From Alkalicella caledoniensis (GTDB lineage Bacteria > Bacillota > Proteinivoracia > Proteinivoracales > Proteinivoracaceae): a stretch of 64,000 nucleotides of DNA. Position 1 is the stretch's first letter, and the number at the start of each line of letters is the position of its first letter. The position numbers were made by a program, and so were the translations under genes. A model generated the notes under the pieces. It saw nothing but the letters and a program-made list of their open reading frames with translations. It did not search any database and was not told where the DNA came from. Location: positions 2,046,001 to 2,110,000 of the forward strand of contig NZ_CP058559.1 in NCBI RefSeq assembly GCF_014467015.1. The letters are read 5' to 3'. This document shows, piece after piece, positions 1 through 64,000 of the stretch.

Positions 1-995
1 CGTTCGTGTAACTTCTCTGGTATTTCTACTTCATCTGGAAGTTCCTCTTCCTGTCCGTATAGTTCTTCGTAGTGTTCTGCGAAGTTAAATGGTCCGATTA
101 CTTCTCTTGCGACTTCCTCCCCTACTGTTGAAAAAAGGTGAATATAAACATCTTCTGATTGTCCTGGGTTACCATATATTTTTACTATTCCGTCAGTACT
201 TAAATATTCCCAAGTGTCTCCTGGTGTATCTTTCGACTTCGATATGCTGTAGTTTACTGTACCTGCTTCTTTTATTGTTTCTACTGTTAATTTTACATTC
301 ATTGTCCTATGGTTTAGTATAATTTCTGTTGGTAGTTTGTAATCTACTTTGGTGAATACTTTTGATAGGTCTACTGGAGGTTGTGTAGGCTGTGATGGTG
401 TAGTTGGTTGGGTAGGGTTAGTTGGCTGCTTTGGAGTTGTAGGGGTAGTTGGTTGTTTTGGTGTGGACGGGGTAGTAGGCTGTGTTGGTTGCTTTGGAGT
501 TGATGGTTGCGAAGGCTGGGATGGTGTAGTATTCTTATTTTCTTTATCTAGTTTATCTTGATAATCATTAGTATATTTCACCCAATTTTGGCCTGCTATC
601 TTCTTTGTAAAATTCGGATGAGTATATGTTGGGGTAGTCGACCCGTCTTCGTTTACTTTTTCTTTTCGTGCTATTAGGTTATGATTATTAGTAGGTGCTC
701 CTGTATCCTTATGTACAAAGAACCAGTTTAGGTTTTGTTCATATCTAGAATATCTAAATATTTCCCCTCCTGGCTGCTCCATTTCGTAGAAAAGTACTCT
801 ATGTGGCTGTGCGTAATCATGTATTTCTACTAAGTACGTATGCCCTGAGTGGGTTACTCCATTCAAAGTATGTACCCGTACTCCTACATATTCGCGGGCT
901 GATGCTGTGTAGCTGTTTCCTGTTATAAGGATTACTGCTAGTGTTAATGTACATACAATCTTTTTTAATATATTTGATTTACCTTTTCTTGCCAT
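1..995 (-). CDS. Secreted protein with Pro/Thr-rich linker, C-terminus beyond the window edge
   Basis: The frame is open from an ATG at 995 to the left edge, about 331 residues, so the C-terminus is missing. A strong ribosome site (GGGGGAGGAG type, about 1001-1012) fixes the start. Residues 1-33 form a signal peptide: Lys/Arg-rich start, hydrophobic core, and an ASA-type cleavage region before REYVGV. A first domain of about 130 residues is rich in Tyr, Trp and His. It is followed by a low-complexity linker of TPSQP/TPKQP-type units, about 55 residues (bases roughly 370-540). A second domain follows whose visible end is acidic. The layout suggests an exported two-domain cell-envelope or extracellular protein. 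I recognise no family. Confidence 0.8.
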   Translation of the reverse strand, partial: MARKGKSNILKKIVCTLTLAVILITGNSYTASAREYVGVRVHTLNGVTHSGHTYLVEIHDYAQPHRVLFYEMEQPGGEIFRYSRYEQNLNWFFVHKDTGAPTNNHNLIARKEKVNEDGSTTPTYTHPNFTKKIAGQNWVKYTNDYQDKLDKENKNTTPSQPSQPSTPKQPTQPTTPSTPKQPTTPTTPKQPTNPTQPTTPSQPTQPPVDLSKVFTKVDYKLPTEIILNHRTMNVKLTVETIKEAGTVNYSISKSKDTPGDTWEYLSTDGIVKIYGNPGQSEDVYIHLFSTVGEEVAREVIGPFNFAEHYEELYGQEEELPDEVEIPEKLHE

Positions 996-1020
996 GGTAA
1001 ACTCCTCCCCCTTTTGTACC

Positions 1021-1311
1021 CAATTTAATTGATTTAAATTACCCGTTAACATGTAAATAATTCCAAATATATTATATATTATATACAAGTAAAATAATAG
1101 AGGAATTTGACATCCTTGCCCGTAGGGCTGCGTGGGAGCGTAGCGAGCACGCAAAAATTATCTGATAATTAGAAGTTGGAAAGGGGAAAGTTTGTTTACT
1201 ACCTGCTACTAATACTTACTAAAAATATTTATTTATAATCTAACACTTTTGGCAAATAATATAAGTCAAATAGGTAGATAGTAAAAAGTCAAAGCGAGGA
1301 GTGTCTAAATA
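1021..1311. other. Intergenic region between divergent genes, with two small palindromes
   Basis: About 290 AT-rich bases between the minus-strand secreted protein and the plus-strand flavoenzyme. I see no ORF with a ribosome site. There is a G+C-rich hairpin-like stretch at 1130-1152 (GCGTG paired with CACGC) and a short AATTATCTGATAATT palindrome just after it. Promoters for both flanking genes must lie here, but I cannot place a convincing -35/-10 pair. Confidence 0.4.
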
Positions 1312-2385
1312 ATGAATATGCCAGAACTTAAAATAGGGGATTTAGTAGCATCTAAACCCATAGTTCAAGGAGCCATGGGTGTAGGGGTATCTTTATCGAA
1401 GCTTGCAGCAGCTGTTGCCAATGAAGGTGGAGTTGGGACTATATCAGCTGTGCAAATAGGTTTTAACGAGCCTGATTTTGAAAAAAATACTGTAGAAGCC
1501 AACATAAGGGCTTTAAGAAATCATATAAAAGAAGCTAGAAAACTAAGCCCTAAAGGAATTATAGGGGTTAATATATTAGTTGCCATTAACGAATACAGAG
1601 AAATGGTAAAGGCAGCAGTAGATGAAGGAGTAGACATAATTGTATCTGGAGCTGGGCTACCAACGGAACTTCCCGGCTTGGTAAAAGGCTCTAAAACCAA
1701 AATTGCACCAATTGTCTCATCGGGTAAAGCTGCAGCTCTAATATGTAAGATGTGGGATCGCAAGCATCAGGTGCTACCTGACTTAATAGTTGTGGAGGGG
1801 CCAGAAGCTGGTGGTCACCTAGGTTTTTCTAAAGAACAATTAGAAAGCCCTAGCTGCCCAACCTTAGAAGAAGCCACCAAGGAAGTAATAGAAGCCATTA
1901 AACCCTTTGAGGAGAAGTCTGGAAAGAAAATACCAGTCATCGCCGCAGGAGGAGTCTATGACGGTAAAGATATAGCTAAGTTTATCAAACTAGGTGCATC
2001 GGGGGTACAAATGGCAACACGCTTTGTTGGCACATATGAGTGTGATGCCCATGAGAAGTTTAAAGAAGCATATGTGAAGTCAACAAAAGAAGGTATAAGG
2101 CTAGTTAAAAGTCCTGTTGGTATGCCTGGTAGAGCCGTTTCTAATAAATTCTTAGAGGCTTTAGACAAAGGAAATATACCAGTGAAGAAATGTTTTAACT
2201 GCTTACAACCCTGTGAGCCTAAAACCACTCCATATTGTATATCCACGGCATTGATAAATGCTGTGGAGGGTAGAGTGGAAGAAGGTCTTATCTTCTCTGG
2301 TACAAACGCCTATAGAATTGATAAGATAGTAAGTGTGAAAGAGCTTATGGATGAACTAGTTAAGGAGATAAAAGAGAATTTATAG
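1312..2385 (+). CDS. NAD(P)H-dependent flavin oxidoreductase, nitronate monooxygenase / FabK family
   Basis: A TIM-barrel FMN enzyme of 357 residues. The N-terminus carries the PIVQGAMGVGVS motif (residues 16-27). GPEAGGH at 163-169 holds the His that serves as catalytic base in nitronate monooxygenases, and IPVIAAGGVYDG (about 213-224) begins the FMN phosphate-binding loop. The C-terminal segment has four Cys (CFNCLQPC...C), as in many clostridial homologues. The family includes 2-nitropropane dioxygenases, which oxidise alkyl nitronates, and FabK enoyl-ACP reductases. The sequence alone does not decide the substrate, and no fab genes are adjacent. The GAGGAG ribosome site about 10 bases upstream supports this ATG. 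The gene is monocistronic and followed by its own terminator. Confidence 0.85.
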   Translation: MNMPELKIGDLVASKPIVQGAMGVGVSLSKLAAAVANEGGVGTISAVQIGFNEPDFEKNTVEANIRALRNHIKEARKLSPKGIIGVNILVAINEYREMVKAAVDEGVDIIVSGAGLPTELPGLVKGSKTKIAPIVSSGKAAALICKMWDRKHQVLPDLIVVEGPEAGGHLGFSKEQLESPSCPTLEEATKEVIEAIKPFEEKSGKKIPVIAAGGVYDGKDIAKFIKLGASGVQMATRFVGTYECDAHEKFKEAYVKSTKEGIRLVKSPVGMPGRAVSNKFLEALDKGNIPVKKCFNCLQPCEPKTTPYCISTALINAVEGRVEEGLIFSGTNAYRIDKIVSVKELMDELVKEIKENL

Positions 2386-2410
2386 TTGCATTATGTTTGG
2401 ATATTTAAAG

Positions 2411-2446
2411 AGATGCCTGGATTTTCATTTCAGGCATCTTTTTTTT
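2411..2446 (+). terminator. Rho-independent terminator of the flavin oxidoreductase gene
   Basis: Perfect 9-bp stem AGATGCCTG (2411-2419) / CAGGCATCT (2431-2439), an 11-base loop, and a T run to 2446. Confidence 0.9.
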
Positions 2447-2458
2447 ATAGAAAATTAA

Positions 2459-2548
2459 GGATGACAAAGTCATTTATGAATGTCGCAAATTAACTACACA
2501 GTACAAACTCTACGTCGAGATTTAAGGGTTTTTATCTATGCTCCCAAA
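2459..2548 (+). repeat. Decayed half copy of the terminator-associated foldback repeat
   Basis: This begins ATGACAAAGTCATTT and continues with GAATGTCGC, a diverged TACACAGTACAAA segment, CGTCGAGATTTAAGG and TTTTTATCTATGCTCC. It follows the left arm of the complete copies at 46981 and 50725 in the same order, with many substitutions. The right arm is not recognisable. It starts about 12 bases after the terminator T run at 2446, the same position relative to a terminator as the complete copies. No second terminator copy is visible. I read it as an old truncated insertion. Confidence 0.65.
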
Positions 2549-2646
2549 AGACTCTTAAATGAAAATCCTGTAAGTTCATAATTAGCTAACACTGTGATAT
2601 AATATTAAAATACTTAGAATAATTTAACATCAAGGAAGGATAAATA

Positions 2647-3564
2647 ATGCAGAGAAACAGCTATATGCTAAATAACTATAAAATTATCGGCGAGAGGTTT
2701 AGGGAGCAAAATGAGATTGAAAAGGCTTTGAAGTATTATCTTAAAGCATACAAAAATCTTGGAGGCAATGAAGACCCGGAGGTTTTACTAGAGCTTGGGT
2801 TAATTTATCAAGAAATTGGGGTTTTGCATGAAGCTAGGAAGCTTTTTTCAGAGTTGATTAAAGTTCAGCCAGAGGAACCCAGCGGCTATTATGGATTAGC
2901 CATAATATACGATGATGAGCTAGATTATGATAAGGCCATTGAAAACTATGAAAAAGCCATAGAAATAGACCCTTTTTATTATCAAGCCCATTTCTTTTTG
3001 GCCAATGTTTATGATCAGATAGGTTTCAGGGAAAAAGCAATTTATCACTACGAAGAAGTAATATCCTTAAGCCCAGATTATTTCTGGGCGTATGTGAACC
3101 TAGGATCAATATATGAAGAGCAAAACCTAACTGACAAAGCTTTTGATCTCATGGAAGAGGCCCTAGAACTTGAACCTGACAATTTTAAAGCACTTTTTAA
3201 CATGGGTGTTATATTAAAAAAACAAGGGCGACGGGAGTTAGCGAAGGAGTACTATAAGAAGAGTATAGGTTCAAACCCAAAATATCCATATAGCTACTTT
3301 AACTTGGCCATAATTTACGGGGAGAACAAGGATTTTGAAACAGCCATAAAGATAATATCTGAAGGAATTTGTATGAATAATGATGTGGCTGTTCTCTATT
3401 ATAACAGGGGCTGCTACTTTGCCCGTCTCAGTAAAAAGGAAAAGGCTCTACGGGATATAATAAAGGCCACACAGCTAGATGATAAATTAATTGATTACAT
3501 GAAAAAGGATAAGGAGCTAGATTCCATAAGGGACATGAAAGCATACCAATTGTTTTTTAACTAG
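2647..3564 (+). CDS. Tetratricopeptide-repeat protein
   Basis: 305 residues made almost entirely of TPR units with the usual 34-residue spacing (for example the DYDKAIENYEKAIEIDP and REKAIYHYEEVISLSPDY segments); about seven repeats fit. It has no signal peptide or membrane segment and no attached catalytic domain, so it is probably a cytoplasmic scaffold or binding protein. The ribosome site is a GAAGG about 8 bases before the ATG. It lies 47 bases upstream of the MutS-like gene in the same direction and may be co-transcribed, but its partner is unknown. The last repeats are weaker than the central ones. Confidence 0.85.
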   Translation: MQRNSYMLNNYKIIGERFREQNEIEKALKYYLKAYKNLGGNEDPEVLLELGLIYQEIGVLHEARKLFSELIKVQPEEPSGYYGLAIIYDDELDYDKAIENYEKAIEIDPFYYQAHFFLANVYDQIGFREKAIYHYEEVISLSPDYFWAYVNLGSIYEEQNLTDKAFDLMEEALELEPDNFKALFNMGVILKKQGRRELAKEYYKKSIGSNPKYPYSYFNLAIIYGENKDFETAIKIISEGICMNNDVAVLYYNRGCYFARLSKKEKALRDIIKATQLDDKLIDYMKKDKELDSIRDMKAYQLFFN

Positions 3565-3611
3565 ATGCATTAAGTTGGTGTAGATTAGAATTATTAAAAA
3601 GGGGTGTATCT

Positions 3612-5408
3612 GTGGAGAGGTTAAAGCTATACGAAAATAAACTTAGTAAATATAAGAAAGATGCCAAAAAAGCAAGGAGTAAAATGGACATCATAAGTAA
3701 TTTAAGATTAGCTGTGGTGCTTATAGGCCTAATAGCTATGCTTTATAACTATTTCTATGTTAGTGAAAGGGCTAGTTGGATAACTCTTATAGTAGGGGCT
3801 ATTATCTTCTTTATATTAATAAAGTATTATAATAAGATTAAATATCAGGTGCTTTCCCTAGAATCACTTATTAAAATCAACAAATCAAACATACAAAGAT
3901 TAAAAGGGCACTGGACGGAGTTTGAAGATAGTGGAGATGACTTTATAGACAAAGATCATAAGTTCTCCTTTGATTTAGATGTATTTGGTAGAGGGTCCCT
4001 TTTTCAGTGGATGAATGTGGCCAACACCCCTAGGGGTAGATCTAAATTAAACCATTTACTTACATCTGAAAATAATAAAGAAATAATATTATCTAGACAA
4101 GAGGCCGTTAAAGAGTTAGCTAATGATTTGGACTGGCGCCAAGAGTTACATTCTTTGGGTTTACTGCTGAAGGAAAAGACAGATGATACAGATATCAAGA
4201 ATTTATTTTGTGTTAAAACTAGCCTTTACTTAAAGCCCCTAGTAACTATAATTTCTAGATTACTACCCCTAATTACCATAGGGCTTCTGATTTTAGCATA
4301 TGGATTTGAAATAGTGCCACCTGCCTGGGGGATAGGTCTATATGTATTACAATTCTTCCTTATACTGATTGGGGCAAAACAAAGGGGAAAAGCACTAAAT
4401 AGCCTTTTTGCAATAAATACTAATATAACTACATACAATGCTATGCTCAAGGTTTTAGAAAATAAAAGTTTTAAAAGTAAGCTCCTAAACTCACTGAAGG
4501 AAAAGCTAAAGGGTCCTAAGGGGGAGAAGGGGTATATATTAATAGAGGAGTTTAATTCAATTACAGAACGTAGCGGTAATAGAAATAATTTTTTCTTTTT
4601 CCCAATCAATGTACTGCTCCTTTGGGATTATACAACTATGGTTAAGCTAGAGAAATGGAAGCTAAGGGCTGGAAGACTCCTTGAGAATATGATTGATGTC
4701 ATTGGTGAAGTAGAAAGCTTATCAAGCCTCGGGCAGATACTATACGATAATCCGAAGTGGGTCATGCCTAAGTTCAATGAAGAAAAGTCAATCATCTCTG
4801 CCACAAAAATAGGGCACCCTCTGATAGGGCAAGAAAGAGTCTTAAATGATATAGCCCTTGATGATAATAGGGCAATGCTTCTCATAACAGGCTCAAATAT
4901 GTCTGGAAAAAGCACCCTGCTACGCACAGTAGGTATTAATATGGTATTAGCATATGCAGGGGCTCCTGTATGTGCTCAATTCATGGAACTTTCAATGTTT
5001 GATTTACATACCAGTATGAGAATAAGTGATAATTTAGAGAAAAGCATATCCTCTTTTTATGGTGAGCTGCTGAGGATTAAGGGAATTTTAGAATCTAACA
5101 AAAGAAATAAAAAACAAACATTTGTATTATTAGACGAAATTTTTAAAGGGACAAATTCCTATGATAGGCATATAGGTGCAAAGGGGCTAATAGTACAGCT
5201 TTTAGATCGAGGTTGCATGGGTTTGGTCTCCACACATGATTTAGAGCTGGAAGTTATGGAAAAGGAAACTAAAGGTCTTTTAAAGAATTATCATTTTCAA
5301 GAGTATTATGTGGACGACGAAATTAAGTTTGATTATAAGTTGAAGCAGGGTGTATCAAAGACAAGAAATGCACTTTATCTATTGAAGCTTATAGGGATTG
5401 ACGTGTAA
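3612..5408 (+). CDS. Membrane-anchored MutS-family ATPase
   Basis: 598 residues, GTG start behind an AGGGGTG ribosome site. Two hydrophobic segments at about 30-70 and two more at about 200-255 suggest a membrane-tethered protein. The C-terminal third is a MutS-type ABC ATPase: Walker A GSNMSGKST (about 427-435), the AGAPVCA segment, and Walker B FVLLDEIFKGTNS (about 504-516) followed by the STHD switch. The mismatch-binding and connector domains of MutS1 (N-terminal Phe-X-Glu) and the Smr domain of MutS2 are absent, so canonical mismatch repair is unlikely. It belongs to the poorly characterised membrane MutS-like group. The zinc-ribbon gene follows after about 25 bases and probably shares its transcript. 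Confidence 0.8.
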   Translation: MERLKLYENKLSKYKKDAKKARSKMDIISNLRLAVVLIGLIAMLYNYFYVSERASWITLIVGAIIFFILIKYYNKIKYQVLSLESLIKINKSNIQRLKGHWTEFEDSGDDFIDKDHKFSFDLDVFGRGSLFQWMNVANTPRGRSKLNHLLTSENNKEIILSRQEAVKELANDLDWRQELHSLGLLLKEKTDDTDIKNLFCVKTSLYLKPLVTIISRLLPLITIGLLILAYGFEIVPPAWGIGLYVLQFFLILIGAKQRGKALNSLFAINTNITTYNAMLKVLENKSFKSKLLNSLKEKLKGPKGEKGYILIEEFNSITERSGNRNNFFFFPINVLLLWDYTTMVKLEKWKLRAGRLLENMIDVIGEVESLSSLGQILYDNPKWVMPKFNEEKSIISATKIGHPLIGQERVLNDIALDDNRAMLLITGSNMSGKSTLLRTVGINMVLAYAGAPVCAQFMELSMFDLHTSMRISDNLEKSISSFYGELLRIKGILESNKRNKKQTFVLLDEIFKGTNSYDRHIGAKGLIVQLLDRGCMGLVSTHDLELEVMEKETKGLLKNYHFQEYYVDDEIKFDYKLKQGVSKTRNALYLLKLIGIDV

Positions 5409-5433
5409 ATAAGATAGACGAGGAGTGGGGCCA

Positions 5434-5919
5434 ATGGCATATTGTAAAGAATGCAAGGAAACTAGAGATGATCACCTGACATATTGTCCTGTGTGTTCAA
5501 ACATACTACTAAATCCCGATGATGTTGAGAAAGTTGATGGTGTAAAGGAAGTCTTACTAACTACCATTAGTATTGAGGAAGAGAGTTTAGTTGTAGAAGG
5601 ATTGCTTAAATCCGCAGAGATTTTTTATATTCGCCGTTACGACAGAATTGGGGATTATCTAAAGGTATCCATGGGCACAACTACACAGGGGGTTAGTCTA
5701 TATGTTAGGGAGGATGACTACGACTTTGCAAAGTCTCTTTTAGAAAGTGAACCAGAGGATTTAGATGCTTTGTATGAAGACTTTGCTTATAGGGAAAAGG
5801 AAGGGGATGAAATATCCCAAGCCCAAGAACAAGAACAAGACGATAGTAGCAAAATTGGAATACAGATTATTATAATGTTGTTTTTTCTCATGTTTTTGAT
5901 TTATTTAGCAGCTAGGTAA
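5434..5919 (+). CDS. Zinc-ribbon protein with DUF2007-like domain and C-terminal membrane anchor
   Basis: I chose the ATG at 5434 because GAGGAG (5420-5425) sits 8 bases upstream; the GTG at 5425 overlaps that site. The product has 161 residues. Cys4-X2-Cys7 and Cys18-X2-Cys21 form an N-terminal zinc ribbon. Residues about 40-110 (ISIEEESLVVEGLLKSAEI, then a V-RE-D-DFAKSLL end) resemble the DUF2007 signal-transducing fold. An acidic Gln/Glu stretch follows, and residues about 140-158 form one membrane helix. The catalytic part would be cytoplasmic, tethered near the preceding membrane MutS-like ATPase. Its function is unknown. Confidence 0.7.
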   Translation: MAYCKECKETRDDHLTYCPVCSNILLNPDDVEKVDGVKEVLLTTISIEEESLVVEGLLKSAEIFYIRRYDRIGDYLKVSMGTTTQGVSLYVREDDYDFAKSLLESEPEDLDALYEDFAYREKEGDEISQAQEQEQDDSSKIGIQIIIMLFFLMFLIYLAAR

Positions 5920-5997
5920 GGTGGTAAAACTGCCTAATGTTTTAAACTGTGGCACCCTAGGAGGACATATGAATAAAATGTTTTAAGGGGTGATAAA

Positions 5998-6204
5998 ATG
6001 TCTAAAGCTAAAGAAGAACTTATTAAAAAGTTAAATGAGTACAAATCAAACTTTAATTTTGCAGAAATCTTAATGTTTGACGCTGTAAAGAAAAATAGTA
6101 ATATTGATACAACCTTTGACAATATGTCAGAAGAGGAAAAAGAAAAAATTGCAGAAATGGCATTACAACTTATTGAGGAGTTTGAGAAATTACAAAAGGA
6201 CTAA
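5998..6204 (+). CDS. Small acidic protein, paralogue of the downstream gene
   Basis: 68 residues, mostly charged and predicted helical, with no signal or membrane segment. It aligns along its whole length with the C-terminal half of the next gene (6322-6711). Shared positions include a KEEL-KL--YK start, F-E-L, D--KK, EEK and a LIEEFE / LIKQFE end. An AAGGGG ribosome site precedes the ATG. A five-codon frame with a better AGGAGG site lies just upstream (5969-5986, MNKMF). The family is unknown to me; the duplication and good ribosome site argue that it is real. Confidence 0.7.
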   Translation: MSKAKEELIKKLNEYKSNFNFAEILMFDAVKKNSNIDTTFDNMSEEEKEKIAEMALQLIEEFEKLQKD

Positions 6205-6210
6205 ATCGCC

Positions 6211-6250
6211 AAAGGCAAAAGCCCCTAAAACCTAGGGACTTTTGCCTTTT
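6211..6250 (+). terminator. Rho-independent terminator
   Basis: A long stem (AAAGGCAAAAGCCCCTA paired with TAGGGACTTTTGCCTTT, one mismatch) and a T-rich tail. It separates the two paralogous small genes. Confidence 0.9.
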
Positions 6251-6321
6251 TTCTGCACCCTTACTAAGTATGGGAATAAAATATCTTGAGACTAAAAAGA
6301 AATTTGGAAGGAGGACTTAAC

Positions 6322-6711
6322 TTGACAGCCTATCAAAAGTTAATTAATGAGTTAATTGAAAAAAAGGGTTTAATCGCACCTGATTATTTTGGGGAGATAG
6401 AAGAAGTGGAAGAAAATGAAGCCATCGAGAATTTAGAGCCAAATCCATCCAGCGATGATGCAGAATATAATGACTCAATGGAAGACGTGGAACAATCACT
6501 AAAAGAAGAGTTAGCAGAAAAATTAGGGGACTACAAGAAGAATATGCCACTTTTTGAAGTGTTGTTTACAGATGTAATGAAGAAAAACAAGGTGAATTTA
6601 GACGAAGAGATTAAGGACTTAAATCCTGAGGAAAAGCAAGGGGTTTTAACCTTAGTACTAGACCTAATCAAGCAGTTTGAGGATGTTGAAAGAAAAGAAG
6701 AAGTGAAATAA
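6322..6711 (+). CDS. Acidic protein, paralogue of the upstream small protein with an added N-terminal half
   Basis: I placed the start at the TTG at 6322 because GGAAGGAGG ends 8 bases before it. The longer TTG frame from 6286 has no ribosome site. The product has 129 residues and is very acidic in the first 55 (EEVEENEAIENLE). Residues about 60-125 repeat the 68-residue protein encoded at 5998-6204. The gene lies between a terminator and the spore coat gene, so it probably has its own promoter. Function unknown; a link to the spore is possible only from its position. Confidence 0.65.
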   Translation: MTAYQKLINELIEKKGLIAPDYFGEIEEVEENEAIENLEPNPSSDDAEYNDSMEDVEQSLKEELAEKLGDYKKNMPLFEVLFTDVMKKNKVNLDEEIKDLNPEEKQGVLTLVLDLIKQFEDVERKEEVK

Positions 6712-6804
6712 GTATTGATAAGATTCTCCCTTATTTTGGGCTAATGTACAATACAAAAGAAGTCCCGCTGAATAGAATAAATTAAATGAAAGGGGGGATA
6801 GATT

Positions 6805-7290
6805 TTGTCAACAGAAAAGGAAGTTAAACAAGAGAATATCCAGAAGGAGGAAGCTAAAGTGGCTCATGAACCTTGGAACGCATTAAGTGGTTTTCCTCAT
6901 CCTTTAGGTTGCAAGCCAGAAGACGAAGCTCAAGATGCAGATCAGGTATCTAAAGTTATTCAGAAAACAATAGAGGAAATCATAATTAAAGACTCATGTG
7001 ATGTTACAGTTAGAACTACTAATATCCAAGCAGCAGTCAACTTGCAAGCAGCCATACAGGTTGCTATAGTAGCTATACTGAGTATTACCATAGCAAGTCA
7101 TGAAAGGGCTGAAAAAATAGCTCAAGACTTGTTACAAAGAAGTAAGATTAAACAGGTAGACTACCAAAGAACATTCATCGAAAATTCAAGGGGTGTAGAA
7201 GTTCATACAACGGACGCATCTATAGCAGTTTCTATACAGTTACTGTTACAAATCTTAGTATTCTTGTTAATAAGGCTAAGAATCTTATAA
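6805..7290 (+). CDS. cotX: Spore coat protein, CotX/CotV family
   Basis: 161 residues from a TTG start behind AAAGGGGGG. Residues about 55-161 match the CotX domain: an IIIKDSCDVTV opening, a TTNIQAAVNLQAAIQ repeat region, the ERAEKIAQDLL helix, the YQRTFIENSRGVEVHTTD segment, and an AVSIQLLLQILV end. CotX and CotV belong to the insoluble outer coat or crust layer of Bacillus spores. The first 50 residues are a charged, less conserved extension. Transcription late in the mother cell is expected from the family. A GAATAGAATA element near 6770 resembles a SigK -10, but I could not confirm a -35. The gene has its own terminator. Confidence 0.9.
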   Translation: MSTEKEVKQENIQKEEAKVAHEPWNALSGFPHPLGCKPEDEAQDADQVSKVIQKTIEEIIIKDSCDVTVRTTNIQAAVNLQAAIQVAIVAILSITIASHERAEKIAQDLLQRSKIKQVDYQRTFIENSRGVEVHTTDASIAVSIQLLLQILVFLLIRLRIL

Positions 7291-7298
7291 TAGGTAAA

Positions 7299-7333
7299 GA
7301 AGATATGGCTTTAAAAGTCATATCTTCTTTTTA
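7299..7333. terminator. Bidirectional terminator between cotX and a small membrane gene
   Basis: Stem GAAGATATGGCTT / AAGTCATATCTTC with one G-T pair and a two-base loop, followed on the plus strand by TTTTTAT. It also overlaps the stop codon of the minus-strand small ORF. Confidence 0.8.
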
Positions 7334-7426
7334 TAAATACTCTTTTTTAACTAAATAATATAGCAATAAAAAGCCTAATACTATAAACACAACAGTAAAT
7401 ATACCTTCACCAATAAGCTCTCTCAT
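7331..7426 (-). CDS. 31-residue single-pass membrane peptide
   Basis: A minus-strand ORF running from the ATG at 7426 to a TAA at 7331-7333. The peptide starts MRELIGEG, has one hydrophobic helix (IFTVVFIVLGFLLLYYLV) and ends KKEYL, a normal layout for a one-pass miniprotein with Lys at the cytoplasmic side. A GCGAGGT ribosome site stands 6 bases upstream of the ATG. It is convergent with cotX and divergent from the DUF421 gene. Its function is unknown; many such peptides in spore formers belong to the sporulation or envelope-stress regulons, but nothing here proves that. Confidence 0.6.
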   Translation of the reverse strand: MRELIGEGIFTVVFIVLGFLLLYYLVKKEYL

Positions 7427-7504
7427 TTGAATACCTCGCTAGTTTAAGTTTAAAGATAGTATCTACTAAAAATGAAAAATAAATAATTCGGGGAGGTAAA
7501 AGTA

Positions 7505-8233
7505 TTGGTTGATTTCTTTGAAGTTACAATCCAAACCATACTAGCCTTTTTTACAATTTTGTTCATAACACGTCTATTGGGACGACAACAAATATCTCAG
7601 CTTACTTTATATGAATACATTAATGGTATAACTTTTGGTTCCATTGCAGCTACCCTTGCCACAGACCTAAATCAAAGGACTTACCAACATTTTTTAGGGT
7701 TAATACTTTTTGGTATTATGACAAGTGCAGTTTCTTTTATAGCATTAAAAAATAGACCATTTAGAAAAGTTGTGGAAGGGGAACCGATACTTGCTATTCA
7801 TGACGGTAAGATCCTCGAAAAAAACTTGAAGATGGCTAGGTATAGTATGGACGAGCTGAACGAATTATTGAGAAAAAAAGACTGTTTTTCAATAAATGAT
7901 GTGCAGTATGGTGTTTTAGAAATAAACGGAGACTTAAATATTATTAAGAAAGTAGATAAAAGGCAAGTCACCTTAGAGGATATAAATGCAAAAGCTGAGC
8001 AAGAGTCTTTAGCAACAGAAATTATCATTGGGGGTCAAATAATATATGACAATTTAGCAAAAAAGAATATAACAGGTATGGATTTATTAGACAGACTAAA
8101 CTTGTCAGGGGTAAAAAAAGTATCTGAGGTTATGTACTGTACCATTGATGTAAATGGTAAAATCTATATTGATAAATTTGATGATGATTTAGAGCCAAAT
8201 CTTGATATTAGTGAAAATAATGATCAGATTTAA
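7505..8233 (+). CDS. DUF421 (YetF/YdfR-type) membrane protein
   Basis: 242 residues, TTG start 6 bases after GGGGAGGT. There are three N-terminal membrane segments (about 5-25, 35-58, 62-82), including the RLLGRQQISQLTLYEYINGITFGSIAA stretch typical of the family. A cytoplasmic DUF421 domain (about 90-215) follows with the RPFRKVVEGEP, FSINDVQYGVLEINGDL and DRLNLSGVKKVSEV elements. Bacillus members such as YetF are inner-membrane proteins of unclear role, some produced during sporulation. It is followed at 86 bases by the CapA-like lipoprotein gene. Confidence 0.85.
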   Translation: MVDFFEVTIQTILAFFTILFITRLLGRQQISQLTLYEYINGITFGSIAATLATDLNQRTYQHFLGLILFGIMTSAVSFIALKNRPFRKVVEGEPILAIHDGKILEKNLKMARYSMDELNELLRKKDCFSINDVQYGVLEINGDLNIIKKVDKRQVTLEDINAKAEQESLATEIIIGGQIIYDNLAKKNITGMDLLDRLNLSGVKKVSEVMYCTIDVNGKIYIDKFDDDLEPNLDISENNDQI

Positions 8234-8318
8234 TGCAAAAAGTCTCTTTTTGTTATACAATTAGTGATAGTTGAAGATTTAGAGAAAACATAAAAAGTCC
8301 TTAGAAGGGGGATTAAAC

Positions 8319-9566
8319 TTGAAAAAAGTCAGTATAATTATCTTAATGTTATTACTTGTATTAGTTAGTGGTTGTGGCATATGGACACAAAGAGAGCCAG
8401 ATCCAGCACCTCAAGAACCCATAGTAGAGGAGCCTAAGGAAGATCAGATTGTAGAGGTTACCATCTCTTCCGTAGGAGACATTATGGCCCATATGCTTCA
8501 AATCCAAGCGGCCCATAATAGTGGAGACAACACCTATGACTTCACAAATAACTATAAATACATAAAACCATATACCCAAGAGGCTGATATATCCATTGCC
8601 AACTTAGAAACAACTTTCGGAGGAACGGACAGGCCTTATAGCGGGTATCCTTTGTTTAACACACCAGATACCCTGGCAGATGCTCTAGACTACGCCGGGT
8701 TCAATGTGGTATCCACTATAAACAACCATACCATCGATACAGGGCTTAGTGGAATGCTGAGGACCCTAGATGTACTTCATGAGAAAAATTTGACTCCTGT
8801 TGGTACCCGGAGAAATACAGATGAGGAAAGCTTTGTAGTTAAAGAAGCTAATGGGGTTAAGGTAGGAATAACGGCGTATAGCTATGAGTCACCTTCATCT
8901 GGTGGTACTAAAATGCTAAATGGTATCCCTATTCCCAATGGAGCAGAAGAATTACTAGATACGTTTAATTATGCTACCATTGACTCTGATTTAGAAAAAA
9001 TGGAGCAACGTATAAATAAGATGAGGCAACAAGGTGCTGAAATTATTGTTTTTGTAATCCACTGGGGTAATGAATATCAAAGAAGCTACAATGATCATCA
9101 ACAAAATATAGCGGAGAGCCTTAGTGATTTAGGGGTTGACATTATTTTTGGAAGCCATCCCCATGTTATACAACCAGTGGAGTTTATTGAATCACAGGTG
9201 ACTGGCAAAAGAACTGTAGTTGCCTACTCTTTAGGTAATTTTATATCGAATCAGAGATATGAGTTTTTAAATAATAGGTTGACGGAAGACGGCCTTATAG
9301 TAAAAGTGACATATGAAAAGAATATGACAACAGGTGAAGTAACCCTAAATGAAACTTCCTACATACCCACGTGGGTTAACAGACATGTGGTATCGGGTAA
9401 GTGGGTATATGAGATTATCCCTGTCCATCAAGCATTGGAAAACAAGGAAGACTTTAATTTAGTGACCACAGATAGTATAAATAGGGCTAAAATTTCCTTG
9501 GAAAATACAGTGACATGGATAGAACAACATAATCAAGAGATAATATTAGACAAGGAAATCAAATAA
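8319..9566 (+). CDS. CapA-family lipoprotein (metallophosphatase-like fold)
   Basis: 415 residues from a TTG behind AGAAGGGGG. Residues 1-19 are a lipoprotein signal ending in the lipobox LVSGC, so the mature protein should be anchored outside the membrane by a diacylated Cys. The PGA_cap domain shows SSVGDIM (about 51), NLETTF, NNHTIDTG (about 140), VFVIHWGNEYQ (about 245), GSHPHVIQP (about 282) and YSLGNF (about 305). These are the conserved blocks of CapA/PgsA, associated with poly-gamma-glutamate export. No capB or capC lies nearby, so a capsule role is unproven; a general envelope hydrolase is possible. Confidence 0.85.
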   Translation: MKKVSIIILMLLLVLVSGCGIWTQREPDPAPQEPIVEEPKEDQIVEVTISSVGDIMAHMLQIQAAHNSGDNTYDFTNNYKYIKPYTQEADISIANLETTFGGTDRPYSGYPLFNTPDTLADALDYAGFNVVSTINNHTIDTGLSGMLRTLDVLHEKNLTPVGTRRNTDEESFVVKEANGVKVGITAYSYESPSSGGTKMLNGIPIPNGAEELLDTFNYATIDSDLEKMEQRINKMRQQGAEIIVFVIHWGNEYQRSYNDHQQNIAESLSDLGVDIIFGSHPHVIQPVEFIESQVTGKRTVVAYSLGNFISNQRYEFLNNRLTEDGLIVKVTYEKNMTTGEVTLNETSYIPTWVNRHVVSGKWVYEIIPVHQALENKEDFNLVTTDSINRAKISLENTVTWIEQHNQEIILDKEIK

Positions 9567-9593
9567 TTTATATCCTCCGTATCTGATAATTTT

Positions 9594-9633
9594 AAAAACA
9601 GCAATTCTCCTAAAAGGGAGGATTGCTGTTTTT
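9594..9633. terminator. Bidirectional terminator between capA-like and murE-like genes
   Basis: A long stem, AAAAACAGCAATTCTCCT paired with AGGGAGGATTGCTGTTTTT. T runs lie on both strands, so it serves both convergent genes. Confidence 0.9.
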
Positions 9634-9690
9634 AAAATATAGCAAATAAATTAAACTTGAGTGTTTTCCTAACTATTATTTAAAATGGAG

Positions 9691-11265
9691 TTAATTCATT
9701 CCTGCAACACGATGCTCTAAGGATGCAAAAATACTATTTTGCAATTCCTGCTGTTCTTTAAGAGATAGGTTTTTACTGATAACCGTTTGCTCATAAATAT
9801 ATTGAAGGGCCACTTTTGCAGCAGGATCCATACCCTGGCATCCCCCTAACAATATCACATCTTTTTCAGTTACTTCACAAAGAGTAGATACAACAGCCTC
9901 TTTTAGGGTTTTATATACAGTGGTACTTATCCCTGACTCCCTAAGTATATCTACAACGCATTTTAACTCTGATGGGTCAACTGAGTCTTTAGAGGTAACA
10001 TAATCCTCACTGGTTGTAAGGGTAATATGATCCACATTTAACTCTTTTGCCCACTTAGCCATAATATGTGCGTTTTCTGTGTTCACTGTAACCCCGCGGT
10101 TTCCTCTAATTCCATAGATCAGTGAGAATTTATTGTAACTCATATGTTTGATTGTTTCCATTGTTACCTCTATATTGCCAGGATTGGCAAAGTGGTCATC
10201 TATGATTTTAAAACTGCTGTTATAGATTAACTGAAATCTACGCTCTACGCCAATAAAAGCATAAATCGCATTTTTAATAGTATCAAAGTCTGCTCCAAGC
10301 AATAGGCCAACAGCAATGGCAACCATGGAGTTATACACATTATGTAAACCGAGGACTTGCAAGGTAATTTCGTGATAGCCAGCTTCTATAATGCCATGTT
10401 CAGTTTGTATGGGCTGGGTAATTTCTAGGGTATAGGATGTTTCGTTGCCAGATAAATCTACATTTGTGGCTACAAAGTTACAAAATTGATTTTTCATACC
10501 AAATGTGATTATTCTAGCCTTTGTTTCATTACCAAATTCTAAGGATTCAGTGCAGTCACCATTTATTATTGCGAAATTATTCTTAGAAAGGTTTTTAACC
10601 AGTTTTTTCTTTGCAGCTACATAGTTTTCAAAAGACCCATGCAAATCGATATGATCTCGAGAAATATTATTAACAACTGCTATATGGTAGTCTACGAAAT
10701 CAACTCTACTTAAGTCTAGCCCAGAGGATGAGACCTCCATGGTGACATGGTTTACGTTATTATCAACCATTTCTTTAAGATACATCTGTAAATCTAAAGA
10801 CTCTGGGGTTGTTAATTCTGAAGGTATAAAAGAATCCCCGTTTTTTATTATGACCGTGCCAATTAGGCCTGTATTTTTAAAGGCTGAAGATAGGATTGTA
10901 TCTATCATAAAAGTGGTTGTTGTCTTGCCGTTAGTTCCTGTTACACCAACCATTTTAAGTGTATCAGAAGGATTATTATAAAATAGTGAACTTATGTGGG
11001 CTAAAGCCCTTCTACTATCAGGAACCACAATCTGAGGAATATTTATGTGGGTCTGTAAGTCTTCAACAACTAAGGCTACTGCACCCTTGTTGACAGCTCC
11101 TTGGGCATAAATATGTCCATCGGATTTATAACCTTTAATACATACAAAAATGTCTCCAGGCTTAACTTTCTGAGAATGATAAGATATTCCATTAAATTCA
11201 ATAGGCTTCTCTACATTTAACTTACTTGTATACGTGATTTTCCCCAAAATAGTGTATAAGTTCAC
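9691..11265 (-). CDS. Mur ligase family protein, divergent MurE paralogue
   Basis: 524 residues, GTG start with AGGGGG 8 bases upstream. It has the three-domain Mur ligase plan: a substrate domain with SQKVKPGDIFVCIKGYKSDGH (31-51), an ATPase domain with GVTGTNGKTTT (107-117), TTPES (152-156), EVSSSGL (177-183) and NISRDHIDLHG (200-210), and a C-terminal domain. Canonical MurE adds diaminopimelate or Lys to UDP-MurNAc-dipeptide. Here the DYAHTP segment is changed to DDHFANPGN and the DNPR amino-acid recognition motif is absent (TTSEDYV in its place), so the third substrate is probably different. There is no mur cluster nearby. The C-terminal GGCQGMDPAAKVA segment is unusual for MurE. Confidence 0.8.
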   Translation of the reverse strand: MNLYTILGKITYTSKLNVEKPIEFNGISYHSQKVKPGDIFVCIKGYKSDGHIYAQGAVNKGAVALVVEDLQTHINIPQIVVPDSRRALAHISSLFYNNPSDTLKMVGVTGTNGKTTTTFMIDTILSSAFKNTGLIGTVIIKNGDSFIPSELTTPESLDLQMYLKEMVDNNVNHVTMEVSSSGLDLSRVDFVDYHIAVVNNISRDHIDLHGSFENYVAAKKKLVKNLSKNNFAIINGDCTESLEFGNETKARIITFGMKNQFCNFVATNVDLSGNETSYTLEITQPIQTEHGIIEAGYHEITLQVLGLHNVYNSMVAIAVGLLLGADFDTIKNAIYAFIGVERRFQLIYNSSFKIIDDHFANPGNIEVTMETIKHMSYNKFSLIYGIRGNRGVTVNTENAHIMAKWAKELNVDHITLTTSEDYVTSKDSVDPSELKCVVDILRESGISTTVYKTLKEAVVSTLCEVTEKDVILLGGCQGMDPAAKVALQYIYEQTVISKNLSLKEQQELQNSIFASLEHRVAGMN

Positions 11266-11398
11266 AATTATTCCCCCTTATCTTTTGAAGATATTTTACC
11301 ATATTTTTCATGTTATTAGTAGATAATTATTTCACAATCTAACTCCCCTTGTATTAAATTTCACCCTAGTATAAAATTAATATAAGGGGTGAGTGGTT

Positions 11399-13342
11399 AT
11401 GGAATTTCTAACAATGGATCAAGTCCAAGAAAAATATAATATATCTAAAGCTACTGCCTTAAATTGGGTTAGGTTAGGTAACCTAGGTAACTTTAAACAA
11501 GGGGAGTTAGTGATATCCCAAGATGATCTAGAAAAATACCATATGGGGAGGCTACAAAACCGAAGGAATAAGCTAAATAGGGAAGATGCTTTCATACCTC
11601 AGAAGTATGTAGCTGACCAAAGATACCTTAAACTAGTCAGTGAAATTATCAAAATATCAGGCAAATACAAAACCATCAAAAATTATAAAGAAAAAATACT
11701 TTTAGTTATTATATATAAATTGCTATTAAAAGAGGGAGTTATCCACAATATTGAAGAAGTTATCCAAGATGTTGATAAGTTAAACCCTGTATTAAACAAC
11801 ATTTTAGTGGAGGGCTTGGGTTCCTTAGTAATTGGGCCTCAAGATTATTTATTACAAAAGGAACTCCTTGATTTAGAAATACATGAGGGGGAGGGTGATT
11901 TACTTGGACTTTTATATCTATCCCTTAAAGGACAAGGACATAAGAATAAAGTAGGTAGTTACTATACTCCCCAGTCAGTGGTGAAGAGGATAATTGAAGA
12001 CCTTTCCATTGACTACACCAGTATACCAAGAAGTCTAGACCCTACTTGTGGTTCAGGAACATTCTTAATGGAGCAATACAAAAAACTCATTGAGATGTTT
12101 GGTGAATGCAAGAAACTTGAAATTGTTAAGAGCCTTCATGGGTGGGATACAGATCCCATTGCAGTGGCCCTTTGCAAAATAAATTTAATACTACTGTCAA
12201 GGACTCTTTGTGTTGATAATATTAAGGTAAATAATTCCCTTGGGGTAAAGGAAAAAGGACAATTTGATTTAGTTATTGGAAACCCCCCTTGGGGCTATAA
12301 GTTTAAAGCTAATGAAGTGAAAGAGTTAGGATTTTCAAAGGGCTCCATGGACTCTTTTATTATGTTTATACTAAAGGGAATGGACTTGATAAAATATAAA
12401 GGGAAACTGTGTTTTTGTTTACCCTACTCCTTTATGAACGTAAAAAGCCATGAACATATACGAAGAGAACTACTTAAAAAATATAAGATAATTTCTATAA
12501 CTGATTTAGGAGTACCCTTTGACGGAGTGTTTTCTGGAAGCATAATCCTTAAGGTAAGTAAGGAAACCCATGACGAATACCCTATATCTCTGGAAAGTCT
12601 GGACTGTTTTGTCAAAGTTAAAAAAACTGATATTTGCTCTATGCCACTTTGCAACTTTAGTTTTGTTAAGTCCAATGCTACATATGATATTGTAAAAAAA
12701 ATTAATGGCAAAAATGTAATTACTTTAAAAAATAAAGCTACCTTTGCTTTGGGAATAGTTACGGGGAACAACTCCAATTACATAAAAAATGAGGCTTTTA
12801 GGGAATGGGAGCCTATTATAAAGGGAACTGAGATATATAAGTATGGGATTAGGCATGGAGGTAATTATATAAATTTTGATCGTAATAAGTTTCAGCAGGT
12901 GGCACCTACTGAAACTTATAGGGCTAATGAAAAGCTAATATATAGATTTATAAATAAAAGTCTCACCTTTGCTTATGATTGTGATGGACTTCTAACCCTA
13001 AATAGTGCCAATATAGTGATACCCAAAATACCTGGATTGAATATTAAGTATATAATGGCGGTACTGAATTCTAGAGTAATTCAGTTTTACTATCAAAATA
13101 TATTTCCAAGTATAAAAGTATTGAGGCATCAGATAGAATCACTACCTATTCCCGTTGTTGATGAGTGGACTCAAAATAGGGTTATATCTAAAGTGGACAA
13201 TATAATTAACTGCAATGATCCTAAACTAAAAGAGATAATCTACGGGGAAATAGATTCAATGGTATTTAATATATTTCAATTAAATGAAAAAGAAGTAAAG
13301 ACAATAGTTAGAGAAGTAGAGGTAAGGAATTTAATTAAATAA
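11399..13342 (+). CDS. Solitary N6-adenine DNA methyltransferase with N-terminal HTH domain
   Basis: ATG at 11399 chosen (AAGGGG about 10 bases upstream); an in-frame GTG lies two codons earlier. About 647 residues. Residues 1-50 form an excisionase/MerR-like helix-turn-helix (MDQVQEKYNISKATALNWVRLG). The catalytic domain has GSYYTPQSVV (about 184), motif I LDPTCGSGTF (about 213-222) and motif IV NPPW (about 295-298), as in Eco57I/TaqI-type amino methylases. The C-terminal half resembles the TaqI-like target-recognition domain. I see no PD-(D/E)XK nuclease motif and no restriction gene beside it. The layout from YYTP onward resembles CamA, the conserved orphan methylase of Clostridioides difficile that affects sporulation. 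Confidence 0.8.
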   Translation: MEFLTMDQVQEKYNISKATALNWVRLGNLGNFKQGELVISQDDLEKYHMGRLQNRRNKLNREDAFIPQKYVADQRYLKLVSEIIKISGKYKTIKNYKEKILLVIIYKLLLKEGVIHNIEEVIQDVDKLNPVLNNILVEGLGSLVIGPQDYLLQKELLDLEIHEGEGDLLGLLYLSLKGQGHKNKVGSYYTPQSVVKRIIEDLSIDYTSIPRSLDPTCGSGTFLMEQYKKLIEMFGECKKLEIVKSLHGWDTDPIAVALCKINLILLSRTLCVDNIKVNNSLGVKEKGQFDLVIGNPPWGYKFKANEVKELGFSKGSMDSFIMFILKGMDLIKYKGKLCFCLPYSFMNVKSHEHIRRELLKKYKIISITDLGVPFDGVFSGSIILKVSKETHDEYPISLESLDCFVKVKKTDICSMPLCNFSFVKSNATYDIVKKINGKNVITLKNKATFALGIVTGNNSNYIKNEAFREWEPIIKGTEIYKYGIRHGGNYINFDRNKFQQVAPTETYRANEKLIYRFINKSLTFAYDCDGLLTLNSANIVIPKIPGLNIKYIMAVLNSRVIQFYYQNIFPSIKVLRHQIESLPIPVVDEWTQNRVISKVDNIINCNDPKLKEIIYGEIDSMVFNIFQLNEKEVKTIVREVEVRNLIK

Positions 13343-13372
13343 AGGGTGCCCCCAATGGGGCACCCTTTGTTT
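13341..13372. terminator. Terminator between the methyltransferase and hcp genes
   Basis: Stem AAAGGGTGCCCC / GGGGCACCCTTT with loop CAAT, then TGTTT. It overlaps the end of the methyltransferase stop codon and lies between convergent genes. Confidence 0.85.
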
Positions 13373-13384
13373 AACATATAATAA

Positions 13385-14683
13385 CTATCCTAGCATAGCT
13401 GCTAAATCTGTTTGAGCATCGCCAGTTAGTTTGAGGTTGAAGTTATCTTGTAAAACGCCAAGAACTCCTGCAGAAATAAACTCTGGTGGTTTAGGTCCAA
13501 TGTAGATGTTTTGGATACCTAGGCTAAATAGACCTAGTAAAATTGCAACAGCTTTTTGCTCGAACCATGAAAGAACAATGCTCAATGGTAGTTCGTTTAC
13601 TGAGCAGTTGAAAGCTTCTGCTAAAGCGATTGCTATTCTAACAGCAGATCCAGAGTTGTTACATTGACCTAAGTCTATATAACGAGGTATACCAGTTCCT
13701 TCGATTGTACCGAAGTCGATATCATTGAATCTGTACTTACCACAAGAAGTTGTTAGAATTACACAATCCTTTGGTAATGAAGAAGCTAATTCTCTGTAGT
13801 ACTCTCCACCTTTACCAGGAGCGTCACAACCAGCAATTACAAAGAACCTTCTGATCTTACCAGATTTTACAGCTTCTACGATTTCTGGAGCGATTCCTAG
13901 TACTGTCTCATGATGGAAGCCAGTGCTTAGGGTTTTGTCAGACTCTATGTTTGCTTCTGGAAGCTCTAGAGCCCTTTCAATTAGCACTGAGAAGTCAGGG
14001 CTAGTGATTTTAGTTACGCCCTCTAAGCCAGTTACACCATAAGAGAACATTCTGTCAGCGTAAGTACCTTTAATTGGCATAACACAGTTAGTTGTCGCTA
14101 AGATAGCACCAGGGAATTCTTCAAATACTTTTCTTTGGTCAAACCACGCCTTACCTACGTTACCCTTTAGGTGAGGATATTTCTTTAATGATGGGTAACC
14201 ATGGGCTGGAAGCATCTCTGAGTGAGTGTATATGTTAATGCCTTTACCTTCTGTTTGCTTAAGTAGTTCTTCTAAAGCAAATAAGTTGTGGCCTGTAACG
14301 ATAATGCACTTACCTTCGATTTTATCTGCAGATACCACAACAGGTTGTGGAATACCAAGTTTATCGGTATGTGCTTTATCTAAAACTTCCATTATTTTAA
14401 CGGTTGCTTGACCAACCTTCATTGCCATTTCTATATGTTCACTTACATTGAAGTTAGAGTTAGTAAGGGTAGTATATAGAGCTTCATGAGTGATTCTATC
14501 TACTTCATCACTGCTGTAACCTAGCTCCCTAGCATGTGTTGCATATGCTGCTATTCCTTTAAGACCTAAAATCATTGTATCTTGTAAGCTCGCTATATCT
14601 GGGTTTTTACCACATACACCTATTGGACCTGTACAGCCACCCTTAGGAGTTTGTTCACATTGATAACAAAACATTTCTGACAT
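13385..14683 (-). CDS. hcp: Hydroxylamine reductase (hybrid-cluster protein), short form
   Basis: The start is the ATG at 14683: AAGGAGGA lies 7 bases upstream, and MSEMFCYQCEQTPKGG is the family N-terminus. The product has 432 residues. The proximal Fe-S cluster Cys are C6-X2-C9-X7-C17-X6-C24. Hybrid-cluster ligand regions are visible (the GHNLFALEELL His, the HSEMLPAHGYP Glu/His, NCVMP, GCDAPG, TSCGKYRF). At about 430 residues it matches the short class III proteins, which lack the N-terminal helical insert of the roughly 550-residue enzymes. The enzyme reduces hydroxylamine and acts as an NO reductase in nitrosative stress. No hcr reductase gene is adjacent. A FNR/CRP-type palindrome lies upstream. 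Confidence 0.93.
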   Translation of the reverse strand: MSEMFCYQCEQTPKGGCTGPIGVCGKNPDIASLQDTMILGLKGIAAYATHARELGYSSDEVDRITHEALYTTLTNSNFNVSEHIEMAMKVGQATVKIMEVLDKAHTDKLGIPQPVVVSADKIEGKCIIVTGHNLFALEELLKQTEGKGINIYTHSEMLPAHGYPSLKKYPHLKGNVGKAWFDQRKVFEEFPGAILATTNCVMPIKGTYADRMFSYGVTGLEGVTKITSPDFSVLIERALELPEANIESDKTLSTGFHHETVLGIAPEIVEAVKSGKIRRFFVIAGCDAPGKGGEYYRELASSLPKDCVILTTSCGKYRFNDIDFGTIEGTGIPRYIDLGQCNNSGSAVRIAIALAEAFNCSVNELPLSIVLSWFEQKAVAILLGLFSLGIQNIYIGPKPPEFISAGVLGVLQDNFNLKLTGDAQTDLAAMLG

Positions 14684-14729
14684 TCGTATTTCCTCCTTAA
14701 AAATTTTATTGTCTAGCACATCTACTATG

Positions 14730-14767
14730 ATAATATAGATTTAAAGGAAATTATGTGATATTAATCA
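14730..14767 (-). promoter_or_regulatory. Candidate hcp promoter with a FNR/CRP-family operator
   Basis: TGAT-ATTA-ATCA (14756-14767) is a perfect 4+4 palindrome with the FNR-type spacing. On the minus strand a TATTAT -10 candidate lies at 14730-14735, which would place the palindrome near -40 of the hcp start site, the usual activator position. In other bacteria hcp is controlled by CRP/FNR proteins such as HcpR. The assignment is inference; the site could also act on the divergent plsC gene. Confidence 0.45.
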
Positions 14768-14863
14768 TAGTAATGGTATGAATTTAGTAACATCTTAAAA
14801 AAGGTATTAAGTTTTTAATGTAGAATAAAATATAAATAAACATAATAAAAGGTGTGGTGTAAT

Positions 14864-15580
14864 GTGTTAAGTACCGTAATTTTAGCCATATATGTAGTTG
14901 TATTTTTGCTATTATCCCTACCGTATTTAGCTATTGTTAAGTTAGTCCGGGTTATAGGTCTAAAGAATGTTCACGAAAAAATGCTAGAAGTTTTTGTGCA
15001 ATTTTTCGGTAAATCTGTGATTAGGGTAGTAGGGGCAAATGTTGAAGTAGAAGGCTTAGAAAATCTACCTAAAGGAAACGTATTATTTGTGGGCAATCAT
15101 CAAAGCTACGCAGATATTCCAATAATGCTGGGGTTTATCCCAGGAGTGAAGAGTTTCATAGCGAAAAAAGAAACCCGTAGGATACCAGTGGTAAGCTGGT
15201 GGATGGTTGAAATAAATTGCGTTTTCCTTGATAGACAAAACCTGCGTCAAGGGATGAAAGATATGGCAAAGGCCAAAGAGTTCTTACAAGAAGGCAGATC
15301 CATGGTAATATATCCTGAAGGAACCCGTAGTCAAAATGATGATATGGGGGAGTTTAAGAAAGGAAGCTTGAAAATTGCTCAACAAGCTAATGTTCCTGTG
15401 GTTCCAGTGGCAATCTTAGGTTCATATAAACTATATGAACAACAAAAAAAGATTAAAAAAGCAGAAGTTAAATTGACAATAGGTGAGCCGATATTTATTG
15501 AGAAGCTAAGTAAAGAAGAACAAAAAGAAATTGCAGAAATTGCTGAAAATAGAGTTAGAATAATGCTAAAAAGCACCTAA
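14864..15580 (+). CDS. plsC: 1-acyl-sn-glycerol-3-phosphate acyltransferase
   Basis: The GTG at 14864 gives the best spacing to AAAAGGTG (about 10 bases); the GTG at 14852 overlaps it. About 238 residues. An N-terminal membrane helix (STVILAIYVVVFLLLSLPYLAIVKL) is followed by the acyltransferase blocks NHQSYADIP (H-X4-D, about 78), FIAKKETRRIPVVSWWM (block 2), FLDRQNLRQG (about 122) and YPEGTRS (about 150). It converts lysophosphatidate to phosphatidate at the membrane. The terminator hairpin overlaps its stop codon. It stands alone, with no other lipid gene beside it. Confidence 0.92.
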   Translation: MLSTVILAIYVVVFLLLSLPYLAIVKLVRVIGLKNVHEKMLEVFVQFFGKSVIRVVGANVEVEGLENLPKGNVLFVGNHQSYADIPIMLGFIPGVKSFIAKKETRRIPVVSWWMVEINCVFLDRQNLRQGMKDMAKAKEFLQEGRSMVIYPEGTRSQNDDMGEFKKGSLKIAQQANVPVVPVAILGSYKLYEQQKKIKKAEVKLTIGEPIFIEKLSKEEQKEIAEIAENRVRIMLKST

Positions 15581-15597
15581 TAGTAGGTGCTTTTTAG
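15568..15597 (+). terminator. Terminator of plsC
   Basis: Stem AAAAAGCACCTA / TAGGTGCTTTTT; the left arm overlaps the stop codon. Confidence 0.88.
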
Positions 15598-15667
15598 TTT
15601 TGTCTTCACTTTTCTTGAAATTATGCTAAAATTAAAATAATAATGTAAAAAAGAGTGAGGGATGAAG

Positions 15668-17548
15668 ATGCAAAAAGATTACATCGTAAGGTCCCATGTA
15701 AGGTGTGAAAACTATCAAGTTGATAAGGGAATGCTGTATAGCTCAAAAATAATTCAAGGTGAGGAATTAGATGGGAGACTTATCAACAACAGTAAGCTTA
15801 TGCAAGTGGCTTCGCCTTTCATGGAGCAGCTGTATGATTTTGTAAAAGGATCTAATTTTTTTGCTATATTGACAGATGGTGATGGATGTATTCTTAAGGT
15901 TATAGGTGATCCGGAAATTCTAGAGGAGTCCTATAATTTGAAGATGGTACCAGGGGCTTTTATGGATGAAAAAAGTATAGGTACAAATGCCATGGGTACA
16001 GCTTTAGAAGAGCGGTGTCCTGTACAGGTTTCTGGTAAGGAGCATTTTATCACAGCATACCATCGTTGGACTTGCTCAGGTGCCCCCATTAGAAATCCTG
16101 AGGGGGATATAATTGGAGTATTAGATCTGACAGGCTACAGCCCCCTGGTTCATTCCCATACTCTAGGAATGGTTGTGGCAGCTGTCCATGCCATTGAAAA
16201 CATAATGAATAAAGAAAACACCAATACCAAACTTTCCCTTGCTAAACAGTCAATGGAAGCTATCATAAATTCCATCGATGATGGTATTCTAACTGTGGGT
16301 CCAAAGGGCTACATTAAAGTCCTGAATAAAAAGGCACAGATGGTCCTTGGGATAGAGGATGACAACTTTATAGGCAAGGAAGCAGAACACTATATTGAAA
16401 ATTGGTCATACATTGAAGAAATTTTAAAAAGAGATAAGAAGATTGTAGAAGAAGAAACGTATATACGAGGGAAAAAATCGAAATTACACTGTACAATAAG
16501 TGGATACTATATATTAGGTGCAGGAAGAGCCCAGGGGTATGTATGCATTTTTAAAGAGATACAAAGCGCGAGGAAGCTGGCAAATAAGATGTATGGGAAA
16601 CAGGCTGCATATACATTTGATAAAATAATTGGTCGAGAAAGCAGCTTTATAAAAATAATAGAGAATGCAAAAAAAATATCCGATAGCCCTTCAACTGTAT
16701 TGATTTTAGGGGAGAGTGGAACAGGTAAGGAAGTATTTGCCCAAGCCATACATAATGCCAGCTCGAGGAGAGATGAAGCATTCGTTGCTCTAAACTGTGG
16801 GGCTTTGCCTAGAAACCTCATTGAGACCGAGCTGTTTGGATATGAAGACGGAGCTTTTACAGGTGCTAAGCGAGGTGGAAGGGCGGGGAAATTTGAACTG
16901 GCAGATGGGGGAACTCTATTTTTAGATGAGATAGGCGAGCTTCCCCTAGAAATGCAAGTGAATTTACTCCGGGTTTTAGAAGAAGGCAAATTATATAGAG
17001 TAGGGGGAAGTAAAGAAATATCAGTGGATGTAAGGATAATTGCTGCAACTAACAGGGACTTGAAAAAAGATGTGGAAAAGGGACTTTTCAGGAAAGACTT
17101 ATACTACCGTTTAAATGTTTTGACGGTAAAATTACCTCCCCTTAGGGAAAGAAAAGGTGATATTCCCTTATTGGCAGATTACTTTCTAACAGTAAAATCC
17201 TTAAAACTCATGAAAACGCCCATTAGTCTAAATGAAAAATTTATGGATAAGTTTTTAGCATACAACTGGCCAGGGAATATAAGAGAGCTAGAAAATGTTA
17301 TTGAAAGTATAGTAAATACTCCTGAGTCAGTTGAGCTACCCTTTGAAGTAAAAGAGGATGCTAAGGATGTCAAACAGGTTGTTCGAACTGTAGAGATAGA
17401 TAATCTAGAGGAGCTAGAGAAACACACTATATCTCGAGTATTGGAAAAACACCAGAACAATATAACCACAGCGGCAAAAGCCTTGGGCATAGGAAGAAAC
17501 ACACTATATAGGAAAATTGAAAAATTCGGGATAGATGCCCCAAAATAG
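15668..17548 (+). CDS. Sigma-54-dependent transcriptional activator, AcoR-like (GAF-PAS-AAA+-Fis)
   Basis: ATG at 15668 is better spaced from GAGTGAGG than the ATG at 15662. About 626 residues. The N-terminal GAF region (about 60-185) has GTNAMGTALEERCPVQVSG, shared with AcoR/DhaR-type regulators. A PAS domain follows (about 190-310). The AAA+ domain has Walker A GESGTGKE (about 347), the sigma-54 contact loop GAFTGA (about 395), Walker B GGTLFLDEIGEL and arginine finger region, then a Fis-type HTH at the end (ITTAAKALGIGRNTLYRKI). The inducer is unknown. No -24/-12 promoter was found near it, and the flanking NamA gene is a possible but unproven target. Confidence 0.9.
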   Translation: MQKDYIVRSHVRCENYQVDKGMLYSSKIIQGEELDGRLINNSKLMQVASPFMEQLYDFVKGSNFFAILTDGDGCILKVIGDPEILEESYNLKMVPGAFMDEKSIGTNAMGTALEERCPVQVSGKEHFITAYHRWTCSGAPIRNPEGDIIGVLDLTGYSPLVHSHTLGMVVAAVHAIENIMNKENTNTKLSLAKQSMEAIINSIDDGILTVGPKGYIKVLNKKAQMVLGIEDDNFIGKEAEHYIENWSYIEEILKRDKKIVEEETYIRGKKSKLHCTISGYYILGAGRAQGYVCIFKEIQSARKLANKMYGKQAAYTFDKIIGRESSFIKIIENAKKISDSPSTVLILGESGTGKEVFAQAIHNASSRRDEAFVALNCGALPRNLIETELFGYEDGAFTGAKRGGRAGKFELADGGTLFLDEIGELPLEMQVNLLRVLEEGKLYRVGGSKEISVDVRIIAATNRDLKKDVEKGLFRKDLYYRLNVLTVKLPPLRERKGDIPLLADYFLTVKSLKLMKTPISLNEKFMDKFLAYNWPGNIRELENVIESIVNTPESVELPFEVKEDAKDVKQVVRTVEIDNLEELEKHTISRVLEKHQNNITTAAKALGIGRNTLYRKIEKFGIDAPK

Positions 17549-17627
17549 AACTATAGCTCCAAAGCAGAACTTGTTTTCAATGCAATATGCTTCAAAAAGA
17601 GGGTGCAAGATAAAGTCCCTAAATAGT

Positions 17628-17661
17628 AAAAGAGAAGGCAGCTACTTGCCTTCTCTTTTAT
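17628..17661. terminator. Bidirectional terminator after the AcoR-like gene
   Basis: Stem AAAAGAGAAGGCA / TGCCTTCTCTTTT around GCTACT, with T/A tails on both strands. It lies between convergent genes, 79 bases after the activator stop. Confidence 0.85.
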
Positions 17662-17728
17662 AATACGGGGTAATTTGAAAGAGCCTCTTTTTGATTATTC
17701 TAAAAAATGGCTAACTAAATCCTTTAGC

Positions 17729-18745
17729 TTATAACCATCCCCGTTGATACTGATGTGGTATTTGTATATCGGCCTTTAATTCTTTGGCAGCATAAATAGG
17801 CCAATTCGGATTTCTTAAAAGCTCTCTGCCTAAAAAAACTATATCTGCTCTGTTATTATTTAAGATTTCCTCTGCTTGAACAGGGCTGGTTATAAGACCC
17901 ACTGTGCTTGTTGGAATATCCCCATTGTTTTTGATGAAATCAGAGAATCTCACTTGGTAACCAGGGAAAGTAGGGGGAGGAACTGGAGTTATGGCTCCGC
18001 TTGAACAATCTATAAAGTCTACACCTTGTTCTTTTAACTTTTTTACATAGTAAAGCATATCCTCAGGATGGTTACCATCATCTTGGTATTCTTCAATGGA
18101 GAGTCTTATAAATAAAGGTCCAGACCAAATGTCCTTTACTTCTTTTACAATCTTCTCTAAGAAAAGAAAACGTTTTTCCTTGCTGCCCCCGTATTCATCA
18201 TTGCGTTTATTGGTGATTGGTGATAGAAACTCGCTTATAAGGTAACCATGGGCACCATGCAGTTCTATAATATCGAAGCCGGCTTTTTTTGCCCTCTGTA
18301 CTCCATCTTTAAACCTTTGGATGGTTTCTTCAATTTGTTTTATTGTCATTTCTTGGGGTACCTGAAAATTATCATTGAAAGGGATAGGGGATGGTGCAAT
18401 GATTGGTTCCTTTAAATCTGCTTTCCTTCCCGCATGACCTATTTGTATACCAGCTATAGACCCATTAGCATGTATAACATCAACTAGCTCACTTAGCCCA
18501 GGTATTTGTTCATCAGACCAAATGCCAAGGTCTTGAGGAGAAATTCTTCCTTGGGTAGAAACAGCAGTAGCCTCAAGCATTACTAGAGCAACTTGACCTA
18601 AAGCCCTAGCACCATAATGTACTTTGTGCCAAGAGGTGACTTTTCCATCCTCTTCATAGGCTGAATAGGTACACATAGGTGACATTCCAACACGGTTTTT
18701 TAGAGTAACCCCTTTTATAGAAAAGGGTGTGAAAAGTTTAGTCAT
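17729..18745 (-). CDS. namA: NADPH dehydrogenase, old yellow enzyme family (YqjM-like)
   Basis: The ATG at 18745 is 7-8 bases after GGGAGG and gives 338 residues, the length of YqjM. Family marks: NRVGMSPMCTYSA with Cys25 and Tyr27 (matching the FMN-contacting Cys26 and Tyr28 of YqjM), GIQIGHAGRKAD, IELHGAHGYLISEFLSP with the substrate-binding His pair, TNKRNDEYGGS, and VGLITSPVQAEEIL before the FMN phosphate site FLGRELLRNP. It reduces alpha,beta-unsaturated carbonyls and similar electrophiles with FMN. It is divergent from yhaO and convergent with the sigma-54 activator gene. Confidence 0.93.
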   Translation of the reverse strand: MTKLFTPFSIKGVTLKNRVGMSPMCTYSAYEEDGKVTSWHKVHYGARALGQVALVMLEATAVSTQGRISPQDLGIWSDEQIPGLSELVDVIHANGSIAGIQIGHAGRKADLKEPIIAPSPIPFNDNFQVPQEMTIKQIEETIQRFKDGVQRAKKAGFDIIELHGAHGYLISEFLSPITNKRNDEYGGSKEKRFLFLEKIVKEVKDIWSGPLFIRLSIEEYQDDGNHPEDMLYYVKKLKEQGVDFIDCSSGAITPVPPPTFPGYQVRFSDFIKNNGDIPTSTVGLITSPVQAEEILNNNRADIVFLGRELLRNPNWPIYAAKELKADIQIPHQYQRGWL

Positions 18746-18948
18746 TAACATACCTCCCATTTTAATCCTTATATCTAAATTATATCAGAAATAATTGAAA
18801 AGTATTATGAATTTTATAAACTAATAAGTAAAAAATCAAGAATGTAATGGGTCCAATAGGGCAGAGGTTTTAGAGGGATTTTCATGTGTTTTGTAGAAAT
18901 AATTAGTAGGGAAGCTTAACCCATAGAGTTCCTTGAGGAGTGATATTA

Positions 18949-20169
18949 ATGACAATAAAATTCTTACACTGTGCCGATGTACATTTAGACACACCTTTCA
19001 GAGGGTTATCACAGTTAAATGAGACACTGGCACTTAAGGTAAAGGATGTCAATAAAAAAGTACTTGAAAATATTGTTAATGTAGCAATAAATAAAAGTGT
19101 AGATTTTGTATTAATTGCGGGGGATTTATTTGATAGTGAACAGAAAAGCTTACAGAGCCAGTTAAGAAGTAAAGAGTTGTTTCAAAGACTAAACAAACAC
19201 GGTATTAAAGTATTTGCCATAGGGGGAAACCACGATCCACTAAACAAACCCTTCACTATCCAATGGCCTGATAATGTACACTTCTTTCCTGCAGACAATC
19301 CTACCACTATGGAAATAGAAATAGATGCTAAGAAAGTTTATATTCATGGAGTTAGTTATAAAGAACATCAGGAGCTTGAAAACAAAGGGATTTTGTTTCC
19401 AAATTCAAGGGAAGGTGGGATTAATATTGGGCTTTTGCATTGTGAGATCGGTGGGGGTACAGAGAGTACATATAGCCCTTGTACACTAAATGACATTAGA
19501 GAAAAGGGATATGACTACTGGGCGTTAGGTCATATCCATAAAAGGTCTGTAGTATCAGCTGAGCCATATATAATCTACCCAGGCAGTCCTCAAGGTAAAA
19601 GCATTAAAGAAACTGATGAAAAGGGTTGTTATGTTATAACTATCAATGAACCTAAATGGGATGTGGAATTTATAGAAACCCACGAAGTACTGTGGGTACA
19701 AAAGGAAATAATGATAGACTCTTTAACATTAGATGGACTGTTAGATACACTACAACACACCATATTAGAACTAGAAAAAAACATTAACTGTAAAGGTTTG
19801 ATAGTTAGGTTTTACCTTACAGGAAGAGGGGAACTACATAGTTTAAATGCTATGGATATGGATGAAATAGTTCTTACATTAAATGATCAGGAGGAGTTTT
19901 ATGATAAGTTCGTGTGGGTTGAATCAATTCAAAAAAATACTTTGCCTGAAATTGATTTAGAGCTATTAAGTAACCAAGATGATTTTCTTGGGACACTATT
20001 TAAAATCGAGCAAGAATTTTTAGGGGATAAGGGCAAACTGTCCGAGCTGGTAGATGGCCTTGACATCCTAAATAATAGATGTACTAAAAGACACGTAGGA
20101 AAGACAGATGAAGAGCAATTACTAAAGAATGCAAAGGATTTGGTACTACACCAACTGTTAAAGGGGTGA
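18949..20169 (+). CDS. yhaO: Metallophosphoesterase, SbcD/YhaO-type DNA repair exonuclease subunit
   Basis: ATG at 18949, 8 bases after TTGAGGAG; the frame also has an upstream GTG within that site. About 406 residues. Phosphoesterase motifs run in order: CADVHLDTPF (about 8-17), AGDLFDS (about 61), GGNHDP (about 93), LLHCEIG, and GHIHKR (about 192). These chelate two Mn ions in the Mre11/SbcD nuclease fold. It overlaps closely with the coiled-coil ATPase gene 4 bases downstream, the same pairing as Bacillus yhaO-yhaN and as sbcD-sbcC. The pair probably processes DNA ends. Confidence 0.9.
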   Translation: MTIKFLHCADVHLDTPFRGLSQLNETLALKVKDVNKKVLENIVNVAINKSVDFVLIAGDLFDSEQKSLQSQLRSKELFQRLNKHGIKVFAIGGNHDPLNKPFTIQWPDNVHFFPADNPTTMEIEIDAKKVYIHGVSYKEHQELENKGILFPNSREGGINIGLLHCEIGGGTESTYSPCTLNDIREKGYDYWALGHIHKRSVVSAEPYIIYPGSPQGKSIKETDEKGCYVITINEPKWDVEFIETHEVLWVQKEIMIDSLTLDGLLDTLQHTILELEKNINCKGLIVRFYLTGRGELHSLNAMDMDEIVLTLNDQEEFYDKFVWVESIQKNTLPEIDLELLSNQDDFLGTLFKIEQEFLGDKGKLSELVDGLDILNNRCTKRHVGKTDEEQLLKNAKDLVLHQLLKG

Positions 20170-20173
20170 ACCC

Positions 20174-23077
20174 ATGAAAATAGTAAAAATTGAAATAGAT
20201 GGATTTGGCCTACATAGAGATTTAAAACTAGACAATATAAAGGAAGGAATAAATGTAATATACGGAAATAATGAGGCAGGAAAATCTACCATTAAAAACT
20301 TTTTATCCTCCCTGCTATTTGGATTTAAAAGTAGGTCTAGTTTAAAGAGGTATGAACCAATAAATGGTGGAACCCATGGTGGAAAGATAACGGTTATAAA
20401 TGGAGACGATATGGTAGAATTGTCAAGACTAAGTATAAATAATCGTTCTAACCCAGATTTAGCCTTAACAAGCTTGAAAAATCCTTCTAAAAAGTTAGAA
20501 ACACAACAGTTATTACAAGGTATAAATCAAAACGTATACGATAATGTTTTTTCCTTTGGTTTAGAAGAGTTGCAAAATCTAAAGAGTCTAACTGATCAAG
20601 AAGTGATGGATTATATCTATACAGCAGGGTTTGGTTTCTCGAAAGCCTCCATGCCAAAAGTAAAAAAACAGTTAAATGATTTATGTGATTCCCTTTGGAA
20701 ACCTAAAGGAAAGAAAATAATTAACAATCATATAGAAGAATTATCTAAAGTCATTAAAAGTAAAAATGCAATCCAAAATCTCCAAGAGAAATACATTGAT
20801 TTAAACATGAAAAAAGAAGAAGCTAGTAAAGAAATTCTAAGTTTAGAAATAAAGATAAAAAAACTAAATAAAGAACAGTCCATATTACACGATTACATAA
20901 AAGGTATGCCAAGATTTGTAGAATTGAGAAATGCTCAAGAAATGTCAGCTAAAATTCATCTAAAGGGTAGTTACTCAGATACAGATTATAATAGCATGAT
21001 GAATCTAGAAAGTAATTACGCTATCTGTGCAAAAGATCTAGAGGACAAGGCAGAGATTCTAAATAAAATTAAGTTGGAGATGGAATCTTTATGCATTGAT
21101 AGGAAAATATTAGTTGCTGAACCTGAGATAAAGACCCTTCAAAGGGAAGGGGAGATGGTTAACACTATACTGAAGTTAGAGAATGATAATGAAATTAAGA
21201 AAAGACAGTTGCAAGAAAAGATTAATAGCACCATGGCTTTAGTGGGCGACTCCATAGGTACGGACAGAATAAAGAATTTCAATGTTTCTTTAGAACAAAG
21301 AGTTGCAATTAATGAAGCAATTGATGTTTATCGGGAAAAAGAGAGGGAGTTACTTTTACTAAATCGTGAGTTAGCTGATCTACAAGAAGATAAAGGGGTT
21401 ATAAATAATCGATACCCTAATATATTAGAACAACAAAGTACTAACTCCATTGAAAGTAGGATAGCTATTTTACATGAATACTTACGGGCTTCTGAAAATA
21501 CTGGACAAGGAAAAATGGTTCAGTTTTTTGCTTTGATTATGTATTTTACAACACTAATAATTATGGCACTTAATAGCTACTCGTTCTGGTCAATTATAGG
21601 TGTTGCTGCAATGGGTATCCTATTTCCACTGTCCCAATGGTATACAACTAATAGAAAGGTTAAAAATATTGGTAAGATTACCAGAGGTTTTGAGGGAGAA
21701 TTTGAAGGAGTTTTAAGTGTTGAAATGGTCAAAAGCAAAATTAAAGACTTTGAAGAGTCTTTGTTGCAGATACAGAACCGTAAGACTAAATTAGAAGATA
21801 TAAATAGTAAGATACAATTAAAGGAAGGAAAACTAAAGGATATTCAAGGGTTTCTAGAAGAACTGAGCTTTGAAATATCCCTGATGTTAAGGGAAGTAGG
21901 CTTAAAAGAGAAGTTAAATATAAACAGTATTGTAGAAGTAATTCGTAACATTGCGCAGATCAAAGAATATATGAAAGAACTAGATACTGTAGAAGAAAGA
22001 ATCAGTAGTCAAGAACAGAAGAAAGTATCTTTTTTTACTAAAACAAAAGAGATTTGTGACATGATTGGGATAGCCTTTGAAGGCCTACGGTTTGAAGATG
22101 CTGTTGGACAAGTAACCATGATATCTGAAAAATTAAATGAGGAAAAGAAGAAAGCTAATAAACTTGAATTATTAGTTCAAAAATATGATTCAGCAAAAAT
22201 AGAACATGCTAAATTATTGGAGAAAGAAAAAACATACAGTGATGAAATACAGGTTTTACTAACTAAAGGGGAGGCTACAGATTTATCTAACTATAAGGAA
22301 AAGTTTAAACTATATAAAGAAAGGGAAGGCCTATTAAAGGAAGTGGTAGCCGCCACAGAGAAAATACAAACTATTTTCACCCAAGGAATAGATGAGGTTT
22401 TATCAAACTTCCAAAAACTTAGTTTCAATAGTCTCAATGAAGAAAGGGAAAGAGTACTAGGGGATTTAGAGGCAGTCAATAGTGAATATAAAAAACTTGT
22501 TCAGGAAAAAGGGGAATTGCTAAAGGAAATTCAGCAGATAGAGCAACAAGAAGATATAGACAAAATTTTGATTGAAGAAGAAAGACTACAGGGGAAAATT
22601 TCTGCAGATATAGAAAAATGGGCTACAGCAAAGCTTGCTATTAACCTCCTTGACTTAGCTATAAAGGAGTATGAAGAAAAGACACAACCTGAAGTGTTTA
22701 AAAGAGCTGAAAGCTATTTCTCAAAAATAACCGAAGGTAAATACAGTAGAATAATGTTATTAGGGGAAGATAAAAATATTGTAGTATTAGACAACAAAGG
22801 AGCTGCCATTAAGCCTGAATTATTAAGCCGGGGAACACAAGAACAACTATATATTTGCATTAGGTTAGGTGTAATAGATGAGTTCAGCAAGAAAAATGGG
22901 AAGCTGCCAGTGGTTTTTGATGATGTACTGGTTAACTTTGATGAAAGAAGGACAAAGAATGCTTTAGAAGTGATAAAAGACTTTTCATCAAACCATCAAG
23001 TGTTATTTTTTACCTGCCATAAACATATAGTTAAGGAGATGGAGAAAAATAAGGAAATTAACGTTATTTCTTTATAG
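20174..23077 (+). CDS. yhaN: SbcC/YhaN-type coiled-coil ATPase
   Basis: 967 residues with the Rad50/SMC plan. Walker A is GNNEAGKST near residue 35, followed by long heptad-rich coiled coils. The C-terminal half-site has the signature-like LLSRGTQEQLY and Walker B LPVVFDDVLVNFDE. A hydrophobic segment in the middle of the coil (about residues 452-490, FFALIMYFTTLIIMAL) is a feature of YhaN rather than SbcC and suggests membrane attachment at the tip. No zinc-hook CXXC is present at that point. It is translated right after yhaO, and the two should form one complex. Confidence 0.88.
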   Translation: MKIVKIEIDGFGLHRDLKLDNIKEGINVIYGNNEAGKSTIKNFLSSLLFGFKSRSSLKRYEPINGGTHGGKITVINGDDMVELSRLSINNRSNPDLALTSLKNPSKKLETQQLLQGINQNVYDNVFSFGLEELQNLKSLTDQEVMDYIYTAGFGFSKASMPKVKKQLNDLCDSLWKPKGKKIINNHIEELSKVIKSKNAIQNLQEKYIDLNMKKEEASKEILSLEIKIKKLNKEQSILHDYIKGMPRFVELRNAQEMSAKIHLKGSYSDTDYNSMMNLESNYAICAKDLEDKAEILNKIKLEMESLCIDRKILVAEPEIKTLQREGEMVNTILKLENDNEIKKRQLQEKINSTMALVGDSIGTDRIKNFNVSLEQRVAINEAIDVYREKERELLLLNRELADLQEDKGVINNRYPNILEQQSTNSIESRIAILHEYLRASENTGQGKMVQFFALIMYFTTLIIMALNSYSFWSIIGVAAMGILFPLSQWYTTNRKVKNIGKITRGFEGEFEGVLSVEMVKSKIKDFEESLLQIQNRKTKLEDINSKIQLKEGKLKDIQGFLEELSFEISLMLREVGLKEKLNINSIVEVIRNIAQIKEYMKELDTVEERISSQEQKKVSFFTKTKEICDMIGIAFEGLRFEDAVGQVTMISEKLNEEKKKANKLELLVQKYDSAKIEHAKLLEKEKTYSDEIQVLLTKGEATDLSNYKEKFKLYKEREGLLKEVVAATEKIQTIFTQGIDEVLSNFQKLSFNSLNEERERVLGDLEAVNSEYKKLVQEKGELLKEIQQIEQQEDIDKILIEEERLQGKISADIEKWATAKLAINLLDLAIKEYEEKTQPEVFKRAESYFSKITEGKYSRIMLLGEDKNIVVLDNKGAAIKPELLSRGTQEQLYICIRLGVIDEFSKKNGKLPVVFDDVLVNFDERRTKNALEVIKDFSSNHQVLFFTCHKHIVKEMEKNKEINVISL

Positions 23078-23113
23078 GATTGGAAATCTACCGGGAAATA
23101 TTCTAATAATTTA

Positions 23114-23142
23114 TTGACATTTTGCGCATAATTATATAAATT
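23114..23142 (+). promoter_or_regulatory. Candidate SigA promoter of the T-box-glyS transcript
   Basis: TTGACA at 23114-23119 with an AT-rich -10 region (TATAAA at 23135, or TAAATT at 23137 with 17-base spacing). It lies directly upstream of the T-box leader. Confidence 0.55.
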
Positions 23143-23164
23143 AGATTTATATATAAGTTTTTCT

Positions 23165-23356
23165 ATGATGATAGAGATAAGTAGTCAATATGTTCATTTG
23201 CAGCGAGTCGGGGATGGTGTAAGCTCGATAATGTAACTTATGATGAAAGGCACTCTTGAATAGCCTTGAGAAAGAGGATAAGTGTGAGCTTATCAATAAG
23301 GGTGGAACCGCGGAAGACAACCTTTCGTCCCTTGTGGGGATGAAGGGTTTTTATTT
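23165..23356 (+). promoter_or_regulatory. T-box riboswitch, glycine specific (GGC specifier)
   Basis: A leader with all major T-box parts. Stem I distal segment is AGCGAGTCGGGGATGGTG...AAGCTCG. The specifier loop is GGCACTCTTGAA, where GGC at 23249-23251 matches tRNA-Gly(GCC). The T-box consensus AAGGGTGGAACCGCG is at 23298-23312. A terminator follows (CCTTTCGTCCC / GGGGATGAAGG with T run to about 23356). Uncharged tRNA-Gly pairs with the codon and the UGGA bulge, favouring the antiterminator so that glyS is read. The glycine codon agrees with the downstream synthetase gene. Confidence 0.95.
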
Positions 23357-23386
23357 ATTAATTTTTAAATTTAAGGAGGAACAAAA

Positions 23387-24781
23387 ATGGAAGATAGTAA
23401 ATTGGTAACAATGGAAAAAGTTGTATCCCTATGTAAGGGTAGAGGTTTTATTTTCCCAGGGTCAGATATTTATGGTGGTTTGGCAAATACATGGGATTAT
23501 GGTCCTTTAGGTGTAGAGTTTATAAATAATATTAAAAAAGCTTGGTGGAAAAAATTCGTACAGCAAAACCCTAACAATGTGGGAATGGAGTCAGCTTTAT
23601 TAATGAATCCCCAGGTTTGGGTTGCTTCAGGTCATGTGGGTGGATTTAGCGATCCTCTTATTGACTGTAAGGAATGTAAGAGCCGTTTCCGTGCAGACAA
23701 ACTAATTGAAGATTACTATCACAATCTAGGTGAGGATATTGTGGGTGTGGATGGTTGGACAAACGAAGAACTCAAAGGTTTTATAGATGAAAAAAATATA
23801 AAATGCCCCGATTGTAAGAAACACAATTACACAGATATAAGGCAGTTCAACCTTATGTTTAAAACTTTCCAAGGTGTTACAGAAGATTCGAAATCTGAGA
23901 TTTTCCTAAGGCCTGAAACAGCACAAGGGATATTTATTAACTTTAAAAATATAGCAAGGAGTTGTCGTCAAAAGGTCCCCTTTGGTATAGCTCAGATAGG
24001 TAAGAGTTTTAGAAACGAAATTACTCCAGGTAATTTTATTTTCAGAACAAGGGAATTTGAACAGATGGAACTAGAATTTTTCTGTAAACCTGGTGAAGAC
24101 TTAGAATGGTTTGACTACTGGAAAAACTTCTGCCATAAATGGTTACTGGACCTTGGATTAACTTCAGAGAATGTTAGGCTAAGGGACCATGATGCAGAAG
24201 AGTTGTCCCACTATAGTAATGCAACAACTGACATCGAGTTTAAGTTCCCGTTTGGCTGGGGTGAATTATGGGGTATTGCAGATAGGACAGACTTTGACCT
24301 AAAGCAACATCAAGAACATTCTGGAAAGGACTTGACCTATCAAGATCCTCAAACCAATGAGAAGTACTTACCTTATGTAATTGAGCCTTCTGTAGGTGTT
24401 GGTAGACTGGCCCTTGCTTTTTTAGTAAATGGCTACCAAGAAGAAGAATTAGAAAAAGACACTAGGGTAGTGCTTAAGTTACATCCAGCGTTAGCACCTT
24501 TTAAAGCGGCTATATTACCACTTTCTAAAAAACTAAGTGATGATGCCATAAAAGTTTATAATTCTTTAAGTGAAAAGTTTATGGTTGATTTCGATGATGC
24601 TGGAAGTATAGGTAAAAGATATCGTAGGCACGATGAGGTTGGAACACCCTACTGTATTACCTTTGACTTTGATTCGTTAGAAGACAAAAGTGTAACAATA
24701 AGGGATAGAGATACAATGGAACAGCATAGAATAGCCATAGATGAGCTTGAAGCTTTCTTAGAGGGTAAAGTTAAATTCTAA
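23387..24781 (+). CDS. glyS: Glycyl-tRNA synthetase, dimeric (alpha2) type
   Basis: 464 residues, ATG 7 bases after AAGGAGG. The N-terminus reads [21 protein letters not shown] and WDYGPLGVE, as in eukaryote-like single-chain GlyRS, not the alpha2beta2 GlyQ/GlyS enzyme. Class II motifs 2 ([10 protein letters not shown]...[11 protein letters not shown]) and 3 ([10 protein letters not shown]) are present. A Cys pair set ([17 protein letters not shown]) sits in the catalytic insert. The C-terminal anticodon-binding domain ([19 protein letters not shown] onward) ends at the stop. It charges tRNA-Gly in the cytoplasm and is controlled by the upstream T-box. Confidence 0.97.
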
Positions 24782-24830
24782 ATTCTCAGTAACATACCCT
24801 GAAAAATGCTAAAAGTGAGGTGATCTCCCT

Positions 24831-25445
24831 TTGGACATTCAGCAAATAGAAGATATAGCTTTTGACTTAATGAAGGAAAGAAAAGTATTAGGTAGAGAAA
24901 AGGGCTTTATATTTTACCATGGACGACGAGTTGGTAAAATCGCTCAAAAAATATATGACAAAATAGTACAAGAGCCTGTTCAGTTGGAAAAGAACCTATT
25001 ATATGTTGGGGGAATATTTCACGATATAGGCAAAGGCATAGAGCCACATAATGAAACAGGTGCTGTGCTTGTTAAAGAGATACTAAAAAAAACATGTGAT
25101 GAGGGAGAGCTTCAAACAATTTCTGATATTATCAGGGAACACAACCTCAGGGGGAGTAAATACGAAGGTATTTCCCTATTTGGGAAAATAATCCAAGACG
25201 CTGACATTATAGATCACATGGGAAGTATGGATATTTGGATAGCTTTTATGTATCACGCACAATATGAAGAGAGTGCACATAACTCTATAGAATTTTTTTC
25301 AGGAGGTAAATGGGAAGAGATATGTGGTGTGCTAAGATCATTACTGAATTTTCCCGTATCCATAGAAGCCTTTGATAAGAGGATGAAATTCACTAAAAAA
25401 TTTATTGAACAGATGCAAAGGGAAGTGGATGGAGAACTTTTTTAA
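24831..25445 (+). CDS. HD-domain phosphohydrolase
   Basis: 204 residues from a TTG, 8 bases after GAGGTG. The HD metal-binding set is visible: HGRRVGKIA (first His, about 27), IFHDIGKG (HD, about 64-71), REHNLRG (His, about 104) and QDADIIDHMG (Asp, about 124). The family hydrolyses phosphate esters of nucleotides; the substrate here is not known. It begins 49 bases after glyS and ends 14 bases before fumC, so the three probably share a transcript. Confidence 0.85.
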   Translation: MDIQQIEDIAFDLMKERKVLGREKGFIFYHGRRVGKIAQKIYDKIVQEPVQLEKNLLYVGGIFHDIGKGIEPHNETGAVLVKEILKKTCDEGELQTISDIIREHNLRGSKYEGISLFGKIIQDADIIDHMGSMDIWIAFMYHAQYEESAHNSIEFFSGGKWEEICGVLRSLLNFPVSIEAFDKRMKFTKKFIEQMQREVDGELF

Positions 25446-25459
25446 GGAAGGTGATAAAA

Positions 25460-26836
25460 ATGGGTTATCGAATTGAAAAAGACTCCATGGGTGAGATACA
25501 TGTCAGTTGTGAAAAGTTATGGGGAGCCCAAACCCAAAGAAGTATCAAGAACTTTGATATCGGCAAAGAAAAATTACCTTTAGAATTTATTTTTGCATTG
25601 GCCATTGTTAAGAAAGCTGCAGTGACTGTCAATGGAAGATTAGGTATTATACCAGAAGATATTGTAAAAGCCATCACCACTGCTTGTAATGAAATCCTTG
25701 AAGGAAAATGGAACGATCAGTTTCCATTATCCCTTTGGCAGACCGGCAGCGGCACTCAAACTAACATGAATATCAATGAAGTTATTGCTAACAGGGCTAA
25801 TCAACTGCTTACAAATGGCAATACCCATCCCAATGACCATGTAAACCGCGGTCAGAGTTCTAATGACGTATTTCCAACGGCAATGCATATAACTTGTGTG
25901 TTAATTCTAGAAAAAAATCTTATACCAGCATTAGAACGCCTAGCTAGTAGCTTTGAAGAGCTATCAAATAGATATTCAAGGATTGTCAAAGTTGGGAGAA
26001 CGCACTTGCAGGACGCAACTCCTATAACCTTAGGGCAGGAAATTAGCGCATGGCATGCCATGCTAAAATCTTCTAGGGAGATGGTGATGGATTCATTGAA
26101 ATATCTGAGACCTTTAGCCCTTGGAGGTACAGCTGTGGGTACTGGGCTAAATACACACAGGCAGTTTGGCGAACTTTGTGCTAAAGAGATTAGCAACATT
26201 AGTGGAAGTAATTTTACCTCTAGTGAGAACATGTTTCATGCCCTTTCTAGCCGAGACGCACTGGTTTTTGCTCACGGTGCCCTAAATACTTTAGCAGGAA
26301 ATTTAATGAAAATTGCTAACGACGTGCGATGGCTAGCCAGCGGCCCTAGATGTGGTATAGGAGAGATTAAGATCCCGGAAAATGAGCCGGGGAGTTCTAT
26401 AATGCCAGGGAAAGTAAATCCCACTCAAAGTGAGGCCCTTACAATGGTGTGTGTTCGCGTCATGGGAAACGACACCAGCGTGGGCATAGCTTCATCCCAA
26501 GGCAATTTCCAGCTAAATGTATATTTGCCATTAATAATTCATTCCTTTGTTCAATCGGCGACACTTTTATCCCATGCAATGGACTCCTTCAATAATGGTT
26601 GTGTAAAGGGAATCGTTCCTAACCATGAACGCATAGAAAACAACTTAAGGAATTCCCTTATGCTGGTAACGGCTTTGACACCACATATAGGCTACGACAA
26701 AGCCGCTGAAATTGCAAAGACTGCCCATGACAAAGGGATAACTTTGAAAATGGCAAGTGAGTTGCTAGGGGTTCTTACACCACAAGAGTTTGATAAACTA
26801 ATGGACCCATCAAAGATGGTAGCGCCTTTAGAATAA
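25460..26836 (+). CDS. fumC: Fumarate hydratase class II
   Basis: ATG at 25460, 8 bases after GGAAGG; 458 residues, normal for FumC. Signatures: LWQTGSGTQTNMNINEV, NRGQSSNDVFPTAMH, KVGRTHLQDATPITLGQE (catalytic His region) and the superfamily motif GSSIMPGKVNPTQ. The class II mark IASSQGNFQLNVY distinguishes it from aspartase and argininosuccinate lyase. It is oxygen-stable and iron-free and interconverts fumarate and malate. It is last in the glyS-HD-fumC group, followed by a terminator. Confidence 0.95.
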   Translation: MGYRIEKDSMGEIHVSCEKLWGAQTQRSIKNFDIGKEKLPLEFIFALAIVKKAAVTVNGRLGIIPEDIVKAITTACNEILEGKWNDQFPLSLWQTGSGTQTNMNINEVIANRANQLLTNGNTHPNDHVNRGQSSNDVFPTAMHITCVLILEKNLIPALERLASSFEELSNRYSRIVKVGRTHLQDATPITLGQEISAWHAMLKSSREMVMDSLKYLRPLALGGTAVGTGLNTHRQFGELCAKEISNISGSNFTSSENMFHALSSRDALVFAHGALNTLAGNLMKIANDVRWLASGPRCGIGEIKIPENEPGSSIMPGKVNPTQSEALTMVCVRVMGNDTSVGIASSQGNFQLNVYLPLIIHSFVQSATLLSHAMDSFNNGCVKGIVPNHERIENNLRNSLMLVTALTPHIGYDKAAEIAKTAHDKGITLKMASELLGVLTPQEFDKLMDPSKMVAPLE

Positions 26837-26900
26837 CTAATAAAACAAGTTGGTCCCTTGCTCTACAACACATTGACTTATTTCACACATATAGACTGTA

Positions 26901-26932
26901 CTTAAAAAGCGTGCTAAAGGCACGCTTTTTAA
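26901..26932 (+). terminator. Terminator after fumC
   Basis: A near-perfect stem CTTAAAAAGCGTGC / GCACGCTTTTTAAG with loop TAAAG. Confidence 0.88.
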
Positions 26933-26996
26933 GTGACTTTACATCTTTATAGTGGTATTATAATAAGACAACAAAATAATAAAAGAGGTAATTGAT

Positions 26997-29468
26997 ATGA
27001 CCGTTTCTTTTAGAGAGGACGTTAAAAATAGAATAAGGCTTGCCATTGAAAAAGCTGGGGGTAATGAAGTTTTCTTTAGAGGTGTTGTCAATGACTCTAA
27101 AGAAATATTTGATATGGAAATACTAGCCAGGGGCAACGAATTTAGCGTACCAGCTATTATGTATGACCTTGAGGTGGGGGATGTTGTCATACACAATCAC
27201 CCTTCTGGAAATTTATCACCCTCTCAAGCTGATATAGGTATTGCTGCCAAACTAGGGCAAGATGGCATAGGTTTTATTATCGTTAGCAATAATGGTGAGC
27301 GAAGCTATACAGTTGTTGAGCCTATGGCTCCACAGGAACAGGTTGATGTTTCTGAAGAGAATATTGAGGAAATATTAGGACCAGTTGGTGTGATTGCACA
27401 AACGTTAGAAAATTATGAGCAAAGGCCGGAACAGCTCTCCATGTCTAAACTTATTGCAAAAGGTTTGAATCAATCACAACATGTAATTGTGGAGGCAGGG
27501 ACAGGGACAGGAAAGAGTTTAGCATATTTGATACCAGGGATCCTTTGGGCTGTGGGCAACAAGAAAAGGGTTGTAGTATCAACAAATACCATCAATTTAC
27601 AAGAACAAATTGTATATAAAGATATACCTTTTTTGCAGAAAGTGTTGCCTTTGGGTTTCAAAGGGGTTTTAGTAAAGGGAAGAAGTAACTATTTATGCCT
27701 ACGAAAGTTAGAAAATATAGAAACAGATAGCTTATTAGAAGATATAGATGAAGATTATCAGGAATTAAAGTTGTTGAAGGATTGGGGACTTAAAACCAAA
27801 GAGGGAAGTAAGGCTGACCTGAACTTTATGCCTAGGGAAAGCAACTGGGAGCAAGTTTGCTCTGAAGGAGACTTGTGTCTAAAACTACACTGTTCTAACT
27901 ATAGAGAATGCTTTTTCTTCAAGGCTAGAAGGGAAAGTGCCAATGCAGATATACTGGTTGTAAACCATCATCTATTATTTGCGGATATATCTTTAAAGGC
28001 AAAGGGACTTGAAGGAGGTGTGCTGCCCTCATACCATAGTGTGGTTTTTGATGAGGCCCATAATATTGAGGACACAGCCACCCAGTATTTTGGATATAAG
28101 GCGAATAAATATCTTGTTCCAAAACAACTTAATAGATTATTTTACTCAAAGGGGGGGAAACAAAAGGGCTTTCTCATGGATATAAGTCAAAAGCTAACTA
28201 ACAACAAATATGTTACACCTCTCTTAAAACAGAAGGTCTATGACGAGGTTCATATGTATTTCCTCCCTCAAATTGCTGATATAGTAAGTAAAAATAATTA
28301 TTTTTTTGATAATATTTACTTATTCTTAGATGGAAACACAAGTAAACTTAGACTAACTCAAGAGGTTGTTGAAACCCAGCCATATAAAAAAATAAAAGAA
28401 GAGGTCTTTCAGTTTTTAAAGATATTTAGTGAGTTTATCGAGAGAGTAAGGGCACTACAAAAAGAATTAGAAGATATGGCCCCGAAAGCTTTCGAAAGCT
28501 TCGTCCCTAACATGGTAGAACTAAGTGCCATGATAACAAGGCTTGAATCCATAGTGGAAACCCTTGACTATATATTTCTTAAAGAAACATCTGAGGATGT
28601 TAAATGGTTAGAATTAAGTGGGACGCAAAAAAATAGATATATAACAGCATATTCTGCTCCTTTAGATGTATCAAAAGCCTTATATCAAAACATATACGAC
28701 AACTATGAAAGTGTTGTGTTAACATCGGCTACAATGACAACTGGTGGTAATTTTAAGTATATAAAAGATAGAGTGGGGCTAGGTTTTTGTGAAGACAAGT
28801 TAGAAGAGTTGACGTTACCTTCTCCATTTGACTACAGGCAACAGGTATTATTTTGTGTTCCAACAGATATCTCTGAGCCCACCATGAAAAATTTTAATCA
28901 AGATATACCTAATGTTTTACTTAAGACAATTTTGGCTACTGGGGGAAGGGCTTTTGTTCTATTCACGTCCTTTAAAATGTTGAGTGATGTGTATAATGAG
29001 CTTAAACCCATACTTGAAAGTAGGGGGATTAACTGTTTAAAGCAAGGAGAATATCAAAGGCATATACTTTTACAAAATTTTAAAAAAGATGTGACCTCTG
29101 TTTTATTTGCCACAGCTAGTTTTTGGGAAGGTGTAGATGTGCAAGGGGAAGCATTAAGTAATGTTATCTTAGTTAAACTTCCCTTTAGTGTTCCTGATGA
29201 ACCCATAATTGAAGCAAGGCAGGAACTAATAGCAAAAGGTGGTGGTAACCCCTTTATGGAATATACAGTTCCTCAAGCAGTTTTAAAGTTTAAACAAGGC
29301 TTTGGGAGGCTAATACGGAGCAAGTCCGACAAGGGTGTGGTGGTGGTTACAGACAAACGTGTTTTAACGAAGCAGTATGGAAAAATATTTCTAAAATCCC
29401 TACCCCGTTGCAAGGAATTTGCTGGTAGCACCGAGGCCATAGCAGAGAAAATAAGAGAATTTATTTAA
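26997..29468 (+). CDS. DinG/XPD-type helicase fused to an N-terminal JAMM (RadC-like) domain
   Basis: 823 residues. Residues about 1-105 form a JAB1/MPN+ metalloprotease-like domain: Glu24 region, then H66-X-H68-P and S76-X2-D79 (HNHPSGNLSPSQAD), the full JAMM zinc set. The rest is a superfamily 2 DinG-type helicase: Walker A EAGTGTGKS (about 165), Fe-S cluster Cys at about 235, 288/294, 298 and 303, DEAH box VFDEAHNIED (about 350), the SATM motif, and motif VI QGFGRLIRS (about 767). Typical Gram-positive DinG carries an N-terminal DEDD exonuclease, not JAMM. The fusion suggests action on DNA or on a modified protein at stalled forks. It is monocistronic. Confidence 0.85.
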   Translation: MTVSFREDVKNRIRLAIEKAGGNEVFFRGVVNDSKEIFDMEILARGNEFSVPAIMYDLEVGDVVIHNHPSGNLSPSQADIGIAAKLGQDGIGFIIVSNNGERSYTVVEPMAPQEQVDVSEENIEEILGPVGVIAQTLENYEQRPEQLSMSKLIAKGLNQSQHVIVEAGTGTGKSLAYLIPGILWAVGNKKRVVVSTNTINLQEQIVYKDIPFLQKVLPLGFKGVLVKGRSNYLCLRKLENIETDSLLEDIDEDYQELKLLKDWGLKTKEGSKADLNFMPRESNWEQVCSEGDLCLKLHCSNYRECFFFKARRESANADILVVNHHLLFADISLKAKGLEGGVLPSYHSVVFDEAHNIEDTATQYFGYKANKYLVPKQLNRLFYSKGGKQKGFLMDISQKLTNNKYVTPLLKQKVYDEVHMYFLPQIADIVSKNNYFFDNIYLFLDGNTSKLRLTQEVVETQPYKKIKEEVFQFLKIFSEFIERVRALQKELEDMAPKAFESFVPNMVELSAMITRLESIVETLDYIFLKETSEDVKWLELSGTQKNRYITAYSAPLDVSKALYQNIYDNYESVVLTSATMTTGGNFKYIKDRVGLGFCEDKLEELTLPSPFDYRQQVLFCVPTDISEPTMKNFNQDIPNVLLKTILATGGRAFVLFTSFKMLSDVYNELKPILESRGINCLKQGEYQRHILLQNFKKDVTSVLFATASFWEGVDVQGEALSNVILVKLPFSVPDEPIIEARQELIAKGGGNPFMEYTVPQAVLKFKQGFGRLIRSKSDKGVVVVTDKRVLTKQYGKIFLKSLPRCKEFAGSTEAIAEKIREFI

Positions 29469-29473
29469 AACAA

Positions 29474-29498
29474 AAAGCACCCCACTATGGGGTGCTTC
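29474..29498 (+). terminator. Terminator hairpin after the helicase gene, left direct repeat of an insertion
   Basis: Stem AAGCACCCC / GGGGTGCTT around ACTAT. The same 23-base sequence with one change recurs at 31431-31453 on the other side of the repeat element. The T tail belongs to the right-hand copy; here it is replaced by the element end CAGCTTG. Confidence 0.85.
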
Positions 29499-29628
29499 AG
29501 CTTGTAGACAAACCTAAGACAAAGTCATTGACCCTAGATGTGTATATTAAAAAGCAGTACAATTAATTCGAGGAGATAGACTTAAGAACTGAATAGCTAA
29601 ACGGAAGAAGGGGCGAGAAACAGGACGT

Positions 29629-31285
29629 CAGACTGTGTGGCTAATCTCTAAAAACTCAAAGATTAGCCGTAAATTTCCTGTCTTTTGGTGCAATATGACT
29701 TAAACATATAAAAATACAATGATAAAGTGGGTCTAAGAGCTACTAATATCCTTAGTAGTTCTTTCACTCCTATAATATTTATTACTCTTTTAAAATTATA
29801 GGCTAGCAAAACTAGGGCTGTCTCTGTAGTTACAGAATCCATCCCTCTTGTTAAAAAATACCCAGCATTCATTGTCCTTTTGATGGTTCCATAAGGATGC
29901 TCAACAATCATCTGCCTTTGTAGGTATTTGTCCATATTTGCTTCTGTTCTAGCATCTATAGTATCCAAAAAATCTTGGTTAGGTGACCGATTTATTATCC
30001 TGCCTTTGGCTGCAGTGGTGCATTTGCTTTTTGATTCACAGTTTTTACAGGCATCGTAGTTTCTATATTTTATTCTTTTTGGTTCTTTTGATTTGTGGTT
30101 TATTCTGCGTAATTCATGGCCCAAAGGACAAATATATAAGTCTTTTTCAGGCACATAAGTAAATTTATCTCCGTAGAAATCTTTGTCTCCTGTGGCGTTA
30201 GAATACGACTGTTTTGGCAAATAGACTGTTGTTTCGTTTCTCTCACATTTCATAAGGTCGTCTGCTTGGTAATAGCCTTTATCTGCTGCTACTTCAAGTT
30301 TCCTTTTTCCAAATATATCTTTAGCCTTTTCTGCAAGTGAATTTAGATTACCTTGATCTGCGGGATTGTTTGTAACATCATATGCCACTATAATACTATG
30401 CTTAGAGTCTACAGCTGTTTGTATGTTATATGCTACAGTAACACCATTGTTTTTGTTGTCCATAAGCCTAGCATCTTCGTCAACTGTAGATACTTCATTA
30501 CATTCGCTATCCTGTAGTTTTTTTTCCAACTCTTCAAATTTAATTTTACGCTCCTTGAGTTTTTCAATTTTTTGCTGAATTTCTTCAGGTGTATACTTAA
30601 GTTTAGGTGAATCGTCTTTGTCACTGCTTTCTAACAAATCTAGATAGGAATTAACCTTATCTTCGATATATTGTTTGTGTCTTTGTATTTTTTTCTTTGA
30701 GAAATTATTCTTCTTTGAATTATTAGCTTGAATTTTAGTCCCATCTATTGCTATGAATTCCTCGCCTAATAGTTTGAGATCCTTACACAACTTAGTAAAA
30801 TCCTTGAAAACTTGTTTTAGCTGAGTTTTATTTTCTTTCCTGAAATCAGCTATTGTTTTAAAATCAGGTTTTAGTTTTTGTAATAGCCAAACCACTTCTA
30901 TATTCCTGTGAGATTCTGTTTCTAGCTTTCTAGATGATCTTATGCCATTTACATACCCGTATAGATATAACTTCAATAAAACAGAGGGATGATATCCTGG
31001 TGCACCTCTGCGGTGTTCCTTTGATTTAGTGAATGCACTCATATTGACCAGTTCTACGTATTCATCAATTACTCTAACGGGATTATCCTCACCTATGTAA
31101 TCTTCTATGCAGTCAGGAAACATTGTTTTTTGCTTTCTATCTGTACCTTTTATAAATGACAATTTAAAATCCCCTCTCCGATATTCTATAACTTAATTAT
31201 ACTACAGAAAAAGGGAAAAGTACTGTATTTACAGTACTTTAGAGCCATTTAGACATATATTATTCTCTAATTCTCACACAGTCTG
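29629..31285 (-). mobile_element. IS1182-type insertion sequence, 1657 bp, with ACGT target duplication
   Basis: The ends are an 11-bp perfect inverted repeat, CAGACTGTGTG at 29629-29639 and its complement at 31275-31285. The 4-base palindrome ACGT is present on both sides (29625-29628 and 31286-31289). The uninterrupted repeat copy at 50725-50996 gives the empty site, with one ACGT at 50866-50869, so the boundaries are exact. It contains one intact transposase gene on the minus strand and sits almost at the centre of the host repeat. Confidence 0.95.
29663..31162 (-). CDS. IS1182-family DDE transposase
   Basis: 499 residues, ATG start, full length and without frameshift. The N-terminal region (YIGEDNPVRVIDEYVE, GYHPSVLLKLYLYGYVNGIRSSR) is the DUF772-type segment. 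The DDE catalytic residues lie in FIAIDGTKIQAN (about 139), VAADKGYY (about 293) and VEHPYGTIKRT (about 437). A Cys-rich block (YDACKNCESKSKC) lies between the second Asp and the Glu, as in the family. It can be assumed active because the ends and target duplication are undamaged. Confidence 0.93.
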   Translation of the reverse strand: MSFIKGTDRKQKTMFPDCIEDYIGEDNPVRVIDEYVELVNMSAFTKSKEHRRGAPGYHPSVLLKLYLYGYVNGIRSSRKLETESHRNIEVVWLLQKLKPDFKTIADFRKENKTQLKQVFKDFTKLCKDLKLLGEEFIAIDGTKIQANNSKKNNFSKKKIQRHKQYIEDKVNSYLDLLESSDKDDSPKLKYTPEEIQQKIEKLKERKIKFEELEKKLQDSECNEVSTVDEDARLMDNKNNGVTVAYNIQTAVDSKHSIIVAYDVTNNPADQGNLNSLAEKAKDIFGKRKLEVAADKGYYQADDLMKCERNETTVYLPKQSYSNATGDKDFYGDKFTYVPEKDLYICPLGHELRRINHKSKEPKRIKYRNYDACKNCESKSKCTTAAKGRIINRSPNQDFLDTIDARTEANMDKYLQRQMIVEHPYGTIKRTMNAGYFLTRGMDSVTTETALVLLAYNFKRVINIIGVKELLRILVALRPTLSLYFYMFKSYCTKRQEIYG

Positions 31286-31428
31286 ACGTTTTGAGAGCTC
31301 CACTTACCATGGACGGTGAATTGGAGCGGTACCCTTCTGGAGTTTAGATAGAAGCCTTAAGTCTCGACGCAGAATTTTGTACAGCGTTTAATATGCGACA
31401 TTCCTAAAAAATGACTTTGTCATCAGTC

Positions 31429-31460
31429 TGAAGCACCCCACTATAGGGTGCTTTTATAAT
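31429..31460. terminator. Terminator shared by the helicase and PBP genes, right direct repeat
   Basis: AAGCACCCC-ACTAT-AGGGTGCTT (31431-31453) followed by TTATAATTTT. It duplicates the hairpin at 29476-29498 with one base changed. Before the insertion it was probably a single hairpin between the convergent helicase and PBP genes. Confidence 0.85.
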
Positions 31461-31517
31461 TTTGGAAAAAATAGTTATGATGATTTGAATCTCAAAAATA
31501 GGGTTAAGAGTGTAATT

Positions 31518-33845
31518 TCATTGCTCATCTCCATCGTTATTTTCTTCACTCCCTGGGGCATCTTCGTCATCAAACCAGTCAAACCTGTCTTGATCCACAT
31601 CTTCATCCATGTCTTGTTGGTTTGGCCATCTAACTTGAGGGTGGATATCGCACTCTTCTGTTGGTATTTGCTGGTTAGGTGGGAACCTAAAGGTTCTAAC
31701 GGATCTTGGTGGGCAGAAGTCAGTAGCTCTTTTCCAAGAGTCAGTACACATCTGTACATCGCGGCTTATATTTTCATGAATGTTGCAATATATATCTGGC
31801 CCCGTGCCTCTAACGAAATATTCATTAAATGCATCGGGACAATTTGGCGTGGCAAGTAGTAGGGTTTCCCGGCATATTCTAAGTTGCTCTATATTCCCCG
31901 GGACAGAAAATGTTTGTCCTACATTTTCTCCATAGATACGATTTAGAGCAGTATTGGTATAATCAGCCCATAGGCGGGAAGTTGTACCTCCACCTGTAAG
32001 ACCCAAATTACCCGTCTGTTCCTCTTGGCCTATATAAGCAATTGTTACCATTTCGGGTGTATAGCCAGCACTATACGCATACCCAGCTGTAGTGCCGGTC
32101 TTCACAGCAGCGTCCCTATTAGGAATTCGACTGCTTGCCCCCCTGGCAGTGCCCTGGGAACTTCTTAGCACATCACGGAGCATATCAGTAACTAGAAAAG
32201 ATGTTTCTTGGGATATGACTCTCTGGTTAAGTTGACGGTTTTGGCGATAAACGGTGTTGCCATACCTATCTTGGATTTCACTTATTATGTAAGGTTCTAC
32301 ACTCATACCTCCGTTGGCAAATACAGCGTATACAGAAGCCATATCAAGCATACGAGCTCCACTACTGCCAAGAACCATTTGAGCATCTTCTGCTAAAGTG
32401 CCATTGTAGCCCATACTTCTTGCTAAGGATATTATATTTCTAGGACCTAAGTGAGTGTTTGCTAAAACAGCGTATATGTTGCATGATTCAACCATAGCTT
32501 GCCTCATTGTCAAGTTGGAATTATGATATCTACCCCCATAATCTGCTCCTGTATAGTTAGGTAAAATCCCGGCCTCAGAAAGATTTTGACAAAAGTGTTG
32601 GTTTAATAGAGTGTACTTTTGGGATTCTAAGGCAAGGGCGTAAGCAATTGGTTTGAAGGCTGAACCCGGCTGGGGAATTCCGTTTATGGTTCTATACTCA
32701 CCTAAACCACTTTCAGCCATAGCTAAAACACCACCAGTTTCAGGATCGATGCTAACTAGCGCTGCTTGAATGTTGGGATTATTACGTTGTGCTTCTCCCA
32801 CATAACTTTCGTAATTACCTATTGTCTGCTGGGCAACAAGTTGGGCATCTGCATCTAAGGTTGTAAAAATGTTGAAACCTACAAGGAGCTGACCTCTTTC
32901 ATAGCCAAGTTCTTCTTCAATCCTTGTAAGTTCATTTGTTAAAAAACGAGGAATGTTTGGGTTTTCACTCTGCTGTTCAACAGGGGGGTCGATAGGCTGC
33001 TCCCTTGCATCTTGGAGCTGTTCTTCGGTAATATAACCTTCTTGAAGCATCCTGTGTAGAGCGAAATTACGTCGTCTGTAAGTCCTTGAGGTGGTAATAT
33101 CTCCCACAGTGGGGTCTCCATCACCGAGCTCAGCATCTTCTGAGACCCTTGGCTCTAAGTTCCTAGGAACTGCTGGGGAATAGAAATGAGGACCTTGGAT
33201 AATCCCTGCTAATAAAGCAGACTCTGCCAAGGTTAATTCAGAAGGTGTCTTATTAAAATAAAACTGTGTGGCTGCTCCCACACCATAAATGCCATGACCA
33301 TAAAAAATTGAGTTCAAATAGTTTTCTAATATTTCGTCTTTGCTATATGTCCTTTCCAATTTTAGGGTATAAACTAATTCTTTTAGTTTTCTATCCATTG
33401 TTCTATCGTGAGTTAGGAATATATTTTTTGCCAGTTGCTGTGTTATTGTACTCCCACCTTGTACAACCCTGCGATTTATAACGTTGGTATATAAGGCCCT
33501 GGCAATACCCAGTGGGTTTATACCTAAGTGTCCATAAAAAACATTATCCTCAACAGCAATAACCGCATTCACAAAATGAGGATTTATGTCTTGAAGTTGA
33601 ACATAGTCGCTCTGTTGTGTGGAGACGATTCCCATGGGAGAATTATCTCTAGAATAAACTGCTGAGTTGTTCCCCATCCCCCTTAGGGCTATAGTATCTA
33701 TATTGGCTGCTAGGTAAACTAGATAACCGGCAAAACCTATAGCGATAAGTAGTAGAGATGCAGTAAAGTATGTAAAGAATTTTTTAGTGCCATAGAGCTT
33801 TAATTTCTTTTTTTTATGTCTATCTCTTCTGCTACCCTCAACCAT
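31518..33845 (-). CDS. Class A penicillin-binding protein (transglycosylase-transpeptidase)
   Basis: 775 residues, ATG with AGGAGG about 6 bases upstream. A basic N-terminus and one membrane helix (about 24-47) are followed by the GT51 transglycosylase: EDNVFYGH with catalytic Glu (about 98), QGGSTITQQLAKNI, ERTYSKDEILENYLN and GIYGVGAA. The transpeptidase domain has SAFK (S-X2-K, about 388), SCN (S-X-N, about 452) and KTGT (about 583). The C-terminal 70 residues hold Cys pairs and a very acidic Asp/Glu tail. It polymerises and cross-links peptidoglycan outside the membrane, PBP1A/PbpF type. It stands alone, divergent from moaA. Confidence 0.93.
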   Translation of the reverse strand: MVEGSRRDRHKKKKLKLYGTKKFFTYFTASLLLIAIGFAGYLVYLAANIDTIALRGMGNNSAVYSRDNSPMGIVSTQQSDYVQLQDINPHFVNAVIAVEDNVFYGHLGINPLGIARALYTNVINRRVVQGGSTITQQLAKNIFLTHDRTMDRKLKELVYTLKLERTYSKDEILENYLNSIFYGHGIYGVGAATQFYFNKTPSELTLAESALLAGIIQGPHFYSPAVPRNLEPRVSEDAELGDGDPTVGDITTSRTYRRRNFALHRMLQEGYITEEQLQDAREQPIDPPVEQQSENPNIPRFLTNELTRIEEELGYERGQLLVGFNIFTTLDADAQLVAQQTIGNYESYVGEAQRNNPNIQAALVSIDPETGGVLAMAESGLGEYRTINGIPQPGSAFKPIAYALALESQKYTLLNQHFCQNLSEAGILPNYTGADYGGRYHNSNLTMRQAMVESCNIYAVLANTHLGPRNIISLARSMGYNGTLAEDAQMVLGSSGARMLDMASVYAVFANGGMSVEPYIISEIQDRYGNTVYRQNRQLNQRVISQETSFLVTDMLRDVLRSSQGTARGASSRIPNRDAAVKTGTTAGYAYSAGYTPEMVTIAYIGQEEQTGNLGLTGGGTTSRLWADYTNTALNRIYGENVGQTFSVPGNIEQLRICRETLLLATPNCPDAFNEYFVRGTGPDIYCNIHENISRDVQMCTDSWKRATDFCPPRSVRTFRFPPNQQIPTEECDIHPQVRWPNQQDMDEDVDQDRFDWFDDEDAPGSEENNDGDEQ

Positions 33846-33954
33846 GCGAAGTCCTCCTAAAAATTAGTGACTTATCCTCAAAAAAATATTTTAGAAATGA
33901 CAAATCTAATAATAATTATTATGCCTTTTTTTCCCTTATATATTAGTAGAAATG

Positions 33955-33982
33955 TAGACTATTCATACTAGTATGATATAAT
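33955..33982 (+). promoter_or_regulatory. Candidate moaA promoter with a palindromic operator in the spacer
   Basis: TAGACT (33955) and TATAAT (33977-33982) are separated by 16 bases. The spacer holds a perfect 14-bp palindrome, TCATACTAGTATGA (33963-33976). A repressor bound there would block RNA polymerase. The responsible protein is unknown, and no regulator gene is adjacent. Confidence 0.5.
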
Positions 33983-34024
33983 TAACATAATCTAATAAAA
34001 ATCTGGACTAAGGGGTGTATATAA

Positions 34025-35002
34025 ATGGAGCTCATGGACAGTACTGGCAGGAAGATAGACTATCTTAGGATTTCTCTTATAGATAGATGCAATTTGCGTT
34101 GTAGCTATTGTATGCCACCACAAGGTGTAGATTTATTTGGTCATGATAAGGTTATGACCTACGAGGAGTTGGCAGTGGTTGTAAAAGGAGTTTCCGAACT
34201 TGGTATTTCTAGTATAAGACTAACTGGAGGAGAACCCTTGATAAGAAAAGGCCTAATACCCTTTGTTAAGCTTATATCGTCCATGGAAGGTATCAATGAT
34301 ATATCCCTTACTACAAATGGTGTAATGCTAGAAGAAATGGCGAAGTCGTTAAAAAATGCTGGTGTGAATCGGTTAAATATTAGTCTAGATACCTTAAAAA
34401 GGGAGAAATATAAGAAAATCACAGGTAAAGACTGCCTTGATTTAGTTCTTAAGGGTATTGATAAGTCAATTGAACTAGGCTTTGAACCTATCAAAATCAA
34501 CACAGTTTTATTAAAAGATGAAAATGTGGATGAAATACTAGATTTTGTTCATATGACCCTACAAAAACCCATCCATATACGATTTATCGAAATGATGCCA
34601 TTAGGAAAAAGTACAGATAACTGGAAACACAGTTATATACCATGGACATATCCCTTAGAAGTGATAAAGGAAAAATATGAGGTGGAAGGTGTACATGGCC
34701 CTACAGGCAAAGGACCTGCTAAGTACTTCAAGCTTCCAAACTCTAAAGGGACATTTGGTGTCATAAGCGCAGTCAGCGAGCATTTTTGCGCTAATTGTAA
34801 CCGACTTAGACTGACAAGTGATGGGAAATTAAAGACATGTCTATTTGGTAAAGGTGAAGTTGACTTGAGAAAAGTTATTCAAACAGGTACTGTACAAGAT
34901 GTAAAAAGAGCCATTGTAGAGGCTGTAAAAAATAAGCCTTTGGGGCATGATATAAACTCTGATACAACCACTCACCGCTCCATGTGGCAGATAGGGGGAT
35001 AA
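34025..35002 (+). CDS. moaA: GTP 3',8-cyclase (molybdenum cofactor biosynthesis protein A)
   Basis: 325 residues, ATG 8-9 bases after AAGGGGTG. The radical-SAM cluster is C22-X3-C26-X2-C29 (RCNLRCSYCMPP), the SAM-binding GGEP is near residue 68, and the C-terminal second [4Fe-4S] site is CANCNRLRLTSDGKLKTC. The C-terminus ends in M-X2-IGG, whose terminal Gly-Gly is needed for activity in MoaA. It makes the first cyclised intermediate from GTP, on the way to cPMP with MoaC, encoded next. Only moaA and moaC are here; the other cofactor genes must lie elsewhere. Confidence 0.96.
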   Translation: MELMDSTGRKIDYLRISLIDRCNLRCSYCMPPQGVDLFGHDKVMTYEELAVVVKGVSELGISSIRLTGGEPLIRKGLIPFVKLISSMEGINDISLTTNGVMLEEMAKSLKNAGVNRLNISLDTLKREKYKKITGKDCLDLVLKGIDKSIELGFEPIKINTVLLKDENVDEILDFVHMTLQKPIHIRFIEMMPLGKSTDNWKHSYIPWTYPLEVIKEKYEVEGVHGPTGKGPAKYFKLPNSKGTFGVISAVSEHFCANCNRLRLTSDGKLKTCLFGKGEVDLRKVIQTGTVQDVKRAIVEAVKNKPLGHDINSDTTTHRSMWQIGG

Positions 35003-35004
35003 AC

Positions 35005-35475
35005 ATGGGAGAATTCACACACTTTAACAACTCTGGAAGAGCAAAAATGGTAGATGTCTCTGAAAAGAGTATGACAAAAAGAGAAGCAGTGGCTCAGGGC
35101 AGGATTTACATGGCACCAGAAACCATAGCAAAAGTTTTAGAAGGCCAAATGAAAAAGGGTGATGTACTTTCTGTGGCCCAGGTGGGTGGAATATTAGGTG
35201 CTAAAAAAACATGGGATCTTATTCCAATGTGCCACAACATTATGATTTCTGGTTTGGATATTGAATTTAAAGTGGTGGAAGATAAGTCATACATAGAAGC
35301 CACCTGTGTAGCCAAAACCAGTGGAGCAACGGGTATTGAAATGGAAGCTCTAACAGGCGTTTCAGTGGCACTTTTAACCATCTATGACATGTGCAAGGCC
35401 GTGGATAAAAAAATGAACATTGGCCATATTAGTCTACTTAGTAAAACTGGTGGAAAAACAGATTTTTTTGGATAA
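35005..35475 (+). CDS. moaC: Cyclic pyranopterin monophosphate synthase
   Basis: The ATG at 35005, two bases after moaA and 6-7 bases after AGGGGG, is the start; the longer frame reads back into moaA. 156 residues, normal for MoaC. Motifs: GRAKMVDVSEK, TKREAVAQGRI, IPMCHNIMISGLDIEF with the conserved Cys-His, and EALTGVSVALLTIYDMCKAVDK with the catalytic Lys region. It forms cPMP from the MoaA product. It is translationally linked to moaA. Confidence 0.96.
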   Translation: MGEFTHFNNSGRAKMVDVSEKSMTKREAVAQGRIYMAPETIAKVLEGQMKKGDVLSVAQVGGILGAKKTWDLIPMCHNIMISGLDIEFKVVEDKSYIEATCVAKTSGATGIEMEALTGVSVALLTIYDMCKAVDKKMNIGHISLLSKTGGKTDFFG

Positions 35476-35609
35476 AGTTACATCAAAAAAAATATTTTTA
35501 AAATATCATATAGGCAAATAATAAAGTAACAAGAAGGTAATTTTCATTACTCATTTTTCCCTAATTTGTTGGGCAAACTAAAAAAACAGAGGAAACAAGA
35601 AAAAAATGG

Positions 35610-35637
35610 TTGATTTATTACCTAATTTTGTTATAAT
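35610..35637 (+). promoter_or_regulatory. Candidate promoter of the polyamine operon
   Basis: TTGATT (35610-35615), 16 bases, TATAAT (35632-35637), placed 35 bases before the start of the truncated decarboxylase ORF. The rest of the gap from 35476 is AT-rich and shows nothing else. Confidence 0.55.
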
Positions 35638-35671
35638 TCTCTGGTGATATTATTTGAGGAGGAATGTAGAA

Positions 35672-35788
35672 GTGTTACAAACACCTATAAAATTCAAGAT
35701 ATTAGCAGGTAGTGCTGAAGGAGCAACTACACTGAACGCTTTTGACAACGCATTATTAGCATCAGGAGTAGTTAGGGGGTTATTTTAA
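35672..35788 (+). pseudogene. Truncated pyruvoyl-dependent arginine decarboxylase (N-terminal 38 residues)
   Basis: A 38-codon ORF, GTG start, with a GAGGAGG ribosome site 9-10 bases upstream. It contains GSAEGATTLNAFDNALLASG, the N-terminal signature of pyruvoyl-dependent arginine decarboxylases (about 160 residues in full). The normal continuation (AGIGNxNL and the Ser cleavage site) is missing; after LLASG it reads VVRGLF and stops. Its stop overlaps the speE start (TAATG). It stands where the decarboxylase that feeds agmatine to speB would be expected. I read it as an internal deletion remnant that still has promoter and ribosome site. A short functional peptide or leader cannot be excluded. 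Confidence 0.75.
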
Positions 35789-36624
35789 TGGAAATGTGGT
35801 ATACAGAAAAGCAAACACCCTCTGTGAGTCTATCCTTAAAAACTGCTAAGACCCTTCATGTTGAACAAACTGATTTTCAACATTTAGCAATGATTGAGAC
35901 TGAAGCTTTTGGTCGTATGCTGGTATTAGATGGTATGGTACAAACATCTGTAATGGACGAGTTTGTTTATCATGAAATGATTACACATCCGGCTTTATAT
36001 ACCCATCAAAATCCAAAGAATGTTTTAGTAATCGGAGGTGGAGATGGTGGTACCATTCGTGAGATTATAAAACACCCCTCTGTTGAAAAAGCAACCTTAG
36101 TTGAGATTGATGGAAGAGTAATAGAGCTTAGTAAGCAATACCTACCTGAGATAGCTGTAGCTTTAACAGGTAACCCTAAAGTTGACGTTAGAGTGGAAGA
36201 TGGTATAAAGCACATTCAAGAATCTAAGGATACCTACGATGTAATTCTAGTTGATTCAACTGAACCAGTTGGACCTGCAGTTGGACTCTTTAGTCAGGAT
36301 TTCTACAAAGGGATCTTTGAGGCATTAAAAGAAGATGGACTAATGGTTGCTCAGACAGAATCTCCTTTCTTTAATGCGGATTTGATAACCAATGTTAACA
36401 AAAGGCTAAACAATATTTTCCCCCATGTGCAAACTTATTTAGCAAGTATTCCTACTTATCCAAGTGGGTTATGGAGCTTCACAATGGCATCTAAAAAGTA
36501 CAAAACAGAAGATGTTAATACAGAATCTCTTTATAACATTGATACAAAATACTTTACTTTAGATATCTTAAAAGCAGCAACTAGACTTCCTAAGTTTGTT
36601 CAAGACTTAGTAAAGGGTGATTAA
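35788..36624 (+). CDS. speE: Spermidine synthase (polyamine aminopropyltransferase)
   Basis: 278 residues. The ATG overlaps the stop of the upstream remnant, with AGGGGG 8 bases before it. Motifs: [23 protein letters not shown], the dcSAM-binding [20 protein letters not shown], and [17 protein letters not shown] with catalytic Asp. It transfers aminopropyl from decarboxylated SAM to putrescine. No speD is in the window. It is translated with speB, which starts two bases after its stop. Confidence 0.95.
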
Positions 36625-36626
36625 AA

Positions 36627-37493
36627 ATGAGCCTATTTAAAAACATAGAGTATACTTCCAACTTTATTGCCGCAAAAGAAGACTATGATAGTTCTAAAGG
36701 TGTCTTGCTTGGGGTGCCAATGGATTATACTGTAAGTTTTAGACCTGGCTCTCGTTTCGCAGCTAAAAGAATAAGAGAAGTATCATATAACTTAGAGGAA
36801 TATAGTTTTTATTGTCATAAAGACTTAAATGATTGCCCATTTTATGATGCTGGGGACCTAGCATTACCTTTTGGTAATGTGGAAAAATCTTTGGATATCA
36901 TTTATGAGTCTGTTTCCCAAATCGCTAAAGATGGAAAAATACCTTTTATAATAGGTGGAGATCATCTAATATCCTATGCTACAATCAAAGGCGTTCTAGA
37001 TAAACATCCAAATCTAGCAGTGGTTCACTTTGATGCCCATGCAGATTTACGGGTAGACTACGCTGGAGAAAGCGAATCTCACGCCACAGTGATTGGTAAG
37101 GTTGTTAGGGAATTGGGAGTAAAAGATGTATATCAGTTTGGAATTAGATCAGGTACTAAAGATGAATGGGAATTTGCAAAGGAAAACACTAGGCTTTTCC
37201 CTTTCGAGGTAGAAAAACCCCTTAAAAGTGTGTTGCAGGAACTAAAGGGCAGACCTATATATCTTACTATAGATATAGATGTAGTTGACCCTGCATTTGC
37301 CCCTGGAACAGGAACACCAGAAGCTGGTGGAATCTCCTCTAAGGAACTTTTATCAAGCATCAAGCTGCTAGAAGATTTAGATATAGTAGGCTTTGATATT
37401 ATAGAGGTGGCACCAGTATATGATGTAAGTGACATCACATCTGTATTGGCGGCTAAAACCATTAGAGAAAGTTTATTGATGTACATCAAATAA
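36627..37493 (+). CDS. speB: Agmatinase
   Basis: 288 residues, ureohydrolase fold. The Mn-binding motifs are GGDHLISY (about 112), HFDAHADLRVDY (about 134) and IDIDVVDPAFAPGTGTPEAGG (about 213). It hydrolyses agmatine to putrescine and urea. In this operon agmatine would come from arginine decarboxylation, but the adjacent decarboxylase is truncated, so another source is needed. Putrescine would then go to SpeE. The AAAGGGTG ribosome site overlaps the end of speE. Confidence 0.94.
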   Translation: MSLFKNIEYTSNFIAAKEDYDSSKGVLLGVPMDYTVSFRPGSRFAAKRIREVSYNLEEYSFYCHKDLNDCPFYDAGDLALPFGNVEKSLDIIYESVSQIAKDGKIPFIIGGDHLISYATIKGVLDKHPNLAVVHFDAHADLRVDYAGESESHATVIGKVVRELGVKDVYQFGIRSGTKDEWEFAKENTRLFPFEVEKPLKSVLQELKGRPIYLTIDIDVVDPAFAPGTGTPEAGGISSKELLSSIKLLEDLDIVGFDIIEVAPVYDVSDITSVLAAKTIRESLLMYIK

Positions 37494-37513
37494 GTTAGCA
37501 AGGGGTGTAGAGA

Positions 37514-37930
37514 ATGCGACCCGTACAGATTATTATTAAGTCGAGTCAACAAACTCCTTCTGGACGTTCAGATATGCAAATACAGGTGGAAGGTAATCTT
37601 ACTAATAAAAATGATACCTGGTATCTAACATATAAAGAGCCCGAAGGAACAGGTCTAGACAACACTACTACTACCCTTAAGCTAGAAGATAATAAAGTCA
37701 CTTTACTACGCAGTGGTTATACTAAACTCAAACAAGTATTTGTTCTAGGTGAAATAACAAGAAGCCATTATGTTACACAGTATGGCAGCTTCGAGATAGA
37801 AGTGGACGCTAAGGATATCAGGGTAGAACTTTTGTCGGATAAAGGTAAAATATACCTGAACTATGACTTAAATATGGCAGGGGAAAAAATAGAAGATCAA
37901 AAACTCAACATTATGTTTTACTCCATCTAA
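37514..37930 (+). CDS. DUF1934 (YwiB-like) beta-barrel protein
   Basis: 138 residues, ATG 8 bases after AAGGGGTG, 20 bases after speB. The whole protein matches the DUF1934 pattern: a VEG start, WYLTYKEP-G----TTT-KLE, V-L-R-G, HYVTQYGSFEIEV and LNYDLNMAGE. The family is related to lipocalin-like small barrels; Bacillus YwiB lies beside argS and speB-speE in similar operons. Function unknown; cytoplasmic. Confidence 0.85.
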   Translation: MRPVQIIIKSSQQTPSGRSDMQIQVEGNLTNKNDTWYLTYKEPEGTGLDNTTTTLKLEDNKVTLLRSGYTKLKQVFVLGEITRSHYVTQYGSFEIEVDAKDIRVELLSDKGKIYLNYDLNMAGEKIEDQKLNIMFYSI

Positions 37931-37994
37931 AGTCAATGGGAGGGCGTGGAGCACTAATCCACATGAGGGGATTTTAGGAAGGAGGCCTGACCAG

Positions 37995-38150
37995 ATGAGA
38001 GAAGTTATATTAGCATTGTTAGCAGGAGGAGCTGTAGGAGCCATTTTTGCTAAGGTTGGGCTACCTGTGCCTGCCCCACCTAACCTTGCTGGGCTTATGG
38101 GGATAGCTGGCATAATGTTTGGATACATTTTGGCCAATAAGTTTTTCTAA
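37995..38150 (+). CDS. XapX-domain small membrane protein
   Basis: 51 residues. ATG at 37995 after a GGAAGGAGG site about 10 bases upstream. It has two short hydrophobic helices joined by a PVPAPPNLAGLMGI turn: the first starts REVILALLAGGAVG, the second ends GYILANKFF. This is the XapX/DUF1427 pattern of tiny two-helix membrane proteins. Its function is unknown. It follows the DUF1934 gene by 64 bases. Confidence 0.8.
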   Translation: MREVILALLAGGAVGAIFAKVGLPVPAPPNLAGLMGIAGIMFGYILANKFF

Positions 38151-38154
38151 ACTT

Positions 38155-38187
38155 AAAGGACAGTCAATACATTGACTGTCCTTTAAA
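38155..38187. terminator. Hairpin after the XapX gene, probable terminator
   Basis: A perfect 13-base stem AAAGGACAGTCAA / TTGACTGTCCTTT with a short TAC-type loop, immediately after the stop. The plus-strand T run is only CTTT, so termination may be partial. Confidence 0.65.
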
Positions 38188-38226
38188 AAAAGTAGTAATG
38201 CCCAAAAATAGGCGGGAGGGGAAGTT

Positions 38227-39597
38227 TTGAAAAATGAAATCATTAGTGGAATTCTTGAGAGTATAGATGAAGGGATACATGCTGTTGATAAGAATGGTAT
38301 AACCATATACTATAATCCCAAAGCAGCTAGCCTTGATGGTCTTGAACCGTCAGATGTTATTGGAAAAGATGTTTTAGAAATTTTTCCATCCTTAGACAGA
38401 TCATCAAGTACATTGATTAAGGTGCTAAAAAGCCAAAAACCTATATTTAATCAACAACAAACCTACTCTAATTATAAAGGTAAAACAGTTATAACAGTTA
38501 ATACAACCCTGCCTATTTTTAGGCATAATGAATTTATAGGTGCAGTAGAAATATCCAAAGATGTTACTCAAGTTAAACAACTTTCTGATAAAGTGCACCA
38601 ACTACAGCTTAGTTTGTATAAACGAGATAGTTCAAAAGATACTAAGTTAAATGAATTGTACCAATTTGGAGATATATTAGGAAATAGCAAAGAATTACTA
38701 ACAGTTATAAAGAAAGCTGAACAGGTTGCAAAGAATAACTCGACAATAGTGGTTTTTGGTGAAACAGGTGTAGGTAAAGAGTTACTAGTGCAGTCCATAC
38801 ATAGTTGTTCTCCACGGCAAAACAAACCTTTTATAGCTCAAAATTGTGCAGCTTTGCCTGAATCATTATTGGAAGGTATCTTATTTGGTACAGTTAAAGG
38901 TAGCTTTACAGGAGCGGAAAATAAAGGGGGATTATTCGAACTAGCTTCAGGTGGGACGCTTTTTTTGGATGAAATAAATACCATGCCACAAAGCTTACAA
39001 GCAAAAATCCTAAGGGCCATAGAAGAAAAAAAGATTAGAAGAATAGGTGATACAAAGGAAAGGGAAGTTGATGTAAGAATTGTAGTCGCTCTAAACATAG
39101 CGCCAGAGGATGCCTTAGAAAAAGGGCAGCTCAGGGAAGACTTGTATTACAGACTAAATGTGGTTAATTTAAAAATCCCGCCACTAAGAGATAGGAAAGA
39201 AGATATACCTGTTTTAATAGATGCTTTTATTGATAAATATAATAATAAGTTCAATGCAAAAATAATGGGGATGGACAATAGAGCTTTAAAGGTATTCATT
39301 GATCATCAATGGCCAGGAAACATAAGAGAGCTAAAAAACTATATTGAACAGATTTTTAATTTCAAACATGAAGGCATAGTTAAAGTTGAGGATTTGCCTT
39401 CTGCCCTAATAGGGAAGGCTATCTTTACACAGAAAAATGAGAGTCTACGAGAAAAAATGTTTAATTATGAAAAAGATATAATACTTCAGGCATATCTAAA
39501 AAACCAAGGCAATGTAACAAAAACAGCACAAGTTTTAGAAATACCCCGTCAAACCCTACAATATAAGTTAAAACAGTTAAATATAAAAACTATGTAG
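38227..39597 (+). CDS. PAS-type sigma-54 activator, likely regulator of lysine fermentation
   Basis: 456 residues, TTG start after GGGAGGGGAAG. A PAS domain (about 5-115, with VDKNGITIYYNP) is followed by an AAA+ domain: Walker A GETGVGKE (about 178), sigma-54 loop GSFTGA (about 224), Walker B GGTLFLDEIN, and the LREDLYYRLNVV arginine-finger region. A Fis HTH (VTKTAQVLEIPRQTLQYKL) ends the protein. It is immediately upstream of a consensus -24/-12 promoter and the kdd-kam genes, so it most likely activates them in response to a signal sensed by the PAS domain. Its own start is not preceded by a -24/-12 site. Confidence 0.9.
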   Translation: MKNEIISGILESIDEGIHAVDKNGITIYYNPKAASLDGLEPSDVIGKDVLEIFPSLDRSSSTLIKVLKSQKPIFNQQQTYSNYKGKTVITVNTTLPIFRHNEFIGAVEISKDVTQVKQLSDKVHQLQLSLYKRDSSKDTKLNELYQFGDILGNSKELLTVIKKAEQVAKNNSTIVVFGETGVGKELLVQSIHSCSPRQNKPFIAQNCAALPESLLEGILFGTVKGSFTGAENKGGLFELASGGTLFLDEINTMPQSLQAKILRAIEEKKIRRIGDTKEREVDVRIVVALNIAPEDALEKGQLREDLYYRLNVVNLKIPPLRDRKEDIPVLIDAFIDKYNNKFNAKIMGMDNRALKVFIDHQWPGNIRELKNYIEQIFNFKHEGIVKVEDLPSALIGKAIFTQKNESLREKMFNYEKDIILQAYLKNQGNVTKTAQVLEIPRQTLQYKLKQLNIKTM

Positions 39598-39622
39598 AGG
39601 CGCCGTTTAGGTGCTTCTTTTA
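39596..39622 (+). terminator. Weak terminator after the activator gene
   Basis: AGAGGCGCC / GGTGCTTCT with G-U pairs and a TTTTATTT tail; it would isolate the activator transcript from the lysine operon. Confidence 0.5.
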
Positions 39623-39624
39623 TT

Positions 39625-39640
39625 TGGCACTGTTTTTGCA
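39625..39640 (+). promoter_or_regulatory. Sigma-54 (-24/-12) promoter of the lysine fermentation operon
   Basis: TGGCAC (39625-39630), 5 bases, TTGCA (39636-39640): the invariant GG and GC are exactly 12 bases apart, and the match to TGGCAC-N5-TTGCW is complete. It lies 38 bases before the kdd start and 28 bases after the sigma-54 activator gene. Confidence 0.88.
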
Positions 39641-39677
39641 TAAGCTATGTATAGATAAAAAAAGGGGAGGTTTATTT

Positions 39678-40712
39678 ATGAAAGGATGTCCGTACGGAAC
39701 ACATAGGGTGATAGAGCCAAAAGGATTATTGCCTCAACCTGCATGGAGAATTAATAATGACATGGAAATCTATGATAATGAAATACTAATTGATGTAATT
39801 TCGTTAAACATAGATTCAGCAAGTTTTACACAGATAAAAGAACAAGCAAGAAATGAAGGACGTACAGTGGAGTCAATTGTCTCTGAAACTGTAGAAAGAC
39901 GTGGAAAACAGCATAACCCAGTTACAGGATCAGGTGGTATGCTTATAGGAACTATAAAGGAAATAGGGGCTTTATTAAAGGGGAAAATTGACCTTATGGA
40001 GGGTGATAAAGTTGCTACTTTAGTTTCACTTTCCCTAACACCTCTAAAGATAAATAAAATTAAAAACATTAGAGAAGACTCTGACCAGATAGACATTGAA
40101 GGTCAAGCAATCCTTTTTGAAAGTGGTATATACGCAAAACTGCCCAAAGATATGGATGAAAAATTGGCCTTAGCAGTATTGGACGTAGCTGGGGCACCAG
40201 CACAGACAGCTAGGCTTGTGAACCCAGAAGATACAGTTGTTGTAATAGGGGCAGGTGGAAAATCAGGGATACTTTGTTTATATGAAGCTAAGAAAAAAGC
40301 TGGGGCCAAAGGAAAAGTTATAGCCATTGAGTACAGTAAAGAAGGTTGTGATAGAATCATCAAATCACAATTGGCTGATATTGTGATACAAGGGGATGCA
40401 ACTAACCCCATAGCCATACTGGAAAGTATTTTAGAAGTTAATGCCCAAAATTTGGCAGATATAACTATTAATTGTGTTAACATACAAAATACAGAAATGG
40501 CAACTATACTTGCCACCAAGGATCGAGGCAAAGTTTATTTCTTCAGCATGGCCACTAGTTTTACAGCTGCTGCTTTAGGGGCCGAAGGAGTAGGTAAAGA
40601 TATCGATATGTTAATAGGAAATGGATATGCAAAGGATCACAGCGAAATTGCCCTTGGTATCTTGAGGGAATCCAAGACCATAAGAGACATGTTTGAAGAA
40701 ATTTATGTATAG
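39678..40712 (+). CDS. kdd: L-erythro-3,5-diaminohexanoate dehydrogenase
   Basis: ATG at 39678, 8 bases after GGGGAGG; 344 residues. The N-terminus MKGCPYGTHRVIEPKGLLPQ and the IVSETVERRGKQHNPVTGSGG segment are those of clostridial/fusobacterial Kdd. A Rossmann motif VVIGAGGKSGILCLYEAKK (about 190) binds NAD. The enzyme oxidatively deaminates 3,5-diaminohexanoate, the product of KamDE, to 5-amino-3-oxohexanoate. It is the first gene after the sigma-54 promoter, 15 bases before kamA. Confidence 0.94.
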   Translation: MKGCPYGTHRVIEPKGLLPQPAWRINNDMEIYDNEILIDVISLNIDSASFTQIKEQARNEGRTVESIVSETVERRGKQHNPVTGSGGMLIGTIKEIGALLKGKIDLMEGDKVATLVSLSLTPLKINKIKNIREDSDQIDIEGQAILFESGIYAKLPKDMDEKLALAVLDVAGAPAQTARLVNPEDTVVVIGAGGKSGILCLYEAKKKAGAKGKVIAIEYSKEGCDRIIKSQLADIVIQGDATNPIAILESILEVNAQNLADITINCVNIQNTEMATILATKDRGKVYFFSMATSFTAAALGAEGVGKDIDMLIGNGYAKDHSEIALGILRESKTIRDMFEEIYV

Positions 40713-40727
40713 GAGGTAAAACTACCC

Positions 40728-41969
40728 ATGGATTATAAAACACACAGCAAGTATAAAGAAGTAAAGGATGAATTATGGGAAGACTGGCACTGGCAGCTGA
40801 AAAACAGAATTTCCACAGTAGAAGAGTTAAAAGAGATAGTTAACCTCACCTCAGATGAAGAAGAAGGAATAAGGCAATGTTTACAGAGTCTAAGAATGGC
40901 CATAACTCCTTACTATGGTTCCCTTATGGACCCAAATGACCCTGATTGCCCTGTTAGAAAGCAAGCTGTACCTGTGTCTAAGGAACTAGAAAAAACCATA
41001 AATGATATGGAAGATCCTCTATCAGAAGATACAGATTCACCTGTCCCTGGCATCACGCACAGATACCCAGACAGGGTTCTGTTCTTAGTTACTGATCAAT
41101 GTTCAATGTACTGTAGGCACTGCACAAGACGTAGGATAGCAGGATCTACAGATATGGCAATGCCAACAAATCAAGTGGATCAAGCAATTGAATATGTAAA
41201 AAGAACAAAGGAAATAAGGGATGTGCTGATATCTGGGGGAGACGGTTTGCTTATTTCTGATGATAGGTTAGAATATATCATCAAATCACTTAGGGAAATA
41301 CCCCATGTGGAAATAATAAGGATAGGAACCCGTGTGCCTGTTGTTATGCCTCAAAGGATAACAGATAAACTATGTGAGATGCTAAAGAAATATCACCCTA
41401 TCTGGATTAACACACACTTTAACCATCCAAAGGAATTAACAAATGAGAGTAAAAAAGCCTTGGCAATGTTAGCTGATGCAGGTATACCACTTGGGAATCA
41501 GTCTGTGCTCTTAAAGGGGATAAATGACTGCCCTAACATAATGAAAGAACTTATGCATCTGCTTGTGCTCAATAGAGTTCGTCCGTACTATATATATCAA
41601 TGCGACCTTTCCAGGGGAATTGAACACTTTAGAACACCTGTAAGTAAAGGAATAGAAATAATAGAAAGTTTAAGGGGACATACATCTGGATATGCCGTTC
41701 CCACTTTCGTTGTGGATGCCCCAGGTGGAGGTGGGAAGATACCAGTCATGCCCCAGTACATGATTAGCCAGTCTCCATCCAAAGTTGTATTAAGAAATTT
41801 TGAAGGTGTTATTTCAGCCTATTCACAGCCCACTGATTATAAAGATGAATGTAAATGCAAGTATTGTGAGAATGAACATGATACCATAGGTGTGGAAACT
41901 CTATTTTCTGGGCAGAAAATCAATCTAGAACCAGTGGATCTTAAGAGGGGTACTAGGAGAAACAAATGA
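40728..41969 (+). CDS. kamA: Lysine 2,3-aminomutase
   Basis: 413 residues. The radical-SAM cluster is C125-X3-C129-X2-C132 (DQCSMYCRHCTRRR). It is followed by ISGGDGLL, the PLP-binding VDAPGGGGKIPVMPQY segment and the C-terminal metal-binding ECKCKYCEN set. The enzyme interconverts L-lysine and L-beta-lysine with SAM, PLP and [4Fe-4S], the first step of lysine fermentation. The surrounding operon makes the degradative role certain rather than beta-lysine osmolyte synthesis. Its stop overlaps the kamB start (ATGA). Confidence 0.97.
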   Translation: MDYKTHSKYKEVKDELWEDWHWQLKNRISTVEELKEIVNLTSDEEEGIRQCLQSLRMAITPYYGSLMDPNDPDCPVRKQAVPVSKELEKTINDMEDPLSEDTDSPVPGITHRYPDRVLFLVTDQCSMYCRHCTRRRIAGSTDMAMPTNQVDQAIEYVKRTKEIRDVLISGGDGLLISDDRLEYIIKSLREIPHVEIIRIGTRVPVVMPQRITDKLCEMLKKYHPIWINTHFNHPKELTNESKKALAMLADAGIPLGNQSVLLKGINDCPNIMKELMHLLVLNRVRPYYIYQCDLSRGIEHFRTPVSKGIEIIESLRGHTSGYAVPTFVVDAPGGGGKIPVMPQYMISQSPSKVVLRNFEGVISAYSQPTDYKDECKCKYCENEHDTIGVETLFSGQKINLEPVDLKRGTRRNK

Positions 41970-42988
41970 CACATTCAAAAGTTTTTTCCACTGAATCACT
42001 AGCTAAAATGTATTCATTATCCATTATAGGGAATGTGAAAAATGCTGGAAAAACAGTTACATTAAACTACTTAGTAAACAAATTAGACAAATATACTTTA
42101 GGGGTTACATCCATAGGGTTAGATGGTGAGCAAAATGATGTACTCACATATACACCTAAGCCATTAATACATTTACCAGGCAATACAGTGGTAGCCACTG
42201 CGGCCCAGACCTTAAAAAGTTTTAGTTGTAGCTACGAGATATTAAAGGGTACTAATATATTTAGTCCCCTTGGAGAAATCCTTTATATAAGGCTTAGGGA
42301 AAGAGGCCAAGTTTTACTTGCTGGGCCCAAAAGAAGATCGGACCTTAAAAAAGTAATAATGGGATTTAGAGATTTTAATTGTACAAAAGTTTTAGTTGAT
42401 GGAGCAATTGACCGAAAGGTGTCTGCATCACCCTTTGTTACAGATGGGACGATTTTTGTGGCGGGGGCATCCTATAGCAGAGATTTCACTAGACTTATAA
42501 AGGACACAATTCATCAGCTAAACTTACTATCACTACCAAAAACAGATGAATGCCTAATAAAAAGTGCTGCACTTTCCTTGGAAGGTGCAAAGGTGGCCAT
42601 AATTAGAGAAAATGAAATTGAACTACTGCCCTATAAGTCAGCAATTTTAATAGGTCATATTAACGAACATATGATAAAAGGGAAAGTTAACAACATAGTT
42701 ATAGGTGGAGCACTTCTAGACAGTTTTGGGAAACAACTTGTACAATTGTTAAAAAAGAGGTATAAGGTTAGGGTCGTAGTTGAAGATGGGACTAAAGTAT
42801 TTTTATCCCCTGAAGTCTTTAATGACTTTACAGAAAATGGTGGATCTTTAGAGGTAATGACACCTTGTAAAATTGTGGCCTTAGCAGTTAACCCAGTATC
42901 CATAGAAGGTTATGAGTTCAGTAGTGATAAGCTGGTACAGAGTTTTAGGAGTTTTACTGACATCCCTGTTTTTGATCCACTGATGTAA
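41966..42988 (+). CDS. kamB: KamB, P-loop accessory protein of lysine 5,6-aminomutase
   Basis: 340 residues, overlapping kamA by 4 bases. A P-loop GNVKNAGKT (17-25) near the N-terminus and a following LGVTSIGLDGEQNDVLTYTP segment suggest a nucleotide-binding, SIMIBI-like protein. Residues about 140-170 (VLVDGAIDRKVSASPFVTDGTIFVAG) are well conserved in the family. KamB is always found with kamC and kamDE and is thought to help maintain or reactivate the B12 enzyme, but its biochemistry is not settled. I assign it by position and the P-loop. Confidence 0.85.
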   Translation: MTHSKVFSTESLAKMYSLSIIGNVKNAGKTVTLNYLVNKLDKYTLGVTSIGLDGEQNDVLTYTPKPLIHLPGNTVVATAAQTLKSFSCSYEILKGTNIFSPLGEILYIRLRERGQVLLAGPKRRSDLKKVIMGFRDFNCTKVLVDGAIDRKVSASPFVTDGTIFVAGASYSRDFTRLIKDTIHQLNLLSLPKTDECLIKSAALSLEGAKVAIIRENEIELLPYKSAILIGHINEHMIKGKVNNIVIGGALLDSFGKQLVQLLKKRYKVRVVVEDGTKVFLSPEVFNDFTENGGSLEVMTPCKIVALAVNPVSIEGYEFSSDKLVQSFRSFTDIPVFDPLM

Positions 42989-42999
42989 GGGGGGATAAG

Positions 43000-44631
43000 A
43001 TGTTATTCTTTCAAGGGAACTCATATAATGGAACAAATTTTCAAGAAATTTGGGATTCATTATCTCCCATATCACCATACGGTAAACGGCATAAAAAGAG
43101 TGTAAAAGCTTTAGTTAATAAAAAGGTTTTAGAAAATGAATATAGACTAACTAATGAGCTGTTAAAAATGATCATTGATAATCCTAAAGAGATGCTGTTT
43201 CTAAGTGATTTACTGGTATGCAGTAAGGATGTAGTCCCATTGGTAAATAAGGCCTATAAGGGTTTAGTTTTAGAGGAAGAGGAATTTTTTAATTTAAAAA
43301 GTTGGTTGTTGTTACTTGAGGATATTAAACATATATCTGATAAAGTTGGTATTGACAAATTAAAAGAGTTTAAGCTGGAGAAAATGAATGATTGCTTAAG
43401 TCTAATTTCTCCTGGCAACCAGGGTCCAAGCTTTTATTTAGTGGATTCCCTTAGTGAGGAATTAGCAAGACTTAGAATGGAAAGCCATAATATCAAAACA
43501 CAGCTATTTAATCATCTAGCTAACTTGAAAAAACAGATAGAGAAAAAACTTGATGTCAAGTTCAATGTAGAAGATAAAATTAAAGTAAGCAAATTTGACG
43601 TAGAACTAGTCGACTTATTAAGGGAGCAAGAAGATTTGTTTTACTATGGAGAATCCTACTCCCATATAGAGTTTAAGCTTAAGCAAGATAGTTTTGTTAT
43701 AGATTTAAAGCATCGCGCAGACTTTATCAACTCAAAAATGGAAAAAGAAGAGTACCTTGTCCGGGAAATGTTAACTAAACAACTAACCCCTTTCATACCA
43801 AAAATCCTACAAAACTGTAAGAGGATAGGTAGACTTGATTGGACACTTATTAAAGCCTACTATGCAAAAGAAACACAAGGTCTACCCCCAGAAATAAATG
43901 AAACAGATTTAATCTCAATAAAAAATGGCAGAAATCCCATCTTAGAAAATGTACTATTAAAAAAGAACAAAGTCATAACTCCCTTAAATATTGAAATATT
44001 AGAAGGAGTAGCAGTTATTACAGGCCCTAACATGGGAGGAAAATCTGTGGCGTTAAAAACCATAGGCTTATTGGTAGCATTGGCTCAACACGGGTTGTTG
44101 GTCCCATGTACTTACATGACATTTAGACCCAGGAAATTCCTATTTTATTCTCAAAATGACGGTCAATCCATTTACAACGGGTTAAGTACCTTTGGTTGGG
44201 AAATCAGAGATATCAAAAAAGCACTGGCTTATAGAAATAAAAAAGGACTTTATTTAATAGATGAATTAGCAAGGGGAACAAATCCTTTAGAAGGTGGAGC
44301 CTTAGCTTTGTCTATTGCTAACTATTTAAATGGAAGTAATAGTATATCAGTTATGACCACCCATTTTGAGGAACTTGTGAACAAAGATTTTAGGCAGCTA
44401 AGAATTGTAGGTTTAAGTAACTTGTCAAAGTTAGAGCTCCGTAGAGCTTTAAAGGGTAGAACAGGTTTAGAAATTGTGGAGAAACTTATGGACTACAATT
44501 TAGAAGATATGAACGAAATGGGGCTACCAAAAGAGGGGGTAATGATTGCTGCTCTAATGGGCTTGCCTAAAGAGATAATAGATTTTGCAGAGAATATCAT
44601 AGAATCTGGAAGGAGGAAGGAAGATGGCTAA
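43000..44631 (+). CDS. kamC: KamC, MutS-like ATPase linked to lysine 5,6-aminomutase
   Basis: 543 residues, ATG after AAGGGGGG. The C-terminal MutS-type ATPase has Walker A GPNMGGKSVALK (about 341) and Walker B YLIDELARGTNPLEGG (about 417), then the TTHFEEL switch. The N-terminal part is helical without membrane segments or DNA mismatch-recognition domains. MutS-like proteins in this operon are believed to serve the adenosylcobalamin enzyme (reactivation or cofactor exchange), not DNA repair. The last 8 bases overlap kamD, so translation is coupled. Confidence 0.88.
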   Translation: MLFFQGNSYNGTNFQEIWDSLSPISPYGKRHKKSVKALVNKKVLENEYRLTNELLKMIIDNPKEMLFLSDLLVCSKDVVPLVNKAYKGLVLEEEEFFNLKSWLLLLEDIKHISDKVGIDKLKEFKLEKMNDCLSLISPGNQGPSFYLVDSLSEELARLRMESHNIKTQLFNHLANLKKQIEKKLDVKFNVEDKIKVSKFDVELVDLLREQEDLFYYGESYSHIEFKLKQDSFVIDLKHRADFINSKMEKEEYLVREMLTKQLTPFIPKILQNCKRIGRLDWTLIKAYYAKETQGLPPEINETDLISIKNGRNPILENVLLKKNKVITPLNIEILEGVAVITGPNMGGKSVALKTIGLLVALAQHGLLVPCTYMTFRPRKFLFYSQNDGQSIYNGLSTFGWEIRDIKKALAYRNKKGLYLIDELARGTNPLEGGALALSIANYLNGSNSISVMTTHFEELVNKDFRQLRIVGLSNLSKLELRRALKGRTGLEIVEKLMDYNLEDMNEMGLPKEGVMIAALMGLPKEIIDFAENIIESGRRKEDG

Positions 44632-46207
44632 TGGGTTATGCCTTAATCAAGACCTGGTAAACAGGGGCAGAAAAGCAGCTATATCAATATCTAAAGATGT
44701 TGAGAGTTTTATAGAACCTAGAACCACTGTGGCTGTAGAAAGAACAGTTGGAAGGCTTTTGGGAATTGATGGGGTTGACAGTGAAGGGGTCCCACTAGTT
44801 AACGTGATAGTTGATAGGTTATTAGAAGCAGATAAACTAAATTTAGGACTAATGTACTGGGTGGTAAATGGATGCGAAGCACTAAAGCTCAGTCCCCAGA
44901 TAATTGCTGAACAGGTGGCAGCTGGAGAAGTAGATCTTATGGCATTAGAAACCGTCCCTCCTAAAAAGCTGAAGAACAAAATGGAAGTATACGCCCAAGA
45001 AGCACTCAAATCTGTCAGAGAGGTAAGGGAAAAAAGACAACAACTTATAAAAACATTGGGCAAGGGAAGGGCTCCAGAGCTATATGTAATAGTTGCAACG
45101 GGGAATATTTATGAAGATGTTATACAGGCACAAACTGCAGCTAAAAACGGAGCCGATATCATCGCAGTGATTAGGACTACAGGTCAAAGTTTATTAGACT
45201 ATGTCCCCTATGGAGCTACAACAGAGGGGTTTGGGGGAACATACGCCACCCAGGAAAACTTTAAAATAATGCGTAAAGCACTAGATGAGACTTCCCTGGA
45301 GGTTGGTAGATATATTCAACTTGTAAACTACTGCTCTGGCCTTTGCATGCCAGAAATAGCGGCAATGGGTGCAAAGGAAAGATTAGATATGATGTTAAAT
45401 GATGCTCTTTATGGGATATTATTTAGGGATATTAATATGCAACGTACAATGATTGATCAAAATTTTTCTAGAATAATAAATGGGTTTGCAGGAATAGTTA
45501 TTAATACAGGGGAAGATAACTACCTTACAACTGCAGATGCAATAGAAGAAGGTCATACGGTTTTAGCGTCACAATTTATAAACGAACGGCTTGGCCTTGA
45601 TGCAGGATTAACAGAAGAACAGTTGGGGCTAGGGCATGCCTTTGAGATAAATCCCCAAGTGGAAAACGGGTTATTATATGAAATTGCCCAAGCTCAATTA
45701 TCCAAAGACGTATTTCCAAGAAGTCCGTTGAAATATATGCCGCCTACAAAATACATGACTGGAAATATATTTAAGGGTCATTTGCAAAATGGCCTATTTA
45801 ACCTTACCTCAATTATAACAGGACAGGGAATACAGCTTTTAGGAATGCTGACGGAAGCTATCCACACACCTTTCATGCATGATAGATACTTAGCAATAGA
45901 AAACGCTAAATATGTCATGAATAATGCTCGTTCTTTAGGTGATGAGATAACATTTAAGTCGGGAGGTATCATACAAAAAAGAGCCGAGGAAGTACTTAAC
46001 AAAGCTGTAATGTTGTTAGAGGAAATAGCAAAGCTAGGCCTTTTCAAAGCCATTGAAAGAGGATATTTTGCAGATATAAAAAGACCATTCAATGGAGGAA
46101 AAGGATTAGAAGGTGTTATTATAAAAGATCAGAGTTATTACAATCCCTTCGCAGAAATAATGAAAAATGAGAATATGGATGTTAAAAATTCTAAGGGGAG
46201 TGTTTAA
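44624..46207 (+). CDS. kamD: Lysine 5,6-aminomutase alpha subunit
   Basis: 527 residues, ATG behind GGAAGGAGG inside the end of kamC. The N-terminal accessory region is followed by the TIM-barrel catalytic domain (from about residue 150: ELYVIVATGNIYEDVIQAQTA, IAVIRTTGQSLLDYVPYGATTEGFGGTYAT, CSGLCMPEIAAMGAKERLDMM). It binds adenosylcobalamin and PLP jointly with KamE and moves the epsilon amino group of D-lysine or L-beta-lysine to C5. It is followed two bases later by kamE. Confidence 0.95.
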   Translation: MANGLCLNQDLVNRGRKAAISISKDVESFIEPRTTVAVERTVGRLLGIDGVDSEGVPLVNVIVDRLLEADKLNLGLMYWVVNGCEALKLSPQIIAEQVAAGEVDLMALETVPPKKLKNKMEVYAQEALKSVREVREKRQQLIKTLGKGRAPELYVIVATGNIYEDVIQAQTAAKNGADIIAVIRTTGQSLLDYVPYGATTEGFGGTYATQENFKIMRKALDETSLEVGRYIQLVNYCSGLCMPEIAAMGAKERLDMMLNDALYGILFRDINMQRTMIDQNFSRIINGFAGIVINTGEDNYLTTADAIEEGHTVLASQFINERLGLDAGLTEEQLGLGHAFEINPQVENGLLYEIAQAQLSKDVFPRSPLKYMPPTKYMTGNIFKGHLQNGLFNLTSIITGQGIQLLGMLTEAIHTPFMHDRYLAIENAKYVMNNARSLGDEITFKSGGIIQKRAEEVLNKAVMLLEEIAKLGLFKAIERGYFADIKRPFNGGKGLEGVIIKDQSYYNPFAEIMKNENMDVKNSKGSV

Positions 46208-46209
46208 AT

Positions 46210-46956
46210 ATGGAGGTTGATTTAACTTGCGTTAAGCCCTATGGGGACACCCTAAACGATGGGGCTATCCAGCTATCATTTACCTTGCCTATACACCATA
46301 GCGATGAAGCTAGAGAGGCAGCCATTATAATAGCTAAAAGAATGGGACTTGAAGAACCTAGTGTGGTTCATATGCAAGACCTAGGTACAAAATTTACTTT
46401 CTTTGTTATTTATGGTAAATGCCAGCATAGTGTTGATTTTACAAAGGTCAAGGTGGCTAAAGTTGAACAGGAAGTCATGGATTATTATGAAATAAATCAA
46501 TATATTAGGGAGAATATTAAGAGAAAAATAACAGTTGTTGCGGCATGCACTGGAACTGATGCTCACACTGTGGGTATAGACGCCATAATGAATATGAAAG
46601 GATATGCAGGTAAGTATGGCCTAGAGAGGTACCCTGAAATAGAAGCTATAAACATGGGAAGCCAAGTACCAAACGAAGAACTAGTTGCAAAGGCTATTGA
46701 GGCAAATGCAGATGGAATACTTGTGTCTCAAGTTGTTACACAAAAAAATGTGCACATTCCAAATATGACAGAACTTGTTGAGATACTAGAAGCTGAAGGT
46801 ATGAGAGATAAAATTGTTCTAATTGCCGGGGGACCACGTATCAACCACGAACTGGCCATTGAGCTAGGTTATGATGCAGGTTTCGGCCCAGGAACCACCC
46901 CGCCCGATGTTGCCACTTTTATTGTAAAGCAGATGATGGAAAGGAGAATTAAATAA
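46210..46956 (+). CDS. kamE: Lysine 5,6-aminomutase beta subunit
   Basis: 248 residues, ATG about 8 bases after GGGGAG. The cobalamin motif D117-X-H119-X2-G122 (TGTDAHTVG) provides the cobalt-ligating His. Lys130 lies 11 residues on, as in the known enzyme (His133/Lys144), and should hold PLP as an internal aldimine. The C-terminal Rossmann domain (VLIAGGPRINHELAIELGYDAGFGPGTTP) completes the B12 site. It is the last gene of the block; kce, kal and the CoA transferase genes needed to finish lysine fermentation do not follow. Confidence 0.96.
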   Translation: MEVDLTCVKPYGDTLNDGAIQLSFTLPIHHSDEAREAAIIIAKRMGLEEPSVVHMQDLGTKFTFFVIYGKCQHSVDFTKVKVAKVEQEVMDYYEINQYIRENIKRKITVVAACTGTDAHTVGIDAIMNMKGYAGKYGLERYPEIEAINMGSQVPNEELVAKAIEANADGILVSQVVTQKNVHIPNMTELVEILEAEGMRDKIVLIAGGPRINHELAIELGYDAGFGPGTTPPDVATFIVKQMMERRIK

Positions 46957-46962
46957 CTAACA

Positions 46963-46980
46963 AGCTCCCATGAGGGCTTT
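46963..46980 (+). terminator. Terminator hairpin after kamE, left direct repeat of an insertion
   Basis: AGCTCCCATGAGGGCTTT. It matches the better hairpin at 47271-47289 apart from one deletion and one change. The T run is cut short by the element end AGACTGATGAC. Confidence 0.7.
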
Positions 46981-47270
46981 AGACTGATGACAAAAGTCAT
47001 TTTTTTGAATGTCGCATATTAAACGCTACACAAAATTCTGAGTCGTAACTTAAGGCTTCTATCTAAACTCCAGAAGGGGACCGCTCCAATTCACCGTCCA
47101 TGGTTGTAGGGGGTGGTCTTGTACCACCCTGACTTCCAAAAAGGTTAGATGGTTTTGATTGTCAGGGTCCTACAAAAGGACCCCCTACCAGTCTCCTCGA
47201 ATTAATTGTGCTGCTTTTTAATATGCCATTCTTGGGTCGATGACTTTGTCTAAGTTTATCTAAAAGCTAC
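46981..47270 (+). repeat. Terminator-inserted foldback element, copy C, with a different centre
   Basis: About 290 bases. The left 120 bases (46981-47103, from AGACTGATGAC through CCAATTCACCGTCCATGG) and the right 78 bases (from TCTCCTCGAATTAA to TCTAAAAGCT) match copies A and B. The middle (about 47104-47192) is unrelated to the others. It forms nested palindromes: an outer GTAGGGGG / CCCCCTAC, an inner GGGTGGTCTTGTACCACCC and GGTCCTACAAAAGGACC. No ORF with a ribosome site. Flanked by the duplicated kamE terminator. Confidence 0.88.
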
Positions 47271-47293
47271 AGCTCCCATGAGGAGCTTTTTAT
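47271..47293 (+). terminator. Terminator hairpin, right direct repeat of copy C
   Basis: AGCTCC-CATGA-GGAGCT followed by TTTTTATATTT. Probably the original kamE terminator tail displaced by the insertion. Confidence 0.8.
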
Positions 47294-47393
47294 ATTTATA
47301 GTGGTTATAGCTAATAACCCGCCATAAAATTCAATTAATAGAATGACGATTTTTAGGCAAAATATAAAGAAGAAATAAATTACATAAAAACAG

Positions 47394-47422
47394 TTGAAGA
47401 TAATCAAAAAAGATAGTAAAAT
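47394..47422 (+). promoter_or_regulatory. Candidate SigA promoter of pyrG
   Basis: TTGAAG (47394-47399), 17 bases, TAAAAT (47417-47422), 35 bases before the ATG. I see no attenuator and no G-run initiation sequence of the kind used for pyrG control in Bacillus. Confidence 0.5.
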
Positions 47423-47457
47423 AAAACATTGAGTTGAAAATACGGGAGGTTTAAAAA

Positions 47458-49068
47458 ATGGTTAAGTACATCTTTGTAACGGGCGGTGTTGTTTCGTCTT
47501 TAGGAAAAGGAATTACTGCTGCATCACTGGGTAGGCTTTTAAAAGATAGAGGTCTATCTGTAACTATTCAAAAGTTTGACCCATACATAAATTTAGATCC
47601 TGGTACCATGAGCCCTTATCAGCACGGTGAAGTATTTGTTACAGATGATGGAGCCGAAACTGATTTGGACCTAGGTCATTATGAAAGATTTGTTGATGAA
47701 AATTTAAATAAAAATAATAACGTTACTGCAGGGAAGATATATTGGTCTGTAATGAACAAAGAGAGAAAAGGCGACTATCTAGGCAAGACAGTACAGGTTA
47801 TCCCTCACATTACAAACGAAATTAAGTCGCGTATAAAAAGAGCAGCCCAGCAAAATAATGCCGATGTTGTAATAACTGAAATCGGTGGTACTGTTGGAGA
47901 CATAGAGAGTTTGCCCTTTATAGAAGCTATTAGACAGATGAGAAATGAAGTTGGTAGGGAGAATGTATTATATATTCATGTAACACTGATTCCCTATCTT
48001 CCGAAATCTGGAGAACTGAAGACTAAACCAACCCAGCATAGTGTTAAAGAATTAAGGTCGATTGGTATACAACCAAATATAATTGTGTGCAGAACTACTT
48101 TACCCCTAGACGATGATTTAAAAGAAAAAATTGCTCTGTTTTGCGACGTAAAAAAGGAAGAAGTTATAGAGAACGGTGATGTTGAGACAATATATGAAGT
48201 TCCTTTAGCTTTAGAAAAGCAAGGTTTTTCCGAGTTGGTAATTCAAAAACTCAACATACAAAAGAGCCATCTTCCAAACCTTACTGATTGGACGCAAATG
48301 GTTGATAAAATTAAAGGCCTTAACAAAAAAGTTAAAATCGCTCTTGTTGGAAAATACGTAGAACTCCACGATGCTTACTTAAGTGTCGCTGAATCCTTAA
48401 GTCATGCTGGAATATACCATGGCTATGAAGTTGAGATAAAATGGGTACAAGCAGAGGACTTAGAATTAGAAGATTTTAATGTTGAGCAAGAATTTGCAGG
48501 AATTGATGGTGTGCTTATCCCTGGAGGCTTCGGAGATAGAGGTGTTGAAGGGAAAATCAAAGCCATTAAATTTGCAAGGGAAAATAAAATTCCGTTATTC
48601 GGGATTTGTTTAGGCATGCAATGTGTTGTTATAGAATTTGCAAGAAACGTTTGTGGCTTAAGTGATGCCCATAGTGGAGAATTCGTTGAAACAGACCATC
48701 CTGTTATAGATCTAATGCCTGATCAAAAGGATATAGAAGACAAAGGTGGTACAATGAGGCTAGGTGTGTATCCTTGTAAAATAGAAGAAAATAGTAAAAT
48801 GCATAAGGCATACGCTGATGAGATTATTTATGAAAGACATAGACATCGTTATGAGTTTAATAATGAATATCGCAACGAGTTAAGTAACAAAGGCTTAATT
48901 TTCAGTGGGTATTCCCCTAATAAACTATTGATTGAGGCTGTTGAAATTGCTGATCATCCATGGTTTGTGGCGGTCCAATATCACCCAGAATTCAAATCTA
49001 GGCCCTATAGATGTCACCCATTATTTAGAGATTTTGTGGGTGCCGCAATCGAAAATAAGGACAAGTAA
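47458..49068 (+). CDS. pyrG: CTP synthase
   Basis: 536 residues, ATG after GGGAGG. The synthetase domain has [14 protein letters not shown] (P-loop, 7-20) and [14 protein letters not shown]. The glutaminase domain has the catalytic Cys in [11 protein letters not shown] (about 384) and His-Glu in YHPEF near the C-terminus. It makes CTP from UTP with glutamine and ATP. The gene keeps the Bacillus-like neighbourhood (spo0F downstream), with the M3-like peptidase gene inserted between. Confidence 0.98.
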
Positions 49069-49072
49069 AACC

Positions 49073-49095
49073 ACTCCCTTCGGGGAGTTTTTTTA
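49073..49095 (+). terminator. Terminator of pyrG
   Basis: ACTCCC-TTCG-GGGAGT tetraloop hairpin with a seven-T run. Confidence 0.92.
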
Positions 49096-49206
49096 TTCGC
49101 GATTTCTTTGAATTATATAAATAAAAAATGAAGGAATATTGGAAATACAGTAGAATAGTATATATTTAAGGGCAGTATTTTATCTGTCTTAGGGGGTGCT
49201 ATTAAA

Positions 49207-50706
49207 ATGAAACTTTGTGAAATCCGCAAAGAAGGAGAAAAATTCATATCGGAGCTTGGTAAATTCTATCTTTCTGGGGGGAGTGGACCATCGGACAGTC
49301 AATCAAAGGGTTCAATAAAGCAAATATATGACAAATACCAGCATATTTTCACTGAGGAAAATATAAAAAATATAAAAACAGACTATAAGAATTTTCCAGA
49401 GAAGGAAAAGAGATATATACTATCTTTTCTAACTCAAGGTTATCTTGGAAATAAAACATATAGCCTTACAGAGGAAATTGTAAAAAGTGAAATGGCCACA
49501 TCTGTTTTAATAAACAAAAAACCTATTTCTTTAAGATATGCTATGCTGCTATTACCTGCAGAAAAGGATAGGGAAAAAAGAATGCAGATGGATCAATACT
49601 TAGGGGAAAAACAAAAGGAACTAAACCCATTGAGGGAAAAAAGAGTCCTGAAGTTAAGGAGTATTGCTGAAGATCTAGGATATTCTCACTATACAGAGCT
49701 AATAGAGGACACAACGAATATAAATGTATGGGAACTAAAAAAGACTGCAGAAAGATTTTTACAAGGCACAGAAGAAGTATATTCTTTATTGTTAGATAAA
49801 CTAAAGGGAACTTTTTTAAACTCAGGAGAAAAACCATTAACAAAATCAGATATAACTTATATATTTAAATCAAATTCCTTTGACCAATATTTTCCTGAAA
49901 TTGAAATGGTGCCATCGGTAGAAGACACCTTGTTTGGGATGGGGATAAACATACATAAACAATCGAATATTACTATGTGCTTTGACAAAGAAGAAGGGAA
50001 AACTCCTAGATCTTTTTGTTGTCCTGTAAGTATACCTGATGAAATATTTTTAAGCTTTAATCCCAGAGGAGGTATTGAGGATTATCAAACATCTCTTCAT
50101 GAGACGGGTCATTGTCAGTACTATGCAAACATGTCTAAAAATCTGCCATTTGAATTTAAGAGACTTGGTGACAAAGGATTAGGGGAAGGGTACGCTTTTT
50201 TATTTCAATTTTTAACTAAGAATAGTCATTGGATAGATAAATTCCTTAATATACCCATGGAAAGAATTAATAGTTATCAGTTATTTATTAATGGTTACCA
50301 AATATATATACTAAGAAGATTTTTTGGGAAATTACTCTATGAATTAGAGGTTTTTGCTAAAGAAGTAAACTTGGAAATTCTGCAGGAAAAGTATGTTGCT
50401 ATTATGGAAGATGCAGTAAAAGTAAAGGTGAATCCTCATAACTACTTGCTGGATCTTGACTTAGGATTTAATACACCATACTACATCAAAGCATGGATCT
50501 TTGAGAGCTATTTAAGGGAATATCTTCAGAATAGTTTTGGAATGGACTGGTTTTGTAATAAAAGAAGTGGAGAAAAACTAAAATCTTTATGGGAACAGGG
50601 GCAAAGTTTTGACTGTGAGGAGGTTTTGGCCCAACTAGGTTTTGATAACCTTAATGAAGATTTGTTAGTAAAGCAATTTAGTTGGATAAAAGAAACAAAG
50701 GTATAG
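49207..50706 (+). CDS. M3-like zinc metallopeptidase (oligoendopeptidase-type)
   Basis: 499 residues, ATG 8 bases after AGGGGGTG. The zinc motif HETGH is at about 297-301 (SLHETGHCQYYAN), with the third ligand Glu in GLGEGYAFLFQ about 30 residues later, the gluzincin pattern of M3/M32 peptidases. The N-terminal half is helical. No signal peptide, so it should cleave short peptides in the cytoplasm, which fits an amino acid fermenter. It is shorter than PepF (about 600 residues) and diverged. Its stop codon lies inside the terminator hairpin that was later duplicated by a repeat insertion. Confidence 0.82.
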   Translation: MKLCEIRKEGEKFISELGKFYLSGGSGPSDSQSKGSIKQIYDKYQHIFTEENIKNIKTDYKNFPEKEKRYILSFLTQGYLGNKTYSLTEEIVKSEMATSVLINKKPISLRYAMLLLPAEKDREKRMQMDQYLGEKQKELNPLREKRVLKLRSIAEDLGYSHYTELIEDTTNINVWELKKTAERFLQGTEEVYSLLLDKLKGTFLNSGEKPLTKSDITYIFKSNSFDQYFPEIEMVPSVEDTLFGMGINIHKQSNITMCFDKEEGKTPRSFCCPVSIPDEIFLSFNPRGGIEDYQTSLHETGHCQYYANMSKNLPFEFKRLGDKGLGEGYAFLFQFLTKNSHWIDKFLNIPMERINSYQLFINGYQIYILRRFFGKLLYELEVFAKEVNLEILQEKYVAIMEDAVKVKVNPHNYLLDLDLGFNTPYYIKAWIFESYLREYLQNSFGMDWFCNKRSGEKLKSLWEQGQSFDCEEVLAQLGFDNLNEDLLVKQFSWIKETKV

Positions 50707-50724
50707 CTTCGGCTATACCTTTTA
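50697..50724 (+). terminator. Terminator of the peptidase gene, left direct repeat of copy B
   Basis: AAAGGTATAGC-TTCG-GCTATACCTTT. The hairpin includes the peptidase stop codon (50704-50706). The identical 28 bases recur at 50997-51024. Confidence 0.92.
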
Positions 50725-50996
50725 GACAGATGACAAAGTCATTTTTTGGTGAATGTCGTATATTAAACGCTGTACAAAATTCTGCGTCGAGACTTAAGGC
50801 TTCTATCTAAACTCCAGAAGGGTACCGCTCCAATTCACCGTCCATGGTTCAATGGAGCTCTCGAAACGTCCTGTTTCTCGCCCCTTCTTCCGTTTAGCTA
50901 TTCAGCTCTTAAATCTATCTCCTCGAATTAACTGTACTGCTTTTTAATATACACATCTAGGGTCAATGACTTTGTCTTAGGTTTGTCTACAAGCTG
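50725..50996 (+). repeat. Terminator-inserted foldback element, copy B, complete
   Basis: 272 bases, the reference copy. Left end GACAGATGACAAAGTCATT; right end, read on the other strand, CAGCTTGTAGACAAACC then GACAAAGTCATT. The two arms of about 120 bases align as imperfect inverted repeats: GTATATTAAA, a GTACA block, a CTTAAG/TTTAAG block, CTAAAC and AGAAGGG recur in order. The centre has GCTCCA / TGGAGC around CCATGG. No coding potential. Flanked by a perfect 28-base direct repeat that is the peptidase terminator. Confidence 0.92.
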
Positions 50997-51024
50997 AAAG
51001 GTATAGCTTCGGCTATACCTTTTA
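50997..51024 (+). terminator. Terminator hairpin, right direct repeat of copy B
   Basis: Exact second copy of 50697-50724, continuing into TAATTT. Confidence 0.9.
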
Positions 51025-51068
51025 TAATTTAAGTTAAAATATCAGAAAAATGTCTAATTACTTCTATT

Positions 51069-51128
51069 TTTGTAGAAAATAAATATTATAGAAAACCTGG
51101 CAGGAATTGAAGTAATTTTGTGGAAATT
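51069..51128 (+). promoter_or_regulatory. SigH-like promoter and near-consensus Spo0A box upstream of spo0F
   Basis: GCAGGAATT (51100-51108), 11 bases, GTGGAAATT (51120-51128), against the SigH consensus RnAGGAwWW-N11/12-RnnGAATww with one mismatch. TTTGTAGAA at 51069-51077 differs by one base from the 0A-box core TTTGTCGAA. spo0F of Bacillus is controlled by SigH and Spo0A, so the placement is what the family predicts. Confidence 0.6.
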
Positions 51129-51174
51129 AACATAAAAGAACTAAAAGCAAGTGTTTGGGAGGGGGACTTTATAC

Positions 51175-51534
51175 ATGGGAAAAAAGATCTTAGTAACTGA
51201 TGATCAAGCTGGCATAAGGAAATTGCTTGTGGAAATCCTGACACCACAAGGTTATGATGTTCATGAGTGCGCAGATGGAGTAGAAGCACTAGAATTTCTA
51301 AATAAAAATAAAGTTGATTTAATGTTATTAGATATGAAGATGCCTCAAATGGACGGTATTACAACATTGAAGAGGATTAACGAGTTAAAGATCGATGTAA
51401 AGGTAATATTTATGACCGCCTTTGGAGAACTTAAAGTAACAAAAGATGCTGAAAGGTTAGGCGCTCTTGATTATATACTAAAGCCTTTTGACATTATTCA
51501 GTTACTTGAACTTGTAAATAAACATGCTATATAA
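51175..51534 (+). CDS. spo0F: Spo0F-like single-domain response regulator
   Basis: ATG at 51175, behind GGGAGGGGGAC; 119 residues, a receiver domain only. Phosphorylation site Asp53 (LMLLDMKMP), the acidic pair DD at 9-10, Thr81 (FMTAF) and Lys103 (LKPF) complete the active site. The TDDQAGIRKLL start is Spo0F-like. In Bacillus, Spo0F passes phosphate from kinases to Spo0B; many Clostridia lack Spo0B, so the partner here is uncertain. It lies between pyrG and glpX/tal as in Bacillus, which supports the name. Confidence 0.82.
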   Translation: MGKKILVTDDQAGIRKLLVEILTPQGYDVHECADGVEALEFLNKNKVDLMLLDMKMPQMDGITTLKRINELKIDVKVIFMTAFGELKVTKDAERLGALDYILKPFDIIQLLELVNKHAI

Positions 51535-51630
51535 GCAGGATTATTAAGTTAAATATAGAATAATAGTTAGTCGTGAAGAATGCTACTGTTAGAAATAAAA
51601 TCAAAAAATGTAAAGATAAGGAGTTTAGAT

Positions 51631-52584
51631 ATGGAAAGAGAATTAGCACTTGAATTTGTTAGAGTTACTGAGTCAGCGGCACTGGCTGCAGCTCCCTTTA
51701 TGGGAAGGGGAGACAAAAACGGTGTAGATAAAGCTGCCGTAGAAGCTATGCGCAAGGCTTTCGATAACGTTGATATTGATGGAACAGTTGTTATAGGTGA
51801 AGGTGAAATTGACGAGGCACCTATGCTTTACATCGGTGAAAAGGTTGGAAGTGGTAGTAGCTTAAAAGTAGATATAGCAGTGGACCCCATTGAAGGGACG
51901 ACCATTGTATCAAAAGGGTTGCCAAATGGTATAGCAGTTTTGGCTGCAGCAAGTGGTGGTTCTTTTTTACATGCCCCTGACATGTATATGGATAAACTAG
52001 TTGTTGGACCGGGAGCAAAAGGTGTCATAGATATCACAAAACCCATCGAAGAGAATATCATAAAGGTGGCTGAAAGCCTAGGCAAAAGAGTTCAAGATAT
52101 GACAGTTGCCATACTTGATAAGCCGAGACATAAAGAACGTATTGAAAACATTAGGAAGTTAGGTTGTAGAATTAATATCTTTCCTGATGGTGATGTAGCT
52201 ATGGCCATTGCCACTGCAACTGAGGAACCCACTGTAGATTTGTTGACAGGAATCGGAGGCGCTCCTGAAGGTGTTATAGCAGCTGCAGCATTAAAGTGTC
52301 TAGGTGGAGATATGCAGGCTATACTTAAACCTCGTAATGAAGAGGAAATTCAAAGGGCTAAGGAAATGGGTATATTAGACATAGAAAGAACATATAACAT
52401 AGATGAGCTTGCAAAAGGAGAGGACATTTTCTTCGCCGCCACAGGTATTACAGGTGGTGAACTCCTTAAGGGAGTGAGGGTTAAAAATAATATAGCTAAG
52501 ACCTTCTCCCTAATAATGAGAGCAAAAACCGGAACAGTTAGGTACGTAAACGCCATTCATAATCTAGATAAAAAACCATTATAG
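51631..52584 (+). CDS. glpX: Class II fructose-1,6-bisphosphatase, first copy
   Basis: ATG at 51631, 8 bases after AAGGAG; 317 residues. GlpX motifs: [27 protein letters not shown]-type metal site ([10 protein letters not shown]), [33 protein letters not shown] and [20 protein letters not shown]. It removes the 1-phosphate of fructose-1,6-bisphosphate in gluconeogenesis, Mn dependent. It is closely related to the gene at 53349-54326. It occupies the slot held by fba in Bacillus. Confidence 0.93.
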
Positions 52585-52607
52585 TTTTTATAAAGGAGGT
52601 TTTATCT

Positions 52608-53252
52608 GTGAAATTTTTTTTGGATACTGCCAATGTAAACGATATTAAGAGAATTTGCGAGCTTGGTGTTGTTGATGGAGTAACTACTAACCCTTCACTT
52701 ATAGCAAAAGAGGGTACTGATTTTCATGAAAGAATTAAAGAAATTTCTGAAATTGTTTCAGGGCCTATAAGTGCGGAGGTTATTTCCCTAGACCACCAAG
52801 GAATGATCAAGGAAGCTAGGGAACTAGTTCAAATATCAGCAAACATAGTTGTGAAGATTCCCATGACAAGAGAGGGATTAAAGGCAGTAAAGACTCTGGC
52901 AAAAGAAGGAGTTAAAACAAATGTAACCCTGGTTTTCTCTGTCAATCAAGCTCTATTAGCTGCAAAAGCAGGGGCCAGTTACGTTAGCCCCTTTGTCGGA
53001 AGACTAGAGGATATAGGTCATAGTGGCAAGGAATTAATCAGTGAAATTGTCAAAGTTTTTGATACTTACTTGCTAGAAACAGAGATAATAGTAGCAAGTA
53101 TTAGAAACGTGAACCATGTTAAAGAGGCAATGCTTCTAGGAGCACATATTGCCACAATTCCACCAAACATAATTGAACAAATGATCCAACACCCTCTAAC
53201 AGATAAAGGTGTATCAGCTTTTCTTGAAGATTGGGAGAAAAGTAAATTATAA
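52608..53252 (+). CDS. tal: Transaldolase / fructose-6-phosphate aldolase-type
   Basis: 214 residues, GTG start 7 bases after GGAGG. It has the short-form transaldolase pattern: [26 protein letters not shown], the Schiff-base Lys in VVKIPMT (about 84), [34 protein letters not shown] and ASIRNVNHV. It acts in the non-oxidative pentose phosphate pathway, or as fructose-6-phosphate aldolase. It is between two glpX genes and 23 bases from the first. Confidence 0.93.
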
Positions 53253-53256
53253 ATAA

Positions 53257-53288
53257 TAAAAAAAGGTGACTGTGATCACCTTTTTTGT
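53257..53288 (+). terminator. Terminator of tal
   Basis: AAAAAAGGTGA / TCACCTTTTTT with loop CTGTGA. Confidence 0.9.
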
Positions 53289-53348
53289 GTTATAATCAGT
53301 ATAACACAATAGATCAATAAGTATGACTAAATAAGGGGGATATCTAAA

Positions 53349-54326
53349 ATGGAACGGGAATTAGCGCTGGAATTTGTTAGAGTTACTGAGGCTGCGGCAC
53401 TGGCATCTGCACGACTTATGGGAAGAGGCTTAAAGGATGAAGCTGACCAAGCTGCTGTACATGCCATGAGGGCAATGTTTGATACAGTGCAAATGGAAGG
53501 TACAGTAGTAATAGGTGAAGGGGAGATGGATGAAGCCCCTATGCTTTATATAGGAGAAAAGCTGGGTAATGGGTGTGGACCTAAGGTAGATGTAGCAGTA
53601 GATCCTGTGGAGGGAACCAGCCTGGTAGCTAAAGGTTCACCCAATGCAATTGCCGTTCTAGCCGTAGCACCTAAGGGTATGTTGTTAAATGCTCCTGATA
53701 TGTATATGGATAAAATAGCCACGGGCCCTAGTGGAAAAGGTAGAGTGCATTTAGATATGACTCCAACAGAGAACTTAAAAGAACTAGCTAAGGCAATGAA
53801 TAAAAGGGTGCAGGACTTAGTAGCAGTTATTTTAGATAGACCTAGGCATAATAAGATTATAGAAGAGGTAAGGGAAGCAGGAGCCAGGGTAAAACTTATT
53901 TCAGACGGTGATGTAGCTGCAGCCATTGCAACAGGCTATGCTCGATCAGGAGTGGATATATTATTTGGTATTGGGGGAGCCCCTGAAGGAGTACTGGCAG
54001 CAGCAGCTTTAAGGTGTCTAGGAGGAGAGATGCAGGGTCGATTATTAGCAGAGACAGAAGAACAGCTCCAAAGAATGAAGAAAATGAACATAAACGAACC
54101 TGACAAAATATTTCTTATTGAAGACTTAGCAGGGACAGATGATGTTATATTCGCAGCTACTGGCATAACAGATGGGGATCTAATAGAGGGAGTAAGATTC
54201 ATGGGGAATATAGCTACAACACAATCCCTTGTTATGCGAGCCAAGACAGGTACCATAAGAACCGTAGGAACTCAACACAGTTTAGATAGAAAACCTGAAA
54301 TCTTTCAAAAATTAGTGGGATACTAA
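53349..54326 (+). CDS. glpX: Class II fructose-1,6-bisphosphatase, second copy
   Basis: 325 residues, ATG after AAGGGGG. All GlpX motifs are kept: [73 protein letters not shown] and [23 protein letters not shown]. It shares the first 20 residues and most blocks with the first copy, but each has separate insertions and charge patterns, so the duplication is old. In Bacillus the glpX at this position precedes rho; here a terminator follows and rho is absent. Confidence 0.93.
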
Positions 54327-54350
54327 AAGGGCAATGCCCTTTTTTTTTTG
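54325..54350 (+). terminator. Terminator of the second glpX
   Basis: AAAGGGCAATGCCCTTT followed by a long T run; the stop codon lies at the edge of the stem. Confidence 0.9.
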
Positions 54351-54445
54351 GCTCTTTTATATTATTAGTAAATATGCTATACTTTTATTTGTTAAATAAA
54401 GGTAATCAGGGCATAATTATAGTACAAATTGAAGGAGGATTTATC

Positions 54446-55450
54446 ATGGTTTGGGTTTATTTTTTTATAAGTGCTGGGTTGATAATATTTGCAGGAATGA
54501 GCCTTTCCAAAAATGCTGATATCATTGCAGAAAAAACAGGATTAGGTGGAGCTCTGGTAGGAGTACTGTTACTCCCCATAGTAACATCACTACCTGAAAT
54601 AGTTACAAGCGCTCAGGCTGCAATTATTGGGAACCCTGATATAGCCGTTGGCAACGTTTTTGGTAGTAACATGTTTAACATAGTTATAATAGCAGTTGTG
54701 GATTTAGTGCAAGGAAGTGGACCGTTACTACTGAATGTAAAGATGGGGCATATACTTACAGGTGGGATAGGTATTTTGCTATCAGGCCTAGCAGCAATAT
54801 TTATACTTGCAAAAATTAACCTGTCTATCTTTGGAGTTGGCATTGACTCAATAATTTTAGTCTTAGTTTATTTAGTAGGAGTAAGATTATTGTTAAGATA
54901 TAACAAAAGAGAAAGCCTAGAAGAGCAAAAAGAACAAGATGAACAACAAGAAGAAAGTTACACAAACACAACATTGTTTCATGGTGTCAGAGGTTTTGTG
55001 GTATCCGGTATAATTATTGTTTTCGCTGGGAGAACTTTGGCCAATACAGGTAATCAGATAGGTGAATTAACTGGTCTTGGAGGAAGTTTTGTGGGATCTT
55101 TTCTGATAGCTATAACCACATCTTTACCAGAACTTGTAGCCACATTTACTGCTGCAAAGATGGGTGCTTTTGACATGGCCATTGGAAATGTTTTAGGTGC
55201 AAATGTTATGAATATCTTAATCATCTTCATAACTGATATTTTTTACACTGGAAAACCTATCTTAACTGTAATTGCCCCTCAAAATGCAATCGCTGCCATG
55301 GTAGGCATAGGCTTAACGTCCATAGCTATAATAGGTTTAATATACCGCAGTAAAAAAAGCGTTTTTACTTTAGGTTTTGACAGCTGGAGTATAGTTTTGG
55401 GCTATTTGTTAGCAGCTTTTTTACTTTTCACCATGGGTGTAAACTTGTAA
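54446..55450 (+). CDS. Calcium/sodium antiporter, CaCA family
   Basis: ATG at 54446, 6-7 bases after GAAGGAGG; 334 residues. Two homologous halves each have five membrane helices and an alpha-repeat: LLPIVTSLPEIVTSAQAAI...GNVFGSNMFN and ITTSLPELVATFTAAKMG...GNVLGANVMN. The inverted repeat holds the acidic ion-binding residues. A Glu/Gln-rich cytoplasmic loop joins the halves. It exchanges Ca2+ (or another divalent ion) for Na+ or H+ across the membrane. Confidence 0.9.
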   Translation: MVWVYFFISAGLIIFAGMSLSKNADIIAEKTGLGGALVGVLLLPIVTSLPEIVTSAQAAIIGNPDIAVGNVFGSNMFNIVIIAVVDLVQGSGPLLLNVKMGHILTGGIGILLSGLAAIFILAKINLSIFGVGIDSIILVLVYLVGVRLLLRYNKRESLEEQKEQDEQQEESYTNTTLFHGVRGFVVSGIIIVFAGRTLANTGNQIGELTGLGGSFVGSFLIAITTSLPELVATFTAAKMGAFDMAIGNVLGANVMNILIIFITDIFYTGKPILTVIAPQNAIAAMVGIGLTSIAIIGLIYRSKKSVFTLGFDSWSIVLGYLLAAFLLFTMGVNL

Positions 55451-55536
55451 AAAAGTGGATTAAAATGAATAAAAGACCAATACAGGGTTAGAATAACATT
55501 GGGTTTGGTAAAAAATTATAAGAGGTGATATTGAAT

Positions 55537-56520
55537 ATGGATAGGCTCAGCTTTCTGTTCCGAGCCACTATGATAGCAGTAATACTGCTTATTTTCAGCA
55601 CTGGAACAGCTCTGGGGCATCCGGTAGCAAATGTAGCCCTGCCAGATCATTACTTTTATTGGCCTGATACCCAAGTGTTTTTTGAAGAAGAAAGGGAATT
55701 GGGTGAGGTTGGATCCTTAAACCACTTGTCAATAAATGAGGAGGAAGACAGTGAAAATGTAAAAATAATAGAACATATTGTTGTTAAGGGTGAAAGCATT
55801 AGCTCTATTGCTTTGGATTACGGAGTTTCGGAATCCACCATACTAAACAACAATTATATTCGCAACCCTGACTTAATCGTACTAGGACAAGAACTAAAAT
55901 TTCCGTCAGTAGATGGAATGATATACGTAATTAAAACTGGAGATACACTAGGTCAGATAGCAAACGTTTATCAAACAACTGTAGAAGAAATTTTGGATGT
56001 AAACGACGTAATTGCAACACAATTATCCATTGGTACCACTATTATACTGCCTAACGCTAAACCCGTATCAACATCAAGTAAGGCAGCATCTAGAAGTGGA
56101 TCAGTAGTTGCAAGTTTAAGAAACTTACAATGGCCAGTAAATGGTGTTATTACGTCCCAATATGGTTGGAGGAAAAATCCTTTTGACCGAAGTCAAACCC
56201 AGTTCCATAGAGGATTAGATATAGGTGCCTCAAGGGGGACCACCATAAAAGCAGCCACAGCTGGTGAAGTAGTTTTAAGTGGTTGGCAAAGTGGATATGG
56301 ATACACAGTTATTATCAAACATGGAAATGACTACACTCTCTATGCCCATGCCAGTTCTTTAACCGTAAGAAAAGGACAATGGGTATCTCAAGGGCAAGAA
56401 ATTGCAAAGGTTGGTGCAACAGGAAATGCTACCGGGCCGCACCTTCATTTTGAAGTTAGAGTACAGGGAAATAGTTCAAGTAAAACTGTAAATCCTATCA
56501 ACTACTTAGCAAACAAATAA
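55537..56520 (+). CDS. LysM-M23 cell-wall endopeptidase
   Basis: ATG at 55537, 7-8 bases after AGAGGTGA; 327 residues. Signal peptide or anchor (about 5-28), then LysM 1 (HIVVKGESISSIALDYGV, about 83) and LysM 2 (YVIKTGDTLGQIANVYQ, about 130), a Ser-rich linker, and a peptidase M23 domain. The M23 domain has the zinc set HRGLDIG (His-X3-Asp) and HLHFEVR (His-X-His), with the YAH segment between. It binds peptidoglycan and cleaves peptide bridges outside the cell. A hairpin belonging to the adjoining IS end follows and probably terminates it. Confidence 0.92.
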   Translation: MDRLSFLFRATMIAVILLIFSTGTALGHPVANVALPDHYFYWPDTQVFFEEERELGEVGSLNHLSINEEEDSENVKIIEHIVVKGESISSIALDYGVSESTILNNNYIRNPDLIVLGQELKFPSVDGMIYVIKTGDTLGQIANVYQTTVEEILDVNDVIATQLSIGTTIILPNAKPVSTSSKAASRSGSVVASLRNLQWPVNGVITSQYGWRKNPFDRSQTQFHRGLDIGASRGTTIKAATAGEVVLSGWQSGYGYTVIIKHGNDYTLYAHASSLTVRKGQWVSQGQEIAKVGATGNATGPHLHFEVRVQGNSSSKTVNPINYLANK

Positions 56521-56525
56521 AAAAA

Positions 56526-58404
56526 GGGGCTGTTGCACAATGAATGAATAATTCATTGTGCATTCAGCCTCTTTTTTGTATAAAAATAATAAAAAGCGGG
56601 CCCAAAGGGTCCGCTAGTGTTGTATAATTGGTTTATGAGAACAAATACACAACACTCATATTATACCCGATTTAATGGTAGTTATCAATTAGTTTTACCA
56701 TTAAATTTAGAAACTTTAATACCTGAAGATGATTCTGTTCGACTGCTAAGCCAAATATTGGAGGGATTAAACTATCAAGGTTTATACAAGGCATACTCTT
56801 CTAAGGGAAGAAAACCAGCAGTTGAACCAAAACTTCTTTTTAAGGTGTTAACCTACGCTTACATGAATAACATTTATTCAAGTAGAAAAATTGAAACTGC
56901 ATGCAAAAGAGATATAAATTTTATGTGGCTATTAGAGGGAAATAAATGCCCCGATCATAGCACTATTGCAAGGTTCCGAAAGATTTACTTATCTAATGCA
57001 GTTGAAGATTTGTTTTACCAATTCATCTTACATTTAAAAGAAATAGGTGAAGTTAAATTTGAGAATCTCTTTATTGATGGGACAAAAATAGAAGCCAATG
57101 CAAATAAATATACGTTTGTATGGGATAAGGTCGTAAAGAAAAATGAAGCTAAGATGTTTGATAAAGTACAGAACTTCTTGAGAGATTTAAATGAACATTA
57201 TAGTGTCGAATTTATAGTTTCCAAGGAGAGAATGTTAGACGATTTAAACTGCATATTGTCCTTCTTAAAGCAAAGGAAGGAAGAGGGAAAAGTAGAATTT
57301 GTTTATGGAATCGGCAAAAGAAAAAGTAAGCTTCAAAAATTTACTGAGGAAGTGCAGTCATTTTATGAAAGACAAGTGAAGTACGATTCATGCAATGAAA
57401 TATTCCAAGGTAGAAGTAGTTACTCTAAAACAGATACAGGTGCTACTTTTATGAGAATGAAAGATGACCACATGAGAAACTCTCAACTAAAGCCTGGCTA
57501 CAATTTGCAAATAGGTGTAGAGAGTGAGTATATAGTATCCGTAGGAGTATTCCAAAACAGATCAGATATTGGTACATTGATCCCCTTCCTAGGAAAGATG
57601 GAGGAAAGATTAAAATTAAAGTATAAAAACATAATTGCAGACTCTGGGTATGAAAGTGAGGAAAATTACCTTTTCCTCGAAAAGAAGGGATATACATACT
57701 ATATAAAACCCCAGACTTATGATAGATGGAAAAAAAGAAGCTTTAAAAAAGATATAAGCAAGCGCGAAAATATGGTTTATGATTCTAAGCTCGATGAGTA
57801 TACATGTCACAACAACAAGAAATTAAAAGCTACTGGTAAAATCATTAGAACATCAGTAACTGGCTATAAATCTGAAGCCACTGTGTACGAATGTGAGGAT
57901 TGTACAAACTGTCAGTTTAAGCCTAAATGTACAAAAGCACAAGGTAACAAAAAGTTACAGGTATCTAAAAAGTTTATAGAGAAAAGGCAAATATCATATC
58001 AAAATATAGTGTCTAAAAACGGAGTTAAACTCAGGGTTAACAGGTCTATTCAGGCTGAAGGTGCTTTTGGAGTTCTAAAGCAAGATTATGGATTTCAAAG
58101 ATTTTTGACAAGAGGTATCCACAGCGTGAGTGTAGAAACACTTCTATTAGGCTTAGGCTATAACATGAATAAACTTCATGCCAAGCTTAAGAATGGGCGC
58201 TGTGGGCATCACCTTCATGAACTGAAAGTCTCATAGTTTGGAGATTGAAAAGACTAATATTCTATAGTCTTATTTAAGTGCGTCTAAAAACAAACTCTTA
58301 GGAAAATTTCTCTTTGCTGCACTTAAAATTTATTAATATCCTATTTTTTTTAACAAAAAGAGGGTGTCGCTAACTACTTATTCAGTAGTTTTGCGACACC
58401 CTCT
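56526..58404 (+). mobile_element. Second IS1182-type insertion sequence with hairpin-bearing ends
   Basis: The left end, GGGGCTGTTGCACAATGAAT..., and the complement of the right end, GAGGGTGTCGCAAAACTACT..., align as imperfect inverted repeats of about 48 bases. Each contains its own palindrome (TTCATTGTGCA partner at left; AACTACTTATTCAGTAGTT at right). Within lies one intact transposase gene. Boundaries are approximate; I could not define a target duplication. A 9-bp hairpin (AGCGGGCCC / GGGTCCGCT, 56595-56615) precedes the gene. Confidence 0.85.
56635..58236 (+). CDS. IS1182-family transposase, second type
   Basis: The ATG at 56635 (MRTNTQHSYYTRF) is the likely start; a GTG frame extends six codons upstream. 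533 residues. The N-terminal GRKPAVEPKLLFKVLTYAYMNNIYSSRKIE segment matches the IS1182 group. DDE residues are in LFIDGTKIEANA (about 149), IIADSGYESEENY (about 338) and IQAEGAFGVLKQ (about 478). A Cys-rich ECEDCTNCQFKPKC block sits before the Glu. A TATAAT at 56623-56628 puts transcription start almost at the ATG, and no ribosome site is visible, so it may be translated from a leaderless mRNA. It is only distantly similar to the other transposase here. Confidence 0.9.
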   Translation: MRTNTQHSYYTRFNGSYQLVLPLNLETLIPEDDSVRLLSQILEGLNYQGLYKAYSSKGRKPAVEPKLLFKVLTYAYMNNIYSSRKIETACKRDINFMWLLEGNKCPDHSTIARFRKIYLSNAVEDLFYQFILHLKEIGEVKFENLFIDGTKIEANANKYTFVWDKVVKKNEAKMFDKVQNFLRDLNEHYSVEFIVSKERMLDDLNCILSFLKQRKEEGKVEFVYGIGKRKSKLQKFTEEVQSFYERQVKYDSCNEIFQGRSSYSKTDTGATFMRMKDDHMRNSQLKPGYNLQIGVESEYIVSVGVFQNRSDIGTLIPFLGKMEERLKLKYKNIIADSGYESEENYLFLEKKGYTYYIKPQTYDRWKKRSFKKDISKRENMVYDSKLDEYTCHNNKKLKATGKIIRTSVTGYKSEATVYECEDCTNCQFKPKCTKAQGNKKLQVSKKFIEKRQISYQNIVSKNGVKLRVNRSIQAEGAFGVLKQDYGFQRFLTRGIHSVSVETLLLGLGYNMNKLHAKLKNGRCGHHLHELKVS

Positions 58405-58407
58405 TAA
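58364..58407. terminator. Bidirectional terminator, right hairpin of the IS and end of the DUF368 gene
   Basis: AAGAGGGTGTCGC / GCGACACCCTCTT around AACTACTTATTCAGTAGTT. It lies just after the stop of the minus-strand DUF368 gene and at the right end of the IS. Confidence 0.85.
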
Positions 58408-58411
58408 ATAT

Positions 58412-59188
58412 TTAAGAGCCTTGCCTATCTAGTATTTTTTTGTCATCTTTTTTGCTCCAAAACCATACAGATGCAAATCCTATGACAAAGAGTAAAAGAC
58501 TTTCGAAACTTAAAGTGGACGGTAATAAAATCCTAGCAGAACCAATGATTAAGCCAGCAAAAAAATAAGAGAGTTGAGGTTTGAATTTTTGAAACAGTTG
58601 CTCAAGTAACTTTAGAAGTAAAACAATACCTGCTAAGCTACCAAGACCATAAAATAAAAGGTTTACTATTTCTAATTCTTTAATTGAAAATAAAATGGTA
58701 TCGTAAATTCCTAATAAAATCAGCACTGAGCTACCTGGTACACCAGGGATAATCATAGCAGCGCTGGATAAAGCTCCTCCTAGCATCAATAGCATCCAGT
58801 TTGCAGCTTCCACCTCCACAGCAACACCAAGTGGTTCCCCCGCTGTAGAAGCTCCTAGTAATGCTCCCAAAAGTAGAAAAATTAAATATTTCTTATTGAG
58901 CTTAGGTACATTATTGAGAACTGCTCTAGTTGAGGCCAATAAACAACCAAGTAAGAAAAGAACTGTCAAATCCCGATGATTCTCGAAAAAAACAGTGAAG
59001 GTATATCCCCCAATATAAATACCCAATATTAACCCCAAGATCAGTGGGATGTAAGGCTTTAACTTTAGTTTTAGAAGATCTTTAACTAAATCTTCATAGA
59101 GCCCGAATATAAGTAGAACAGTACCACCACTCATTCCTGGGAGAACTAAAATCAAACCTAAAATTGCACCTTGTATAAATAGTTTCAT
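58412..59188 (-). CDS. DUF368 polytopic membrane protein
   Basis: 258 residues, ATG with AGGAGG about 6 bases upstream. Eight or so membrane helices. The family marker at the start, GLILVLPGMSGGTVLLIFGLYE (about 12-33), is followed by an internal repeat of it, AAMIIPGVPGSSVLILLGIYD (about 140-160). This twofold PG-S-G motif is typical of DUF368. Some members have been linked to undecaprenyl phosphate translocation. No membrane-synthesis gene is adjacent, so the role here is inferred from the family only. Confidence 0.85.
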   Translation of the reverse strand: MKLFIQGAILGLILVLPGMSGGTVLLIFGLYEDLVKDLLKLKLKPYIPLILGLILGIYIGGYTFTVFFENHRDLTVLFLLGCLLASTRAVLNNVPKLNKKYLIFLLLGALLGASTAGEPLGVAVEVEAANWMLLMLGGALSSAAMIIPGVPGSSVLILLGIYDTILFSIKELEIVNLLFYGLGSLAGIVLLLKLLEQLFQKFKPQLSYFFAGLIIGSARILLPSTLSFESLLLFVIGFASVWFWSKKDDKKILDRQGS

Positions 59189-59362
59189 ATTTTCCTCCTA
59201 AATATTAGAACCTCGTTAGATTATAGCATATATATTGATAATATTAACATACTTTAAATTGTAAAAAAAATATAAACCAACCAAAAAGCTTCCTTGACTT
59301 AACAATTCGCATTTGATATAATTCATTTATTGCCAAGAATCGTTGAAAGAGGTGAATAAGAA

Positions 59363-59560
59363 GTGAAGCAAGCCATTCATCCAGAATACCAAAAAACCAC
59401 AATAACATGTGCTTGTGGCGAAGTAATTGAAACTCGATCCACAAAAGGGGATGTTAAAGTAGAGATATGCTCTAAATGCCATCCATTCTACACTGGAAAG
59501 CAAAAATTTATTGATGCTGGTGGTCGTGTTGACAAATTCCGCCGTAAATACGGTAGGTAG
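59363..59560 (+). CDS. rpmE: Ribosomal protein bL31, zinc-binding type
   Basis: 65 residues, GTG start 8 bases after GAGGTG. The zinc set is C16, C18, C36 and C39 (TCACG ... [12 protein letters not shown]), so this is the C+ form that needs zinc. It is monocistronic with its own terminator. In Bacillus the gene follows rho, which is not present here. Confidence 0.97.
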
Positions 59561-59568
59561 TTATAATT

Positions 59569-59595
59569 GCAGAGCCTTTACAGGCTCTGCTTTTT
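59569..59595 (+). terminator. Terminator of rpmE
   Basis: GCAGAGCCT-TTAC-AGGCTCTGC and a T run. Confidence 0.93.
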
Positions 59596-59681
59596 AAGTA
59601 CTAAGGGATTTAAAGAATAACACAACTGTATCTATAGTTTATAATTCAACAAAGGGTATTCCAAACGAGGGAGAGGGAACA

Positions 59682-60257
59682 ATGCATATTATAAAAGACA
59701 TGGGATGGATTGAAGTAGTTACTGGAAGTATGTTTTCTGGTAAGAGTGAGGAACTAATTCGTAGAGTGAAAAGAGCTAGATACGGTAAGAAAAAAACAAT
59801 TGTTTTTAAGCCGGAAATTGATGATAGATATTGTCCTAACAGTGTAGTATCTCACAGTGGGGATCAAGTAAATGCTATTAACATAAATAGCGCAACTGAG
59901 ATTTTTAATTATGTAACTGAAGATATAGAGGTTGTTGCAATAGATGAGGTACAGTTTTTTGGTAAGGACGTTATTGACGTTTGTCAAAAATTAGCCAATC
60001 AAGGTAAGAGAGTAATAACTGCGGGGCTAGACACGGATTTTAAAGGTGTACCCTTTGGTCATACACATATCTTGATGTCTGTGGCAGAATATGTTGATAA
60101 GCTTCAGGCTATTTGTGTTGTCTGTGGAAACCCTGCAAGTAAAACACAAAGATTGATAGAGGGAAGGCCTGCTTCGGCATTAGACCCAATTATCTTAGTT
60201 GGTGCTAAAGAGTCCTATGAAGCCCGCTGTCGTAGGTGCCATGTTGTTCCCATGTAA
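59682..60257 (+). CDS. tdk: Thymidine kinase
   Basis: 191 residues, type II enzyme. P-loop GSMFSGKS (15-22), [10 protein letters not shown] with the catalytic Glu (about 87), [12 protein letters not shown], and a zinc site from CVVCGNPA and the C-terminal CRRC. Phosphorylates thymidine in the salvage pathway. The start is the ATG after GGGAGAGGG. It begins a run of closely spaced genes (tdk, DUF1385, prfA, prmC). Confidence 0.96.
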
Positions 60258-60269
60258 AGGGGTGATAAA

Positions 60270-61211
60270 ATGAAAGAGAAACAAAGTTTAGCCATGGGTG
60301 GGCAAGCTGTTTTAGAAGGTGTTATGTTCAGAGGTGGGGAAAAAATCTCCCTTGCCGTACGCAAACCCAATGGAGAGATTCATGTTGAATCACAAACTGT
60401 TAAATCCCTTAATAAACGCCATAAACTACTGGGACTGCCAATAATAAGAGGAGCTATGAATTTAGTTGATGCAATGAAACTAGGTGTTGAGATGTTGACG
60501 CACTCTGCAAACATAAGTGAGGGAGAAGAAGGCGAACAACTAAGTAAAAAAGACATTTTTTTTGCTGTGTTTTTTGCAATTGCAGCTACTATTGGCCTCT
60601 TTTTTGTTGCGCCAACATTATTGGTAGAACTTTTAGAGTGGGTGTTTGGAAAAGAATTTTTATTTAAAAACATTGTTGAGGGTATTATAAGGTTGTCCTT
60701 ATTTCTCTCATATGTAGTAGTAATATCTAAACTTAAAGAAATATATAGAGTTTTTCAGTATCATGGAGCAGAACACATGGTTGTTCACTGCTATGAACAA
60801 CAAGAGGACTTGACTGTGGAAAATGTCAGTAGATATTCTCCACTTCATAAGAGATGCGGAACGTCTTTCCTATTACTTGTTATGGTTATTAGTGTAGGGA
60901 TTTTTTCCATGTTGCCGTGGATGTCTATAATGCCAAGGATTTTTTTAAGGATAGTTATAGTACCATTGATAGCTGGTGTGGCATATGAAGTAACAAGACT
61001 TGCTGGGAAAAGTAAATCGAAGCTAGTTTATGTTTTGATGCTACCGGGGTTGTATCTTCAAAAGCTTACCACGAGAAACCCAGATTTTGACCAAATAGAA
61101 GTAGCTATATCCGCGTTAAAGGGTGTTCTGGATATGGATAGTGAAGAAATTGACATTGAGTCTGACGGGCTATATAATGAGAATGATATTGCCTGTAAAG
61201 TAGAGGTGTAA
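60270..61211 (+). CDS. DUF1385 (YqhQ-like) membrane protein
   Basis: 313 residues, ATG 7 bases after AAGGGG. The N-terminus, [29 protein letters not shown], is the DUF1385 hallmark. It is followed by about four membrane helices and the conserved [15 protein letters not shown] and [18 protein letters not shown] segments with His and Cys that may bind metal. Function unknown. The gene often lies between tdk or rpmE and prfA in Clostridia, as here, and is translated 7 bases before prfA. Confidence 0.9.
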
Positions 61212-61218
61212 AAAAATA

Positions 61219-62289
61219 ATGTTAGATAAATTAAAAGCTTTAGAAGAGAAGTTTGCTGATCTGGAAAAAATGATATCAGACCCAGATATTATAACAAACA
61301 ACCAGCAACAATGGAGAAAATACACTAAGGAGCATGCAGATTTAACTCCTATAGTAAATGCATACCGTGACTATAAGTCTGTTGTGGAATCTTATCAGGA
61401 AGCAAAAGATATTATGTACCATAAAATTGACCCCGAACTAGTGGAACTAGCGAAAGAAGAACTTCCAGAGTTAGAAACACAAAAAGCAGACCTTGAAGAA
61501 AAGCTTAAAATCTTGTTGCTACCTAAAGATCCTAATGACTCAAAGAACGTTATAGTTGAAATTAGAGGTAGTGCCGGTGGGGATGAAGCTGCCCTTTTTG
61601 CTTCAGACATCTTTAAGATGTATACAAGATATGCGGAAACTAAGGGCTGGAAAACCGATGTTATGGACTCTAACTATACTGATATCGGCGGTGTAAAAGA
61701 AGTAGTTTTTGTTATAGAGGGTGAAGGTGCCTATAGCCGCTTGAAATATGAGAGTGGTGTTCATAGGGTGCAAAGAATTCCTTCAACTGATTCAGGTGGA
61801 AGAATTCATACATCAACAATAACCGTTGCAGTACTTCCCGAAGCTGAAGATGTTGAGATAGAAATCAATCAAAATGATTTAAGAATAGATACTTTTTGTT
61901 CATCTGGACCAGGGGGACAAAGTGTTAACACTACCCAATCTGCTGTTCGTATAACTCACTTGCCTACTGGTGTGGTTGTGTCTATGCAAGATGAAAAATC
62001 TCAACTTAAAAACAAGGACAAAGCTATGAGAGTTCTTAGGGCTAGGCTTTTGGAAAAATACGAAGAAGAGCAAAGGTCAGAGATGGCAGAAAACAGAAAA
62101 AGTCAAGTGGGTACTGGAGACAGAAGTGAGAGAATCAGAACATATAACTTCCCACAAAGTAGGGTGACAGATCATCGCATTGGTTTAACGTTACACAAGT
62201 TAGACTATGTCCTAGCAGGTGATTTAGATGAGATTATCGATGCACTAAATACAGCTGACCAAATGGAAAAGCTGAAGAAGGTAGAATAA
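61219..62289 (+). CDS. prfA: Peptide chain release factor 1
   Basis: 356 residues. The ribosomal GGQ motif is in [18 protein letters not shown] (about 232-234). The N-terminal coiled domain ([16 protein letters not shown]) and the RF-1 domain order are intact, so it is not the ArfB or RF2 type (RF2 would carry its own frameshift). It recognises UAA and UAG. It is followed without gap by prmC, which modifies the GGQ glutamine. Confidence 0.96.
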
Positions 62290-63168
62290 ATGTCACAAAC
62301 CATTAAAGAAGCCCTAATATGGGCTTCTTCCTATCTAAAAGAGAATAATATTGAAAATCCCTACTTTGAAAGCCAATTGTTACTACGCTATTTGCTAGAC
62401 ACTACCTTTGCAAAACTAAAGATATATGAAGACACACATCTAAAATCAGAAGACCTAATTATATATAAAGAGTATGTTGGAAAAAGGGGTAGTGGTTACC
62501 CCTTTGCATATATCGTGAAAGAGAAACAATTTATGGGCTTGGATTTTTTTGTTGATGAAAGGGTACTAATCCCAAGGCCAGACACGGAGAATTTAGTCCA
62601 ATGGGCTCTAGGATATATAGAAAGAAATGGCTCTGGGGAACTTAAAGTGGTTGATATAGGCACAGGAAGTGGGGCCATATCATTATCCATAGCAAAACTT
62701 TCAAAGGCTTATGTTTATGCAGTGGACATTTCCAAGGACAGTTTAGATGTTTGTAGGATTAACAGAACTCGCCTAGATCTAGAACATAAAGTAGAGTTAT
62801 TTAATGGCAGTCTGTCATTACCCCTTTTGGAAAAAAACATAAAAGTTGATCTCGTGCTGGCTAATTTGCCATATATCCCAGAGAAACAATTTTCGACATT
62901 ACAAAAAGAAGTAAAAGAGCATGAACCCTATGGAGCCCTCATAGGTGGGTATACAGGGCTTGAGATATATGAGGAGCTACTAACACAAATAGCAGGAGTA
63001 CTTAACCCAGGTGGGGCAATGGCCATAGAAATTGCATACCATCAAGGTCAAGAGGCTACGGCACTACTAAAGGATAGTGGTTTTGAAGAAGTTTATATTG
63101 TAAAAGACCTATCGGGACACGACCGAGTTGTGATAGGTGAAAATTACGCCGAAAAAAAACACCTATAG
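62290..63168 (+). CDS. prmC: Release factor glutamine methyltransferase
   Basis: 292 residues, ATG directly after the prfA stop. SAM-binding motif VVDIGTGSGAIS (about 119). The catalytic NPPY is here NLPY (VLANLPYIPEKQF, about 193), which keeps Asn and Pro-Tyr. The N-terminal substrate domain is present (ALIWASSYLKENNIENPYFESQLLLRYLL). It methylates the GGQ glutamine of RF1 and RF2. The terminator hairpin begins inside its last codons. Confidence 0.95.
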   Translation: MSQTIKEALIWASSYLKENNIENPYFESQLLLRYLLDTTFAKLKIYEDTHLKSEDLIIYKEYVGKRGSGYPFAYIVKEKQFMGLDFFVDERVLIPRPDTENLVQWALGYIERNGSGELKVVDIGTGSGAISLSIAKLSKAYVYAVDISKDSLDVCRINRTRLDLEHKVELFNGSLSLPLLEKNIKVDLVLANLPYIPEKQFSTLQKEVKEHEPYGALIGGYTGLEIYEELLTQIAGVLNPGGAMAIEIAYHQGQEATALLKDSGFEEVYIVKDLSGHDRVVIGENYAEKKHL

Positions 63169-63178
63169 GGTGTTTTTT
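63154..63178 (+). terminator. Terminator of the tdk-prmC group
   Basis: AAAAAACACC-TATA-GGGTGTTTTTT, partly overlapping the prmC stop. Confidence 0.88.
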
Positions 63179-63239
63179 GTATTCGTATAAAAATATTGCC
63201 TTAAAAATTGAAAAAAAAATAATAATATCTAAAAAATAT

Positions 63240-63269
63240 GTATAGAACACCTTATATTCTGTCAATAAT
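63240..63269 (+). promoter_or_regulatory. Candidate SigF-type promoter of sigG
   Basis: GTATA (63240-63244), 16 bases, GTCAATAAT (63261-63269), against the SigF consensus GywTA-N16-GGnrAnAnT with one mismatch. SigG genes are transcribed by SigF in the forespore, so the match fits. Confidence 0.5.
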
Positions 63270-63308
63270 GTAGTTTAGCAAGAAATGGAATATGAGGGGG
63301 AACTTAAA

Positions 63309-64000
63309 TTGATTATAAATCAAAAAGTAACTGTAAGCGGTGTAGATACATATAACCTGCCTGTGATATCTGTTAAAAAAATGGACGAACTTTTTAAGAA
63401 GAAGCTACAAGGTGATATGGCAGCTAGGGAAACCATAGTAAATGGGAATTTAAGGCTGGTACTTAGTGTACTTAAACAATTTAAAAATCGTGGTGAAAAT
63501 ATAGACGATCTTTTCCAAATAGGTTGTATAGGACTATTAAAAGCAGTGGATAATTTTAATCCTAACTTAGGTGTAAGGTTTTCCACATATGCAGTCCCTA
63601 TGATAATGGGTGAAATCAGAAGATATCTTAGAGATAATAATACTATAAGAGTAAGTAGGTCTGTTAGAAGGATAGCCCATAAAGCATTGCAAAAAAGAGA
63701 AAACCTTGCAAAGGAGTTAGGTAGAGAGCCAACTATGAAAGAAATAGCAGCAGCTCTAGAATTACCAGAAGAAGAGATCGTTTTTGCCTTAGACGCAAAC
63801 TACGAACCAATGTCTTTGAACGAACCTGTTTTTAGCGATAATCAAGACCCAATATTTATAGAAGAGCAAGTTAGGGATAATGAAACAGATGAAAGCTGGC
63901 TGCAAAAAATCCTTTTAAAACAAGCATTAGATAAGCTTTCCAGTAGAGAAAAAGAGATATTGTCAAAGAGATTTTTCTCTGGAAAAACACAAGTAGAGGT
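63309..64000 (+). CDS. sigG: RNA polymerase sporulation sigma factor SigG, C-terminus beyond the window
   Basis: TTG start 7 bases after GAGGGGG; about 230 residues to the edge, still open. The N-terminus (KVTVSGVDTYNLPV) corresponds to the SigG opening KVEICGVDTSKLPV. Region 2 reads NGNLRLVLSVLKQFKNRGENIDDLFQIGCIGLLKAVDNF and FSTYAVPMIMGEIRRYLRDNNTIRVSRSVRR. Region 3 and the start of region 4 (LSSREKEILSKRFFSGKTQVEV) follow. SigG drives late forespore genes. In Bacillus it is adjacent to spoIIGA-sigE; here it follows prmC and a terminator. Confidence 0.95.
   Translation, partial: MIINQKVTVSGVDTYNLPVISVKKMDELFKKKLQGDMAARETIVNGNLRLVLSVLKQFKNRGENIDDLFQIGCIGLLKAVDNFNPNLGVRFSTYAVPMIMGEIRRYLRDNNTIRVSRSVRRIAHKALQKRENLAKELGREPTMKEIAAALELPEEEIVFALDANYEPMSLNEPVFSDNQDPIFIEEQVRDNETDESWLQKILLKQALDKLSSREKEILSKRFFSGKTQVE

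Follow-up and report, generated by a model that had tools for sequence, protein, structure and literature searches.

The window analysed here, a 64,000-nucleotide stretch of the Alkalicella caledoniensis genome, carries copies of a short non-coding element that lie between two copies of an intrinsic terminator hairpin. This duplication of the hairpin by the element is real and general in lineages with CAGACTG-type tips. From its tips and behaviour, the element would be a MITE-like transposon whose transposase is supplied in trans by a subgroup of the IS1182 family ending in the same CAGACTG-type tips. We put at roughly 85% the probability of the following reading: a transposase of this tip-defined subgroup moves the element into a terminator palindrome, and the whole stem-loop is duplicated by repair. 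Terminators were called from sequence only.

The window holds three copies of the 270-bp element, which has no open reading frame of 100 residues or more, and the hairpin repeats that a first-pass annotation had described on their flanks are all present. Copy B (50725-50996, plus strand) starts with TAGACAG and ends with CAAGCTG, the consensus first base C being a T at position 50723. It is bounded by the 28-bp terminator hairpin AAAGGTATAGCTTCGGCTATACCTTTTA, found identically at 50697-50724 and 50997-51024. Copy A (29498-31430, minus strand) lies between 23-bp hairpin repeats differing by one mismatch (29475-29497 and 31431-31453). It had been described as a near-complete copy spanning 29499-31430; the element is indeed there, but is not simply longer, being split by a separate, nested IS1182-family insertion of 1657 bp (29629-31285). 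Copy C (46980-47269, plus strand) is flanked by repeated hairpins of about 19 bp with one indel (approximately 46962-46979 and 47271-47289). The hairpins at the three loci are unrelated to each other. The centre of copy C is swapped for a palindrome of about 85 bp (GTAGGGGG..CCCCCTAC) resembling the ends of g4, another IS1182 group. Such a replacement occurs in some other copies of the element, as at locus L174, where a full g4 IS stands at the centre of a 2157-bp element that is itself located between duplicated hairpins. Finally, a fragment of the left part of the element (2460-2544, plus strand, 78% identity) is found shortly downstream of a terminator-like hairpin.

In the A. caledoniensis genome, a single contig of 3.70 Mb, a sequence search retrieved 41 matches to the element, and pattern searches added more. 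Flanks were compared for a direct repeat, counted at a score of at least 12, with the left flank of one copy set against the right flank of another as a control. Among the copies with both ends readable, 23 of 25 sit between two copies of one hairpin, and none of 116 mismatched pairs attains the score of these true pairs, which rules out chance as the source of the flanking repeats. Upon folding, 21 of the 23 repeats display at least five stem pairs. Genome G002, from another genus of the same family, possesses at least 40 copies of the element at about 80% identity, and 30 of the 32 with readable ends lie between duplicated hairpins (control, 0/151). The hairpin duplication that the first-pass annotation had described at the three window loci is seen at most copies with readable ends in both genomes, and neither of the outcomes that it had named as speaking against its reading turned up. 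The order- and class-wide search for the element returned no genome with copies beyond G002.

The element is absent from G001, a genome of the same genus as G002. A joined-flank search revealed five orthologous empty sites in G001 for occupied sites of G002, each with one hairpin and not two. The duplication had been ascribed to the target, and this holds, because the hairpins differ at every locus and the five empty sites carry a single one. Tandem terminators exist in general, and the element might have landed between two that were already in place, or the second hairpin might have arisen later by gene conversion. The five single-hairpin sites rule out pre-existing double terminators, and in 54 of 62 IS copies of the putative partner subgroup (among the best 80 of 538 loci, see below) the perfect repeats stop abruptly at the IS tip; the idea that the hairpins are not target duplications is therefore scarcely credible.

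The interior of the element aligns end to end with the model of an orphan Rfam family, TwoAYGGAY (RF01731), whose gathering threshold is 43 bits. In copy B the match covers positions 50779-50913 on the minus strand with a score of 32.4 bits, and the best A. caledoniensis copy reaches 42.0 bits, both below gathering. Relatives score 44-61 bits and up to 63.8: the copies of G002 reach up to 45.7 bits, some of them at or above gathering, and those of G128, a genome of an unrelated family, score 51-61 bits, with a maximum of 63.8 bits, above it. The tip CAGACTGTAGACAAA occurs 72 times in G128 with at most one mismatch (reversed control, 0), and the hairpin is duplicated at 18 of 26 tip-bearing copies (control, 0/125), or at 13 of 20 in a subset chosen by tip alone. 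Of 398 genomes sampled across the phylum, 40 contain TwoAYGGAY, and multiple copies per genome are frequent. The flanking repeat score of 12 or more was attained by 10 of 67 such copies and 2 of 198 controls, the clear hairpin cases coming from G128 and G042, and the claim of hairpin duplication is for this reason limited to the CAGACTG-tip lineages. Most TwoAYGGAY copies elsewhere in the phylum show no clear repeat within 150 bp, a point against the preferred explanation.

Published accounts treat TwoAYGGAY as an RNA whose function is not known and which may bind CsrA (PMC2864571, PMC4333381); in the papers found it is not presented as mobile, and no link to transposition was found in the open-access literature searched. 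The present data suggest that, in several lineages at least, this family represents a mobile element, in which case transposition may account for part of its copy number and covariation. TwoAYGGAY could instead be a functional RNA cargo aiding the element or its host, and not inert filler, as its two-hairpin interior is conserved across distant families and resembles CsrA sites (PMC4333381). Covariation, however, can equally come from a palindromic DNA element, and we regard such a cargo role as unlikely, albeit compatible with transposition by the IS1182 subgroup. In two unrelated genomes, a 6S RNA gene (Rfam) shares a stretch with a TwoAYGGAY copy (L120 44-222 in G002; L212 2272-2457 in G042), at a distance of more than 500 bp in both. 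The L120 copy does not lie in the 6S RNA terminator, the 6S gene being more than 1 kb away.

The tips of the element resemble CAGACTG(T/A)NGACAAA, and tips of this type are likewise found at the ends of some IS1182-family insertion sequences of Bacilli and Clostridia, which form a subgroup. In G185, G002, G001, and G028, such tips stand directly beside hairpins at IS1182 transposase loci, and the IS tip in G002, CAGACTGAAGACAAA, is also that of the MITE. These IS are 1.5-1.8 kb long, have CAGACTGTMGACAAA at both ends, and harbor a single transposase gene; two of the encoded proteins (L382 and L377) score 471 and 458 bits against the NF033551 model (cut-off 270). Genome contigs were scanned for the transposase, and the best 80 of 538 loci, mostly from Bacillaceae with some from Clostridia, include 62 IS with both ends. 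Loci outnumber species in this set since several genomes, as those of Bacillus sp. OV166 or Neobacillus drentensis, contribute many copies.

Of the 62 complete IS copies among these best 80 of 538 loci, 56 lie between direct repeats 19-35 bp long, which are perfect in 54 cases. Each of the 56 repeats is one hairpin, and no two sequences are alike. Their mean folding energy is -9.0 kcal/mol, versus -0.8 kcal/mol for neighbouring segments, and none of 224 folding controls is as stable as the median repeat. Symmetry about the dyad of the hairpin is observed in 54 of the 56, and a T-run or A-run adjoins the stem in 54 of the 56 as well. In many copies from this set, complementary bases extend beyond the repeat, so the cut is symmetric yet not always at the outermost pair, which counts against the preferred explanation. 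Sharing its tips with the IS of G002, devoid of transposase, and duplicating its target in the same way, the 270-bp element shows the traits of a MITE. ISEfa7, an IS1182-like element of Enterococcus faecium, has the same tips (CAGACTGTAGACAAAG) and a transposase about 55% identical to that of Neobacillus. In contrast to the subgroup, it adjoins a hairpin on one side only at two distinct sites in Enterococcus plasmids (L422 and L423), with no duplication, and this too speaks against the preferred explanation.

The IS nested in copy A, termed IS-1, has tips CAGACTGTGTG and is surrounded by a 4-bp duplication, ACGT (29625-29628 and 31286-31289). Its transposase (29663-31162, minus strand, 499 residues) belongs to the IS1182 family (NF033551, 393 bits). 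The A. caledoniensis genome contains twenty copies of this 1.66-kb IS, of which 13 occupy a single site within the 270-bp element and seven lie elsewhere. Given the 7-bp tip CAGACTG common to IS-1 and the element, and this frequent nesting, the IS-1 transposase might be thought to move the element, copy A being the full-length autonomous form. However, the duplications made by IS-1 are always of 4 bp (ACGT, CCGT, or ACGC), inside and outside the element. Its orientation relative to the element is one way in seven cases and the other in six, and IS-1 must therefore have entered the element more than once. Its transposase, moreover, shares only about 25% amino-acid identity with the hairpin-duplicating subgroup. 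IS-1 was rejected as the engine of hairpin duplication on the 4-bp duplications and the two orientations, and we hold this origin to be very improbable. The GGACGTTTC site inside the element is a hot spot for IS-1, used in both orientations (window 29629-31285; L051-L070), and several IS-1 copies outside the element also occupy palindromic sites.

Altogether, 31 matches to IS1182 transposases were counted in the A. caledoniensis genome; they fall into four groups, and the hairpin-duplicating subgroup is not among them. The ends of g2, g3, and g4 were checked, and none has the tips of the element. The element copies of this genome are thus orphans at present, and the link between element and enzyme has to be drawn from other genomes, which weighs against the preferred explanation. 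Group g3, with five copies (L100-L104), generates 8-bp duplications; by eye, three of the five are inserted in a terminator hairpin close to its loop, an arrangement reminiscent of the loop duplication drawn by Wan et al.

In the proposed mechanism, the target would be the palindrome of an intrinsic terminator, probably in an extruded form, either cruciform or stem-loop. At each arm of the extruded terminator, the DDE transposase would join the element to the 5' foot, so that either side of the insert would carry one arm as a single strand; gap repair would then copy the arm, and the site would gain a second complete hairpin. In a cruciform, the two 5' feet would be neighbours at any arm length, and a single enzyme could therefore produce a variable stagger. 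The sequences themselves show the duplications with their dyad symmetry, the empty sites, the common tips, and the like behaviour of the autonomous IS; we infer the extrusion of the hairpin, the strand chemistry, and the pairing of element and transposase. The first-pass annotation had suggested that the hairpin itself is recognised. Structure rather than sequence does appear to define the target, since the IS duplications vary in length (19-35 bp), no sequence recurs among the 56, and nearly all are dyad-symmetric; the physical reading of a fold goes further than this and is our inference.

The same transposase could also act on linear duplex DNA with no extruded hairpin, one subunit recognising each arm of the inverted repeat. 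The dyad symmetry of the duplications, which often start with AA or AG and end with TT or CT, would suit such reading. A rigid synaptic complex on duplex DNA, however, normally imposes a fixed stagger, and the spacing of the cuts varies with unchanged IS ends, from 21 to 33 bp within Bacillus sp. OV166 alone; we consider duplex reading possible but doubtful. Alternatively, the target could be a hairpin in single-stranded DNA, as exposed on the lagging-strand template or on the strand that a transcription bubble displaces. Single strands of terminators do fold, and nearly all sites are terminator-like. A DDE enzyme joining ends symmetrically to opposite strands nevertheless needs both of them, and the duplication of the full hairpin at both ends fits two-strand joining, making a single-stranded target improbable. 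As for transposition into an extruded terminator, a bolder version would have DNA shape alone guide the transposase to its target, with the cuts measured from a four-way junction and the duplication set by hairpin length and not by the enzyme; the TwoAYGGAY RNA of the non-autonomous form would take part in mobility or host regulation instead of being inert. This combination seems to us unlikely.

The length of a target-site duplication is normally fixed by the transposase. Here, it appears to be set by the structure of the target, which provides a natural example on which structure-guided DDE transposition can be tested. Since a terminator remains on each side of the insert, insertion may be nearly harmless, and terminator-flanked insertion would be a simple route to gene ends with little damage. 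Such a transposase could serve to place DNA downstream of genes.

Several other systems favour hairpin or terminator targets, namely IS110/IS1111, group IIC introns, and REP-associated elements. They rely on other enzymes, and we know of no whole-hairpin duplication by any of them. The comparison to IS110/IS1111 and IS1397 made in the first-pass annotation is to be replaced, the closest relatives being the IS1182 family and IS1272. That IS1182 members target hairpins has already been published (PMC4923244, PMC5678879). IS1272 and TnSha1 also possess an IS1182-family transposase and target terminators or other hairpins with no common primary sequence; the hairpin targeted by IS1272 is then lost (PMC4923244, PMC5678879). 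With IS1272, the hairpin is deleted or replaced with no target duplication, whereas the present elements duplicate it whole. Replacement of the IS1272 type is not what is seen here, as a hairpin stands on both sides of most element and IS copies. The first-pass annotation knew of no such arrangement. No documented case of whole-hairpin duplication by an IS1182 element was indeed found in the open-access literature searched, but a hypothetical pathway had been proposed (PMC5678879). Wan et al. (2017, PMC5678879) drew three pathways: replacement, duplication of the whole stem-loop with ends at the 5' feet, and duplication of the loop. The present elements fit the second (pathway b of their Fig. 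13), which was drawn with no example; many natural cases from several genera now supply examples for a pathway so far only modelled.
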